DNA from: Malus domestica
Lineage: Eukaryota; Streptophyta; Magnoliopsida; Rosales; Rosaceae
Assembly: GCF_042453785.1 (NCBI RefSeq)
Contig: NC_091664.1
Span: forward strand, 30,986,501 to 31,050,500
Direction: 5' to 3'
DNA: 64,000 nt
Of this stretch, positions 1 through 64,000 are shown one piece after another (position 1 is the stretch's first letter; each line of letters starts with the position of its first letter). The position numbers and the translations under genes are program-made. Below the pieces are notes generated by a model. That model saw only the letters and a list, made by a program, of their open reading frames with translations. It ran no database searches and was not told the DNA's origin.

Positions 1-292
1 TGGGGAGATGTTAGATTTGTGAATGTTTAAAATACACTACAAAATCTCTTCAATTCCATCTAATTCCTCAACATTCTCAAATTCTTTATAATCAATTTCT
101 AATTGAATACACCTGAAATGTTATAAACTTCTTTAAAATCCTAATTGAATACACCTAGATTTATAAGGATTTTAATAAACTATCTTAAAATTTTAATTGA
201 ATACACCTTAAATTTCAGATAATTACTTAAAATCCTGATTGAATACAACCCCTAAAACTTTATCAGAAAGTAGAGAGAAACAAATAAAATCT
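1..292. repeat. AT-rich degenerate repeat left of PP2-B copy 1
   Basis: The first 260 bases hold about four imperfect iterations of a motif like tcctaattgaatacacct, spaced about 60 bases apart. A related phrase recurs near 34645-34675. This looks like the end of a dispersed AT-rich repeat or MITE. No coding potential is seen. It would lie in the intron or 3' side of the neighbouring minus-strand F-box gene. Confidence 0.4.
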
Positions 293-370
293 TCAAATAT
301 ATTCATGTTTCAAATTTTGGGAGCTATCCCTAATCCCACCACAAAAGCGAAAAAGAATGTATAAAATTAC

Positions 371-817
371 CATTTTGCCGTCGTCAACGAGGACAGGGTT
401 TTCGCAGAGAGTGAGGTAAAGCTTCTTCTCGGAGGAGGAGGAGTGAGATAGGATGGAGGGGATATCAGGGGGAAGGAACTTGTCCCAAACAGCGTCGGAA
501 TCGGCCGACGACATGAAACTCCTAGACACCGCCGAAAACCTGTACGCGTCTTGAGGCGTCGTTAAGGAGACGACGTTAGCTATGCATCCTTCGGGCAACT
601 CCTGCAGATCCATGTGAACGTGATGATCATCGTCATCGAGTTCCATCGACACCGGCGTCCCGCAGCCCCCGCAGGTGATTCCTTCTTCTCCTCCTCCTGA
701 TGCACCGGCGTCGACTGTCTTCTTTTGCATCTCTGGGTGATCTCCGCGGCGGAGTCTCTTCATGTTTTCCGTCTTTTGCATCTCTGGGTGATCTCCGCCG
801 CGGTGGAGTCTCTTCAT
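371..817 (-). CDS. F-box protein PP2-B-like, first exon only
   Basis: This is the first exon of a PP2-B-type F-box protein. Proteins of this family join an SCF E3 ligase through the F-box and carry a phloem-lectin (PP2) domain for glycan or target binding. The F-box reads LPEGCIANVVSLTTP, then a conserved stretch with AVSRSF, SDAVWDKFLP and later KKLYLTLCENPVLVDDGKM, all typical of PP2-B. The exon ends at position 371 at a good donor (ATG|GTAATT), where family members also have an intron, so the PP2 domain probably lies left of the window. The start at 817 precedes a tandemly duplicated leader (two MKRL..HPEMQK modules); an internal ATG could also serve. The second PP2-B copy at 5952-6614 shares most of this exon. 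Whether the gene is intact cannot be judged from here. Confidence 0.7.
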
Positions 818-820
818 GTT
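720..820 (-). repeat. Tandem duplication of about 51 bp in the PP2-B leader
   Basis: The stretch beginning tcttttgcatctctgggtga is present twice in direct tandem, about 51 and 54 bp per unit, and ends at the start codon. It repeats the first 18 or so codons of the F-box protein in frame. The second PP2-B copy near 6570-6614 has a single unit, so the duplication is private to this copy. Confidence 0.8.
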
Positions 821-1214
821 TTCCGTCTGTCTGTGTCGTTGACTCTCGTGTTGTACGTGTTCTGTTGTGTGTAAGAAACTTATAATATTTGTAGGGAAAC
901 AGGCCTTGGGCGTTAGCGCACGGTGTTTTACTTTTCTAATGTTGACAAACGCTACACCGTCTAGAAAACTATATTAGAAATTTGTACCGCGATTTGCTCC
1001 GGGATTAAAAATTATATGAAATATTTGATAGCTTCAATTTTCATAAACAATGTTTGTGTGAAAAACAGAGAATTACGAATGGCAATGCAATTTATACGTA
1101 ACCTTATCATGATCGGAACAAACTTAGATACCAAAAAATTAAAATTCTATTTTATCAAAGTGTAAAGAGATAATTGTTTATTCAAAAAAGTTGGACCAAT
1201 GATAACGGCATAAA

Positions 1215-1400
1215 TTACAAATGCAGTATTGAGAGTATACCAGTCCAACTAAGCTTGCTACAGGCTAAACAATGTTGAAAAACATCATTAGCTTTTTCAA
1301 GTGCTATATGCAATGAATGTAATTGGATAAGACTTGTTCCTAGTTTGAGGTGTTTCCAAAGAAAACTGTTGTCGTCTCTTGGAAAGTTGTGAATACAACT
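1215..1400 (-). pseudogene. Exon relic resembling a PUB45/PUB6-type U-box protein
   Basis: On the minus strand an open stretch after an acceptor-like CAG encodes residues such as LHSLHIALEKANDVFQHC followed by CSKL. From memory this matches the N-terminal UND segment of plant U-box E3 ligases of the PUB45/PUB6 type (consensus like LCSLHVALEKAK..LQHCSECSKL). It ends at a donor-like GGTATACT. No further exons of such a protein are recognisable nearby, so this is most likely an isolated relic. The call rests on about 30 residues. Confidence 0.4.
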
Positions 1401-1469
1401 GCAAAAGATAAAAAAGACAGTTAGCCAATGATTAAAAAAAAATATGCATAAAAAGTTCAAATTTGAGTT

Positions 1470-4400
1470 TTAGGAGAGAGGGTGGAGAGAGAGGTGAAGT
1501 CACCTTATAACCGGAGATCAAATGTACTTTTTCCAATTATTGAGATGGTAATTCAACTTGTGAAATTCTGAAAGCAAACATTTAAATCAAGCTTAATCAA
1601 AATTTAGTACGAAATGTTAATTAGAAATGTGTTAAAATAGAAGTAAAAAATATTGAAACTTGCCTAATGTGATGGGTACAATTTTACCACATGTTTTTGG
1701 AAAATATACCGATGTGACATACCATATGTTGATCTTGCCTTCTTGGAAGTAATATTAGTCGTTGATTACCAGGTAGCATAAATTTGTACAATATTTTATA
1801 AATTATGAGACAAATTATTATGTCAAAGTTGTGTGCTAAAAAATCATTTATACTTCTATATTGACGCAAGTTATGATTTTAATTTGTATATACCTTGATG
1901 GAGTCATTTTGTGTATGTGTTTCTTATATTAATCATCCATGCTATGTGAAAAGTTAATTCTAAGTTCTGCAGAAAGTCGCAAAGAAATGAAGTATAAAAT
2001 TGGAGCGAAGATTCAATTATGCAAATTTACACTTTTAAACACATAATATTCAAAATAAATAAAATTTGAATAAAAAGGCACTACCATTCCAACGCCCATT
2101 GTTTGGATGAAATGAAACTCTCAGAAATTCGTGGCAAATCCTCGATGAAATACTCCAAAAAGATGAAAAACATATAATTATAAACAGAAAAAAAGGTAAA
2201 AAAACTACCTCAACAAATCGATTGAGGTGGATGATCACATCATTTTCTCTTCCCTTTATCCTACTCTTTACCCACGTTCATGTCTGTACAATGCTCAAGC
2301 ACAACGCAAATTAATTCAAAGGAAATATGCACAACCCAAGAGAAATTAATTAATTCAAATAATTATTCACTTCCTCACAACCCAAATTAATTCAAACGAA
2401 ATCTGCACAACCCAAAGTAAGAGATCAAACGAAATATGCACAACCAAAATGAAGAGATCAAACTCTAATTCTATCAAAAAGCCATTATTCCTAATGCCAC
2501 CTTTCTTTTTGGCACCCTATCCATTCTGTCAGCAACCGATACAGAAACAAATAAGTCCATAAAAAAGAAATAAACCCAAGAAGTATATGCACACAACACA
2601 AATCAACCCAATTAGCAAACTTTATTTAAATAGACCGAAATGAGTAATAAGTTATTGAACCCTCACTTCACCATTCTAAGCTTTTCCATATCTCTCTACG
2701 TATATACAAGGGTAGACATTCAACCCTCACTTCTTTCTTTTTTGAGAGTTCTACATACTAATTGGAGGAAACCAAGGAATTCGAAGCTTTTCCATACCTC
2801 GGCTTATATTTTGGGGGAATTTAATGTGTTCTTGGAAATTGGTAAAAGTGAATGTGGAGGAATAGGGGAAGAGTCCACTGTCTCTCAAGCTATTCCCTTT
2901 GAATTGCTGTAAAAAAAACTCTCACATCCACCATTCCCCCTATTCCAATTCAAAAAATTTAAATTAAAAATTTTAAGAAGAAACTCAACAGAAAATCACT
3001 AAATAGTTCAATAAATTTGGAATCTTTGTTATTTTCCTGAATAAAAAAAGGTGGAAACTTTACCTGAGGAACTGAAAGTCAAGTTGTGATGAGAGCAAGG
3101 TACATGGTGCTGCAAATGCTATGGAGGGACAAAATGAGAACCGATAGGATGGAATAAATCAGTCGGAAAACTCAAGACGCGATCAACCTGTTCGTTGCCG
3201 ACCTGCATCCACACAAAAACCATACAAAAAAATCGCCAATTAGATTCGATAGCATACCACAATGTCATGAAGCAAAATTAACTATAATCATGAAATTAGC
3301 AACCTGAAATCTGCCGGACAACTCACCAGGAAACCCAACATTTTCTGGGTTTAAGTTTTCTTCCAATCCGAAACGGATTCATCTAAAACACAACCTCCAG
3401 GGCAAAGAATATAATCGACCTACAACAGTTTGCTTAACATTGAATAGGGATAGGAAGGTTGTAAACAATATATATGGGTTTTAAATACTATATACATATA
3501 TAATAGAGACACAACATGAACATTCACGATATTTCCTTGTAAAATCTAGTAAGCAGAAGGAACTCAGGATACTTCAACAATGGATAAGGATACTTCCTCA
3601 TTTTGTCGGATTACTTTGAAACTTGTTAGAATATATTCATTATCTCGTTATTTTCATGATGAAGATAGTATTTTCACTAAATCTAGTGTATTTTTATCCT
3701 ATATTGTCCAAAGTTTGAATTAATCCCCGAATAATACTTGACAGTAAATAACATGGGAACACTGAGAAATAAGAAATAAGAATTCGACAATCATACATGA
3801 TTAAATCACAAAATGAGTCAAATATTCTCAAAATCATTCTAAACGTGACATTGAAATCAAACTGACCAAAGTTTAAATAGAACTGAGCATATCATCTCTT
3901 CTTGTTCTTGATCACTGTTGTTCCCAATGCGGTCCATTCCGGCTTCCCAGAATTATCGTCCGAAAAGGGTTTCACCAGCAATTGGTGAACAGAACTTTTG
4001 TCCCTTCCACTAATTTACTACGCAGAGAAAAGATTGGAAGGGAAACAAAATCCAACAAATAAAAAAGGGGTCAGTGAAACAATACAAATATTCATAAAAA
4101 TTAAATTTTCTGCAAGGGGCATCCCAGAATTTAAATTCACACTAAACCCATTTTCTAGTTCTCTTAATTGAAGCGAACCCAGAAACAAAATAACGAAAAA
4201 AATGAAAAAAAAATTCTCGGGATCCAAACACCTCAAAAGCCCCGAACATAAAAATTAAAAAAAAGAGAATACCTTTGCGGGTTTGGAACTCTTCGCTCAT
4301 AAGTGTTAACAGTATGGTGCTGCGTCTTTTTCAGACGGTCACTTCGTCGTCGTTTCCATCAGTAACAATTGGAGGTGAAGCTGCTGGTTTTGGGTGAAGA

Positions 4401-4630
4401 AGAAGAGGAAGATAAGGGTTTGAAGAAGGCACTGACCTTCGATTGCATTGCATGAATGTGTCGGATTGGATTTGAATTGATTTGAGTTCATTGCCCTTCC
4501 ATCGTTCTTTGGTTCAGAGAAAACAGAATGAAGGAAAAAAGTGGAGAAACATTGTCGATAAGTGAGAACGAACATAGATAACCCAGAGAAGAAAAAACTA
4601 GGGAGAGAACTCGAGCTAGGTTCGTGTTCT
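1470..4630. other. Intergenic stretch with no firm gene
   Basis: AT-rich DNA without a convincing coding gene. One minus-strand open segment (about 3895-4018) ends in a short basic tail (KPEWTALGTTVIKNKKR). It follows an acceptor-like AG and could join an upstream segment at 4270-4340, but no ATG is in frame. Clean donor- and acceptor-like sites around 3060, 4018 and 4270 suggest a spliced minus-strand transcript, possibly non-coding or a decayed gene. I do not recognise the product. Confidence 0.3.
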
Positions 4631-4639
4631 CAGCGAGAG

Positions 4640-4810
4640 GGACAAGGATTGTCTGCCCTCCCACTTCCCGTTCCGTGCCTCCTGTTTTGTGTGGTCACGG
4701 TTAAACCACGTCAATATTTTATATTACTAATATAAAATGTTGACATGACTTAACCGTGACCACACAAAACAGGAGGGTACGGGAAGTTGAAGGGCAGACA
4801 ATCCTTATTC
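4640..4810. mobile_element. MULE-type foldback MITE, 171 bp
   Basis: The two halves are almost perfect inverted repeats around a short AT loop near 4726. The ends begin GGACAAGGATTGTCTG and, read from the other side, GAATAAGGATTGTCTG. A 9-bp direct repeat, cagcgagag, flanks it at 4631-4639 and 4811-4819. Long terminal inverted repeats with a 9-bp target duplication are the hallmark of Mutator-like elements. No coding capacity. The near-perfect stem and intact target duplication suggest fairly recent insertion. Confidence 0.85.
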
Positions 4811-4819
4811 CAGCGAGAG

Positions 4820-5470
4820 AGCTAGTGGACTTCTGCCATCCCCACGATTACCAACACGTGTACATTAAGAGTAGTGGCAGAGAGTCGGTGAAAGTGCTTC
4901 AGAGGCAGAAATGAAATAAAACAAATCAACCGAGGGCAAATCCGTCCGGACACTGGTGATGAACAGTGCTGAGGAACTCAGTTTTTATGATTTCCAAAAT
5001 AAGAGAGAAAATTAGCAACTGCTTAAATTTCTAGGGGAAAATTAACAGATAACTCTATTCAAAATAAGAGAAGAGGTTATTGGGTTTCCTTTTCCCCTTT
5101 CATTTCAATTTTTTTTTTTTACTTTAATAAGTCATCAGCACTATCTAGTATCTAGCGTATATTCTTTTAAGTTAGAAGTCTCAAATTCAACTTATCTTGT
5201 TAACAAATTTAATGAAATAACACTGACAGTGGCAGACCGACGTTAGTAAAAAGTCCAAATCGAGCACTTGAACTCGGTTTGATTTGTGACGCGATGCCAT
5301 ATGACCTCGGTTCAATTTGTTGTGCACCATGAACTTGGCCGAGAAGAGAATGCAGGCATTCTTAGGTCAAAAAACTATACGTGTGATAACACATCTCCTA
5401 ATCTCCCCATCCATCAAATAAGTTTATAACGTTTTACAACTAGTATTCAAAGGTGAAAGGAATCATTAAA
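4820..5470. other. Intergenic, nothing assigned
   Basis: No convincing gene, RNA or bounded transposon was seen here. The stretch is moderately AT-rich spacer. Confidence 0.5.
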
Positions 5471-5479
5471 TAATTATTC

Positions 5480-5752
5480 AAGAGGACTGTAACCACCGTT
5501 AATGATCAAGGTTCAGCCACTTATAATGCCAAGGTTAAAGAACCAAAAGGGTGAAGTTGTCGCGGTGTGACCAGAGAAATTGGTGTCCGGTAAGAGATAG
5601 AGAAGCAAGACTACACTTTGGCAATCAAGTACAAGAGCTCCGAGGAAGAAACCATCTCATTTGGTGCAATTGTTTGGGAAGAAGAGAGTGAAAATTTTAC
5701 TATGAGGAGCCCTATTGTGATCTCGAGTAGCCCTACTGTGATCGTTGTGTAA
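5480..5752 (+). pseudogene. Small unidentified coding relic
   Basis: Two neighbouring plus-strand segments have protein-like composition. The first contains VTTVNDQGSATYNAKVKEP. After a stop and a frame change comes a second with YTLAIKYKSSEEETISFG followed by AIVWEEESENF, closed by a stop near 5750. Together they look like the decayed end of a small secreted or jasmonate-induced-type protein. That family assignment is a weak guess and no start codon was found. Confidence 0.25.
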
Positions 5753-5951
5753 GAACACGTTAGCTAGCATTTCGGGTAGTTTGGTAAGACTCAATTCAAT
5801 CCATGTAGTTCAAAGATGAGCAATTGCAACCATTTTATCAACAAAATTATAATACAGTGAGCCTTTTTATTTCTCTTACTAGTAATTTTCATGATATGTA
5901 ATATCGACAATGCACCCATTACATGTAAGTCCTTAAAAAAGGCTTAACTTT

Positions 5952-6614
5952 CTACACTCTTTTGGGCCTGACTTCAATCCCCTGAACAATAAGGCCTCTC
6001 TTCATTCTATGAAGGTCAACATCCATACATGTCATCTCCATTAACCCCCCATCTTCTTCTCCTGAATAGAAAAACTCTCCAATCTCCACCTCCAGCCAGC
6101 CGTCGGGCCTTTTCTTTGGATATTGAGTTTCATCGATTTCCATGGGTCTCCCGGTAATGTTCTGTCTCCCCGGAAACACAATGCGCTTACTACTAGTCTC
6201 TTCTTCCCCAAAAAGTCCTACCTTGACCTTCAAGGGATCGTCACGACCAAATCCTCTAGCCCTTTCATTTAACATGAACACAAGATAAGCTTTGTAGACA
6301 GTGGAGGGGGAAAGAATCCGTGTATCAATTTTGCCACGAATGTCAAGCCACCAAACAACTATAAGCTCAGGCACCTCCTCAAACCTGCACGCGTCTCGAG
6401 GCGTCGTTAAGGAGACGACGTTAGCTATGCATCCTTCGGGGAACTCCTGCAGATCCATGTGAACGTGATGATGATCGTCATCGAGTACCATCGACACCGG
6501 CGTCCCGCAGCCCCCGCAGGTGATTCCTTCTCCTCCTCCTCCTCCTGATGCACCGGCGTCGACTGTTTTCTTTTGCATCTCTGGTTGATCTCCGTCGCGG
6601 CGGTGTCTCTTCAT
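5952..6614 (-). CDS. PP2-B-like F-box protein with an internal deletion
   Basis: This is a single-exon open frame of 220 residues. The N-terminus copies the neighbouring F-box gene (MKRHRRDGDQPEMQ, then LPEGCIANVVSLTTPRDACRF). It then jumps directly into the C-terminal PP2 lectin domain (EEVPELIVVWWLDIRGKI, later KVKVGLFGEEE, PDGWLEVEIGEFF and a closing IQGIEVRPK-like end). The second half of the F-box, the usual first intron and the start of the PP2 domain are missing, roughly 100 residues compared with family members. The junction lies at an RF dipeptide shared by both parental sequences. The frame stays open, so a protein could be made, but SKP1 binding through the half F-box is doubtful. 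A (TGTC)n tract sits just upstream of the ATG. Confidence 0.7.
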   Translation of the reverse strand: MKRHRRDGDQPEMQKKTVDAGASGGGGGEGITCGGCGTPVSMVLDDDHHHVHMDLQEFPEGCIANVVSLTTPRDACRFEEVPELIVVWWLDIRGKIDTRILSPSTVYKAYLVFMLNERARGFGRDDPLKVKVGLFGEEETSSKRIVFPGRQNITGRPMEIDETQYPKKRPDGWLEVEIGEFFYSGEEDGGLMEMTCMDVDLHRMKRGLIVQGIEVRPKRV

Positions 6615-6617
6615 GTT

Positions 6618-6618
6618 T

Positions 6619-6659
<41 letters not shown>

Positions 6660-6660
6660 G
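6618..6660. repeat. (TGTC)n microsatellite
   Basis: About ten tandem TGTC units lie immediately upstream of the start codon of the minus-strand PP2-B copy, in its presumed 5' leader. The other PP2-B copy has only two units at the equivalent place. Confidence 0.9.
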
Positions 6661-6789
6661 ACGTTGACTCTCGGGTCGTGCGTGTTCTGTTGTGCGTAAG
6701 AAACTTGTCATATTTGTAGGGAGAGAGGCCTTACGCGTTAAGTCACGGTTCAATTTTTCCTCGAGTTCCTTTTCTAATGTTGACAAACG

Positions 6790-7968
6790 CTACACCTTGT
6801 AGAAAACTATTTCCAAAATTTGCATCTGTCACTCTCGACACACTGTAAGCTTCCTAGAATTAAATTAGGATAGTTCAGAGCATATGAGATTTTACCGCAA
6901 CGGAATAAAAACAATCACATATGGACTATGATGTGTGATCAATTCACACTCTTTCTAACAACTAACTATCTAACACCATTTGTATTTCAAAAAAATTGGC
7001 CGCCAAATTGCTGCATTTTAGACCGGAACAGATTTTTTTGGAAATTTATAATTTAAATTTGTTTTTCTCAATAAAATAATAAGCTCACTTGCAAACAACT
7101 TTCACCACAACGTAAGATTTTTGAAATTAGTTTAGAAATGTTGATTCTTTTTTCGTACAAGCAATATTAAAAGAGAGGATGGAGCATCACTTTCAAGAGT
7201 GGATACTCTCCGTTGACTTTTGTTTTGGGGAGCATGATCCAACTTTTTATATTGGGCCTAAAAGTAATTTCATTAAAGCCCAAAGATAGCAAAGATTAGC
7301 AAGCCCAATAACAAGAAAAGCCCAACACGAAGAATAACAAGCTTTAGCTGGTAGATACTAATGGTGCAGGAAAAACCACCTTTTATCCTTTTAACCATTT
7401 AAGAACGGCATTCATGCAAATAACTCGAGTATTGATACAATCAGATGCGATTCCGGCAACGGAAGTTGAGAATTCAAAAGCCGATACTGCTCGTTGTCCC
7501 TTCACTAAGCAAAAAAAATCAATTGTCGTCATCCTTTAACTCAAAAACTATAATAAACATTGATTTGAGTCCTGGTAAATACAAATGGTAATTCAAGTGT
7601 GACCGCTACAGAACAGACATTCTGGTTTCGACAACCTTCTTCTCGCAATATTTGGATCTGATACACTGACTTTATACATCTCAGAAAAAATGCAAAACCT
7701 GAAAATTAAAGACTTCTGGTAAGCTAAAAGAAAAAATAGACGGTGCGTGTGTTTAGAGAGAGAGAGAGAGAGAGAGAGAACTGAAGTTTGGACGAAAAGT
7801 AATTTATGCAGCATGAACATGACACGATAAACAGAGAATATGGACCGAAAGTTACCTCAATGAAATTGTACAAGGGAAATGCATAGACCACCGAAATTGG
7901 TTCTGACATCCAAAAAAATTGATTAGCCATCTCCAAAGAAGCAACCGATTCACTACTTTACAACAACA
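6790..7968. other. Spacer and VPS54 3' region
   Basis: No gene is seen. The right part, from about 7400, is probably the 3' UTR and downstream region of the VPS54 gene. A donor-like GGTAACTTT near 7853 on the minus strand could mark a 3' UTR intron. A (GA)n tract lies at 7755-7779. Confidence 0.45.
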
Positions 7969-10900
7969 TTAACCAGCTTCCGCGCCAAATCTCTGCACCA
8001 AGAATTCATCTAGCTGACCCCAGTTTGGAATACTAGATACGCTCATTTTATCAGACGGCAAAGATCGAATGCATCCAAGAATGTGTGTGACATCCCGGCG
8101 CAGCCTGGTGGACAAAGTGAAAAGTTGTGTTTATTAAGGCGTCCTAACAATTGTATGCGCACAAGGGGGGGGAAACTGAAAAGGTAGTACCTGTCCTTGG
8201 CTTGTGGTGTGCTGATCTCTAACCGTGAAAATGCCTCTGATATTTGTGAATGGAAGACCAAAATCACTTGCCTGAAAATTACAAACCACAGTAATCATTA
8301 ACTGCCCCTTTCATCAACCAAATCACACTGATTAAAAATGTGGAGGGAAGAAGCAAGAACGTCAAGCTAACAAATGGAATTGGATGATCCTTTGAGTCTT
8401 GACCACATTCCCAAGCAAATTTCGAGTTATATGAACCCTACCTGAAAATCGCTTGAACATCGACCTCATGTAAAGTTCGAGTTAGAACACGTTGCAAGTA
8501 TCCAACTTCCTGAAAATCAGTTGGGCAAGGCCCCATCAGATCAATTAAGATAAAGAAACTAATACAATAACTAAGTGCTTATATAAAGCAAAAAGGTACC
8601 TTGGTAAGTGATCGAGCAAATGGGCTGGGCTGTGGGTCAGCCTCTTCAGGTCTATTCCAGCTCTCTACAATTTGAGGCAACCCGCGTAGATGAACCAATA
8701 ACCTTTCTCTCATGATCTGAACTAGTTTGCTGTGTATTTCATCTCTATGAACCTTATAATCCTGTTTAAATTGAATGAATAAACATCACAATGGTTTCTG
8801 GAATATGAGCACAATACTTGGCTAATGTAATTATGAGCTCAAAGAATCTGATTTTAGACTTTGAGATACTGATGCATTCTGAAAGGATAACAAACTTGAC
8901 AAACATGTAAAATTACACAATCATGGTCAGAGTCATGAAACACAAAGGCATGAACATGCAACATGTTCGATAATTCATGAAAAGGTACCAAAAAATAATT
9001 ATCTAGAAAGAGCATGGTACCACAATCCTGTAAAACACCATCAAAATGAAGGGAAAAAATATATAACTAAAATAAAAGTAGAATACAAATCCCTGAAAAT
9101 GTTAAATCTGTTGCCCAGTGTGAAAAGACAAACCTGAGCTACTCGATCAATTTCAGATAACAACAATGCTTTTCTTGTCTCTGGCACTTTTAGAAAAAGA
9201 ATTTGCCTGATTTCTTGCAGAAACGGAATGAATAAAGTCATTACTCCATTGCTCAAAGTATAACACTACAAATAAATACATATATACATTCACAGCAAAA
9301 CCAACAATTTTTTAAAATTTTGTAGTCACCTACCAGGAATAATAGCATATGTAAAACTGATGACTTGACTTGCCAAGGCCAAGTGTTTAGAAGTGATAGA
9401 CTTTAAACCGGATACCTGCATTAGCACATGTGATCTATCAAAAAGCCGCGAGAATGACCCCAAGGAGCATAGTCAGTAGATATAACAGGATATAGTAACC
9501 AAAAACATCTAAAGGGGTTTCAAACAATCACTTAAAGCATTTAGGAGCTCAAGAAAGAAAATTACATATAAAACCCGTGAAACAAGTTTTTGATACATGT
9601 ACATTGAAGAACAGTAGATATTTGATTAGCTCAGTTGCATAACCCTTTTGGAGTTTCTAAGTGAAAGTTACTACATAGTCTGCAACAATATCATCTATTA
9701 TTGAGAGAAATTGTACCTGCATGGCACCGGCACCAAGAACAAGCTGACACGTTCTTGTATTGAAAAATTTTAAAATTTCTACAATACGATGAACAACTTC
9801 AGAGGACAGTGCTGGAAAAAAGTTGTTCATATCAATGTACTCTGACAACATCTTCATCAATATCAAGCCACTGGAAGAAAAACCAAGAACAAGGAGAAAA
9901 CGTAACTAAAGGGTGGCTTATACTGAAAAATTCTTTTACTTGTTGAAAAAATTTAATAAAGTTCCTCAATGGGGAAAAGAAGAGTACAAATCAAAACTCC
10001 AAATTGCAAATCAGGATTGGTATAAAAAATAAAGAATAAATGGGGGAAACAGAAAGATAGAAAACTAAGGCAACTGACCAGTTTACCATGTGAAAACCAA
10101 CACCTTTGTAGAAAAGGGTTTGAGAGGTTGATTTTCCTCGCTCCTTCACGTGGCTGTGGTTATTTTGAGCAACAGAGTTTGCAACATCAGCCTTATTTTT
10201 CTCAGTTCCATCAGAATTTGGTGTCTCCTTTGCAGTAATACCTGCAGATGTTTCACTAGAATCCGCCCCTTTAGATTGCTGTTCAGCAACTGATGGTCCT
10301 GTATCTGCTGCATGTGAACTATTACTGGGTGTGGCCACCTCATTGTAGTTTGTTTCCGTATTATCTTGGACAGTATCCAGGTTCTCGGTTACCAATGATT
10401 CAGAACTAAATAGTGAAGTGACAATGACCTGAAATTCATCAGGAACATCCACTTCCACCCACGTTTCTTGGTCAAGAACAGCTTTAATTTTTGCCATCTA
10501 CAACAACCATAAAAACAATTAGCTAATAGCAACATACTAGGTAAAATAAAAAGAGAAGTATAAGTATACACGATCAGAAACTAACTCGAGATTCATGCTG
10601 AAAATCCATGAAGGCTTTGGCCTGTGACTGTAGTGTTCCCCTGATGCTAAATCCTGGCCTTCCCCCTATCTGTTTAGGTTGGCAGTGCCACAAAATGGCA
10701 CCAGAGACATAACATTGTTGATCTTAAAACTAAAGGTAAGAAGAAAGGACAAGAAAACAAAGGGGACAGACAAAAAGTATAAAATATGAATACCTTCTCC
10801 GTAGCTGTTATAAAGTTTTGTGTGATGTTATATATGCTCAAAAACTCCTGCAATCTCAACTTAGGATGAAGAAGAGCACGAACCCCGAGTAGCTTTGCCC

Positions 10901-13900
10901 ATCTTCCATGAGCAGCATCACATGCTGCAACAACAGCTTCTGTGTTTTCTCGTAATACATCAGCTCTGTTTAGAATCACATTTCTTCAGAATATGCATAC
11001 ATTTGGAAACACTCTAATATGGGGGCATATCAAAAGTAAACCCTAAAATTAACAAAAGAATTTCTGACATTCATAAGGGTAAAATTTATTTTGCTGACAA
11101 GACAAGCACAAAACAAAATCTTAAAATTAAATGATACAAAAGGTTTTCAGCAAAGGTGAAATTTTAGACATCAAAGTAACATAATCAAGAGACAAGACCT
11201 CACCTAAAATTCTTAGAGATGTTTGAAGGACTTGCTGCATCATTTGCCTTCCCTTGAATTGAAAGGGCTTTTGTAGCAACCCTCTGAGGTGAATATGGCA
11301 TAAGCAAGCCACCTTGACCATCACTCTCTTGAGCTGTTTCTGCAGCTGCAGCACCAACTGCAATTGCTGCAGCAACAGAATCGGCTGCATAGTGACCATC
11401 GAGGTTGCACATAATCCATTCAATGGCCTTCTTCACTTCAGCAGCCCGCACTAGATGTGCCTGCATTCACTAAAATAAATCATATGACATCACACTCAAA
11501 TAGTGGTTGACGCTTAAAGAAAATAGACAAGAACTTAGATGAAGCTAGCACAACAAAAAATGAATGAAATACAGCACATATGCCATCTGATAATAGCTTA
11601 TCGAACAATCTAAAAACAGATAATGTATGTATGATGAGTTGATGTGACAGTACCCGTTCTTTTATAAGAACCGTTACACTTAAAACCGGTTGTTTACCCT
11701 AATGCTACCAAATGAATTCTACTGATAGACTGAAATATTAATGAAGGAGTAGGAGTGACCAAAATGTACACAGGCGAGAAAACGTGTCTATCATTTCTTT
11801 ACTCGCATTAGGGTTAAAGAAAATATCTGTAATTGATTCAGCTGGCTCTCAAGTGGTTGAAAAATTACAAGAAGTGATATTATGTGCTTCAAATTAGTGA
11901 ATTAGTCAATGGTTTGCAACTTGCAAGAAACAAAATATATAAAGGACAAAAGGACAATCATAGTGCCTTAAAAAGTTCTGTTTACAGCGTAGTAAAACAT
12001 GTAATTAGTTTATGTAGTTGCAACAGGGAACAAAAATTGTAGTAGAAATAAATAAAAGTTGGTGATAAATTGAACTGGATGCTTAAATATTTAAGCTCAG
12101 TAATGAGTGGGAAATTGACTATTTTGCATCATAGACAACCCCAAGCCAAATCTATCTTCAAGCTAAGCCTAAGCTGTTCATCGAGGAGAAAAGCTTGTAC
12201 GTTGTATCCATCCCCCAATCACTGATAATCATTAGAAATGTCAAATTTAACTTCTAGATGCACACTAAATTACAATAAAACGAACAGTTAGTATACTGGG
12301 AATTCAACAAACTAATAATAAAGCATTTTTTTTGTCAACCATACAATGCCTAGAAAACAATACAAGAATAGTCTAGAACACATACCCTTACAATCAGAAA
12401 AATAGCACTTAAAAGTTGAACAAAGCTTTCAGATGACAGGCTCCTCAACTTGCTCGCAAGTGATGCGCCAAAACCTAAAAAACATGTTTAAAAGATCAAA
12501 GACAAATTCATCTGTAAAAAATGGTACAAAAAGAAAAGAACAAGACAGAATGTAAACATAAAAATTGAGAATTATAACATCTACTTTTTCTCCTATATTA
12601 GGTGTAATTCTCAGTCATAGGCATAGATGATAGACAAGATTACAAATTTCTCACCATCTGCATCAACTATTCGCTCCCCTGGTGTAAAATCTGACTCCAG
12701 TGGTCGCGAAACAAGAATGGGAAGCAGCTCTGCAACGGCATTTTTGATAGCAGACTTCATGTCAGCTGTAAGTTGATCACGATATAACCTCAACACAGAA
12801 GGGAGCTTGGCCTGAAAGTAAAAGAATACCATCTTTACTTAAAAGATCACCAAAGGTACTCACTGATCATGGAAAGAACTAAACTTCATCCCAAAGGAAG
12901 AACTATATATACAACAACAACAACAAAACCTTTTCCCACTAAGTGGGGTCGGCTATAAAGGAAGAACTATATATATGTTGAAAAATATTAGGTTTGACAA
13001 ACCGATAATTACTCACTGTTCTAAGCAACCCAATAATGACAGGAAGAAGACGATCTTGAAAATTGGAGGTTTCTTCATCATCCAACTTAATCTGCTGATA
13101 CAAAAATAACGGTGATCAGTTCACATGTAAAGGCTACAAAACTTAATTATCTGCTTTTCCGATCAGTGGAGAGCAGCTCCTCGCAGGAGAGAAAAGACTT
13201 GTAATGAAGTAAAGAAATATTGTGGCATTTAAGAAAAAGACTTGAGCTTACTTCACCATCTTCTCCGTTCATCAGACTAGATGCCCTTGCTTTCGCTCTG
13301 GATATAATTATAACATCTGTATCTCCAGCATCGTGTATTGAAGCACGCATAAACTCTGCAGAAAGAATGCTACAAGAATAAATTTAATAAGTTACTATAA
13401 ACATGCCTCATATCATATTATTCCATTTGAAAGACTGAAAAACGTTAATTCCAATATTTTGGTCAATAGAAGCCAAACTGGATGAAGAAAAGCATATCTA
13501 TTTCAGACTCTCGGAAGAAAAAATTAAAAGCTGCCAACCCCAGTCCCAAAATATTGAACCGCATATATTTAAAACGAGAAGGACAAAAATAATTATGGAA
13601 TCAGAATTAAAAAAAATCAAAAGCAACTCAAACGGTGTCACTTATTTCACTAAAAATAGTGTCACTGCAACAGGAAAACATACCTGTTTATGGATTCAAT
13701 TGAAGCTGCTACGCGATCCCTAAGGTGATGGAAGCAATGTAGACCAGTAAGCTCGTCTCCATCCTATTAAACGCATTGGCATCAATAAGGTACAAAAAAA
13801 GTGTAGTCCAGTAAACTATTCCTTGTTTTAGTACTAGTTTGTGGGGGCAGATCAAACATAACATAAATAAAAAAATACCAGCAAATGCTGTAAATCGTCT

Positions 13901-15259
13901 GTGACGTCCAAGGCTCCAGCACAATCTGCAGAGGCAACAAGCTGTATGACAGAAAATGTAAATCAACTTATATCAAGAAACTTGCTACTTATAAAAATGA
14001 CAAGTATACACTTTTACGCAACTCCTCAAATGAAAATCATGAGCATTTCTTATAGAAAGGGATGATAAACAAGCCACTAATCATCTGAACAGGTTGGGGA
14101 TAAAATTGCAACAAAAGACTTGTGTGGATTATAATTTAAACTAGTTGGGCAACAAATTCAAAACCTATCATTGAATCCGAATCAAACTACTAAAAACGCC
14201 ACCGAGTGCATATCAGTGCTTTAAATTGGCCCTTACTAGTATTTGCAAGAAACGTAAATGGTCATCAAGTTTTATGCTACGAACCGATTTTCAAATGAAG
14301 TGAATCTACTACGAAAACAAAGATAAAATCCAACATCGCAAATTGGCGATTCTTGATGAAGTGAATTCTAGACCAAATAGCTACTAATTATCAAAACATG
14401 CACAATTCGGTACACTACAAAACCGAAAGAAAGATATCGAAGCGCAATGCAATACCAGTTTAAGTGCCGAAAGAGCTTGATTAACATATAAAATGAGCCT
14501 CAATTTCTGCTGCAGAGCCAACAAATTGCTCCTGGTTTCATTCAAATCATGAATCTGCGTTGCGCACTCGACCAAATCGACATCCAAGAGCAGAATCGTC
14601 TCCTTGAGCTCTCGAATCCGACCGCACCCCTCGACGATCTTGACATTCAAGTCCTCCAGCTGCCCCTGCGCCTCAAAGAAGGAGTTGGAACGGAGTGAGA
14701 TCTCCTTCACCAAGTGAAGCTCCACCACGTCCAAGTAATGCGACAGCTTCTCCTGCAGCCCCAGGTTCTCTGAGACGTTCGTGAACGGGCAAGCCGACCG
14801 GAACGTGGCGCCATCCTCCAGGGCGAAGTCCTCCTTGAAATAGAGCGCCGGAACCTCCCGGAGGCAAGCGACGAGAGCTTCGCCTTGGCCACCGATGGAA
14901 TCGACGTCGGATTTCTCCTTCTTCACGTGGTTGATGATGTCCTCGAAGCGGTTGTAGTGATCGGAGACGGAGGCGAGGTAGGGCTGGAAGTCGGATCGGG
15001 TCACGGCGTCGGACGCAGATTTCGGCACGAGAGGTGCGAATTCGGGCGGGGCAACGGAGGCGGAGGAGGACCACCAGCCGACCCAGGAGGAGGCGTCGGA
15101 GGCATTGGGGTTGTTGAGGATGGAGGCGAGGCTCTGGCTGGTGTTGGGGTCGGATATGGAATTGGATCGGCTGTTCAGCTTTCCGGGTCGGGCGTCCATG
15201 ATTACCATCTCTTTGTTGGAGGCATTGCTGCTGCTCTTGTAATTGTGGTTCTGGTTCAT
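7969..15259 (-). CDS. VPS54: Vacuolar protein sorting-associated protein 54 (GARP subunit)
   Basis: VPS54 is a subunit of the GARP complex (VPS51-54), which tethers endosome-derived vesicles at the trans-Golgi network. Eighteen exons were traced on the minus strand: 14456-15259, 13879-13941, 13684-13763, 13252-13369, 13017-13091, 12655-12811, 12386-12474, 11204-11460, 10794-10965, 10586-10669, 10079-10497, 9717-9870, 9334-9415, 9134-9213, 8600-8761, 8442-8509, 8191-8271 and 7969-8104. Together they give 3081 bases, 1026 residues, close to the Arabidopsis protein. Recognisable pieces are NTSQSLASILNNPNASDA, SWVGWWSSS and PPEFAPL at the N-terminus, coiled-coil segments around residues 180-260, and a conserved C-terminal domain ending SIPNWGQLDEFLVQRF. 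All junctions are GT-AG and in frame, so the gene looks intact. A 45-bp LINE scrap sits in the intron at 12812-13016. Confidence 0.93.
12912..12956 (-). mobile_element. Severely truncated RTE LINE tail, 45 bp
   Basis: This is a 45-bp insert that reads on the minus strand as the last bases of the plant RTE LINE also seen at 51.1 kb and 56.2 kb (GCCGACCCCACTTAGTGG), ending in (TTG)n. It is flanked by a perfect 19-bp direct repeat, aaaggaagaactatatata, at 12893-12911 and 12957-12975. The insert lies inside a VPS54 intron. It is an extreme 5' truncation with an intact target site duplication. Confidence 0.9.
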
Positions 15260-16764
15260 GAGCGAGTCGGGTGAGTCGACTCGGGGCGAGTGGGATAAAC
15301 CCTACGACGGAGGAGGGGAATGCGTGTGCTGGTGGTGGATCTGGGATTTGGTGTTGTTGCAGGTGATCATATCTCTCTCTCGTGTGGGATCTGGGAAGGA
15401 GGAAGGTGAGTGGAGGAGAAAATGGTAATTTAATTGATAAAATCGCAGAAGAGACGGGACGAGGTGGTGTTCGTGATGATGGTTCGTAAATTATGACAGG
15501 GCAAAACCGGGCCGACCCGGCTTGGCAGGAATTGGTGTGAATGAAAAGCTGGTTTTGCAATTTGAAGCCCAATAAGTTTTTATCCAATTACTATGGGTTG
15601 TGGGCCTAGGCCCAATTTATTTTTCCTTTCTTTTGTTTTTTTTGTTTTTATTCGAGCATCCTAATTTAAGAAGATTCGAACTTGAATGCTAGCTTGTATT
15701 CTTGTAGGTCTTTCTCTACCCCTTTAGATTCCAACAATTCCCGCTAGCTTGTATTCTTGTACTTAAACTCACAAATCTCATTATTCTTGGAGTCCAGTCT
15801 CAGCCACGAAAAATGTTTTAAGTGCAATTTGACAACCTTCCTTGCACTAGGACTCTACGTATAGTGGTGGCATCACAAATAAATCATGTATTGATGTGAC
15901 AAATTTAAAATGCATGATAGTACGTGATTGACTTAATACATTACCACTTAATTCTAAGTAGGGACGCCTCTTTAATGTGAAATGATCAGTACTATTATAA
16001 GTACCGATCAATCTTCCCTTCTTTTTTTTTTCTTTTTGATTTACGATGATTCTTTATTACGAGTTATAAGCAATACTTGGCAGGACAAAATTTTCCAAGC
16101 CTCAATTGACCAAATGTCATCAAGAATCATAGCATTGTTGAGAGATATAAACATCTCTTTGTCTCTCTTACGAATGCGATTAAACGTGAACTGTAGAATT
16201 ATCACAGGCCATACGACATACTTCCAATAACACCGATATTGTTTCCAACTTGATAATTACCACATGCACAATCCATCAGGTATACGGTCCATTTCCAACA
16301 ATACTGATATTGTCTCCAACTTGATAATTATCACATGCACAATCCATCAGATGTGAGGTTTTTATCACAAAATGCATCGGTGCTAGTTGGAGTGGGTTTA
16401 TGATATTTAAACTTTTATTTTCTCGTTGATACGGTCGATATGGGATATTTCAACATGAACATCCCTTAATTTTTGGAGCAATATCCTCATTGAAAGTGGG
16501 GTGTTGAATTCCCCCCGTTATCGCTACAAGTCGTTGGGTTGAACATTGAGTTACAGAACTAATGGGTGAGTTTCCACGAAACCTAGTTTTGGATCTCTCG
16601 ATCATGATTTGCTGACATGTTGTACTCGTTTGAGATTATTTGATGAATTTGGAAAAGTATGAATGAGTCGACTTTTGAGCCAACTGTAACTGCAGAGGGC
16701 TTTCGTTTTCTGACATTTTATATTTCAAGTAGATGCAAGACAAGACATCAACTTTTGATGCCTG
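15260..16764. other. Intergenic region between VPS54 and kinase copy 1
   Basis: The left 150 bases are the VPS54 5' leader and promoter. The block at about 15840-15960 recurs in diverged form at 18830-18920. At 16228-16352 a segment of about 70 bp is tandemly duplicated (core ccaacttgataatta). An NB-LRR relic lies at 16045-16165. No other gene is seen. Confidence 0.6.
16045..16165 (-). pseudogene. Short NB-ARC relic of the neighbouring CC-NB-LRR
   Basis: On the plus strand this reads like a shortened copy of parts of 23045-23320, the NB-ARC region of the CC-NB-LRR at 20.7-24.0 kb. Shared blocks include ttattacgagtt, gaccaaatgtcatcaagaa and gcattgttgag, in the same order but with the DNA between them deleted. 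It is far too short to function and shows that CNL sequence was once present here too. Confidence 0.7.
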
Positions 16765-17790
16765 ATGGGGTTTCTTGCACAGTTTATCTCGCGTTTCTTT
16801 TCTCCTCGGAGTAATGACGGTGATCAAAACAAGACCAGATCCAACCGCACAGCACAAAGCCAAAACCGGGCCTTTGCGGAAGACTTCTGCCGTCGCTTTT
16901 CACTCGGCGAGATGAGAGCAGCAACACAATGTTTCAGTAACAGCTTACGTATTGCTTCAGATGACAACGGCTCGGTGTACAAGGGTACTATCGGCAGCGA
17001 CAAAGTGGTTGCAATCAAACGCTTTGTGGGAGATTCAAAAGAGCAGTTCAGGACGGAGGTGCAGCTACTCTGCCAGCTGCGCCACCCAAACATTATCTCT
17101 ATCATCGGATTCTGCGAAGAAAAAGAAGAGTGCCTCATCGTTTACAACTACATGTCCAATGGTGCCCTCTCTAAGTACCTGGATGATCCCCTCGATAGGG
17201 ATCCAGTCCTACAGCTGTCGTGGAAGCAAAGGTTGAATATCTGCATCGGGGTGGCGAGTGCATTACAACACCTCCACACCGGGGTTAAGCGTTCTATTGT
17301 CCATCGATTTGTGAATAGTTCCAATATTCTATTGGATGAACAGTTCGTGCCAAAGCTTTCCGACTTTGGGAGGTGCATGACAGGCCCTCGTACTCTGTCG
17401 AATGGATTAATTAGATGGGACTCCGTGATGGTAAATGGTACATACGGTTATATTGCTCCAGAGGCTTTCTATGGTCAACTCACGGAAAAATCTGATGTCT
17501 TCTCATTTGGATTGGTGCTATTGGAAGCCTTGTGTGGAAAACCTCTGCCAGTAGATATTTATAATTCACTGAAAACGGGTGAAACTTCTCTTGATATGAT
17601 TGATCCATTTCTGACGAGACAAATAGCTCCGGACTGTTTGAAGAAATTTGTGGAAATCATCCAGAGATGTGTTCGCCCTAGCGGAGCTGAACGGCACTCA
17701 ATGGGGGAAGTGGAGGTGGAACTAGAGAGCGCACTGCAGCTGCAGGAAAGTGCAGACGCCGTCAAACACCCCTTCTCTATCAATTCCTGA
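16765..17790 (+). CDS. CrRLK1L-like cytoplasmic kinase, copy 1 (probable pseudokinase)
   Basis: This is a 341-residue intronless protein with no signal peptide, ectodomain or membrane span. The fold follows the FERONIA/CrRLK1L kinase domain: FSLGEMRAATQCF, VAIKRF (ATP lysine), [48 protein letters not shown]. The catalytic HRD is changed to HRF (IVHRFVNSSNILLD), so the catalytic aspartate is lost, while DFG is kept (LSDFGRCM). The glycine loop is also poor (SDDNGSVYKG). Phosphotransfer is unlikely; a scaffold role is possible. The frame closes early after QLQESADAVK. The conserved tail of the family (LSIPEINDAFSSLD to a stop near 17938) continues in another frame, so a shift near 17755-17765 removed about 50 residues. 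Confidence 0.75.
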   Translation: MGFLAQFISRFFSPRSNDGDQNKTRSNRTAQSQNRAFAEDFCRRFSLGEMRAATQCFSNSLRIASDDNGSVYKGTIGSDKVVAIKRFVGDSKEQFRTEVQLLCQLRHPNIISIIGFCEEKEECLIVYNYMSNGALSKYLDDPLDRDPVLQLSWKQRLNICIGVASALQHLHTGVKRSIVHRFVNSSNILLDEQFVPKLSDFGRCMTGPRTLSNGLIRWDSVMVNGTYGYIAPEAFYGQLTEKSDVFSFGLVLLEALCGKPLPVDIYNSLKTGETSLDMIDPFLTRQIAPDCLKKFVEIIQRCVRPSGAERHSMGEVEVELESALQLQESADAVKHPFSINS

Positions 17791-17939
17791 AATCAATGAT
17801 GCTTTCTCCTCGTTGGATATGCGTCCACGTACTCCACGCCATCCAGTAGTTAGCTCCACTGGGTCTGCTGACCTTGATTCAAATAGTTATGATCTTCCAG
17901 TACTTTGTGATGACAATAGCTTCGAACGAATACTCTAGC

Positions 17940-18284
17940 TGATAAACAATAATTTAGAGAAATGTGATGCTGTTAAGTATAGTTTGTCTTGTATTTTTTG
18001 TATTAGCTAGCACTTGTATTGTCACCAATCCAATATCTGCATTGATTAATTTGATTAATATACTTTCAAGCTACCAGTCGTTGGGTAATTGTATGTTGAG
18101 TTTGAGCTTTAATATGAAATTTTCAAGCTCATCTAATTCAATATTCATCGCTATAGCATTACGTGCATCCCAATCCAACTCAAAGGTTGCCCAGTTTCAA
18201 AGAAATTACTTGGGTTTGAATTTTCTCACTTTGTCTTTCAGTGTCAGCATTACCAACTTGCCATGTACACGCGTATGAGTAGCA
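17940..18284. other. Duplicated 3' flank of kinase copy 1
   Basis: This is non-coding DNA. The stretch 18070-18215 aligns with the flank of kinase copy 4 at 26950-26989, then 31088-31211, then 31483 onward. It lacks both the Helitron and the Cassandra LTR found there, so it serves as an empty-site reference for both insertions. Confidence 0.75.
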
Positions 18285-18480
18285 GGAATTATGCCGCTGA
18301 TTTTCACTGGCTGAGATCATTGTAGCCACCAAATGCTTCAGCGACAAGTCATATCGGTAATGGTACCTTGAGCTCAGTCTATAAATTAAGGGTACATCAA
18401 CGATGGTGCTACTGTTCCTCTCATCACGTTCTACGACTGGATGTCCAACGCTGACCTCTGTTCCAGCCTATTCCCAACAA
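18285..18480 (+). pseudogene. Kinase copy 2, remnant
   Basis: A short degenerate stretch matches the start of the kinase family. It resembles FSLAEIIVATKCFSDKSY, then a glycine-loop-like piece, GYINDGATV, and a jump to YDWMSNADLCSSLF. It contains frame changes and stops and lacks everything after the early kinase lobe. It lies between copies 1 and 3 and extends the tandem array. Confidence 0.65.
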
Positions 18481-19200
18481 CTGGTCGCGTGATCATAAAA
18501 ACGATCCACCACTGGTTCCCTGGAAGCAGAGACGAAATATATGTATTTGTTGATTCAAATGGAACGCATCTTTCATCAGTTTATCATGGTGGACCTAGTG
18601 GTTCTGCTTGTCGGAATTTTGACAAGGAAGAGACGAAGAAAATATTGAAGATCAAACCTTCTGTTTGTATTTTCACACTGGAGAGAGAGACATTGTTCTG
18701 TTTGTATTTCAAAAACTGAAAACAAAAAATTGAAGATCAAACAAGCCATTAGTTCTAACAAAAAGGAAAAATAATTAAAAGCTGGGCTACGGGAATGGTT
18801 CAATCTGGCAACTTCCTAGCACTGGGACCCTATGAACGTGGTGGTATCACAAGTAAATCATGCATTGATCATTGATGTGAGTAAATTAAAACACATGATA
18901 GTCTGTGATTGACTTAAAACACCGCCGCTGGTTCTATGTTTCTGTGAATGTGGGATATTATCCTATTGTATGGTTTCCACACAACCCTTCAATTATATAA
19001 AGCAGCAGGGACTTTCTCTTTGATGTGAATGCAGCTCGCATGTTTTGGATGGATCGGAAAAATCATATTGTTAACGGTTGAGTTGAGTTTCTCTTAAGTT
19101 AAAGTCTTGATCTTCTGGAAGGCTTTGAGTCTTGACACTGCTATTTGCAGCAGGTCTTCGAAGAAGAAACCAGCATGCTGCAGCTGGTTAATGATTTTGG

Positions 19201-19203
<3 letters not shown>
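18481..19203. other. Intergenic spacer with duplicated promoter block
   Basis: No gene is supported. The block at 18790-19010 contains phrases also found upstream of other copies (tggttcaatctggc, acaacccttcaattat; compare 24465-24600 and 25255-25400, and 15840-15960). It is probably the duplicated upstream region of the kinase array. Confidence 0.55.

Positions 19204-19270
<67 letters not shown>
19204..19270. repeat. (TC)n microsatellite, 67 bp
   Basis: An uninterrupted TC dinucleotide run lies about 40 bases upstream of the coding start of kinase copy 3. Confidence 0.97.
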
Positions 19271-19274
<4 letters not shown>

Positions 19275-19309
19275 ATCTATGTATTATAGGATGAGGAGGA
19301 TCACTTTGT

Positions 19310-20417
19310 GTGTCCACGTTTCGATGTGTGATTGGGTGTACTGTGCAGTCTGTCTCACATTTCTTCTCTCTTCGGAAGAAGAAACAAAAAGATTGGGCGT
19401 TTCCAGAAGAATTATGCCGTGGTTTTACACATGCTGAGATCAGTGCAGCAACTCAATGTTTCAACGAGAGCTTATGTATTGGTATGGGTAGCATTGGCTC
19501 AATATACAAAGGGTATATTAAGGTCTATGAGGGTGATGACAGGAAAAACGTCGTTGCAATCAAGGGCATTTCCAGAGTTTCAAAACAGGGAATGCGTGAG
19601 CTCAGGGCGGAGGTACAGCTGAGCTACTGTGACAGCTGCACCATCCCAACCTCACCTCTCATCGGATTCTGCCCATAAAATGTAGTGTATCATTGTCTAC
19701 GACTACATGCCCAACGGTTCCCTCTGTGATTACTCTTTGATCCTTCCAATATTAAAAATAAAGATCCCTTTCCCTTCCTTGACTTGGAAGCAAAGGCTGA
19801 AAATTTGTATTGGAATGGCGCGTTCAATACACTACCTCCACGCATGGGGTTGAGCATGCTGTCATCCATCGAGACATAAAATGCTCCAACATTATATTAG
19901 ACCAAAACTTGGTGCTCAAGCTTTCTGACATGGGGATTGCCAAGTTGGGTCCTCCTACCTTGTCAAATGCATTAATCAAATTGAACTCGGGGGTATCTGG
20001 TACAATAGGCTATCTTGATCTAGAGTATGCATTGTCCGGACAACTTACTGAAAAATCTGATCTCTTCTCATTCGCAATAGGCTATCTTGAAGTGTTGTGT
20101 GCCAAATCTTCTTCAACAGAGATACCTGAATGCGTGGACAAGGGTGAGACTTTCGCTGCTATGATTGATCCATTTCTGGTGGGAAAAGTAGCTCCACATT
20201 GTTTGAGAAAATTTATGAACATCGCTAATAGATGTGCACGCTGACAGGAGCTGGACAGCCCATGATGGGTGAAATGGAGGTGGAACTTGAGTGTGCACTG
20301 GAGCTGCAGGGGAGTGCAGATGCCATCAAGCAGCTCAAGGAGTCGGGGACAACTACAACCACTTCTCTTGCCCCTCCTCCTCCTCCTGCCCATGACATGG
20401 AAGACTATACCTACTAA
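19310..20417 (+). pseudogene. CrRLK1L-like kinase copy 3, broken
   Basis: Open pieces cover most of a kinase of this family but in different frames. The first is at 19310-19678 (DWAFPEELCRGFTHAEISAA, NVVAIKGI, ending before the hinge). The second is at about 19810-20244 (AVIHRDIKCSNIILDQNL, KLSDMGIAKLG, GTIGYLDLEYA, LTEKSDLFSF). The third is at about 20245-20417 (MMGEMEVELECALELQGSAD). Several frame changes and stops separate them. HRD is intact, but DFG is DMG. No in-frame ATG was found at the expected start. It lies upstream of, and convergent with, the CC-NB-LRR. Confidence 0.8.
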
Positions 20418-20706
20418 GATACATCATTTACTGAGATCAATGAAAATTTCTCAAATATATATTTGCGAGAGTGGCTGTGAGATTCATTTGGTACTGATTT
20501 GTTAGTGAATAGGAGTAGCTATTAGTTCTCACTACAAGAACATTACAAATGGTACAATGAAATAACCAATGAAGAAATAAACTCTTTTCTTTTACAGTAG
20601 CTATTACTTCTCACTACAAGAACATTACAAGAGGTACAATGAAATAACCAATGAAGAAATAAACTCTTTTCTTTTACATTCTTCAACAATTCTTACCGAA
20701 TTAACT
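20418..20706. repeat. Direct duplication between kinase copy 3 and the CNL
   Basis: A block of about 85 bp (around 20522-20600, containing cattacaaatggtacaatga and gaagaaataaactctttt) is repeated in direct orientation at about 20606-20680. The copies differ by only a few bases. It lies at the 3' ends of the convergent genes. Confidence 0.75.
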
Positions 20707-23700
20707 TCAGTTGCGTACTACAATGGACGGTACATGTTGCACTTTGTAAAAATCCTCTCCTTCACTTCCAATGTTGATCTTGAATAAGCATCCGTATATC
20801 TCCAATTCCTGAAGTGTTTTCACAAACCTCAGAGAATCCGGAATCGTCTTCAGTTTGGTGCAATTTGATATTTCCAAACGACAAAGACTAGGCAGGGCTC
20901 CTTCTTCCATCGTCCAATCCTCTAACTTAGAAAACCCTCGGAGGAGTAGAGACTTGAGTTTTGGGAAACCTTGGTTAGAGCAGACCATTTTCTTCCCCAT
21001 GAACATTTGCCATCCGCTTAAAATTCTCAAGTTCGGCAGTTTTTCCAGTGTTGGCATTGGATCTTCCTCAAGTTTAGAGCCCCACAATGTTAACTTGGCA
21101 AGGTTTGGAGGGAACTGATGGTATTCTGGCAGCTTCTCTATCCGCCCTTCCACATGCAATTTTTTAAGACGACGACAGCTTAACATTACTTGTGTAACAT
21201 CAACAACCTCATCAGGGAATGAAAGTGTCTCACTTGTCAAGGACAAAGACTCAAGGCAGCTTAACGTTCTGTTTTGGGGATTGAAAATTTTCAACAAATT
21301 ATTGAAATGTTTTGGATCATTCAACACCAATTTTCTAAGATTGGTCAGCTTGCGAAGATCTTCTACGTCGCATTTGTTTGCAGGAAAGTTTACGAGTGTC
21401 TGCAAGTTGATCAGATTTCCCAGTTGCAGCTTATCAACTGCATTGCCACACCACTTGGGAAGATATAAATGCCTTAGCCCTTCCATCTTCCAAATCACAT
21501 TCGGAATTTGCACTGTTGGGTCCCAACTCAATTTGCTTAAGGTTTGCAAATTTAGAGTTTTCAAGTGGATCAAATTGCCGATGGATGATGGCAATGCTTG
21601 TATACGTGTTTTCTTCAAACTTAGAAACTGCAACTGAACCAATCCCCCGATATCTTTAGGTAACTTTTCGTATGGTCCCTTGACACCTTCAAGATCGAGA
21701 ACTTTGAGCATTTTGAACTCCAAAATTGTTTTTGTAAGCTGCCAACTTACCAATCTACACTTGCTTGCATGGAAATATATAAGTGACCTGAGACTGAGGT
21801 TGGAATCTTCTTTGTACTTAGACGGGATAAGATTATCGACATCTGAAGGTAAGAAGACAGCAAGTCTGCGAGTTTTACCAGTTGATTTTGCTTCAGAAAG
21901 CATGCGAGAAGAAGAAGAAGAATCCACCATCATACCTTCATCCAAACAGCGAACAGTCTGGAGAAAATTTTCCTGCTTTGCTTTCGACAAGCACAAGTCA
22001 CGCATAAGATCATGGAGGCGGCAAGTTTTAATTCTTCCAGTTGAGCCGAGAGCTCCCACTTGAACCATGCACCTATTAATCAAGTAACCCAAGTAGCGTT
22101 CCGCAACATCCTCTATTGTTTCATCTCCCTCTGCTTCATGGTGTGGCGATACAATGCCTTCTGCAATCCATAATTGAACCAGTTTTCTCCTCGGAATTTC
22201 AAAATCTTCCGGAAAATGGCTCAAATAAAGGAAACAGGGTTTCAATATAAAAGGCAAATCATGATAACTCAAAGCCAAAACCTCAGGTACCGTAGAGTGT
22301 TGCTCATGCCCTTTGGCTCGCTTTAGATACGAAAGAATATCTCTGAGGACGATATCCCACTCGTGCACTGTTTCTTTAGTGGCCAAAAGTCCTCCAAGCA
22401 CAACAATGGCCAAAGGCAAGCCAGCACACTTTTTCACCATTTCCCTCCCTAACTGCTCCTTATCTTTGCTTCTGATAAAATCTGCAATATTAAAGAAGAA
22501 AACAATTTAGCAAAACTCTCTCAGTTGGGAATAGCAATCCTATAAGAAAATGTGACGAAACTGAGTATGCACATAAAGGATCAACAACTAAACAATATAT
22601 GTAGGTTCCCAAAATTTCTGAGACACCATTATTTTTTTGTTTTAAAATTCTTCGCATATAGGAAATCAAGAATTTGAATTAGGATCCGTGAAACTGAAGA
22701 AATGATTGCAAATCTGAAGTAGTGATGGCATTTTATTCATTTATGGATCCTTGGTAGGGTAGATTTTAATGACAAACTTCAAATTATATACCTTGCAAGA
22801 AGAGAAGTTATTAATTTCTGGGTTAGATAGTATTAAGTTTCTAACTAGTTAGCGCTTGAGTACTATTTATATAATTAGGAAATGCATATTGATACAAAAT
22901 CCGGATGCATACTTAAGAAATTGGAATGGTAAACTACCTGGATCACCATTTCTTGGAAATGCCTTCTTCTGAAGCAACTCCCAACCCTCTTCTTCAGTTA
23001 AGTTCCTCGGCTCATGAAGGCCGCTTCGGTCTACAAAGGAAGCTAAGTCCTTATTACGAGTTGTAAGCAATATTCTGCTGCACCCTTTTCCCGACGATGG
23101 AAAGGCAGGACTTAGAATTTTCCAGGCCTCAATCGACCAAATGTCATCAAGAACCACCAAATATTTCTTCTCTATTTGCACTTGATAAAGCTTCTTTGCA
23201 AGCTCTTCGTCTCTCAATTTCAAAATGTGATCCCTCTCCTCTTTCGATGGAGAGGTTAGCTTAATCAGAATGCCTTCCCAAACATCTCTTGGTTTGCATT
23301 GTTGAGATATATAAGCCCACGCAGAAGCGTCAAAATAACGCCTAACATGATCATTGCGGTAAATTTCCTTGGCAAGAGTGGTCTTCCCCAAACCGCCCAT
23401 CCCACAAATGGACACAACTCGACCGTGTTTTTCTTCATTCATGAGCTCCGCCACTAGTTCGTTTATGCTTCCTTGTAAACCAACGATATGGTCATCAATA
23501 ACATGGGAATAAGACCACCTCAATTGTCTTTGCTTCTCAAACGCAATACTCGACGAGCCTTGATGATCTCTTACTACAGTCAAGCCGTAAGTTTGTGTAC
23601 TTCTAGTAAGGTCAGAAATTCTAGCTTTGATGGCCTCAATCTCAGACCCAACATCATAAAGGTTTGAAGCTCGGTTGAAAAAACAAGCGTACCTTTTTAA

Positions 23701-23970
23701 CGGATTGGAAATTGGTGGTGAAATTTTGATGGTGAAACTTCCAATGACATCCTCTGCATCATAAGCAACTTCTCTAATCTCGGAAACCCAATTCCGAATG
23801 CTGTCATCCTCGTCTTGCCTCTTATCGGCATCTTTCAAGAAGCATTGCATCCGACTCAGTTCGACTCGGATCTGCTCAACGTTTTGCTTGACCCCGTGTA
23901 AGAAGGTGGCTTTTTCAATCAGCAGGTCCCCAAGCCTTTCAATGACAAAGTATACCACTGACTCTGCCAT
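20707..23970 (-). CDS. CC-NB-LRR disease resistance protein (RPP13/RPP8-like)
   Basis: This is an intracellular immune receptor of the CNL class with two exons, 22938-23970 and 20707-22481, giving 935 residues. The coiled-coil domain carries an EDVID-like motif (YDAEDVIG, about residue 70). The NB-ARC shows a P-loop GMGGLGKTT (190-198), kinase-2 KKYLVVLDDIW, RNBS-B SRILLTTRNKDLA, GLPL as CAGLPLAIVVLGG and an MHD-like RLHDLMRD. A leucine-rich region follows, with motifs such as LPKDIGGLVQLQFLSLKKTRI and later LRRs. The intron falls in the NB-ARC between RNBS-B and GLPL; donor CAG|GTAGTT and acceptor TTGCAG are canonical and the join is in frame. No breaks were seen, so it is probably functional. 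It is the only whole NB-LRR here; a relic of the same type lies at 16.05 kb. Confidence 0.92.
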
Positions 23971-24720
23971 GCTTTGTGCTTGCTAGCTACTTCCTGATCC
24001 TCAAAATTACAGCAAAACAAAGGTTGATTTTACACACACAAGAAAAGAAGAAGAAAAAAAACTCTTCCCTTCTTTCTTTCTTTGTGATTTGTATAACCAA
24101 CTGGCAATTATTTTGATATTTTCCACCGTCCGAGTCTCATTCAGTGGAGAAGGAAGAAGCGAAAAAAAAGAAAACATAAAAGATCTTGAAACTTTGAAAC
24201 TTTGAGTTTTAATGATAAGGACAAAATAAAGGATGAAGTAAATAGTATCATGATTGATTTTTTAGTGTAAAAATATGATTTTTCGTTAAAATGACAGTAC
24301 CGACTGCTTTTCGTTAAAATTTCCAAAAAAAAACGAGACTGAGTCCCTTTCAGTAGGTAATTGTTGGGAAGATTCATGGCTAAATTATATATCTCGAGTT
24401 TATATCCGCTTGTGTCTGTCTATGCAGCAGGAAGTTTCTCTTCTCTTGTTGGGAAGGTGGCGAATGGTCCAATCTGGCGTGCGTGACTGCAAATATTTTG
24501 ACGTGAATGTGGGGCTATTATATTATCATATAATATCCTTACAACCCTTCAATTATTTTCCAATTTAGAGTACATTAATATTTGAGGGCAACGCGTGAAG
24601 AAAGAAGAAAAAATAATTGGAAACAAGACCAAGTTTGCTTCAGTAGGTAATTATTGGTAAGCTTCTTAACTATATATCCCGAGTTTATATTTGTTTGTGT
24701 ATATCTCTCTCTGTCGTTAC
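23971..24720. other. CNL promoter and kinase-array upstream block
   Basis: The left part is the 5' flank of the CC-NB-LRR. The block at 24420-24600 (gaatggtccaatctggcgtg through ttgagggcaacgcgtga) is repeated at 25225-25410 on the other side of the hAT MITE, so the two copies are a direct duplication. No gene is seen. Confidence 0.65.
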
Positions 24721-25212
24721 CATGGTTTAAAATATCCATAATATTCTGATATTTTCATCGAAATTTCCGTGTTTTTAGACTACCGATATTTCCGATATCA
24801 TCGATATTTTAGATCTTGCTAAGTCACTCATGTATCTTACCATGCAATGTATAAAGTGTAAAATATTGTACTAATTCATCATATATAAATGATTATGGTG
24901 TGTTTAAACTTCTTTCATTAATTACTACATATTTTCTACACTAACCATGTTTGCCAGCTCGCTATATAATCAACTTAAATCAGTTATATCTATCATACAA
25001 TGCACTTCCTTCCAATTTTTTGTGATAAACTAATAGATAATTGACTAAATAAACATCCTGAAAAGTTTCAATAAAAATTTCCAAGTTTTTCTTACAATTT
25101 CCGTGGTTTTATTCAATTTTTATCGATATCGATAATATCCCAATATTTCCATCGAAATTTCCGTGTTTTTTAACTACCGATATTTCCGATATCATCGATA
25201 TTTTATACCTTG
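24721..25212. mobile_element. hAT-type MITE, 492 bp
   Basis: The ends are imperfect inverted repeats, CATGGTTTAAAATATC and, from the other side, CAAGGTATAAAATATC. An 8-bp direct repeat, gtcgttac, flanks it at 24713-24720 and 25213-25220. Subterminal motifs rich in cgatat are repeated at both ends. An 8-bp target duplication with CA-starting ends fits hAT. There is no transposase. Confidence 0.88.
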
Positions 25213-25439
25213 GTCGTTACAAGGGAATTTACAGCAAGAAGTTTCTCTCCACTTGTTGGGAGGGTGGTGAATGGTCCAATCTGGCGTGCGTGACTGGAAT
25301 TATTTTGATGTGAATGTGGGGCTAGGGCTATTCTATCATCATATAGTACCCACCCAGCCCTTCAATTAATTTCCACTTTAAAGTAATTAATATTTGAGAG
25401 CAACGCGTGAGGTCCTTGTCATATTTGTGTGTATGGATA

Positions 25440-25855
25440 CACATACATATACAGTCTCCTTCCCTCAAAGACGATCTCTTCTGAAAAATCATCAAAATTT
25501 AAAATTATACGATCGTTGGATTCAATGGTAGTCATTTTAAGTATTTATTTTTAGAACTGTATTCATTCATTCATTTTCTTCCTTTTGAATGTGGTGTTCA
25601 TTCCGTAACATTTTTCAACTATCCAAACCGTCTATATTTTAGTACACATCATTCATAGATCACCTTTGTAAAAATTTAGACAAATTCAAAAATATTAAGG
25701 CATCCAATTAAGAAATGAACAAATACGGTTTTTCAAAGAAATACTATTACGATTACCATTTAATCCAACAGTTAAACGATTTTGAATCTGGATGATTTTT
25801 GTAGAGATAATCTTTGAGAAAAAACTTAAAAGTTGAACAGTTGGATCGTTGAAAT
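25440..25855. mobile_element. Foldback MITE-like element
   Basis: The stretch beginning ctcaaagacgatctcttctg with aaaaatcatc is matched in inverted orientation by the DNA ending near 25836 (gatgatttttgtagagataa). A second inner match, ttggattcaatgg against ccatttaatccaa, extends the stem. Exact ends and target duplication were not settled. It is non-coding and lies upstream of kinase copy 4. Confidence 0.6.
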
Positions 25856-26075
25856 CCGACGTGGAGTAAGACCTACACAGGATCCCTCAACGGTCGTGCC
25901 AAAGTAGAATCTTCCCAACAATTACCTAAGAATCTCGGGATATATAGCTAAGAATCTTCCCAACAATGGCAGGCATCAAGACTAGTTAGCCAACTTGGTT
26001 TAAACGAATTAAGATCCATGTTATATTTCTGTTTTATGGATTATGATATTTAGTAGTAGTACTAAACAGTCAGAT

Positions 26076-26789
26076 ATGTCACGTTTCTTCAATAATTTGT
26101 GGAAGAAATGTGCACCATATTCATCTGATCATAGAAGAAAACCTACAGATACAGATCGAGATGAAGCTAAATGGGCGTTTCCAGAAGAATTGTGTCGTCG
26201 GTTTTCATTCGCAGAGATCTTAGCAGCAACTCAAAACTTCAATAAAATTCTAGGGAGGGGCAATGCAGATGTCTACATAGGATACACCAATCTCAACGGG
26301 GTAACTTCCACGGTTGCAATCAAACGCATCCCCGGTGCACATTTCAATATTCAGCAGGGGCGCGAGTTCAAGGCAGAGGTGCAGCTACTGTGCCAGTTGC
26401 GCCACCCCAATGTCATCTCTCTAATCGGATTCTGCCAAGACAAGGTAGAGTATGCCATTGTTTAGGATTACATGTCCAACGGTTCCCTCTCTGATTCTCT
26501 TTTCAATCCTTGTAACGATAATAAGAATCCGTTGTCTTGGAAGCAAAGGCTGAATATCTGTATTGGAGTGGCACGCGCAATACACTACCTTCACGCAGGG
26601 GTTAAACATGTTGTCATCCACCGAGACGTCAAATGCGACAACATACTATTGGACCAAAACTTAGAGGCCAAGCTTTCTAACTTCCGGCTGTCGAAGATGG
26701 GTCCAGTAGTTAGCCCAACCAGGTCTGCTGATTTTTCAGTACTTTCTGATGACGACGGTAGCTCTGAATTCGAATATTCTGGCCAGTAA
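26076..26789 (+). pseudogene. CrRLK1L-like kinase copy 4, broken
   Basis: It starts MSRFFNNLWKK and follows the family well: WAFPEELCRRFSFAEILAA, STVAIKRI, LRHPNVISLIGFCQD. A TAG then interrupts the frame at about 26463-26465, where relatives have tyrosine (VYDYMSNG). The frame resumes through [20 protein letters not shown], an intact HRD ([14 protein letters not shown]) and a changed DFG ([11 protein letters not shown]). The C-lobe after KMGP is deleted and the text jumps to the C-terminal tail ([12 protein letters not shown]) and a stop. It therefore carries one internal stop plus a deletion of about 130 residues. Confidence 0.85.
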
Positions 26790-26989
26790 ATAATTAAAGT
26801 TTATGTAGAAAAACGCGATGCTGTTGGAAAAAAAAAAGGAAAAAAAAAAGAAAAAAACCATCGAATGTTTATTAGTCTTGTGTTTCTTGTATTAGTTTAA
26901 TCGAATTTCGCATTGAAATTGGGGTGTGGCTTCCTAGATAGCTACCTACCAGTCGTTGGTTAGGTTTGGATGTTGAGTTTTAGGTTTGA

Positions 26990-29900
26990 CTAGCAACGAT
27001 GCCCGCGCGATGCTGCGGGTTTAAAAACTGTAGAAACATGCGGAAAGTTCTAAATACATACGATATGCAATACTATTTAGATATATGTTGAAATCTATTT
27101 ACAACCATATGGATTGACGGTTCTATTGCCATTGTTCTAATACTTCATATCTTTTACAAATTGAAGTCCTAACTGTCCTTAACTGAAAGAAAAGATAAAA
27201 GTTTCTTTCTCACCGAAATCTATTAATTTGAATCAAATCTAATAAAGAAGTATAGATTGTAGCATACCTTGTAATTTCTGCAAGCTGGACACCTGCAATA
27301 TCAATAGTGACATTTCTTCCTAAGCCATCGGAAAAAACCAAATTTGAACAAAACTTCCTCGCCCCCCTCCTCTGTCCAAATAAAAAAAAAAGTCATATTT
27401 CTCTTTCGGAACCTCTAATCACGACACAAAACCACAACGATCAAACAAACAAAAAAAAAAAAAAAAAAGAAACTAAACACATTAACTCTTGACATATACT
27501 TATTACCCAAGAATGGAAAATCACTGAAAACACAAATCACCAATGAAGAAATGAGGAAGCAAATCAGCAACCTAACTATAAGCATTAGGACGAACCATGC
27601 TAATTTGTTCATAATTGATCTGTCTCCCTACATTTCCCCTTTTTCTCAACAAACGAAAAGACCTATCCTCCTTTTTTTTCAAACTTGCAACCACATAGAA
27701 TATTATAACAGAATGATCAAACAAAACAGGTTAACTCTTGAGCACGCATAACTGTCGAGCATGGAAAGACTTTGGTTTCTTGCAAAATAATGGAAAATAA
27801 AATAAGAAACCCGTTGGGAAACTTGGCAATAGATTGATTAAAAATAATTTAAAATACTTTTTATACCACTTGGTGATGATAAACACTATTCGTTTCCGAA
27901 TGAAATTAAGCGTAGTAAAGAAACATGCCCCAAATCAGCTGAAGAACTCATAATAGAAATTCTATCTTGCAATTTATCATAACCTTTTCCATCAAAGAAC
28001 ATTCAAAATTTTCAACAGAAATTGGATTCTATAATGTTGGTTAAAATTATCTACACTACACATTAACACAATAAAATATAATCAGTCGCATAATTATTAA
28101 TCTGCGAAACAATAAGAAATTAATATAAATCAAAAGACGACAAACCTATTACTTTGCATTCTCATTATTGCATATACCTGAAATTTCCCATCACCAGAAA
28201 CTCTTTGTATAAACCATATGTATGTAACCTGCAAGAAAGTAATAAGAAATTAACTAAACTATCACTCAAGAAAAGTTGGCAACAGAGAGAATAATAGTAT
28301 TACTTATGAATGGAAAGCTGTAGTCTTCTGGTATACTCACTTGTAGTTTGAAAACTAAATGAAAGAATGCAAGACATAATATATACACAGAAAAGTAAAA
28401 ACTGAAATACATAAAGACACTAAAAACTGAAAAAGGTTTCAATTACTACAGTTTACATCAATGCATATCAAATTACACATACATGTTTGAAATTGTCGCA
28501 AAATAAAGGAAAATGTAACTGGCTCATTTGGTTTTGGTTGTTACAACTGAAAGATTTTAGTTTTGTTAAAGAAAACTTATTGAGGAAGATGGAAAAGATA
28601 TAAAAGAAATTTGTTAAGTAAATTGGTTTTTGAAACATATACAGATTTCCACCCTTAACGTAGTTAAAGCATTTAAAACAGAAGGTTAAACCACTGATAA
28701 AAATAATAGCAGGGGTAAACAGGCAATGAGTTCATTTGTACTTCAATTTATGAAGGCCAATCTAATAAGCCAAAATATGTAGGGCAGTAAAGAAATTATT
28801 AACCAGTAACAATGATAGATAAGCACATGTAAAACTAAAGAGATTTTTCGTTACTATCAACTGCAAAAAAATAACCTATGCAACGCAAAAAATGTTGATA
28901 CAGAGTTGGAGTATCAATGCCTGAAATTGGTATTTGAACCACCAACTACCTCCGTGAGTATCTTTGTTTGCTTAATGGTTTGGGTTGAAGTTGGGAAAGG
29001 AAATGTAATTTCTTAAAAGAAGGAGAGAACGCAGAGACGAATACACAATGGTTCACGTGGCCACCTCAAAACAGGTTGAAAATTAAGCTTCACTATGAAT
29101 GGAAAGATTAATAGATGATAATTAAGAAGGCCTGATACCCAAGCCGAAATCAGAGATATCCTTTGTAAACAAAAAGATTGAGCATTTCCACTCAAAATAT
29201 TTTTTTTTTTTTTTTTTTGGGGAGGGGTTGGGAAGGCTCAGAAAAAGACATCAAATTTTATACTTATTGCATGCAAGGTATGCAACAGCCTCCCACCGCT
29301 TAAAATCACAGAAATAAAAGGAATAAAATCAAGAAAAAAAGATAATTACACAATAATCACACCTTCACTAAGATTAATTAATTAACCAAGGAAATAAATT
29401 ATAAAAAAAAAAAGACCATGAGAATAATTGGCTCACCTTTGTACTGTGATTTGCTGCCAAAAACAAAAATAATGTCATATACATTAAGCCTGCCTAATTA
29501 CTAAAAACAAAACATTTTGCGAGAAGTAAGAACATACCCAAACTTGTCTGCAAATAGATGAGACAATTTTATACCTGAAACAGATGGGAAATTTATTAGG
29601 AAAGATAGATCAGCCCATATGTGTGTAATCTATATACAAAAAACTACTCTCTTCACCAGCCAAATCGTTTCACAAATAAATAAAAAACAGAATTATATCT
29701 TGAACAATGCCAATTAATGATTTCCCATTTCCTTAAGCCGAACATCAAAGCCAATGAACTGATGAAAGAGCAAAAAAGAGAAACAAAAAATCTCAATTAA
29801 GCAATCAAATGGAATCAAATGGAGAACTACTTGACAGAGCTGGAAAATTACTATAAAAGGTTTGAAAATTACCCAGTAAGTTTTAAAAAACAAAAAAGAG

Positions 29901-31087
29901 ATGAGATGGAGTGGGAATCACATACCAACAACACCTTTAAATATGCAGTGCTCCTCTGAGAGAGCATCAAGAGTGACTGATGAGAGTGCAGAGAAACGAA
30001 TGATTGAGAAATTAAAGCTCTGAGCTCAAATTTGGGGATTCCACTTTCCAACTGGGTAAGAAATAACAGAGAGCCAATCCACCAAAAATATTAATCAAAT
30101 GGTTTCTTCTAATTCAAATTTTGGACCGCCCAAATTCCGATGAAGCAATAACCCAAAATTCCAACAGATTGAAGCTCTCACAGACTTCAAATTATCAATA
30201 GCCAGCAATAAAAAAAATTTGAAAACAGTAAAAATGAAGCAAAAAGAAATTAAAGCTGCGAGCCATTCTCTAAATCTCAGACACCAATCCAAATCACCAG
30301 TAATTTACACATAATGATAAGAATCTAGCAGTATTCCAATTGTTCAAAACCCAAATTCCAGAAATCATGAAAAATGTTACAACAGCAGATAACAAAGGGT
30401 CAAAAAATGAACAGCCACACCTTCTGAAATAAAAAACAAAACCAGAGAACACATTCACACCATCGATCCAAACGATATCCAGAAAAGAAAAAAAATTGAC
30501 AGACAAAACCCATGTAAACATATAGAAGGAAAAAAAAAAGAACTGCAGACGGTAAGGAAATCACAAAACTCACCAAAAAGGAACTGAAGACAGCAAACCC
30601 AATTTTGGATACCAAGCAGTGACAACGATGGCACAGAGATGAATTTTTACAAACGAACCGATCGGCGCGAGCAGAGAGAGATGAGATCAGAAAGGTAGAA
30701 AAATTAGGGTTTGAGACCGTGCCCCACCACAGCAAAGCTAACTTTTGATAGCAAGCAGAGACAGAGAGGAAATTTTTACAAACCGATTGATCGGCGCGAG
30801 CGGACAGAGATGAGATCAAAAAGGGAGAAAATTTAGGGTTTGAGAGATAAAGAAAGCTAATCCCAAAATGGGTGAGAACGACGACTACAATAAAGAAAAA
30901 AGGAAAGAGCACCGAAGCATCCAAAGAAATCAAAACAGGAGAGGATCAACCCGTGGCCTCCGAGGACAAGGCAGTCATTTCACTGTGGAAAAGATGGCAA
31001 AAATTTGGCTTAACAAACAAATTGAGGGGCATTTTCGTCCACGCACTGTCCGTGAACAGTACAGTGGCGTTTGGGTTTTAGTATAGG
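26990..31087 (-). mobile_element. Non-autonomous Helitron, about 4.1 kb
   Basis: Read on the minus strand, the 3' end has a GC hairpin (CCCGCAGCATCGCGCGGG), then a short spacer and terminal CTAG followed by host T. The other end begins near 31087 as CCTATACTAAAACCCAAACG, which resembles the TCTATACTAAAA starts of plant Helitrons with one base changed. The element lies exactly between a host A (26989) and T (31088). The flanks align with the uninterrupted copy at about 18075-18145, which confirms the ends. No Rep/helicase gene was seen. Inside are AT-rich DNA, poly-A/T runs and two 85-bp direct repeats (30633-30716, 30761-30846). Confidence 0.82.
30633..30846. repeat. Pair of 85-bp direct repeats inside the Helitron
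   Basis: Two copies, 30633-30716 and 30761-30846, share the core gatcggcgcgagc and end gggtttgaga. They lie close to the Helitron 5' end as read on the minus strand. They could be a duplicated captured leader: the ending aaattagggtttgag is typical of plant 5' UTRs. Confidence 0.75.
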
Positions 31088-31211
31088 TATAATATGAATT
31101 TTTCAAGCTCCTCAAATACGACATTCAGCGCATCTGTCTGCTTTGATAGTGCCATTATTACGTGTCTGTTTTGTGACGTCTGCGTTGCGGGCATCCTAAT
31201 CCAACTCGAAG

Positions 31212-31477
31212 TATGACATCTCACGTAGTTCAGGAAGTGATCTTTAAATGTATATTCATATCCTTATCTAGCACGAGGTATTTTGGAATCTTACTAACTT
31301 CGAGTTCCATTGGAACTTCAAAGTTAAGCGAGTAGCGTGCGAGAGCAATCCCATGATGGGTGATCTATGAGTTCCCAAAAACAAAACTGTAAAGAAATGG
31401 TAACCCAAAGCGAACAATATCGTACTACGGTGATGAAACAAATCCAGAATATGGTGGACCCGGGTCGGGATGTGACA
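31212..31477 (+). mobile_element. Cassandra (TRIM) solo LTR
   Basis: This is a 266-bp solo long terminal repeat of Cassandra, the small non-coding retroelement whose LTR contains a 5S rRNA-like segment with Pol III promoter boxes. It is flanked by the 5-bp duplication cgaag (31207-31211, 31478-31482). The paralogous flank at about 18180-18215 lacks it and shows the original join. It is diverged from the other copies here, so moderately old. Confidence 0.88.
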
Positions 31478-31689
31478 CGAAGTTTGGCCAGTTTCGAAGA
31501 AATTACTTGGCTCTGAATTTTCTTGCATTTATTTCCATGTCCCATTACGAATTCATTGGGGATGCCGCTTCAAAAGTAAGTCCCCTTTGCCCAGGAGTGC
31601 CAAGACTTATGATCATCATCAATTGATTCTTAATGTCTAAATCTAAGATTTTGAGCTCCTGATCTTGGAATTAGACAACAGTTAGCACA

Positions 31690-32847
31690 ATGATGGGTTT
31701 CAGTACTACCGCAAAGTCCGTCTCATGTTTCTTCTTCTCTGCGTGGAAGAAACTAGCATCATGGGATAAAAGTAGAAAACGCAGACAAAACCAAGATTGG
31801 GCCTTTATGGAGGAATTATGCCGCCGATTTTCGCTAGATGAGATCATAGCAGCCACTGAATGCTTCAACGACAAGTTCCATATTGGTAGCAATACCATGG
31901 GCTCAGTCTATAAAGGGTACATCAACGGCGGGGCAACTGTTGTTGCAATCAAGCGATTTACAGGCAGCAGACAAGACTTCAGGAATGAGGTGCTGCTGTC
32001 CTGCCAGCTGCGCCACCCCAACCTTGTCCCTGTTATTGGATTCTGTGAAGAAAAGGAGGAACTCATCCTTGTCTACGACTACATGGCCGAAGGTGCCCTC
32101 TCTTCTAAGCTGTTCAAAAGAGCGGATCTTGATCCGCTGCCCTGGAGGCAGAGGCTGAACATATGTATCGGGGTAGCACGCGCATTGCATTATCTCCATG
32201 CAGGGCTAAAACATGTTATTGTCCACCGCGACGTGAAATGCTTCATCATACTATTGGATGAAAGGTTCGAAGCAAAGGTTTCAAACTTACTAACGTTCAA
32301 GATGGGTCCTCCTAGTTTGTCAAATAAATTCATACGAGTGACCTCTGGTAGGATCGTGGGCACTTTCGGGTATACTGATCCCGAGTATATCCATTTGGAA
32401 CAATTTACAGAAAAATCTGATGTCTACTCGTTTGGAATGGTGCTGCTGGAAGTGTTGACTGCCAAATGGGCAAAAGAGTTTCAGACATACACAGGCAGGC
32501 CGGACACCTTATGCGATATAATGGACCCTTCTTTGAGGGGTAAAATAGCTCCTGATTGTTTGCAAAAATTTATGGATATCGTTTACAGATGTGTAAGTCC
32601 TACAGGAGCAGAGCGGCCCTCAGTGGGCGAAGTGCAAGTGGAACTCGAGTGCGCATTGGAGCTGCAAGACAGTGCAGATGCCAAGAAGGACGCTTCTGTT
32701 GGTCTTGCAGGTGACTATAGCTACCAAGGGATGTCAATTTGTGAAATTGAAGATATTTTCTCATTTTTGGTTAGGCAGCTGTCAACTTCGGATGCGTCAA
32801 CTCTTGATTTGAATAGCATCGATTTTTCTGCTTCTGATGATGGTTGA
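31690..32847 (+). CDS. CrRLK1L-like cytoplasmic kinase, copy 5 (probable pseudokinase)
   Basis: This is the longest copy, 385 residues, intronless, with no ectodomain or membrane span. Family landmarks are [78 protein letters not shown]-like FTEKSDVYSFGMVLLEVL and the tail MSICEIEDIFSFL. HRD is present, but the catalytic-loop asparagine is isoleucine (VHRDVKCFIILLD) and DFG is replaced (VSNLLTFKMG), so both metal-binding residues are lost. The ATP lysine is kept. The frame is whole, so the protein is likely made and may act as a non-catalytic partner of FERONIA-type receptors. That role is inferred from family precedent only. Confidence 0.8.
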   Translation: MMGFSTTAKSVSCFFFSAWKKLASWDKSRKRRQNQDWAFMEELCRRFSLDEIIAATECFNDKFHIGSNTMGSVYKGYINGGATVVAIKRFTGSRQDFRNEVLLSCQLRHPNLVPVIGFCEEKEELILVYDYMAEGALSSKLFKRADLDPLPWRQRLNICIGVARALHYLHAGLKHVIVHRDVKCFIILLDERFEAKVSNLLTFKMGPPSLSNKFIRVTSGRIVGTFGYTDPEYIHLEQFTEKSDVYSFGMVLLEVLTAKWAKEFQTYTGRPDTLCDIMDPSLRGKIAPDCLQKFMDIVYRCVSPTGAERPSVGEVQVELECALELQDSADAKKDASVGLAGDYSYQGMSICEIEDIFSFLVRQLSTSDASTLDLNSIDFSASDDG

Positions 32848-35580
32848 TTCAAATCCAATAGGGCAACAATAATGTAGACATTTTCATGTATACCATGCCC
32901 TTAAATCCATTTGTTTTTACAGTAGGCTCGTATTTACATACTTTCAGAACAACAGCGAAGATTTGGTAAATTTTGTTTCTTTTTCTTCTAACTTAGGTGC
33001 TTCAAATTGTCTGACCAAAAACAAAAAGAGTTGAGTGTTACTGGGAGCACTATATCTACAAGCAGGGCTTGACAATTCATACAGCTATCAATCAACCGAG
33101 AGCAAAAGACCGTTTGCTTGACTCCTGTTGTAAACTGAAATTGAAAGGAACGAAATTACCTGGAAAATGTAGAAGCCTTGAGTGTAGAATGATTCTTGGG
33201 ATGAGTGGCGGACTAAGTCGTTCTCTTTAAGACGTTTCGCAGCTCTGCCCAATGTGTGGAAGCAGTTCACAAACACCACGTCGTCCCTAAGATAAAACAG
33301 CCCAAAACCATCTTCTTCTGATAAGGTTCTTCCTTGCACCCTGGATGAACCTTCGAACTTCACACCCTTTTCAAAATGTTGCTTTCAGAACTCAATTTTT
33401 GTTTTGAAAATTATATAAACTATTGTTTTCTTTTTCCTGCATCTCCTTGTACAGGAGATCAATAAATAAATAAATAAATAAATATATATATATATATATA
33501 TATAACCGCAAGGAATTAAAGCAAAAGAAATCAATACGTACAATCAACAACGGAATGAAATTAAGTACATGGACTTGATCTTTATCTTTATAGAAGGAAT
33601 CTCATCTTTAAGATGAGAAGCTTTAGTACGTTTCTTTTTGTGGAAATAAATCAATTGTCAAATCATAGGTTAATAATAAATTTATAAAGTTAATTACTAC
33701 TTACGTTTTATATTTAAAATTTGTAATAAATCAAAATATAAATATATTTAAAATATTTAAATAAAAACATATTTATTCCAACAACTCCCCGAGTCTTTGA
33801 GTCCTGACACTGTCCTTTTTATTGTTGCATAAATGCTTTATATCATCCAATTATAAATTTTTTGGGGTCTGAACTTTAGATCATTGCATTGCACCTAACA
33901 TCTCCATATAAAACTATATATCACCAGATCAATTCTAACTAGATTTAGCCACCATCAAACCCTAGCCATCAAGGATACAAAAGAAAAGAAATCAGCTATT
34001 ACATCCAGTGACCAAATATTAAAAAAATATGTTAATTGATCAAATCCGAAATGGCTACAGGGATTGAAGAAAGGAAGGTACCCTACACAACATGCCAATT
34101 ATCATGCGGGTCTTTTAGGTTGGGGTCCAACAACATAGTTGTTTTTTAGACTAGGTTCAGTTATTCAATTCCTTTTCTTATACCAATTTTGTCATTTCAG
34201 ATAAAAAATATAAATTTATATCAAGCTTACTCTTATCATATCTACTTCAGATTTCGTTTGCGCACAGGCTATTACCTTAATTAGTGTTGGATTAGCAAAT
34301 TACACTTATCGCAGTGATGGAAAGAAATAATGTATATGCACTACGGTGCATGTTTGATCCTCACCAATCCCTTGCCCCTAATAATTAACAATTTAACTTA
34401 CTAACGTTATCGTTTGTTATAAAAATAAAAAATAAAAAATAAAAAAATTAGTGTATGCATTAAATTATAAAATAAAAGGATTTAAAAAAATTATAAACAT
34501 ATGGAGTTTGATGGATTTTTAATGGATTTCCATGGACCTCCTGTGAATTTTGAGCAAAATTCCTCCAAAATCTCACTGGAAGAAGCATAATTTTGTAGAC
34601 TAAATCAGACTATATATGAAATTCATCAAAATCGTTCACTTTTAAAATCTTTTAAAATCTCAATTGAATACATTCCTTTATAGGTTGAGAAGGCCAGGTG
34701 TGAGTGCAGGCGTTTTAAGGATTTTTCTTTTTTCAAGTATAAGGGTTAGGTTTGACAGCGGTGGTGTGTGTGTTTCTTCTTTGCTTTTTGCCATTTTTTG
34801 GTAATTTCTTGTATTTCCAATTTTTTATTCGTTAATTAAATTATTTTACCTTTTTTCCACAAATACATTTTCACATACCAGGTATATGCATACATAGGCT
34901 ATAGCAAAGGTATTTTAAGACGGACTTAACCTGGCGATATTATTTTGTAATTCCTGTTAACCGCTAATTTGTTTAAAAGAAAAAAAAATGAACTCGAATA
35001 TAGTCAATTGGAAGAATTGGTGAAAATAATACTTTAGTTAAAGTGAAAAGATTTCACATACTAGGTTTATGCACGGTCATTGACGTTGTTTTCAATTTAC
35101 TTGTGCGCCGCACAAATTATCTTCTTTTTTTTTTGGACAAATATCTTTTCTTTTGTTAAAAAAGTAAATTCTAGTCAAAAAATGCAAATGAACATTCCTA
35201 AAATATATGAAGCTTTAAGGTGGGAAAATTAATACTATATATTTCTTATATAAGAGTATTAATTATATTTAAAGTTATAGACTACCATCATAAACTTGTA
35301 AATTTCTATGGAGGTGTAGAATTCATGCTTCTTCTTCATTTTTTTTATAAGAAATCAAGTGATTTTTCTAAACTTCATTGTATTTTATAAATTTCGACAA
35401 GTGTTTGAGATACATTTGCAGATAAACAAACGAAAAATAGACTTGGGAACACGAATTTTTTTTTTTTTTCATTTATCATGTGATTACATAAAGTGTAAAA
35501 AAAATACCCATGAAGTTGAATTTCTTTCCTGAATTCTCAAGATTGAGATAAAGACATAGGAAAATTCTAAAAATTAGAGA
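32848..35580. other. Long AT-rich intergenic region
   Basis: There is no complete gene. It includes a possible exon at 33161-33363, a (TAAA)n/(TA)n tract near 33460-33505, poly-A/T runs, and at 34490-34680 a repeat-like stretch with a ttgaatacattcc phrase related to the DNA at the left edge of the window. Confidence 0.5.
33161..33363 (-). CDS. Unidentified exon-like open segment
   Basis: A minus-strand open stretch encodes about 67 residues of ordinary protein-like composition (GRTLSEEDGFGLFYLRDDVV, then FHTLGRAAKRLKENDLV and YTQGFYIFQ). It ends at a canonical donor (TTCCAG|GTAATT). No ATG is in frame upstream and no partner exon was found. It is either one exon of an unrecognised gene or a gene fragment. 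I cannot name it. Confidence 0.3.
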
Positions 35581-36110
35581 TAATTAAACAAGCTAGGAAC
35601 TAGTTAGTAGCAGTGAGGTCCTCTCTATAGCCTGATTTGCACGGTCTAGACTAGTTAGTATCAATGAGGTTCTTAATAAGGGTAGTATTGCAAGAGATAA
35701 AACTTAGCTAGAACTTTCTGTTATTCTAGTTAGTTAAGTAGTTCTTTGATAAATGTATATATAAGCATCAAGTGTAATCTTATTGATTGAGTGAAATACA
35801 ATCACATTTATATTTTTTACTTCTCTCTCTACATTTCTATCTTCCACAGAATCTCTCTCTCTAGACTTTATCATGGTTTCATTGCCATTTGTTTACCGAC
35901 TCTCCCGATCCTAATCGCTTTTGCACCGCCTCTTCTCACCGCCTCTTTGCACAAACCCTAACCGCCATTGTTTCTCCATGGCAGACTCTTCATCTCCTTC
36001 CCCTGACATTGTTTCTCTGATCAATTCCTCTGTTGTTTCCACACCCTCATCCATTACGATTCAGAACATTGGTTTTATGGTGCCAGTAGCACGAGAGGCT
36101 AATCTATGGC
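35580..36110 (+). mobile_element. Copia-like LTR retroelement fossil (leader and gag start)
   Basis: An LTR-like stretch with a TATA-type core (atgtatatataagcatc) is followed by a leader and the opening of a gag-like frame (MADSSSPSPDIVSLINSSVV). This resembles the N-terminus of plant Copia gag proteins. It is broken: nothing recognisable of the rest of the element follows, and a tandem array takes its place. The boundaries are approximate. Confidence 0.5.
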
Positions 36111-36735
36111 ATATGCTAAATCTTATCTTCCAGATGGCTGACTTTTCAAACAAGATCAAAGCCACACGTCTGCACTTGAATCTATCAACCAAACTGATCC
36201 AATCCACACGTAGAATGAGAGACTTATATGTGGCACAAGCTAAACTCTATCTTCCAGATGACTGACTTTTCAAACAAAATAAAAGTCATACATCCACACT
36301 TGAATCTGTCAACCAAATTGATCAAATCCACACGTAGAATGAGAGGCTGATATGTGGCATAGGCTAAAGCCTATCTTCCAGATTGCTGACTTTTCAAACA
36401 AGATAAAAGCCACAAGTCCATACGTCCACACTTGAATCTGTCAACCAAACTGATCCAATCCACACGTAGATTAAGAGACTAATATGTGGCATAGGCTAAA
36501 GCCTATCTTCCATATGGCTGACTTTTCAAACAAAATAAAAGCCACACGTCCACACTTGAATCTGTCAACCAAACTGATCAAATCCACACGTAGAATGAGA
36601 GACTGATTCGTGGCATAGGCTAAAGCCTATCTTCCAGATGGCTGACTTTTCAAACAAGATAAAAGCCACACGTCCACACGTCCACACTTGAATCTGCCAA
36701 CCAAACTGATCCAATCCACACGTCCACACGCCACA
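36110..36735. repeat. Tandem array of about 125-bp units, five copies
   Basis: Units starting near gctgacttttcaaac occur at about 36137, 36260, 36385, 36516 and 36640, with spacing 123-131 bp. Each contains caaactgatccaatccacac and gtggcataggctaaagccta or close variants. The array begins inside the gag-like region of the fossil to its left and ends at a Cassandra copy. Confidence 0.88.
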
Positions 36736-37238
36736 TGTCACATCCCGGCCCGGGCTCGACTTCGTTGTAGCACGATATTGTCCGCTTTGGGCCCCGACCA
36801 CGCCCTCATGATTTTGTTTATGGGAACTCACGCGAGAACTTCCCAGTAGGTCACCCATCTTGTGATTGCTCTTGCACCATTCTCGCTTAACTTCAGAGTT
36901 CCTACGAAACCCGAAGCCAATGAGCGATTGGCTCTGATACCAAATTGTCAGATCCCGGCCCGAGCTCCACCACACCCCGAGCTCGACTCCACTGTAGCAC
37001 GATATTATCTGCTTTGGGCCCCGACCACGCCCTCACAGTTTTGTTTATGGGAACTCAGCAAGAACTTCCCAGTATGTCACCCATCATAGGATTGCTCTCG
37101 CGCCATTCTCGCTTGACTTCAGAGTTTCTACGGAACCCGAAGCCAATGAGCTCCCAAAATGCCTCGTGCTAGGTAGAGATGTGAATATACATATGAGACT
37201 TACATGATCCACACCTCTGGGCGATGTGGGATCTTACA
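36736..37238 (-). mobile_element. Cassandra (TRIM) element, incomplete
   Basis: This is a minus-oriented Cassandra copy with one full LTR (about 36947-37238), a primer binding site of the methionine-tRNA type (on the minus strand TGGTATCAGAGCC, about 36932-36945) and a partial second LTR (from 36736). It is flanked by the 5-bp duplication ccaca (36731-36735, 37239-37243). The LTRs carry the 5S rRNA-like segment. It is broken, with very little internal region. The two LTRs are similar, which suggests moderate age. Confidence 0.88.
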
Positions 37239-37243
37239 CCACA

Positions 37244-38783
37244 CATCCCAAATCAATTTGAATTGTACTATTTGCTTGGAGATATAATTATGTCCTTTAT
37301 TTTATCAAACCCATACTTGCATAAGGAGTCAAAATCTCCTACTGATGCATTCCACGTGGCAAGAATCAAAAGGCATATACCATTTGTATTCATGTGATAA
37401 TCATCTCATCCTACTACATCATCTTATGTCGCGCCTTAATGCACATCCATATTCCATCATATTTCATCATATTTTGGGGGTATAATTATTCGAGTATATA
37501 TAATTATTATAATTATTATAATTATTATAGTTAATATATATATATATATGTATTATAGTTAATTTAATATATATATATATATATTATAGTTTTTAGGGGT
37601 ATAACATTGTTAAACTAATATATATATTTTTTATATTATTTTTTTAGGGTTATAAAATTATAAAATTAATATTCTGTTTATCGTGTTTCGTGTTACCCAC
37701 GTGTATACCCGAACCAACCCGTTATCTTAACAGGTGCTTATCGGGTTATCCAATAACGACCCGATTCGTTATCGTGTCGACCCGAACACCTGTTAATTTC
37801 GTGTCGTGTCGTGTCGGATTATCGGATCGTGTCAGGAATTGTCAGGCCTACTATTTATCATTACTCATCAGATAATAAGTACGTAGAGTGTAAAGTCAAT
37901 TTTTAAAACGTAAACACAAAATTTAAGAATTTGGGAATGAAGGAAATAAACGCAAGTGCGTGTTGATGAGTGATGACTAGACTAGGAGATTAATTGTCTT
38001 TGTCGAGCTATTTATGCAAGTAACAAACACGAAGGCCACTGTAAAAACAACTTATACAAAGTAATGGAGGGCGCACGAGTGATAAAATAATCTTTAAAGG
38101 CTTAATTAGTTTTAAGAAATGAAATAATTTAGTAAAAAAACATATAGACATTAACGAATACGGGACTTGTGTTTTTCTTGAACATGCACCCTGATTCTTG
38201 GACCTATGGTTTCGAATTCATGATTTTTCAATATTTTTCGAAATTTAAATATTTTTAGATTAAAATGTTCATAAAATTAATTTACGATAGTCTACATAAT
38301 TTAAAAAAAAAAAAAGAAGTTAATTTAAGAAAAAAAATTAGTCTAAGTTCATTCTTTTAATAATCCCGGGCTAAATTTTTAGGTCAGAATAGTTTGAGCA
38401 GAAAAACTATTTCTGGGCTAAATGCTAAATTTTTCGGACTAAAAAATTTGGCTTTTAGTCCGAATGTTAGAGATGGTCTAAGTAGTTAGCAAATTTGTTA
38501 AAAAATAAAGTAGTTAGCAAATAAAAAGAAAAATAAAAGAAAGATATTTAAAAATATTATCCAAGATTAATTAAGTTCATTGCCGTGTCCTAAACCAATT
38601 TGACCAGACACTAGCCCATCTGTCATGCGACAATTCAAGTCGTGCAAGCAAGTCTTTAGAATTTTCTTAAGATATTGGTTTTTTTTTTTTCAAAAAAAAA
38701 AATAAAATCCAATATCTTTCAAATCTTCGAGTGAGAATACTCTTTGTGAGGATTACAAAGATTTTTTAATCACATTTGTTTAT
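37244..38783. other. AT-rich spacer with dispersed repeat scraps
   Basis: No gene is seen. It contains (TA)n runs near 37530-37585. A GC-richer block at about 37685-37850 has repeated gacccg/cgggt motifs and looks like a dispersed repeat end. A self-complementary stretch at about 38365-38480 (aatttttaggtc, ctaaaaaatttggc) looks like a small MITE. Confidence 0.45.
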
Positions 38784-38842
38784 TATAACATTCCACATCG
38801 CCCAAGGAAGTGATCCTTAAATGTATATTCACATCCCTATCA

Positions 38843-40160
38843 GTGGCAAAGCAAAAAATAGTCGGGAGGAGGGGCGAAATTTAGAACTGTAAAAGGTCCC
38901 AAAAAAGTGCAAACAATCAAATCCTTTTAGATAGTAGGCAATATTAATGTCGTTCATAATTAAGGTTAAAGGTTCTAAAAAACGCTAGGTCTAGGCAGGC
39001 AGCGAACTGAAGCCTGGCGCCTAGACAAATTTGAGTAAATTTATTTATATATCATCTAACGCCTAGGCAGGAACCTAGACGTATTTGAGTAAATTTATTA
39101 TGTATATATCATATACATAAGTGTCTTACACCTTAAAAAATTATACTTGTATTGAAGCTTCAATTTATATTTAACTAAGCTTATTATTTAACATATAACA
39201 TTCAAAATTATCAAAATTTTATTTTAATAATTTAGTGAATATGATAGTACGAGAAAAGTACACTTCTTATAGTGAGTTATTATTTTTTATAAAACTCTAA
39301 ACTATAAATTAATAAAATTAATGCTCTGAAATCTTTTGTTAATATTAAAAAATAATTATAAAAAAATAAGAAAATAATCAGAAGTGGCTTGCAGCTGTAT
39401 TTTCATTGGTAGCCACAACAAAAATGAAACTGTGCGTTTCAACTTAAATAGTTGGGCCCCTTCTTCTTCCTCGCGAATCATTTGAATCGCCGCTTCTGCA
39501 ACGCAGCTCCGGCTCGCACAGGAAATGCCCATATTTCGTCTTATTTCTTCGTTATACGCCAATAGTAGTTGGGATTGAAAAAAAAATTGAAGGCCTACAA
39601 CGGATGATGTACAGCAGCAGAGGAAGCAAGGGGCATTTGCAGGTTTTCTGACTGACTAGAGGGGCGGCTACCCGTTTCTGGGATTCTTTTCCGGCGAGAG
39701 GAGGGGCGACCGCCCCTCCTTGCTCCTCTGTAGCTTCGCCCTCAGCAGGCATACCTCAACAACACACAGTTCAACTGCTCTAGTAACCCTGCCATATCAA
39801 AAGGGTACCTCTGTGATGCCAGTGTCAGGTCCTGCCAGTCCTTCGTCACGTTCAGATCGTAGCCGCCCCATGACACCGCCATAAGCATCGCCTCTCTACT
39901 CGCCTCCGAAGCCTCAGAAATTGCCTCAGTTAACAAAGTTTCAGCAAATGACAAGATTCCAAGCAACATGTTGGTTGTAGTTCCAGTTTATTGTTCATGT
40001 TCGGGCAATATCCTCCAGCACTTCTCTCCTTACACCGTGACAAAAGGCGACACGTATTATTGGACGGCCCTCGACACTTTCCAAGGCCTGACTACATGTC
40101 AGTCTCTGATAGGTCAGAACTACTATGACCTTGAAGATATTCCTCTGTAGCTTCGCCCAT
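38843..40160. mobile_element. DNA transposon-like insert carrying a gene fragment
   Basis: This insert sits within the Cassandra LTR. Its left end starts CAGTGGCAAAGC and then gaggaggggcga; the right end, read inward, gives GGGCGAAGCTACAGAGG and soon gaggggcg. These are imperfect inverted ends of the hAT/Tip100-like style (CAG-GGC-AAGC). No clean target duplication was found, so the class is tentative. It contains a nested repeat (cgcctaggcagg motifs near 38980-39080) and a captured LysM gene fragment at 39745-40143. There is no transposase. Confidence 0.5.
39745..40143 (+). pseudogene. LysM receptor ectodomain fragment inside a transposon
   Basis: On the plus strand this reads as a copy of the LysM ectodomain of the receptor gene at 41.0 kb (GYLCDASVRSCQSFVTFRS, then SIASLLASEASEIASVNKVS, VVPVYCSCSG, SPYTVTKGDTYYWTA and TCQSLIGQNYYDLED). 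It covers residues equivalent to about 27-160 and has one internal stop after TFRS. It lacks the signal peptide, the last LysM and the kinase. Its start (QQAYLNNTQFNCSSN) differs from the nearby gene and is closer to LYK4/5 relatives, so the donor may be another family member. A 17-bp direct repeat, CCTCTGTAGCTTCGCCC, flanks it. Confidence 0.85.
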
Positions 40161-40393
40161 GCCTAGCACGAAGCTTTTTGGGAGCTCACTGGCTTCCAGT
40201 TCCGTAGAAACTCCTAAGTTAAGTGAGAAGGAGGCCAGAGCACTCTCATGATGGATGACCCATTGGGAAGTTGCTCGTGAGTTCCCAAAAACAAAACCGT
40301 GAGGGCGCGTAGTCGGGGCCCAAAGTGGATAATATCGTACTACGGTGGTGGAGTGGGCCCGGGAAGTGGTCCGCCCCAGGCCAGGATGTGACA

Positions 40394-40900
40394 TTTATCG
40401 TACATCGTGCGATTAATTTTAGTAAAATATGCTTATATTTAATTTTAAATAAAAAATTTACAATATTTTCTGACTGCACGTTATACGATGAACGTATGTG
40501 ACTGAAAGATTCCTAGAATCTTCACAAGGAGGATTCGTCGAGACCAACATAATCCTCTCCGAATCCTTTTGTGATGATCTTAAGGATCCGTAAATCATAT
40601 CCGTTCATCGTATGTCGTGCGGTCAGTTTTTGTGCGGTCAGTTTTTATCAAGTACTGTTTGTGTTTAATTTTAAATAAATATATTTAAAATTATTTCTAA
40701 TAACACGATATATGATGAACGAACACGATTTACATATTTCTGGATCCTCACAAAAAGATCGGACAAGGATCCGAATTCTCATGCCAAATCTTCAAGCTGA
40801 CAATTCTGACTAGACCAGAATATTGCCGACCTTGACAAGTTTGGACATCAGTGGGAAATTCACGCCAAACCTAAGCTCTTTTTTTTTTTTTTCTTTTTTT
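40394..40900. mobile_element. Nested foldback MITE-like sequence upstream of the LysM-WAK gene
   Basis: Inverted matches link 40586-40620 (ggatccgtaaatcatatccg) with 40715-40755, and the outer stretch at about 40510-40570 (cctctccgaatccttttgtg) with 40745-40780. A similar foldback lies at 40394-40500 (gtacatcgtgcg against cgttatacgatgaacg). It looks like one or two non-coding foldback elements. Their ends were not resolved. They lie in the promoter region of the receptor kinase. Confidence 0.55.
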
Positions 40901-40902
40901 TT

Positions 40903-40916
40903 TAATATATATATAG
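40903..40916 (+). promoter_or_regulatory. TATA-like core promoter of the LysM-WAK gene
   Basis: A taatatatatatag run lies about 100 bases before the ATG at 41017 and directly after a long T-rich stretch. The position fits a TATA box with a leader of about 70-80 bases. Assigned by position only. Confidence 0.45.
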
Positions 40917-41016
40917 ATTTAGTAAAGGATCAAGAGCTCAAGCTAGCTTAGCTTGCTTACTTGTCGCTTGCCCTAAGATTTCGAAAGAAAAACTAAAACT
41001 TCATTAACCACATACA

Positions 41017-43184
41017 ATGAACCTATCTTCCTTCTATGATTTCCTCTATGCTTGCCTGTGTATGTCCCTATTTTATCAACCAGCACACGCTCAGCAGGTA
41101 TACCTCAACATTACACAGTACTGCGATGCTAGCTATAGCCCCATGTCAAATGGGTACCTCTGTGATTCCAGTGTCATCAAGTCCTGCCAGTCCTTCGTCA
41201 CGTTCAGATCGCAGCCGCCCCATGACACCGCCATCAGCATCGCCTCTCTCCTCTCCTCCGAAGCCTCAGAGATTGCCTCAGTTAACAAGGTTTCAGCAAG
41301 TGACAAGATTCCAAGCAACAGGTTGGTTGTAGTTCCAGTTTCTTGTTCATGTTCGGGCAGTATCTTCCAGCACTTCTCTACTTACACCGTGACAGAAGGC
41401 GATACGTATTATAAGACGGCCGTCTACACTTTCCAAGGCCTGGCTACATGTCAGTCTATGATAGGTCAGAACTATTATGAACCTGTAAATATTACGGTGG
41501 GAGCAGTGTTAACAGTTCTGGTGAGATGCGCTTGCCCGAGCGAAAAGCAAACTGCAGATGGGATTACATCCCTGCTGACATATACAGTAGCCATGAACGA
41601 CACAGTTGCAAGAATAGGAGAGATATTTGGGGTAAACAGTCAAAGTATACTAGAGGCAAATTTGTTGTCACGGGACAGCATTATCGACCCTAATACAACT
41701 GTTCTTGTTCCCCTCAAAAGCAAGAAATGCCCTACTTCTGATGGGAATTTCGTTGCAAATGGGAGTATCCTAGAATATGTCGATTGTATTCGCAACGGCA
41801 AAAAGTTTCCGGTGAAGTTGGTCACACTGCTAGGTATATAAATCTATCCTCTATATCTTACAGTCTAGCAGGCCGATGTACAAAAATGCATCGATGTAAT
41901 TAGTAGTAAAATTATTCATTATATGTCGTATTTTATTTTGTCACGTTTCAAATATCAGACTTTACATTCTTCTAACAACTATGTCTCTGTATTACTTGAA
42001 TTTTCAACTTGGACGTGAGCTAATTGGTTTTTCTTTGTTGTCTAATTTGCTTGACAGGTATTGGGATTGGGTTTGCATTCATATGCGTGTTCCTTTTATG
42101 CTACTATTTATATCAATGCCTGAAGAGAAGGAGAACCAAAACCCGTAAGGAGAACTTTTTCAAGCAAAATGGGGGCTTCTTGTTGCGAGAAAAATTCTCA
42201 TCTTATGGAATTAGTAGCAATGCAAAACTATTTACTGCAGAGGAGTTGGAGAGAGCAACAGATAACTACAACGAGAGCCGGTTTCTAGGGGAAGGAGGTT
42301 ATGGCACAGTTTATAAAGGGATGTTACCTGACGGAACCATAGTAGCGGTTAAAAGGTCAAGGGCGATAGACGAAAATCAGATTGAGCAATTCATCAATGA
42401 AGTTGTCATTCTAACTCAAATCAATCATCGAAACATCGTGAAATTGCTTGGTTGTTGCTTGGAGACGGAGGTTCCATTGCTAGTATATGAGTATATTTCT
42501 AATGGAACTCTCTCCCATCATATCCGTCAGAAGAAAGACTCCACCGAATCATCACTTTCGTGGGAATACCGTTTAAGGATCGCTTGTGAAGTTGCCGGAG
42601 CAGTAGCGTATATGCACTCAGCAGCTTCAATCCCCATCTATCATAGAGACATCAAGTCGTCTAACATACTTCTAGACCATAACTACAGTGCTAAAGTATC
42701 CGACTTTGGGACTTCCAAATCAGTTCCCCTTGACAAAACTCACTTGACGACACAAGTACAGGGGACTTTCGGGTACATGGATCCCGAGTACTTCCAATCT
42801 TGTAAGTTCACGGACAGAAGTGATACCTACAGTTTCGGAGTTACGCTCGTGGAGATACTAACTGGACACACCCCATATTCTTTTGCAAAACATGAAGAAG
42901 AAAACCTGGTTGCAGCGTTCATTTCATTGACGAGGGAAGATGAACTCGTTCAGATTTTGGATCCTCAAGTGGCTAGAGATGCAGATGTTAAGCAAATTCG
43001 CACGATTGCAGAGCTTGCAAAACGGTGTTTGAGGCTGAATGGGGCAAAGAGGCCTAGTATGAAAGAGGTATCAACAGAGTTGGAAGGATTGAGGAACGCT
43101 CAAAGATGCCTTGAAACGTTCCGAGAAGATCCTATAGAGCAAAATATTGATTTCCCCATGGAAATTGAATCTGCATCGCTTTGA
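41017..43184 (+). CDS. LysM-ectodomain / WAK-type kinase chimeric receptor
   Basis: Two exons, 41017-41833 and 42058-43184, give 647 residues. Exon 1 encodes a signal peptide (about 1-25) and a LYK4/LYK5-type ectodomain with three LysM modules and CxC motifs (CSCSG, CACP). LysM domains of this sort bind chitin or related glycans. Exon 2 encodes one membrane span (about 273-295) and a kinase that follows wall-associated kinases (FFKQNGG, LFTAEELERATDNYNESR, INHRNIVKLLGCCLETEVPL, SNGTLSHHI) rather than LYK kinases. All catalytic residues are present: GEGGYGTVYKG, VAVKRS, HRDIKSSNILLD, DFGTSK, GYMDPEY. The intron is phase 1 with canonical sites and sits exactly between ectodomain and membrane span. 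Nothing is broken. Predicted role: plasma-membrane receptor coupling glycan sensing to WAK-style signalling. Confidence 0.9.
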
Positions 43185-43448
43185 ATTTGATACACAACTA
43201 TTTTAATTTGCTTCCCTAGTTTTTTGTAGTTCCATTCAGTACGACGAGATTTGTAAGTTAATATTTTGTTGAAATTTAGCACAGTCGTATCAAATATTTT
43301 AAATTTCTGAAGTTGCGGTCTAGTGGTATTAAACTTCTATTAGTGGAATTACAAAGACTAAAATTCGTTAACAAATTGCCTGACTAACAAACTGTGTACA
43401 CCACCTTTGTACAGCTTCCCGTAAACAAACAGATTTCCACCTGCCCAG
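43185..43448. other. Convergent 3' intergenic spacer
   Basis: A short AT-rich gap separates the 3' ends of the LysM-WAK gene (plus) and the SANT-domain gene (minus). No further feature is seen. Confidence 0.6.
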
Positions 43449-46059
43449 CTACCTACGATCATCAGATATAGTCTCTTCAGAAGAACCATCGCTGGCTATA
43501 ATAATTACGTTGTCTTGTTTACCCGCACGACGAGAATGATCCCTTCTCTGTTTCCCCGTCCCAAGTCCTACCGATGAGTAGTTGAAAAGAGGAGCATTTA
43601 CCTGCATTTCATTCCTTGGTACCAAATGTGATTCCCGACGATCAAAACCAGCAAGGGTGACATTCAACCTGTCTGAATGAGCAATTGATGAAACAGTTGA
43701 AGGCACAGTTGGGGGTGGAGAAGCAACAGCTTCTCTGAGCCAGTGGGGCAAATTTCCCTGTGGTCCAGTGCAAGTTGTGGGGACATCAGTCGATAACAAC
43801 TTGCCCCTCCGAATACTTCTACTTCTATTTAGAATACTAAATTCATCATCTTCATGTGTGTCCCTTCCCATTTCAAAACGAGATGTCCTCTTTGTGTAAC
43901 CAAGAGGCCTCCGGTGGTTTTCATTGCCATTGTTGCAAGTATAAGCCGAATTGAATAGTGGCCTCCTCGAGACATCACCTCCTCTACAAGCATCAACATC
44001 GCCAAGTGAAACTTGGGTCAGGTCTGCTGTATTTTCTTTCCATATTCCTCTTTTTGGACCCGAGAAGTAGTTGCATCCCAATTGAGGAACACAAATGCCA
44101 CTAAAAAGTTTTGATTGTTCCTCTTCCCACTGCTCAGCTAAGTCCCTTGCCACCCTCCGTGGTGAGAAGTGCAATCTTGGATCCCTTAACATAGCATTCC
44201 AATTGTCCCGTCCATATCTTCTCACACCCATCCATAGAAAATCCAACTCTTCTTCAGACCACATGGTATTATATGGCATATATTTGTCATGAAAACCACC
44301 CCCTTCATTCAAAGCTCTTGCTTGGCTTACTACACTGTCATGCATAAGCTTGTGCCTCCAAACTGATGGTAAACGGCTTGAAGAAGATTGGAGCGCTGCA
44401 TCTCGGATGAATTCTCTTGTTCTAATGATGGAGTTCAAGAAGGGAGATGTATTGAAGCAGGTATTGGCAGCACATCCTGCAAATATAGGTTTTTCGGTGG
44501 ATGGACCCAAAAACATAGGAGATCCTTGTTTTGGTTGATCATGTTGGCCTCCCAACTGAAGAACTTTTCTCCGTTCTGAAGCTACAGAAGCAACTACCTC
44601 AGGATGTGTTATCACCGGGCCAAAAATGCCACTGGTTTTTTCTTCTGGAAACAGCTGAAATGATATAAAATAAAATTATTTGGCAGGCAAACTATCCCCA
44701 AATATTCAAACAAGAAGACTTACAAAACGTACCTGCAGACATTTATTTTTGGAAGTATTCTCCTCGGAAATCAGAGAACCAACTTTATCATCATCATCTT
44801 TGCAGCTGGCACCAACTTCTAAACATTCAAATCCATCTCTGTGTAATTGTGAAGCTTGAGTTTCCACTCTTCCAGTTCTCTCAGCCGACATTTGTGGAGG
44901 AGACGGTTTATGTAATACAAAGGCATGATTTCTGCTAGTAGAATCCAACGAGTCCCCCACAGCTTTTGGTGCATCGGTGTCAGGTTGCTTAGCAGGACTC
45001 AAGTTTAAGTCAAAATTGCAGTCCACAGTGCCGCATGAATCTGCTAGTAAGAATGTCTTGTCAGTAAAAAAGGAATGTGAATTAATAGTGTTATTGGTTC
45101 AATAATGCATGCCTAGAAATTTATGAAGTCTTACCAGTTGGGATAACAGACAGGTCCAAGTAAGGAAGCGATCTGCCTAAACGAGGGATTTCTGTTGCTT
45201 TAAGATCATCACTTGACAAAACTTGAGCTTCGTCTATGGAGTGCTTCAAATCTGTCTCATGATTTACTGAGCAGTTTTCAGGGGAAGTTTCGTCACACGA
45301 AGCGGCATTAGCACAAACAGAATTACTCAATTTGGTTACCAATGAGCAATTGTTTTCCACAGGCACAGATTTGCTTCGTATATCAGACTTATCTGTATCC
45401 TTTCTCCTTTTTTTCCTTCGGCAGAAAGTAATCAATGGGGCAGTCGACTTGGTCTGCACAGCTGAATCACCACATGAGTTATCTACCTTATTTTTAGAGA
45501 GTGAATCAGTGTCTTCCAGGTTTGATACATTCAATCTTAGCGATATACCAACACATTTAGAGCCACCTTTTATTTCAAATGATGATGATGATGATAATGA
45601 TTTTGGTCGGACAAAATCAGCAGTCATTTCAGTGGCATTCCCTGTCAATCCGCAAACTAACCTCCCTCCAACATTATTATCATCAACCAACGCTTCACTA
45701 TTAGTATTTGAGGACGAGCCAAATTTCTGGTGACTTGACTTATTCTCCAATGATAGGTCCATAGAAGAGGATCCATACGTATCCCTTTCGGAGGGACCCT
45801 CATCGAGACTTGTCAGAAATTTATGGGAATTAATTGACAATTGTCTAGGCTCAGGTACTTTAACTTGTTTCTTATCCTCCAGTCTGCTAAAGTCTTTGGC
45901 TGAACGCTCTTCAATCAAATAAACTTGCAAGTCTTCTCTACATGGAGAAGTATCACTCGGAGCAACAAAAAGAGCATTATGGCACTCATGTCCCTCTACA
46001 AGACCTTTCCTTGATTGCCGCTTTCGCTTGTACGTTAAAATCACTTTGGTCCCTGACAT
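43449..46059 (-). CDS. SANT-domain nuclear protein related to the CHR4 C-terminus
   Basis: Three exons (45135-46059, 44733-45040, 43449-44654) give 812 residues with in-frame canonical junctions. The first part is serine-rich and low complexity with a basic patch ([10 protein letters not shown]), a likely nuclear signal. Exon 2 holds [10 protein letters not shown], an EAR-like DLNL motif. Exon 3 has a SANT/Myb-like module ([32 protein letters not shown], then WEEEQSKLF) and a motif [16 protein letters not shown]. From memory, both the SANT-like module and the LPHWLREAV motif occur in the C-terminal tail of the chromatin remodeller CHR4/PKR1. No chromodomain or SNF2 ATPase is encoded here, so this is a stand-alone relative of that tail, probably acting in chromatin through partners. 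Confidence 0.75.
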
Positions 46060-48000
46060 TGAAGCTTCTCAAGAGAAATCTTGCAGCAATTCCAAACCTT
46101 AGGACCCCATCCAAAAACACACTTCTACAACATGAAATATCTCGTTCTTCCGCTATTCATTAACATTTACAACACAGAAAAACCTGCAAAAGTTAAGGAA
46201 GAAGATCTAGTTAACTAAAAAGCAATTTAAAACTCATATAAAACACAATACAATGACAGATGAAGGCAAAAGATAGATTCCCATTCTATTCCCGAATGGC
46301 GATCAGTCTTACAAGGACTGCAGCAGATACCAATGGTACTTGGCATTTTTAAGCGCTAATATTTGCTAGCTAAAAGCATTTAAATTTGAAAAAACGAGAT
46401 TTTTGTTCCCACTTCTACTTTTCATATATTCCGTCTTTCTTTTTTCTTCATATTCATGATATTCATTGTCGTCAAACATAGGCCCTATAGTCCATGCGTC
46501 CATGTAGAATTTGACTACTCTACTGTAAATCCTGGGTTCTATATGCTAAGGAAGAGCTGCCAATTCAAAATTTATCCAAATCCAAAACCGAAACACACAC
46601 ACTTACGCTACCCAGCACACGAAAACCATACCTGTTTCCAAACAACAGATGCTATACCAAATTAAAACCCATAAAACATTCCAAGAACACAACTTTTACT
46701 TTAATATTCCACTTTGAATTCATGAACTTCAAGGAAAAGCTCAAAATTCAAGAACACAACTTTTACTTCAAGGAAGAGCTGGAAATTCAAAATTTATCCA
46801 AATCCAAAACCAAAACACGCACACTTCCGCTACCTAGCACACGAAAAGCATACTTGTTTCCAAACAACACATGCTATACCAAATTAAAAACATAAAACAT
46901 TCCAAGAACACAACTTTTACTTTAATATTCCACTTTGAATTCATGAACTTCAAGGAAGAGCAGGAAACTCAACCAAGAACACAACTCTTACTTCAAGGAA
47001 GAGCTAGAAATTCAAAATTTACTCAAAACCAAAACCGAAACACGCGCACTTACACTACCCAGCACATGAAAACCATACCTGTTTCCAAACAACACATGCT
47101 ATACCAAATTAAAACCCATAAAACATTCCAAGAACACAACTTTTACTTTAGTATTCCACTTTGAATTCATGAACTTCAAGGAAGAGCTCGAAACTCAACT
47201 AAGAACACAACTCTTACTTCAAGTAAGAGCTAGAAATTCAAAATTTACCCAAAACCAAAACCGAAACACGCACACTTACACTACCTAGCACACGAAAACC
47301 TATAAAACATTCCAAGAACACAACTTTTACTTTAGTATTCCACTTTGAATTCATGAACTTCAAGGAAGAGCTCGAAATTCAACCAAGAACACAACTTTTA
47401 CTTTAACCAAAACCCAACACGAAAGCATTACCTGTTTATAAACAACACATGCTCCACCAAATCAAAACCCATAAAACATTCCAAGAACAGAACTTTTACT
47501 TAAATATTCAACTTTGAATCCATGAACTTCTCTCTAAGCTAAAAAATTGCAGAGAACTCCATGTCCTCTGGCAATTCGAGGGCGATTTACACACATTTTC
47601 TCACATGGGTTTGCTAATTAAGCACCCAAAATGTTCCATTGAGCAGCCAAGCATTTAAATTTTCTAAATTTGTTTTTGTTTTCCAGCACTAACCTCGTTT
47701 TCCACGAAGCAATTAAAAAATTACCTCATTTTTCACGAAGCAATCAAAGGAAAATTGTGCAATTTCCACAAACAAACATACACTTGAATAGAAAGCATCG
47801 GATAAAAAAGAAGAGAGATGGATCAAACCGGAGCTCGGCGAGCAAAACGACGTCGAAGCAGTGCACCCACCGCCGGTGAGACCTCTGTTTTCTGTACAAA
47901 AATTTGAGTGCTTTACTTGCTGTTCCTCAGTAGAAAGACAGAGGAGAGGGAGAGAGCATCTATCAGTGACTGTGAAGTGACAGAGTGACTCATCGAAACG
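46060..48000 (-). other. 5' region of the SANT-domain gene, with a UTR intron
   Basis: The ATG at 46059 is followed upstream by a leader. The GC-richer stretch near 47820-47990 (ccggagctcggcgagc) looks like the true 5' UTR exon and promoter. The AT-rich DNA between about 46190 and 47800 would be a 5' UTR intron; its exact splice sites were not fixed. The intron holds a minisatellite. Confidence 0.5.
46540..47545. repeat. Minisatellite of about 165-225 bp units, five copies
   Basis: The phrase aaacattccaagaacacaac recurs near 46675, 46895, 47119, 47305 and 47470. It is followed each time by tttactttaatattccactt or a close variant, and a shared caaggaagagct block. Spacing shrinks from about 220 to 165 bp because later units lack internal parts. 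It lies in the presumed 5' UTR intron of the SANT-domain gene. Confidence 0.9.
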
Positions 48001-48285
48001 TTTCTTCTTTTTTCGTCTTTTTCGGCTTCTAATTTTAAACGTCTCCCAACCACGAGAGAAGGGACACCGTGACTTTTTAATTTAATAATATAATATAATA
48101 TAATATTTAATTAAATTTATTTTATATAAATTGCTCTCTTATATTAAAGAATGATTAATATCACGTTTAATACTTAATGTGAGTACAAAAAGTACAAAAA
48201 AATGTCCACTATACATAGATCAACGTATGATAAATTATTCATGTGAAAGAACATCCACTTGTTAAGAACTATCGGGGCATATTAC

Positions 48286-48514
48286 AAGCTGGTTTGAAAC
48301 TGTTTTTAAATAATTGAAAATATTTTTAATACAAATGTTTTTTAAAATTAATTTTTATTAAAAATTAAAGTGGATTTTCAAAAAGCACTTTAAGTGCTTT
48401 CTGCAAAAGCACATATCTGACATTCTGTCAAAAAACACATAAAGTGCTTTTGGAACTCAAAATCAATTTCACTAAAAACGTTTTCAGTTATTTTAAAAAC
48501 ACTTCCAAACGAAT
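48286..48514. mobile_element. hAT-like MITE, 229 bp
   Basis: The ends are inverted (ggtttgaaactgtttttaaa on the left; tatttt aaaaacacttccaaac on the right) around an AT-rich centre with a second small palindrome (aagcactttaagtgctt). It is flanked by near-identical 8-bp repeats, catattac (48278-48285) and catataac (48515-48522). It is non-coding and lies between the SANT gene and the ferrochelatase gene. Confidence 0.75.
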
Positions 48515-48522
48515 CATATAAC

Positions 48523-49262
48523 GGTAACATATTGTGAAAATGGTAGAATAGATATATAATATTGTATACCTAACGTCAATGGATATACCGTCCTCAATAT
48601 CGTGAGATTATGCTCGTGTCATGTGACCTTCTCCTCTCTGTCTTGCACGGTTTAATATTAGTTTGCTGTAGTTTAGTCAGAGTGATGTTATCCATACACA
48701 TTTTTGTCTCCCACACATCCCTTGTTAATTTATGTGCTTTGATTTTTTTTCGATTCATTCACATTCGATCCAACAGTTAAAAATAATCATCATATACATA
48801 TATATATATATATAACAATGTGCGCACATTAACGTTCAAACTAGACGAAAATAACCAAAAACCATGTAAGGTTGGTTCCTACTCAACCAGTAATCATCTG
48901 CCTAAGTGCACAAATTGCTTTGAATATTTGAATTTAGGCTAGCTTCTTGCCATTGAACAACGAGAGTTCAACCCCAAGAAAACGTGTCAAAGTAGAGCTC
49001 AAAACTTTCACAGAACATTGTGCGATACGAATTACAGACGATTTATACATCATACAAGTTTTCAACTTTTTTCCCCACAGAGTGCTGCACCTGGACAGCT
49101 GAAATCCGATCGTGTAAGCGGGACTCAAATGCATCAGTATGTAACTTACATGTATGGGAGGAGAGAAAAAAGGAGGCTCGATGCTATGAAGAGGTACATT
49201 TAAGTAAGATATAGAAAGAAGAAGAGGGCAAGGGAGAGGGGAGAAAGATATAGAGGTTAGAT
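48523..49262. other. Spacer and ferrochelatase 3' region
   Basis: No gene is seen. The last 300 bases or so are the likely 3' UTR of the minus-strand ferrochelatase. A short (TA)n run lies near 48797-48815. Confidence 0.5.
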
Positions 49263-52200
49263 TTAACGATGTAAGGGCAATATACCCCATTGGTGCAGAA
49301 ACCCTTCCCCGGTGGTGACTTCTAGGACCAGAAGAACCACCACTGCCAACATAGCTGCTCTTCCGTTCCAAGTCTCGGCACTTTTTGTCCAACCCCATTC
49401 CCAAACTGTCACAGGTGCCGGTAGCTCCCTACGCTGTGAATCATATGTCGCTAACAACTCTTCCACACTCCCAAGTGGAACTAAAGACTGCAATAAAATA
49501 CCCGAACCACCATCCAAAGACAAACAAATGAAAACTGATACTATAAAACAGCAGGGACAAACAAATGAAAACTGATACTATTAAGTCAGATTCTGCCACC
49601 ACCCATGCACTCAAGCATGCAGACGGCACACACGACACAACATTGTTCAGGAGAGAGTTTACCTGTCGAGCTTCAATATGTGAGACTGCCATAGCTCCAA
49701 CATATGGCAAGCTCTCAATCACCGCATCTGCCAAGTCGGAAATGAAGGTGGGTTCACATCCTAGTGCGGGAACACGCCCCCAAACCTCTATACCAGATTT
49801 CAGAGCCAATTCTTTGTACTCAACATCGATTTCTTCTAGAGTTTCAATATGCTCACTGACAAAGCTGTGGATCAGGCATCAAACTTTCATGACACGGAAC
49901 TAATTTCCACAATTCATACATATGTTCGAATGTGGAATGGGTTTAATGACACGGAACTAATTTCCACAATATGAGAGAGGATGCAGTTAATATACAGCTA
50001 GCAATGGGGGAAACAAAAGATGACAACAATTACCTTATTGGGACTGCCAGCAACCTTTTAACTCCCTTCTGCCCAAGCTCAATTATTGTCTCATCCGTGT
50101 AAGGTTTTAACCACTCCACAGGTCCAACTCTGCTCTGTAAGAACATTCACTAACTATCAACCAAGTCACAGAGAATATATCGTGGATGTATAAGACAGAT
50201 ATGGAATACAATAAATAAATCTAAACAAAAAATGATAAGTACATGATATTTGAAAAACCTATCCCTATTCATGAAAGCCCTAACGTATACCTATTCATGT
50301 TTCCTAGGATTTATTTAGATATTATTTCCGATTTTGAATTAGTATTTTGTTTGCTTGTTTATCAAGGATCACTTTCTGATGTACTTCTTTAAGAAAAAAA
50401 CTCTTAAGTATACATGCGCATAAGGGGTTACAACAACTGCTACTTCTTTTATTTACATAAATATATTGTCCAGAATTGCTTTGCACTCTTCCACCTCTCC
50501 ATCACTGCGGACACAAGTCACAACTCAATGGCCACCGCATCTGCACTAAGCAAGTTCTAGTTTCCCTTTCTTCTCATATATTATGATGTTTTGATTTGTT
50601 CCATGACTCTTCTCTTCATTTGAACATACTTACCAGAATGTTTGGAATTTAAAAGACAAAAAGAGCTCTAGATAAAGTGAACTTTAACTATTGATAGTTC
50701 TAAATGTGAAGATAATTAAAATTAGATCAAATTAAAAGCACAAACACACCTGATAGGCAAGGGTGTACGCATTAGTTATCTTTCTCGTTTCCAACTCTTC
50801 CATTATCAAATCTATGCATTCCTCCATCTCAGCCTTGTATGGATCACCAGCCTCTTCCACATATGCAAGTGGCACCCCATGTGCGCTAAAGAATATCATT
50901 ACCTGCAATGCACATTACTAAATAAGCACACTGACATTTACACCAGTATGATATGACAAGTAATTTCGTTTTGGAACTTCGGTGTCAGTAAGAGAAAAGC
51001 TACAGCAGAACAGAAAAAAATTGAATATTATACCATACATTTATACACCAAAACTGAAGAGGACATAACCGTAGTCTCCCAACAACAACAACAACAACAA
51101 CAAAGCCTTTTCCCACTAAGTGGGGTCGGCTATATGAATCCTAGAACGCCATTGCGCTCGGTTTTGTGTCATGTCCTCCGTTAGATCCAAGTGCTCTAAG
51201 TCTTTTCTTAGAGTCTCTTCCAAAGTTGTCCTAGGTCTTCCTCTACCCCTTCGGCCCTGAACCTCTGTCCCGTAGTCACATCTTCGAACCGGAGCGTCAG
51301 TCGGCCTTCTTTGCACATGTTCAAAATCACCGGAGCCGATTTTCTCTCATCTTTCCTACAATTTCGGCTACTCCTACTTTACCTCGGATATCTTCATTCC
51401 CAATCTTATCCTTTCTCGTGTGCCCACACATCCCACGAAGCATCCTCATCTCCGCTACACCCATTTTGTGTACGTGTTGATGCTTCACCACCCAACATTC
51501 TGTGCCATACAACATCGCTAGCCTTATTGCCGTCCTATAAAATTTTCCCTTGAGCTTCAGTGGCCTACGACGGTCACACAACACGCCGGATGCACTCTTT
51601 CCATCCAGCTCGTATTCTATGGTTGAGATCTCCATCTAATTCTCCGTTCTCTTGCAAGATAGATCCTAGGTAGCGAAAACGATCGCTTTTTGTGATCTTC
51701 GCTAGATTGCTCCGGTCATTAGTGTGGATAAGTATATAAATGGATAGAGATAGGAAAGCAAACACAAGATGTACGTGGTTCACCCAGATTGGCTACGTCC
51801 ACGGAATAGAAGAGTTCTCATTAATTGTGAAGGGTTTACACAAGTACATAGGTTCAAGCTCTCATTTAGTGAGTACAAGTGAATGATTTAGTACAAATGA
51901 CATTAGGAAATATTGTGGGAGAATGATCTCGTAATCACGAAACTTCTAAGTATCGGAGTGTGGTGTCGTCTTGACTTGCCTTATCTGTCTCATAGGTAGA
52001 TGTGGCATCTTCTCTGGAAGTACTCTTCCTCCATCCAGGGGTGGTATCTTTAACTGGTGGAGATGCACAAGGTAATGTATCAATTTCACTTGAAGCTTAC
52101 TTGTAGTTTCAGGCTTGGTCAAGCGCGATACAAACCATGTAGTAGGAGTCCCCCAAGTCGCCGAGCTAGGGGGTCTGCTGAAAGAGGTGACAGACAAGGT

Positions 52201-55200
52201 AAGCAATCAGAGCTCCGACTGATTGTTCACCTTCTCCCCATCTTGCAGCAGCATGAAGGATAAAGAGAAGAAAAATGAGAAGAGATGATATGAGATACTT
52301 TTGCTTTTGAAGAAGTAACTTTCCACAGGCTTATTCTTGAACTGAGCTGGAGGGTTTTCTGGTTTCCTCCAGAGTATAAGGCCGACTGAAGAATTTGAGG
52401 GTCAAAACAAGTCCATCAAATCTAGAGTACGTTCCACCCTGCTGATATGGGATACTTTTGCTTTTGACAGAGTAATGAATGTATCGGCACGTGTGCTGTT
52501 ACGCTTGTCTCCACATGCTTCCTTGTATCCTTCGCACTTGCCCTATCTGTTCCTCAAGCAGATGCGGAATCTTCCCTGGAAACATAAGATGTTGAAGATG
52601 AGTACTCGAGAGCAATGCCAGGTAAGTAATCAGGTAAGGGGTTCCAGGCAGTCAGTTCCTGGCTGGAAGCTTGATTCCAAGTGCTGACTGATTGTTCTCT
52701 TTCTCCTTGTCTTGCAGGTAAAAACAAGGCCAAAAGAAAAGACAGGGAAAAAGCATGATATGGGATACTCTTGCTTTTAACCCTGATGATATGAGATATT
52801 CTTGCTCTAGTATAGCTTGTTTGCAGAGGTATTATCGGGGGGAAAGAAAGCTGAATATTTCGAAAGGCTTCGTTGGGAGTGCCCTCTCAGATATGATGAA
52901 GGGTTGAGCATTTTTGCAGGTCTGCCTGTCCGTTGGGGATGGAGGTCGACATATATAGGAGTCTCCCTAACAACAAGTAGTAATGCTATTCCTTTACCCT
53001 GCTTGGTCATAGCACGGTAGTGGGAGCTGCCAGTTTCACATGTTTTAACTCTGTCAGAGCACTTTGAAAAAGTGGTCTGTGGTATCTGGCTCTCGAGATT
53101 CGGAGAACGATGTCTCTTCGATTTTTGAGAAAGCAATCATGCTGGGGGTATGACTCTCGAGATTCGGAGAGCAGTGTCTCTTCGATTTTTGAGGAAGTAA
53201 TCATGTTGGGAGTCTGGCTCTCGAGATTCGGAGGGTGGTGCCTCTTCGATTTTGGAGCAAGCAATCTTGTTGGGAGTGTTGTCTCGAATGTGAGTAAAGG
53301 TTGGGCATGTTTGCTAGTCTACCTTGCCACGAAGCACAAAGGTTGACACACAGGGACTTTCCAATTATCCAGCAATGGTACTGTTCCTTTACCCTCTCTT
53401 CGATTTTGAGAAAGTAGTCATGTTGGGAGTCTGGCTCTCGAGATTCGGAGGACGGTGCCTCTTCGATTTTGGAGCAAGCAATCTTATTGGGAGTGTTTTC
53501 TCGAATGTGAGTAAAGGTTGGGCATGTTTGCTAGTCTACCTTGCCACGAAGCACAGAGGTTGACACACAGGGACTTTCCAATTATCCAGCAGTGGTACTG
53601 TTCCTTTACAGTTGTGGGTAATAATATGGTAGCTAGACCTTCAAAATTTATGTGTCTAAACTTTTGTTAGTGCTGTTTCTTTGCTATTCTTTTACCTTTC
53701 TTGGTCAGAGCGATGTAGTGGGAGCTGCAAGCTTCACGTGCTCAACTTTGGCAGAGAACTTTGGCAAAGTTATTTGTGGTACCCATGAGCTATTGTTGCG
53801 TGTGGGAAGTGGGTGATTGAACAGTAAGATTCATGTGCTTTCTACTTCACCAGAAGTCTTCGACAGAATGCCCATAATTTCTGCAAAGCTGAGTGTGCGT
53901 GTGACAGGTGTTGACAAGGCTAGAAAAGTAGGTGCCTCTTCGATTTCTGAGATCGGCCTTCGTGGTCTCTGAGCAGCCCAGCTTTTGAGAAAGCGAGCGC
54001 CTCTTCGATTGATTCGGAGAACGATGCCTCATCGATTTTTGAGAAAGCAATCATGCTGGGGGTCTGGCTCTCAAGATTCGGGGAGCAGTGTCTCTTCGAT
54101 TTTTGAGAAAGTAATCATGTTGGGAGTTTGGCTCTCGAGATTCGGAGGGCGGTGCCTCTTCGATTTTGGAGCAAGCAATCTTGTTGGAAGTGTTTTCTCG
54201 AATGTGAGTAAAGGTTGGGCATGTTTGCTAGTCTACCTTGCCACGAAGCACAGAGGTTGACACACAGGGACTTTCCAATTATCCAGCAATGGTACTGTTC
54301 CTTTACCCTCTCTTCGATTTTTAAGAAAGTAGTCATGTTGGGAGTCTGGCTCTCGAGATTCGGAGGACGGTGCCTCTTCGATTTTGGAGCAAGCAATCTT
54401 ATTGGGAGTGTTTTCTCGAATGTGAGTAAAGGTTGGGCATGTTTGCTAGTCTACCTTGCCACGAAGCACAGAGGTTGACACACAGGAACTTTCCAATTAT
54501 CCAGCAGTGGTACTGTTCCTTTACCCTTGTGGGTAATAATATGGTAGCTAGACCTTCAAAATTTATGGGTCTAAACTTTGTTAGTGCTGTTTCTTTGCTA
54601 TTCTTTTACCCTTCTTGGTCAGAGCGATGTAGTGGGAGCTGCAAGCTTCACGTGCTCAACTTTGGCAGAGAACTTTGGCAAAGTTATATGTGGTACCCAT
54701 GAGCTATTGTTGCGTGTGGGAAGTGGGTGATTGAACAGTAAGATTCATGTGTTTTCTACTTCCCCAGAAGTCTTTGACAGAATGCCCATAATTTCCGCAA
54801 AACTGAGTGTGCGTGTGACAGGTGCTGACAAGGCTGGAAAAGGCTGGAAAAGTAGGTGCCTCTTCGATTTCTGATATCGGCCCTCGTGGTCTCTGGGGAG
54901 CCCAGCTTTTGAGAAAGCGAGCGCCTCTTCGATTTTTGAGATCGGCCTTCGTGGTCTTTGAGCAGCCCAACTTTTGAGAAAGCAAACGCCTCTTCGATTT
55001 CTGAGATCAACCCTCGTGATCTCTAAGCAGCCCAGCTTTTGAGAAAGCAAACGCCTCTTCGATTTCTGAGCAGGCGCCTCTTCGATTTCTGAAGCTTCGT
55101 CGAGTGCAGATTTTTATAGGGGCTGGCATTAAGTTCCAAAGCACACTTGAATCTCCACCAGTAGAAGCTTCATTCTTGCACTTCTAAGATCTTGATTTGT

Positions 55201-58200
55201 CCGACCTCTTCTCTCTTCAACACCTTTGAAAATGTCTGGCCCCTCCGACCGTCGTTTTGACTTGAACCTTGTTGAAGAGGCAGCCCCGCCTTCTCCAGAC
55301 AACATATGGCGCCCATCCTTCGTCTCCCCTACTGGTCCTCTTACCGTTGGGGATTCCGTGATGAAGAATGATATGACCGCTGCGGTGGTGGCCAGGAACC
55401 TTATCACTCCCAAAGATAACAGACTACTTTCCAAACGGTCTGATGAGTTAGCTGTTAAGGATTCGCTGGCTCTCAGTGTTCAGTGTGCAGGTTCTGTGTC
55501 TAATATGGCCCAACGCCTATTTGCTCGAACCCGCCAAGTTGAATCATTGGCGGCTGAAGTGATGAGTCTCAAACAGGAGATTAGAGGGCTCAAGCATGAG
55601 AATAAACAGTTGCACCGGCTCGCACATGACTATGCTACAAACATGAAGAGGAAGCTTGACCAGATGAAGGAAACTGATGGTCAGGTTTTACTTGATCATC
55701 AGAGATTTGTGGGTTTGTTCCAAAGGCATTTATTGCCTTCGTCTTCTGGGGCTGTACCGCGTAATGAAGCTCCAAATGATCAACCTCTGATGCCTCCTCC
55801 TTCTAGGGTTCTGTCCAGTACTGAGGCTCCAAATGATCCCCCTCCGGTGCCTTCTCTTTCTGGGGCTCTACCGACTGCTGAGACTTCTCCTAAGCAACCT
55901 TTGTGAAGGCTCCCTCTTGTGTGCTTATTTTGACTCATGTATATGTACATATTTGTAGCTTATCGGGGATATCAATAAATAAGCTTTCCTTCATTTCAAC
56001 GTATTGTGTTAAATACACCAAAGCCTTCTTCGCTAAGTTCTTTGAATTTTCTTTTGTTAAAGCTTGTATGTTGAAGCTTTCTGAGTGGAGCATGTAGGTT
56101 GGGGTAGTGTTCTCTTAATTTCCCGAATGAGGAAAACTTCTCGGTTGGAGACTTGGAAAATCCAAGTCACTGAGTGGGATCGGCTATATGAATCTTAGAA
56201 CGCCATTGTGCTCGATCCTGTGTCATGTCCTTCGTTAGATCCAAGTACTCTAAGTCTTTTCTTAGAGTCTCTTCCAAAGTTTTCCTAGGTCTTCCTCTAC
56301 CCCTTCGGCCCTGAACCTCTGTCCCATAGTCGCATCTTCTAATCGAAACGTCAGTAGGCCTTCTTTGCACATGTCCAAACCACCGTAACCGATTTTCTCT
56401 CATCTTTCCTTCAATTTCGGCTACTCCTACTTTACCCCGGATATCCTCATTCCTAATCTTATCCTTTCTCGTGTGCCCACACATCCAACGAAGCATCCTC
56501 ATCTCCGCTACACCCATTTTGTGTACGTGTTGATGTTTCACCGCCCAACATTCTGTGCCATACAGCATCGCCGGCCTTATTGCCGTCCTATAAAATTTTC
56601 CCTTGAGCTTCAGTGGCATACGGCGGTCACACAACACGCCGGATGCACTCTTCCACTTCATCCATCCAGCTTGTATTCTATGGTTGAGATCTCCATCTAA
56701 TTCTCCGTTCTTTTGCAAGATAGATCCTAGGTAACGAAAACGGTCGCTCTTTGGTATTTCTTGATCTCCGATCCTCACCCCTAACTCGTTTTGGCCTCCA
56801 TTTGCACTGAACTTGCACTCCATATATTCTGTCTTTGATCGGCTTAGGCGAAGACCTTTAGATTCCAACACTTCTCTCCAAAGGTTAAGCTTTGCATTTA
56901 CCCCTTCCTGAGTTTCATCTATCAACACTATATCGTCTGCGAAAAGCATACACCAAGGAATATCATCTTGAATATGTCGTGTTAACTCATCCATTACCAA
57001 CGCAAAAAGGTAAGGACTTAAGGATGAGCCTTGATGTAATCCTACAGTTATGGGAAAGCTTTCGGTTTGTCCTTCATGAGTTCTTACGGCAGTCTTTGCT
57101 CCTTCATACATATCCTTTATAGCTTGGATATACTCAACCGCTAAGAAACCATATCCAAATGTGTCACTTTCTAATAGAAGAAAGGAAAGTTACAGCGAGA
57201 TAGTATGCTTTTTGCGGCAGCCTCTTTCGAAAACTTATTAGCAAACATGGCATAATAAGACGATTCCCAATATCCCCCACTAAATAGATATTAAAGGAAC
57301 CTTTTGTCTGCCATGAGAATTGTAAAACCCTAAGAGGTAGTTTTTCTTTCACTTAGTTCAAAATGCAGGATAAGTAACTCACTTAGAGACATGAAAATCA
57401 ATGCAAAAAAGAAATCAATGCAAAAAAGAAGGATTTAACAGTACCTCCTCAGGGCTGTCAAAACGCTGAAGCTCTTTTTCAATCAAATTTGCCATTGCCG
57501 TTATGTACCCTTCACGCTGGTACCAAGATGGTATAACTGTGTGCTGCATGTTGACAAGATATTCATCCTCCCTGATGAACTTATCGGGTCAGTTTAAAGA
57601 TTATAATTTGAGGCACTGATATGGGAAAACATAGTTAGAGTTAGACATCACCGGAATATACTCTCCAGGAGCCGAAGGCTTGAACCACTAGTCGATATTG
57701 AAAATTGCGGATAAAGTGGAAGGACAACAAGCTTTGTAATTCCATCTCTTTTAATCTACAACATATTTTTAAAATCAATAACCAGATCCATGGACTTTTA
57801 ACCCCAATCGAAAATCTAAATCTCATAACACATTTGCATGTTACCTGTTCAATTGAACTTAACCTAAGACTTGACAACAGTGCGGAACAACCATTATTAT
57901 TAAGTGGCACCATAGTTAAAGACAGAAGAGCATGTCTCAAGTAATTTGTGAAGCAAAAATTGAAGTGGGATGATTCAACAAAAACTATATATTGTTTATT
58001 GTACAAGACAACGTAAACTCTAATAAGTACATAACTCAGATATCATTGACAGATACATCGAAAATCAAGATGAAAGCATACCAAAATACCTCTTCTATAG
58101 CTTCTTCAGTAAATGGATGCCAATAACGCATTCCCACGTACACTTTTGCCGGGACATCCTTCGCATAAAGGGCCTTCCTCAACTCTTCTGCCTGAATGAA

Positions 58201-59110
58201 GAAAAGGGGAACCAAATGAAATTCAGATTAGACAGCATTTCCATCAAGCTCAAAGAGCTACACTTTCTACGATATGCATGCAATTTAAGTTATTTAACAG
58301 AACTTAAGGTCAATGTGAAGAGAAAGTTAGAGAGTTCATGCCTGTGCATCAGTTATTCGTCGCAGAGGAGAGCCGCCACCAATGGAGGCGTAGCCTTCTT
58401 TGCTCTTTGGCGCCCTCAGTGCGGATATAAATTGCGCCAATGGCTTCTGAAGAAACCGAAACAACCTCGGCAGTCTAATGATATCCTGCCCATTTTTCCA
58501 CACACATTCAAAATCACTACCCAATACAATAAGTTCCAATTTATATCCACACACATTAAAGTTACTAAATTCAAATTCACACTTTGCAAAGTTACTAAAT
58601 TCAAATTCACACACTTTAAATTCACTACAGTCAAATTCATACACTTAAAATTTTCTAAATTCAAATTCACACACTTATAAAGTTACTAAATTCAAATTCA
58701 CACACTTTAAAGTTACTAAATTCAGAAATTAAACTCAAAAAATCCCGAAAATAAAAGCCCGAGGAAGTTACCGGGTCGGCGAAGAGGTTAAACAAGAAGG
58801 GCTGGACGTCGTCGAGAGTGTCGGGCCCACCGAGGTTAAGCAGCAAGACTCCGACTTTATCATCGCCGTTGATCGGCGTCGTTGCAACATCCAAAGTTTC
58901 CGACGCCACCAACGCCTTTAGCGGGGGCAGGGATTTCCGAAGCGAGCTCTTGGAGAGCAGCAGATCGGATTGCGTCGAGACGCAATTTCTGGCTGGAGCT
59001 GCCAAGGTGTGACTGTGAGAGGCACAGAATAAACCTCCGCGCCGCGGAAGGCGGTGGTCGATGGAGGAGGAGATTGTCCACGGTAGCCTTGCTATGGATT
59101 CCGCCGCCAT
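49263..59110 (-). CDS. FC2: Plastid ferrochelatase, FC2 type (apparent frameshift)
   Basis: Ferrochelatase inserts Fe2+ into protoporphyrin IX, the last step of heme synthesis, in plastids. Nine exons: 58772-59110, 58342-58485, 58090-58191, 57652-57755, 57445-57571, 50750-50902, 50035-50134, 49663-49864 and 49263-49487. Landmarks are [20 protein letters not shown], the signature [41 protein letters not shown] and a C-terminal light-harvesting-like helix ([11 protein letters not shown]), which marks the FC2 class. The start at 59110 (MAAES) gives a plausible transit peptide; an in-frame ATG at 59281 would add 57 residues. Exon 7 is one base short: the text GCAGTCCAATAAG lacks one C compared with the expected A-V-P-I codons, which puts a stop in frame near 50037. 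The spliced length is otherwise right. Intron 2 has a GC donor. Intron 5 is 6.5 kb and full of repeats. Confidence 0.9.
51083..51715 (-). mobile_element. RTE-type LINE, 5' truncated, copy 1
   Basis: This is a minus-strand fragment of a plant RTE-clade LINE: (TTG)n tail at 51085-51104, the 3' end GCCGACCCCACTTAGTGG, and coding for the C-terminal part of the reverse transcriptase ORF ([59 protein letters not shown]). The reading frame is broken into at least three pieces. It matches copy 2 at 56.2 kb closely. It lies in intron 5 of the ferrochelatase gene. Confidence 0.88.
53090..54920. repeat. Tandem segmental duplication, about 0.92-kb unit, two copies
   Basis: The stretch 53090-54005 is repeated at 54005-54920. 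Inside each copy a 217-bp unit (core ggagcaagcaatctt, gtgagtaaaggttgggcatg, acacacagggactttccaat) is itself doubled, at about 53241/53458 and 54155/54373. Each copy then carries a 350-bp block with ggtagctagaccttcaaaat and gagctattgttgcgtgtggg. This is a two-level nested repeat. Confidence 0.88.
54850..55090. repeat. Short tandem array of about 65-bp units
   Basis: Units begin gcctcttcgatttctgag or a close variant and contain cttttgagaaagcgagc. Three full units and two shortened ones run from about 54855 to 55090. They end 45 bases before a TATA-like tttttatagggg, which precedes the ORF at 55232. Confidence 0.88.
55232..55906 (+). CDS. Coiled-coil protein encoded by the intronic repeat unit
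   Basis: A single-exon ORF of 224 residues starts [20 protein letters not shown]. The FDLNL stretch resembles a plant EAR repression motif (DLNxx/LxLxL). A helical region around residues 90-150 ([19 protein letters not shown], then [20 protein letters not shown]) is a convincing coiled coil. The C-terminus is made of three proline-rich repeats ([34 protein letters not shown]). No enzyme domain is seen. Upstream, at about 55110, is a TATA-like tttttataggg; downstream is aataaa near 55974. It lies in an intron of, and antisense to, the ferrochelatase gene. I do not recognise a characterised family; a repeat-family protein is likely. Confidence 0.65.
   Translation: MSGPSDRRFDLNLVEEAAPPSPDNIWRPSFVSPTGPLTVGDSVMKNDMTAAVVARNLITPKDNRLLSKRSDELAVKDSLALSVQCAGSVSNMAQRLFARTRQVESLAAEVMSLKQEIRGLKHENKQLHRLAHDYATNMKRKLDQMKETDGQVLLDHQRFVGLFQRHLLPSSSGAVPRNEAPNDQPLMPPPSRVLSSTEAPNDPPPVPSLSGALPTAETSPKQPL
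56160..57145 (-). mobile_element. RTE-type LINE, 5' truncated, copy 2
   Basis: A minus-strand LINE fragment holds a 314-residue open frame (56167-57111). It includes reverse transcriptase motifs ([30 protein letters not shown]) and the typical RTE C-terminus ([49 protein letters not shown]). The catalytic FADD box is present. The endonuclease and the N-terminal half are missing, so it cannot move by itself. The frame is intact over this length, so it is younger than copy 1. It lies in intron 5 of the ferrochelatase gene. Confidence 0.9.
58540..58728. repeat. Minisatellite of about 34-bp units in ferrochelatase intron 1
   Basis: Six imperfect copies of a unit like aagttactaaattcaaattc followed by acacactt run in tandem. 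The intron spans 58486-58771. The minus-strand translation gives a regular but meaningless repeat. Confidence 0.9.
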
Positions 59111-60291
59111 TGCCCCAGGCCTCGACTGAGAGTGAGAGGGCAAGTTGCAGAGTGTACAGAGTAGAGAGAGAAGAACAAGCGGTATGAGTTTGGCTATGGG
59201 TGCTGAGTGCGCGGTTAATACACGTGGCGTGCTTCGAGCCACTCTCACTCTTTCTCTCTTCTGTAGGATTTGAATCCCCATTCAATCGGGTTTGAACCGG
59301 ACCCGTGACGCTCCCATCACTTCATCCTACCCGGATTCGCGGTAAAAATTAAATCCATTTTTCCCGGTGTGGTCGGTGGTTAGGTCGCGTTTAATACGTG
59401 GTATTTGAGAAATTTTTCATTAAACCCTAAACACGATGATAAACTACGTCATTTTACGTAAGTGGTGAAAAATTTTATATTTTATATTATTAACATTTTA
59501 ACGCATATATTTTAAACCTTAAATCCTAAACTCTATAGCACTTAATATACCACCTCATGTGCCGGTAATTTTTCTCTGGAGTAAACTGCCGATTTGCCCC
59601 CTGAACTATCACCCAACTTTCGATTTGCCCCCTGAACTTTTTAATTAGAAAATTAAGGACTTAAACTAATTTTTTTGGCCGATTTCCCCCCTACCGTTAG
59701 TTTTTCATAAATTTCATCCAAATTAACGTTAACTCTTATCATGTGCAAACCACATAACTCTCATTTGTGGACAAAAGCGTCATTTCACTAGACCTTCAGA
59801 CAGAAAAGCTATAGAATCACACATATTTGCATAAGTTTATATTTTAGAAATCTAAGGTTTTCAATTATTTTAAAGAATGAAGTGACTGAACTACCCACAC
59901 ATGTTGTGCATATGCTTCCATTTAACAGAAATTTGGATGGAATAAATGAAAAATTAACAGCAGGGGGCAAATTGGCCAAAAAAATTAGTTTAAGTCCTTA
60001 ATTTTCCAATTAAAAAGTTCAAGGGGCAAATCGAAAGTTGGTGATAATTCAGGAGGTAAATCGGTAGTTAACTCTTTTTCTCTGGTAGTATTTGGCGCCT
60101 TCTCGATGGGATACGTGTCCAGTAGGCAATTCCAACTCTTTTCCCTCCACGTGACATCTCTGTCCTCTTCTCTTCTCTTTTCTCGCTTTGTGCTTTCCTA
60201 CTGCACCAACAACTCGAAGCAGAAAAAGCATTCCTGTACCTTCCCCATCCATCGCCAAACCTCGAGAGAGAATCTATCTCGCCGCGAATCC
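59111..60291. promoter_or_regulatory. Divergent promoter of ferrochelatase and sterol glucosyltransferase
   Basis: The two start codons (59110 minus, 60292 plus) are 1.18 kb apart and point away from each other. A 496-bp MITE occupies 59579-60074, leaving about 470 bases on the ferrochelatase side and about 215 on the glucosyltransferase side. Without the insert the shared promoter would be about 0.7 kb. No TATA box could be assigned confidently. Confidence 0.6.
59579..60074. mobile_element. MULE-type MITE with long inverted repeats, 496 bp
   Basis: The left end GAGTAAACTGCCGATTTGCC and the right end, read inward, GAGTTAACTACCGATTTACC are inverted copies that stay alignable for about 170 bases (shared inner motifs tttaattagaaaattaagga and aaactaatttttttggcc). 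A 10-bp direct repeat, tttttctctg, flanks it at 59569-59578 and 60075-60084. Long TIRs with a 9-10-bp target duplication indicate a Mutator-like non-autonomous element. No ORF of note. Confidence 0.88.
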
Positions 60292-63200
60292 ATGATGGAG
60301 TCCTCCGCCGATGACCGCCGGAGCCATTCCGGCAGCTCTAGCGACATGTCCGTCTCTTTCGAAGCCGAAGTCCCTCGCAATCCTAATGACGAATATGCCA
60401 CCCCTTCCTCAGGTTCCGTCGTCGCCTTCTTAGTCTTCTTCTTCATCGGCATTGTCTTTTTCGTAACTTTGGTTTCGAATTTGTGGAAAAATGCGGATTT
60501 CGTAGGGAAGTTGGAGAGGGATGTGCAAACAGAGCGAAATTCCGGAGAATCATCATCCGCCGTCCGTACATCGTCCGGTTCGAGTCAACTCACTGCCAGC
60601 GCGAGATTGAGTCAGAACCAGGCGTTGTCTGTAACTCTCGCCAAGCTCTTCGATCAAAGAACTCCTTTTAGAAAAAAGGTACTGAATTAAAAATTTTTAA
60701 GTTTTTCAAATTTGATCTTTTTAGAATTTACTACTTGAAATTTCTAGGATTTAATTGGAACTACTATGAAATTCTGCAGCGGAAATATATAAAGCAGCTG
60801 GCAACAGTGAAAGATGACGGAACGGTGCAATTTGACGTTCCGGGAGATATTAAGCCACAGTATCTGGATTTCGGAACTGGAGCTGCTCACAGTGAGGCAG
60901 CTTCTGGTGCAGAAGCTTGCGGCGAAACGGAAGCTGAAGTTCGAGATATACCTCCGTTGCAAATTGTAATGCTTATTGTCGGCACGCGAGGAGATGTGCA
61001 GCCGTTTGTTGCCATTGGAAAACGTTTGCAGGTCTTGCATTGATTTTCTTTTAGCTATTTAGAACTTATCAGTGAAATGTTTCATGATTTTTCGTGTAAT
61101 TAGTTACTTAGCAATGTTGACATCATTTGTGAGAGAATTTGTGATCTTTTGCTGGATATATGCTCGTGTTCGGGTTTCTTAGTGTTCTCAGTTGAGTCCT
61201 TTGAAAATTTGACTTTTCATGGTGGAAATTTCAGAGGCGATGGGTGAAAAGAAAATATAGCTCTTCTTGCGAAGCTTACCCCTTACTTTTTGTGAATTGA
61301 TGGATGTGTTTGCTTGCAGGAATATGGCCATAGGGTTAGGCTAGCGACTCATGCAAATTTCAAAGATTTTGTCCTTACTGCTGGGTTGGAGTTCTATCCT
61401 TTAGGTGGAGATCCAAAAGTTCTTGCTGGTTGTAAGTGCAGATTTTGTTTTCTTTTCCGTACCCTGCGTAATTTAATGATGAGTTTTTGGTCTGGTTATT
61501 TAATCATTTGGTAATTGCTAAAATTCTTGTTTTGCAAACTTATTTAGACATTGAGGGTGTAATTTTCATGTACCTTGTTCTCCTTGCTTGGATCATTACA
61601 AAGCAATCTTGGACGTATAAACACATATGATTCAGGATAATTTGTTTGTATGTTACTTAAAAAACACACAAACGTAAACATGCCTGTCTTTTTATGGGTT
61701 TTGTATTGATGCTATGCATTTGTTTCTTTACAGATATGGTCAAGAATAAAGGTTTCTTGCCATCAGGACCTTCGGAAATATCAATTCAGCGACAGCAGTT
61801 AAGGGAAATAATTTTTTCTTTACTTCCTGCATGCAAGGAACCTGATCCCGATTCCAAAGTTCCATTTAAAGCAGAAGCAATAATTGCCAACCCACCAGCC
61901 TATGGTTAGATTTCATCATCTTATAACATTCTTTTGGTTTTCAAGTACCAATCATTCTTCAAAAATTTGAATTGGCCACACGCAATATTTGGCTTTAATA
62001 AGAGCACAAGGTGCTTATGTGTTTGTGGTTTCTATTACCGTTGAAATAATTGAAGAACGCTTCAGCACATATTGATGTGTTTAAGGCAGTCTTCCACTGA
62101 CAATGATGATGGATGCATGGGTTAATAGCCTTAACCACTTGAAATGCTCCGAAAGTCTCCATGCCTATGTTCTTTGGAGATAACAATTACGAGAATATCT
62201 TTATATATTATCTGCATGGTTTATTTGATATCAGAAGAAGAATGAATATATGTGTTGTTTGAAATCATTTAGTGGATTCCTAACTTTGCCAACACTTGTC
62301 CAGGGCACTCTCATATCGCTGAGGCACTAAAAGTACCGCTTCATATATTCTTCACAATGCCATGGACGTAAGTGTTGTCTCTGTGTTAGATCAAATGCTG
62401 ATATATTTTGCTCAATGATTATCTTCTTGGATTTCAGTTGCATCGTCCATTGTTCATTTTGGTGTGACACATTTCTCAACCACACACAGTTGATTATTCA
62501 ATATATGGACTGTTCATGCATATGTATGTATTTTAAACGTACTGATAAAAGAGAGAAAAGCAGCAAATCATGAACTATTCTGTGTTGTTTGATTAATCGC
62601 TTGATAACTATTTACCTTTTCTCAGGCCTACGAGTGAATTCCCCCATCCTCTATCCCGTGTCACGCAACCAATTGGATATAGAGTGAGTCTCATATGATT
62701 TCCTTTTCTACCTTACTGGTAGTGATTATATTGATGCTTTTGTTTGACAGGCCTATATTATGTAATTAAACAGATTTTTCTTTTCTTTCCAGCTATCATA
62801 TCAAATAGTCGATGCATTAATTTCGCTAGGAATTCGAGACATGATAAATGAGTTTAGGAAGAAAATGCTGAAGCTGAGACCTATCACATATTTAAGTGGA
62901 AACTATAGTTCTCAACCTGACGTGCCCCATGGGTATATATGGAGTCCTCATCTTGTTCCCAAACCTAAAGGTCGTATATTTAAATCTTTTTCCTTCAGAT
63001 GAAAACTTTGCATGTATTGACTTGATATGAACTCACAGATTCTTCCATGTTAAATGAACTGATATTGAATGTCGTAATGGAAAATTAATTGGTTAGAATT
63101 TCTTGCTGAAGATATGATAGAGATACATGGTCATTTCAAAATACTCATAGTGGTTGCGAACTACATAAGCTTTGTCATGATACATGGGCTTCTTGTTCCA

Positions 63201-63919
63201 GAAATAGTGTGCTAATATTATTGCACAAGCCTCCTGGAATTTGATTTGATAGGGTAGAAATATACTAGCTTGACCAAATGAGAACACAATATGCTGATTA
63301 TTTGCTAATATGCCTTGGTTTTCACTTGTCTGGCAGATTGGGGACCGAAGATTGATGTTGTTGGGTTTTGTTTTCTTGACCTTGCTTCAAATTATGAACC
63401 CCCAGAGCCACTTGCGAAGTGGCTTGAAGCTGGTGACGAGCCTGTCTATATTGGATTTGGTAGCCTGGTGAGTTTTTTCTTTGCAGCTTTTTCTATTCAT
63501 TTGTTTCCTCCATACACTCAAAAAACTAGTTGTTTATTTCCAACGAAACCGTAATAGCCAAAAACCACACATCACCACCGACTGATCGCCATCATGTCGG
63601 TCCCCCCCCCCCCCCCCCCAAAAAACCAATAGGTTGTGGGGGTTCTATTCATGGCAAATTGTCCACTTTGCTCAGTTGTTCAATATCTGATTTGAATGAG
63701 ACATTTCTAATGCAGAGGATACCCGTGAATTGTATAGTTAAGGTCAATTGATTGAACATTTATTAAATTGTCTTGCTACATGCTAATGTTTTCCCTTTGT
63801 TGCGGTATTGTAACAGCCTCTTCAAGAACCGGAGAAAATGACCGATATTATCCTTCAAGCTCTGGAAATAACTGCACAGAGAGGCATTATCAACAGAGGC
63901 TGGGGTGGCCTTGGTAATT
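60292..63919 (+). CDS. Sterol 3-beta-glucosyltransferase (UGT80A-type), 5' part
   Basis: This enzyme transfers glucose from UDP-glucose to membrane sterols to form steryl glucosides. Nine exons are visible: 60292-60678, 60780-61031, 61320-61431, 61734-61904, 62304-62367, 62626-62683, 62793-62970, 63337-63467 and 63817-63919. All are in frame with GT-AG sites, and the gene runs past the window end. Family blocks are TVKDDGTVQFDVPGD, IVMLIVGTRGDVQPF, EYGHRVRLATHANFKDFVL, GFLPSGPSEISIQ, AIIANPPAYGHSHIAEALK, FFTMPWTPTSEFPHPLSRV, PHGYIWSPHLVPKPKDWGP and RGIINRGWGGLGN. They fit UGT80A2 better than UGT80B1. The UDP-sugar-binding PSPG-like C-terminus lies outside. The N-terminus is unusual: exon 1 encodes a strong hydrophobic helix (VVAFLVFFFIGIVFFVTLV, about residues 43-62) that Arabidopsis UGT80A2 lacks as far as I recall. 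Confidence 0.9.
63602..63619. repeat. Poly-C tract, 18 bp
   Basis: A run of 18 C followed by A lies in the intron between exons 8 and 9 of the sterol glucosyltransferase. The length may be uncertain because homopolymers are prone to sequencing error. Confidence 0.9.
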
Positions 63920-64000
63920 GTAAGTCTTGATTCTTTAATAAAACAAGATAAATATATACATATAATATTATATCTATGGTTTTCACAAGCACATTGTTGC

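Follow-up and report, generated by a model that had tools for sequence, protein, structure and literature searches.

The closest described systems to the gene analysed here are LysM receptor kinases of the LYR-IV type, which in the available text of Buendia et al. (2018; PMC6207691) comprise MtLYR5, MtLYR6, LjLYS20, and PpLYR5 and have kinases close to those of WAK proteins. Among the species covered there, LYR-IV was restricted to legumes and peach. The Group III LysM-RLKs, as published descriptions present them, have two exons, a CXC motif, and conserved kinase residues, occur in rosids including Eucalyptus, and were explained as a fusion. Furthermore, the accessible parts of a Rosaceae survey (PMC7487666) describe a WAKL group of LysM proteins with 11 genes in six of eight species, namely apple, two pears, peach, mei, and cherry, with none in the strawberry and raspberry columns. 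Of nine of its 11 table rows, seven list two exons, the others being PpeWAKL1 with three and PcoWAKL1 with five. The four apple members (MdWAKL1-4) lie on chromosome 4 and carry MD04 identifiers; MdWAKL1 (646 aa, 72.01 kDa, pI 5.94) and MdWAKL4 (645 aa, 71.87 kDa, pI 6.32) have two exons each, and the two shorter members have 493 and 500 aa. The pear gene PbrWAKL1 was reported in the same survey to be up-regulated upon Botryosphaeria dothidea infection. In PMC8779459, found under four apple WAKL ids, MD04G1238900 is named BAK1 and given as down-regulated, and the main text of two apple transcriptome papers (PMC12835272, PMC9125221) mentions no MD04G123 ids. The cited literature, in the portions available, describes no ligand or signalling output for LYR-IV receptors. 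Judging from the descriptions, the Rosaceae WAKL group is most likely the same as LYR-IV.

In this work, a 64-kb window of the apple genome (G000:C4:30986501-31050500; all coordinates below refer to this whole stretch) was analysed, and the genome searches covered 651 Mb in 19 contigs. The gene of interest, at 41017-43184 on the plus strand, was read from its splice sites as two predicted exons with 647 codons. Its features and those of a nearby remnant are as follows.

39741-40141, plus strand: tandem exon-1 remnant of 134 residues, 88.5% DNA identity, in-frame TAG (blastn, tblastn, translation)
41017-41833, plus strand: exon 1, with a putative signal peptide, a LysM triplet at about residues 56-234, and a Cys-bearing stalk of 37 residues (Pfam, AlphaFold2, Foldseek)
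41834-42057, plus strand: predicted phase-1 GT-AG intron of 224 nt, with the site and phase of the last WAK intron (splice-site reading)
42058-43184, plus strand: exon 2, encoding the membrane-spanning segment and a Ser/Thr kinase of WAK type (Pfam, motifs, tree)
43182-43184, plus strand: stop codon, at the end of exon 2

The segments 41017-41833 and 42058-43184, when joined, form one open frame of 1944 nt, that is, 647 amino acids and a stop, with a predicted product of 72.22 kDa and pI 6.02. The donor reads CTGCTAG/gtatat and the acceptor cttgacag/GTATTG, so that a Gly codon is split in phase 1. The GC content of the intron is 30%, compared with 46% and 43% in the exons. When donors at 41780-41859 were combined with acceptors at 42000-42119, one alternative GT/AG pair was also open in frame; it uses a donor at 41785 and the same acceptor and shortens the product by 16 codons. 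The first Met of exon 2 is codon 88, and because it sits inside the kinase, exon 2 could not start a receptor alone. The two-exon LysM/WAK-kinase reading was thus confirmed as far as sequence can do so, with splicing predicted. By the published descriptions, the gene has in common with LYR-IV / Group III (LysM-III; MtLYR5, MtLYR6, LjLYS20, LjLYS21, and PpLYR5, which is Prupe.6G357200) three LysM domains, the CXC motif, two exons, a complete WAK-like kinase, and an LYR-type ectodomain, and no difference was found among the features tested. It is also like the Rosaceae WAKL group, as far as that group is described, in its position on chromosome 4, its two exons, and its length (647 aa here versus 645-646 aa). 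The original prediction had called this architecture uncommon, a view overtaken by the published accounts of LYR-IV / Group III and of the Rosaceae WAKL group. The architecture is already known, and the gene is a sound example of a described hybrid receptor type. Whether the same kind of fusion occurs in other Rosaceae is largely answered by the published record.

The ectodomain is supported by its sequence as LYK4/5 (LYR) type, as had been proposed for exon 1. Exon 1 matched the Pfam families LysM1_NFP_LYK (1.5e-24), LysM2_CERK1_LYK3_4_5 (6.7e-17), and LysM3_LYK4_5 (4.5e-18); only LysM families were matched, with no GUB_WAK, WAK, or EGF match in Pfam. A putative signal peptide was recognized by reading the sequence. 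Two CXC motifs are present (C110-S-C112 and C171-A-C173, residues 110-112 and 171-173), and in having three LysM domains and a CXC motif that separates LysM1 from LysM2, the ectodomain agrees with LYR-IV / Group III. An AlphaFold2 model of exon 1, made from an input alignment of six rows, had a mean pLDDT of 75.9 and placed LysM units at residues 56-113, 116-170, and 183-234. The pLDDT was below 50 at residues 20-31, 38-42, 237-250, and 258-272, which makes the model of the stalk unreliable. In a Foldseek comparison with solved structures, MtLYR4 ranked top (5.0e-24), followed by five LjCHIP13 entries (1.2e-23 and following), three of which contain chitooctaose; NFP and LYS11 came next, and then CEBiP and CERK1-type structures from 1.3e-12 on. 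The ectodomain tree had 13 rows: this gene (L009), 10 further loci among the 22 genome matches, and two PDB rows. The matches left out as fragments or stopped frames were L010, L013, L014, L018, L019, L020, L022, L024, L025, L026, and L028. In this tree the fusion and eight LYR-type rows were separated from four other, untyped LysM rows with support of 95/97, which supports membership of the LYR type and not a particular branch position among LYR rows. The ectodomain is 41% identical to the closest LYR of the same genome. Compared with LYK4/5-type receptors (LYR-III; MtLYR4, LjCHIP13), the ectodomain family and fold are common, at 40-42% identity. The LYK4/5-type genes L011 and L012, read by eye, differ in that they have Pro-rich, Cys-free stalks, no membrane-span intron, and kinases without standard HRD and DFG.

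On the other side of the intron, the kinase is supported as WAK-type with complete catalytic motifs, and the proposal of a membrane span followed by such a kinase is borne out by motifs and phylogeny. Exon 2 matched Pkinase in Pfam (1.2e-51) and contains GEGGYGTVYKG, VAVK, HRDIKSSN, DFG, and DPE. It has the conserved kinase residues of LYR-IV / Group III, which LYK4/5 (LYR-III) kinases lack. The closest WAK-type exons in the genome were 53-58% identical among the 110 of 3040 first-look candidates that were scored. A maximum-likelihood kinase tree was made from 39 of 41 rows, L046 and L052 being dropped for stops and the fragment L060 left out; its rows include no CERK1-type (Group I) kinase from the same assembly. 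The fusion fell inside a 21-row WAK/WAKL clade (100/100), where it adjoins L032-L035, L039, and L041 (95/88). A topology uniting the fusion with four LYR kinases was rejected (p-AU 0.0177). A topology uniting the 20 WAK rows without the fusion was not rejected, and because its p-AU was 0.188, the kinase may be either nested in WAK or sister to it. In a sequence search of solved structures, the kinase scored 219 to 210 bits with FERONIA, SymRK, and BAK1, compared with 173 for CERK1 and 125 for a LysM-domain receptor-like kinase. Separate trees of the two exons gave an LYR-type ectodomain and a WAK-clade kinase. The gene is alike with WAK/WAKL genes in kinase clade, last-exon boundary, and intron phase; it lacks their combination of GUB_WAK_bind/WAK and EGF in the ectodomain. 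WAKs of the same genome carry GUB_WAK_bind, WAK, or EGF_CA: GUB_WAK_bind and/or WAK were matched in all five WAK-clade first exons scanned, and EGF_CA in all three EGF exons scanned, once under its curated cut-off.

The claim that an intron directly precedes the membrane-span exon in WAK genes holds in the present genome. A phase-1 AG candidate with an open frame lies just 5' of the membrane span in 20 of 20 WAK-type loci (L032-L051, of which the L044 and L045 kinases are identical and some have further candidates in other phases), in 16 of them in the form AG/G. Moreover, the preceding EGF exon ends in a split G/GT codon in phase 1 in each of 14 WAK loci for which that exon was identified by eye (L032-L038, L040-L044, L046, and L052). 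No intron was read from LysM3 through the membrane span in any of the five LYR loci L011, L012, L015, L016, and L017, the last of which has a frame that stops further on, within the kinase. Since the WAK loci share the site and phase and the LYR loci have no intron there, the most fitting reading is that the fusion took its intron over from the WAK gene.

The part of the original prediction that placed the intron exactly at the domain border stands for site and phase, which are those of WAK genes. It is less secure for the exact join, since the 37 residues that link LysM3 to the intron (KCPTSDGNFVANGSILEYVDCIRNGKKFPVKLVTLLG) form a stalk with two cysteines that is unlike the stalks of this genome's LYK4/5-type genes. 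The join may therefore lie inside exon 1, or it may be at the intron. The stalk has some similarity to the last part of a WAK EGF exon. In pairwise comparisons with 14 WAK tails, uncorrected p values were 0.014 (L036), 0.016 (L033), and 0.018 (L043), and most others were above 0.05. The last 17 stalk residues, a test chosen after the tree had singled out one WAK group, gave p 0.008 against that group with full shuffles and 0.12 with the hydrophobic end kept, compared with 0.0016 and 0.12 for other WAKs and 0.28 and 0.68 for LYR stalks. A profile of 14 WAK tails counts against a WAK-derived stalk: the fusion tail scored 0.0 bits, a value reached by 252 of 1000 full shuffles and 475 of 1000 segment shuffles, the LYR stalk L015 scored higher (4.1 bits), and three other LYR stalks were below zero. 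It is conceivable, though we consider it rather unlikely, that the LYR ectodomain was joined within the penultimate, EGF-bearing WAK exon, so that the stalk would be an EGF end with two cysteines and the WAK intron would have been carried along. If this were true, a transcript of this gene that retained the intron would give a soluble protein with the three LysM domains.

We propose, with a probability of about 0.92, that the gene encodes a LYR-IV / Group III LysM receptor kinase that goes back to an old fusion of ectodomain and kinase. According to the literature in the form available, such genes would have arisen early in rosids, when an LYR ectodomain came to lie 5' of a kinase taken from another family. 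Two aspects of the published record count against the proposal, namely that the WAKL members described are not all two-exon genes and that four apple WAKL genes were published, compared with one intact gene and one remnant in this assembly. It could instead be argued that two neighbouring pieces are present, exon 1 being a LysM gene of its own and exon 2 the final exon of another gene, a broken WAK. If exon 1 were read on into the intron, its frame would stop at a TAA (41839-41841), and the product would be a short secreted LysM protein. We regard this as very unlikely, because the joint is in frame with GT-AG sites in the WAK phase, exon 2 has no start codon before the kinase, and two exons prevail in the WAKL rows, as published. 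Moreover, when five WAK first-exon and three WAK EGF-exon proteins from this genome were run as tblastn queries, nothing in the window matched at E<=0.01. With two LYR kinases as queries, the hits were exon 2 and, at 16.9 to 32.6 kb, kinase pieces that all lie upstream of exon 1; therefore, at that tblastn sensitivity, there is no second kinase exon 3' of exon 1 in the window.

A recent origin by exon shuffling in Malus only, through recombination within introns, would agree with the single intact copy in the genome and with an intron close to the domain border. It is even harder to credit, since legumes, peach, and other rosids have published members of the same architecture, with a matching group in pears, mei, and cherry, and the five LYR loci examined are uninterrupted from LysM3 to the membrane span. 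Furthermore, the join appears old, because identity is only 53-58% between the kinase and the nearest WAK-type exons among the candidates scored, and 41% between the ectodomain and its nearest LYR counterpart in the genome. In the LYR-IV / Group III reading that we prefer, the ectodomain would bind a chitin-type glycan at the plasma membrane, by analogy with the nearest structures. The kinase, unlike that of LYK4/5 relatives, would phosphorylate targets itself, to judge from its motifs, and by this ability glycan binding might be coupled to WAK-type output. LYR-IV receptors would then represent a natural domain swap, in which a chitin-type sensor is combined with the active kinase of another receptor family. 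The copy in this well-assembled genome leaves that picture unchanged and is useful for testing ligand and output.

A genome search with exon 1 gave 22 matches at E<=1e-5, and full-length exon 1 was matched at this locus only, with the 134-residue remnant as the runner-up. By comparing the two lists by eye, an exon-1 match adjoining a listed WAK-type kinase was found here only, the kinase list being a lower bound. The assembly thus holds one intact fusion and one exon-1 remnant, which ends 0.9 kb upstream of the gene and has 76% protein identity to exon 1. The signal-peptide part was unmatched in the remnant and no kinase exon was found for it by blastn and tblastn. Between exon 1 and the remnant, dN and dS were 0.120 and 0.135 (NG86) and 0.124 and 0.124 (YN00) over 132 codons, with the stop codon skipped; these near-equal values fit a decayed copy and say little about the intact gene. 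A 209-residue WAK-type kinase fragment (L060, G000:C4:31088157-31088780), 55% identical to exon 2, lies about 38 kb beyond the window. Within the window, receptor-type kinase pieces at 16759-17787 and 31675-32844, both on the plus strand, are about 31-37% identical to exon 2, and fragments of the same receptor-type set lie near 19.4-20.2 kb and 26.2-26.7 kb. A CC-NB-ARC-LRR disease-resistance-type gene occupies 20710-23982 on the minus strand in two open frames (Rx_N and NB-ARC; NB-ARC end, winged helix, and LRR). The neighbour on the opposite strand, at 43452-46068 (minus), consists of two long open frames with no Pfam match and may be akin to the terminal part of a CHR4/PICKLE-related chromatin remodeller. 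A Phloem protein 2 (PP2) domain is located at 5955-6707 (minus) and a retroelement reverse transcriptase domain at 56170-57189 (minus).
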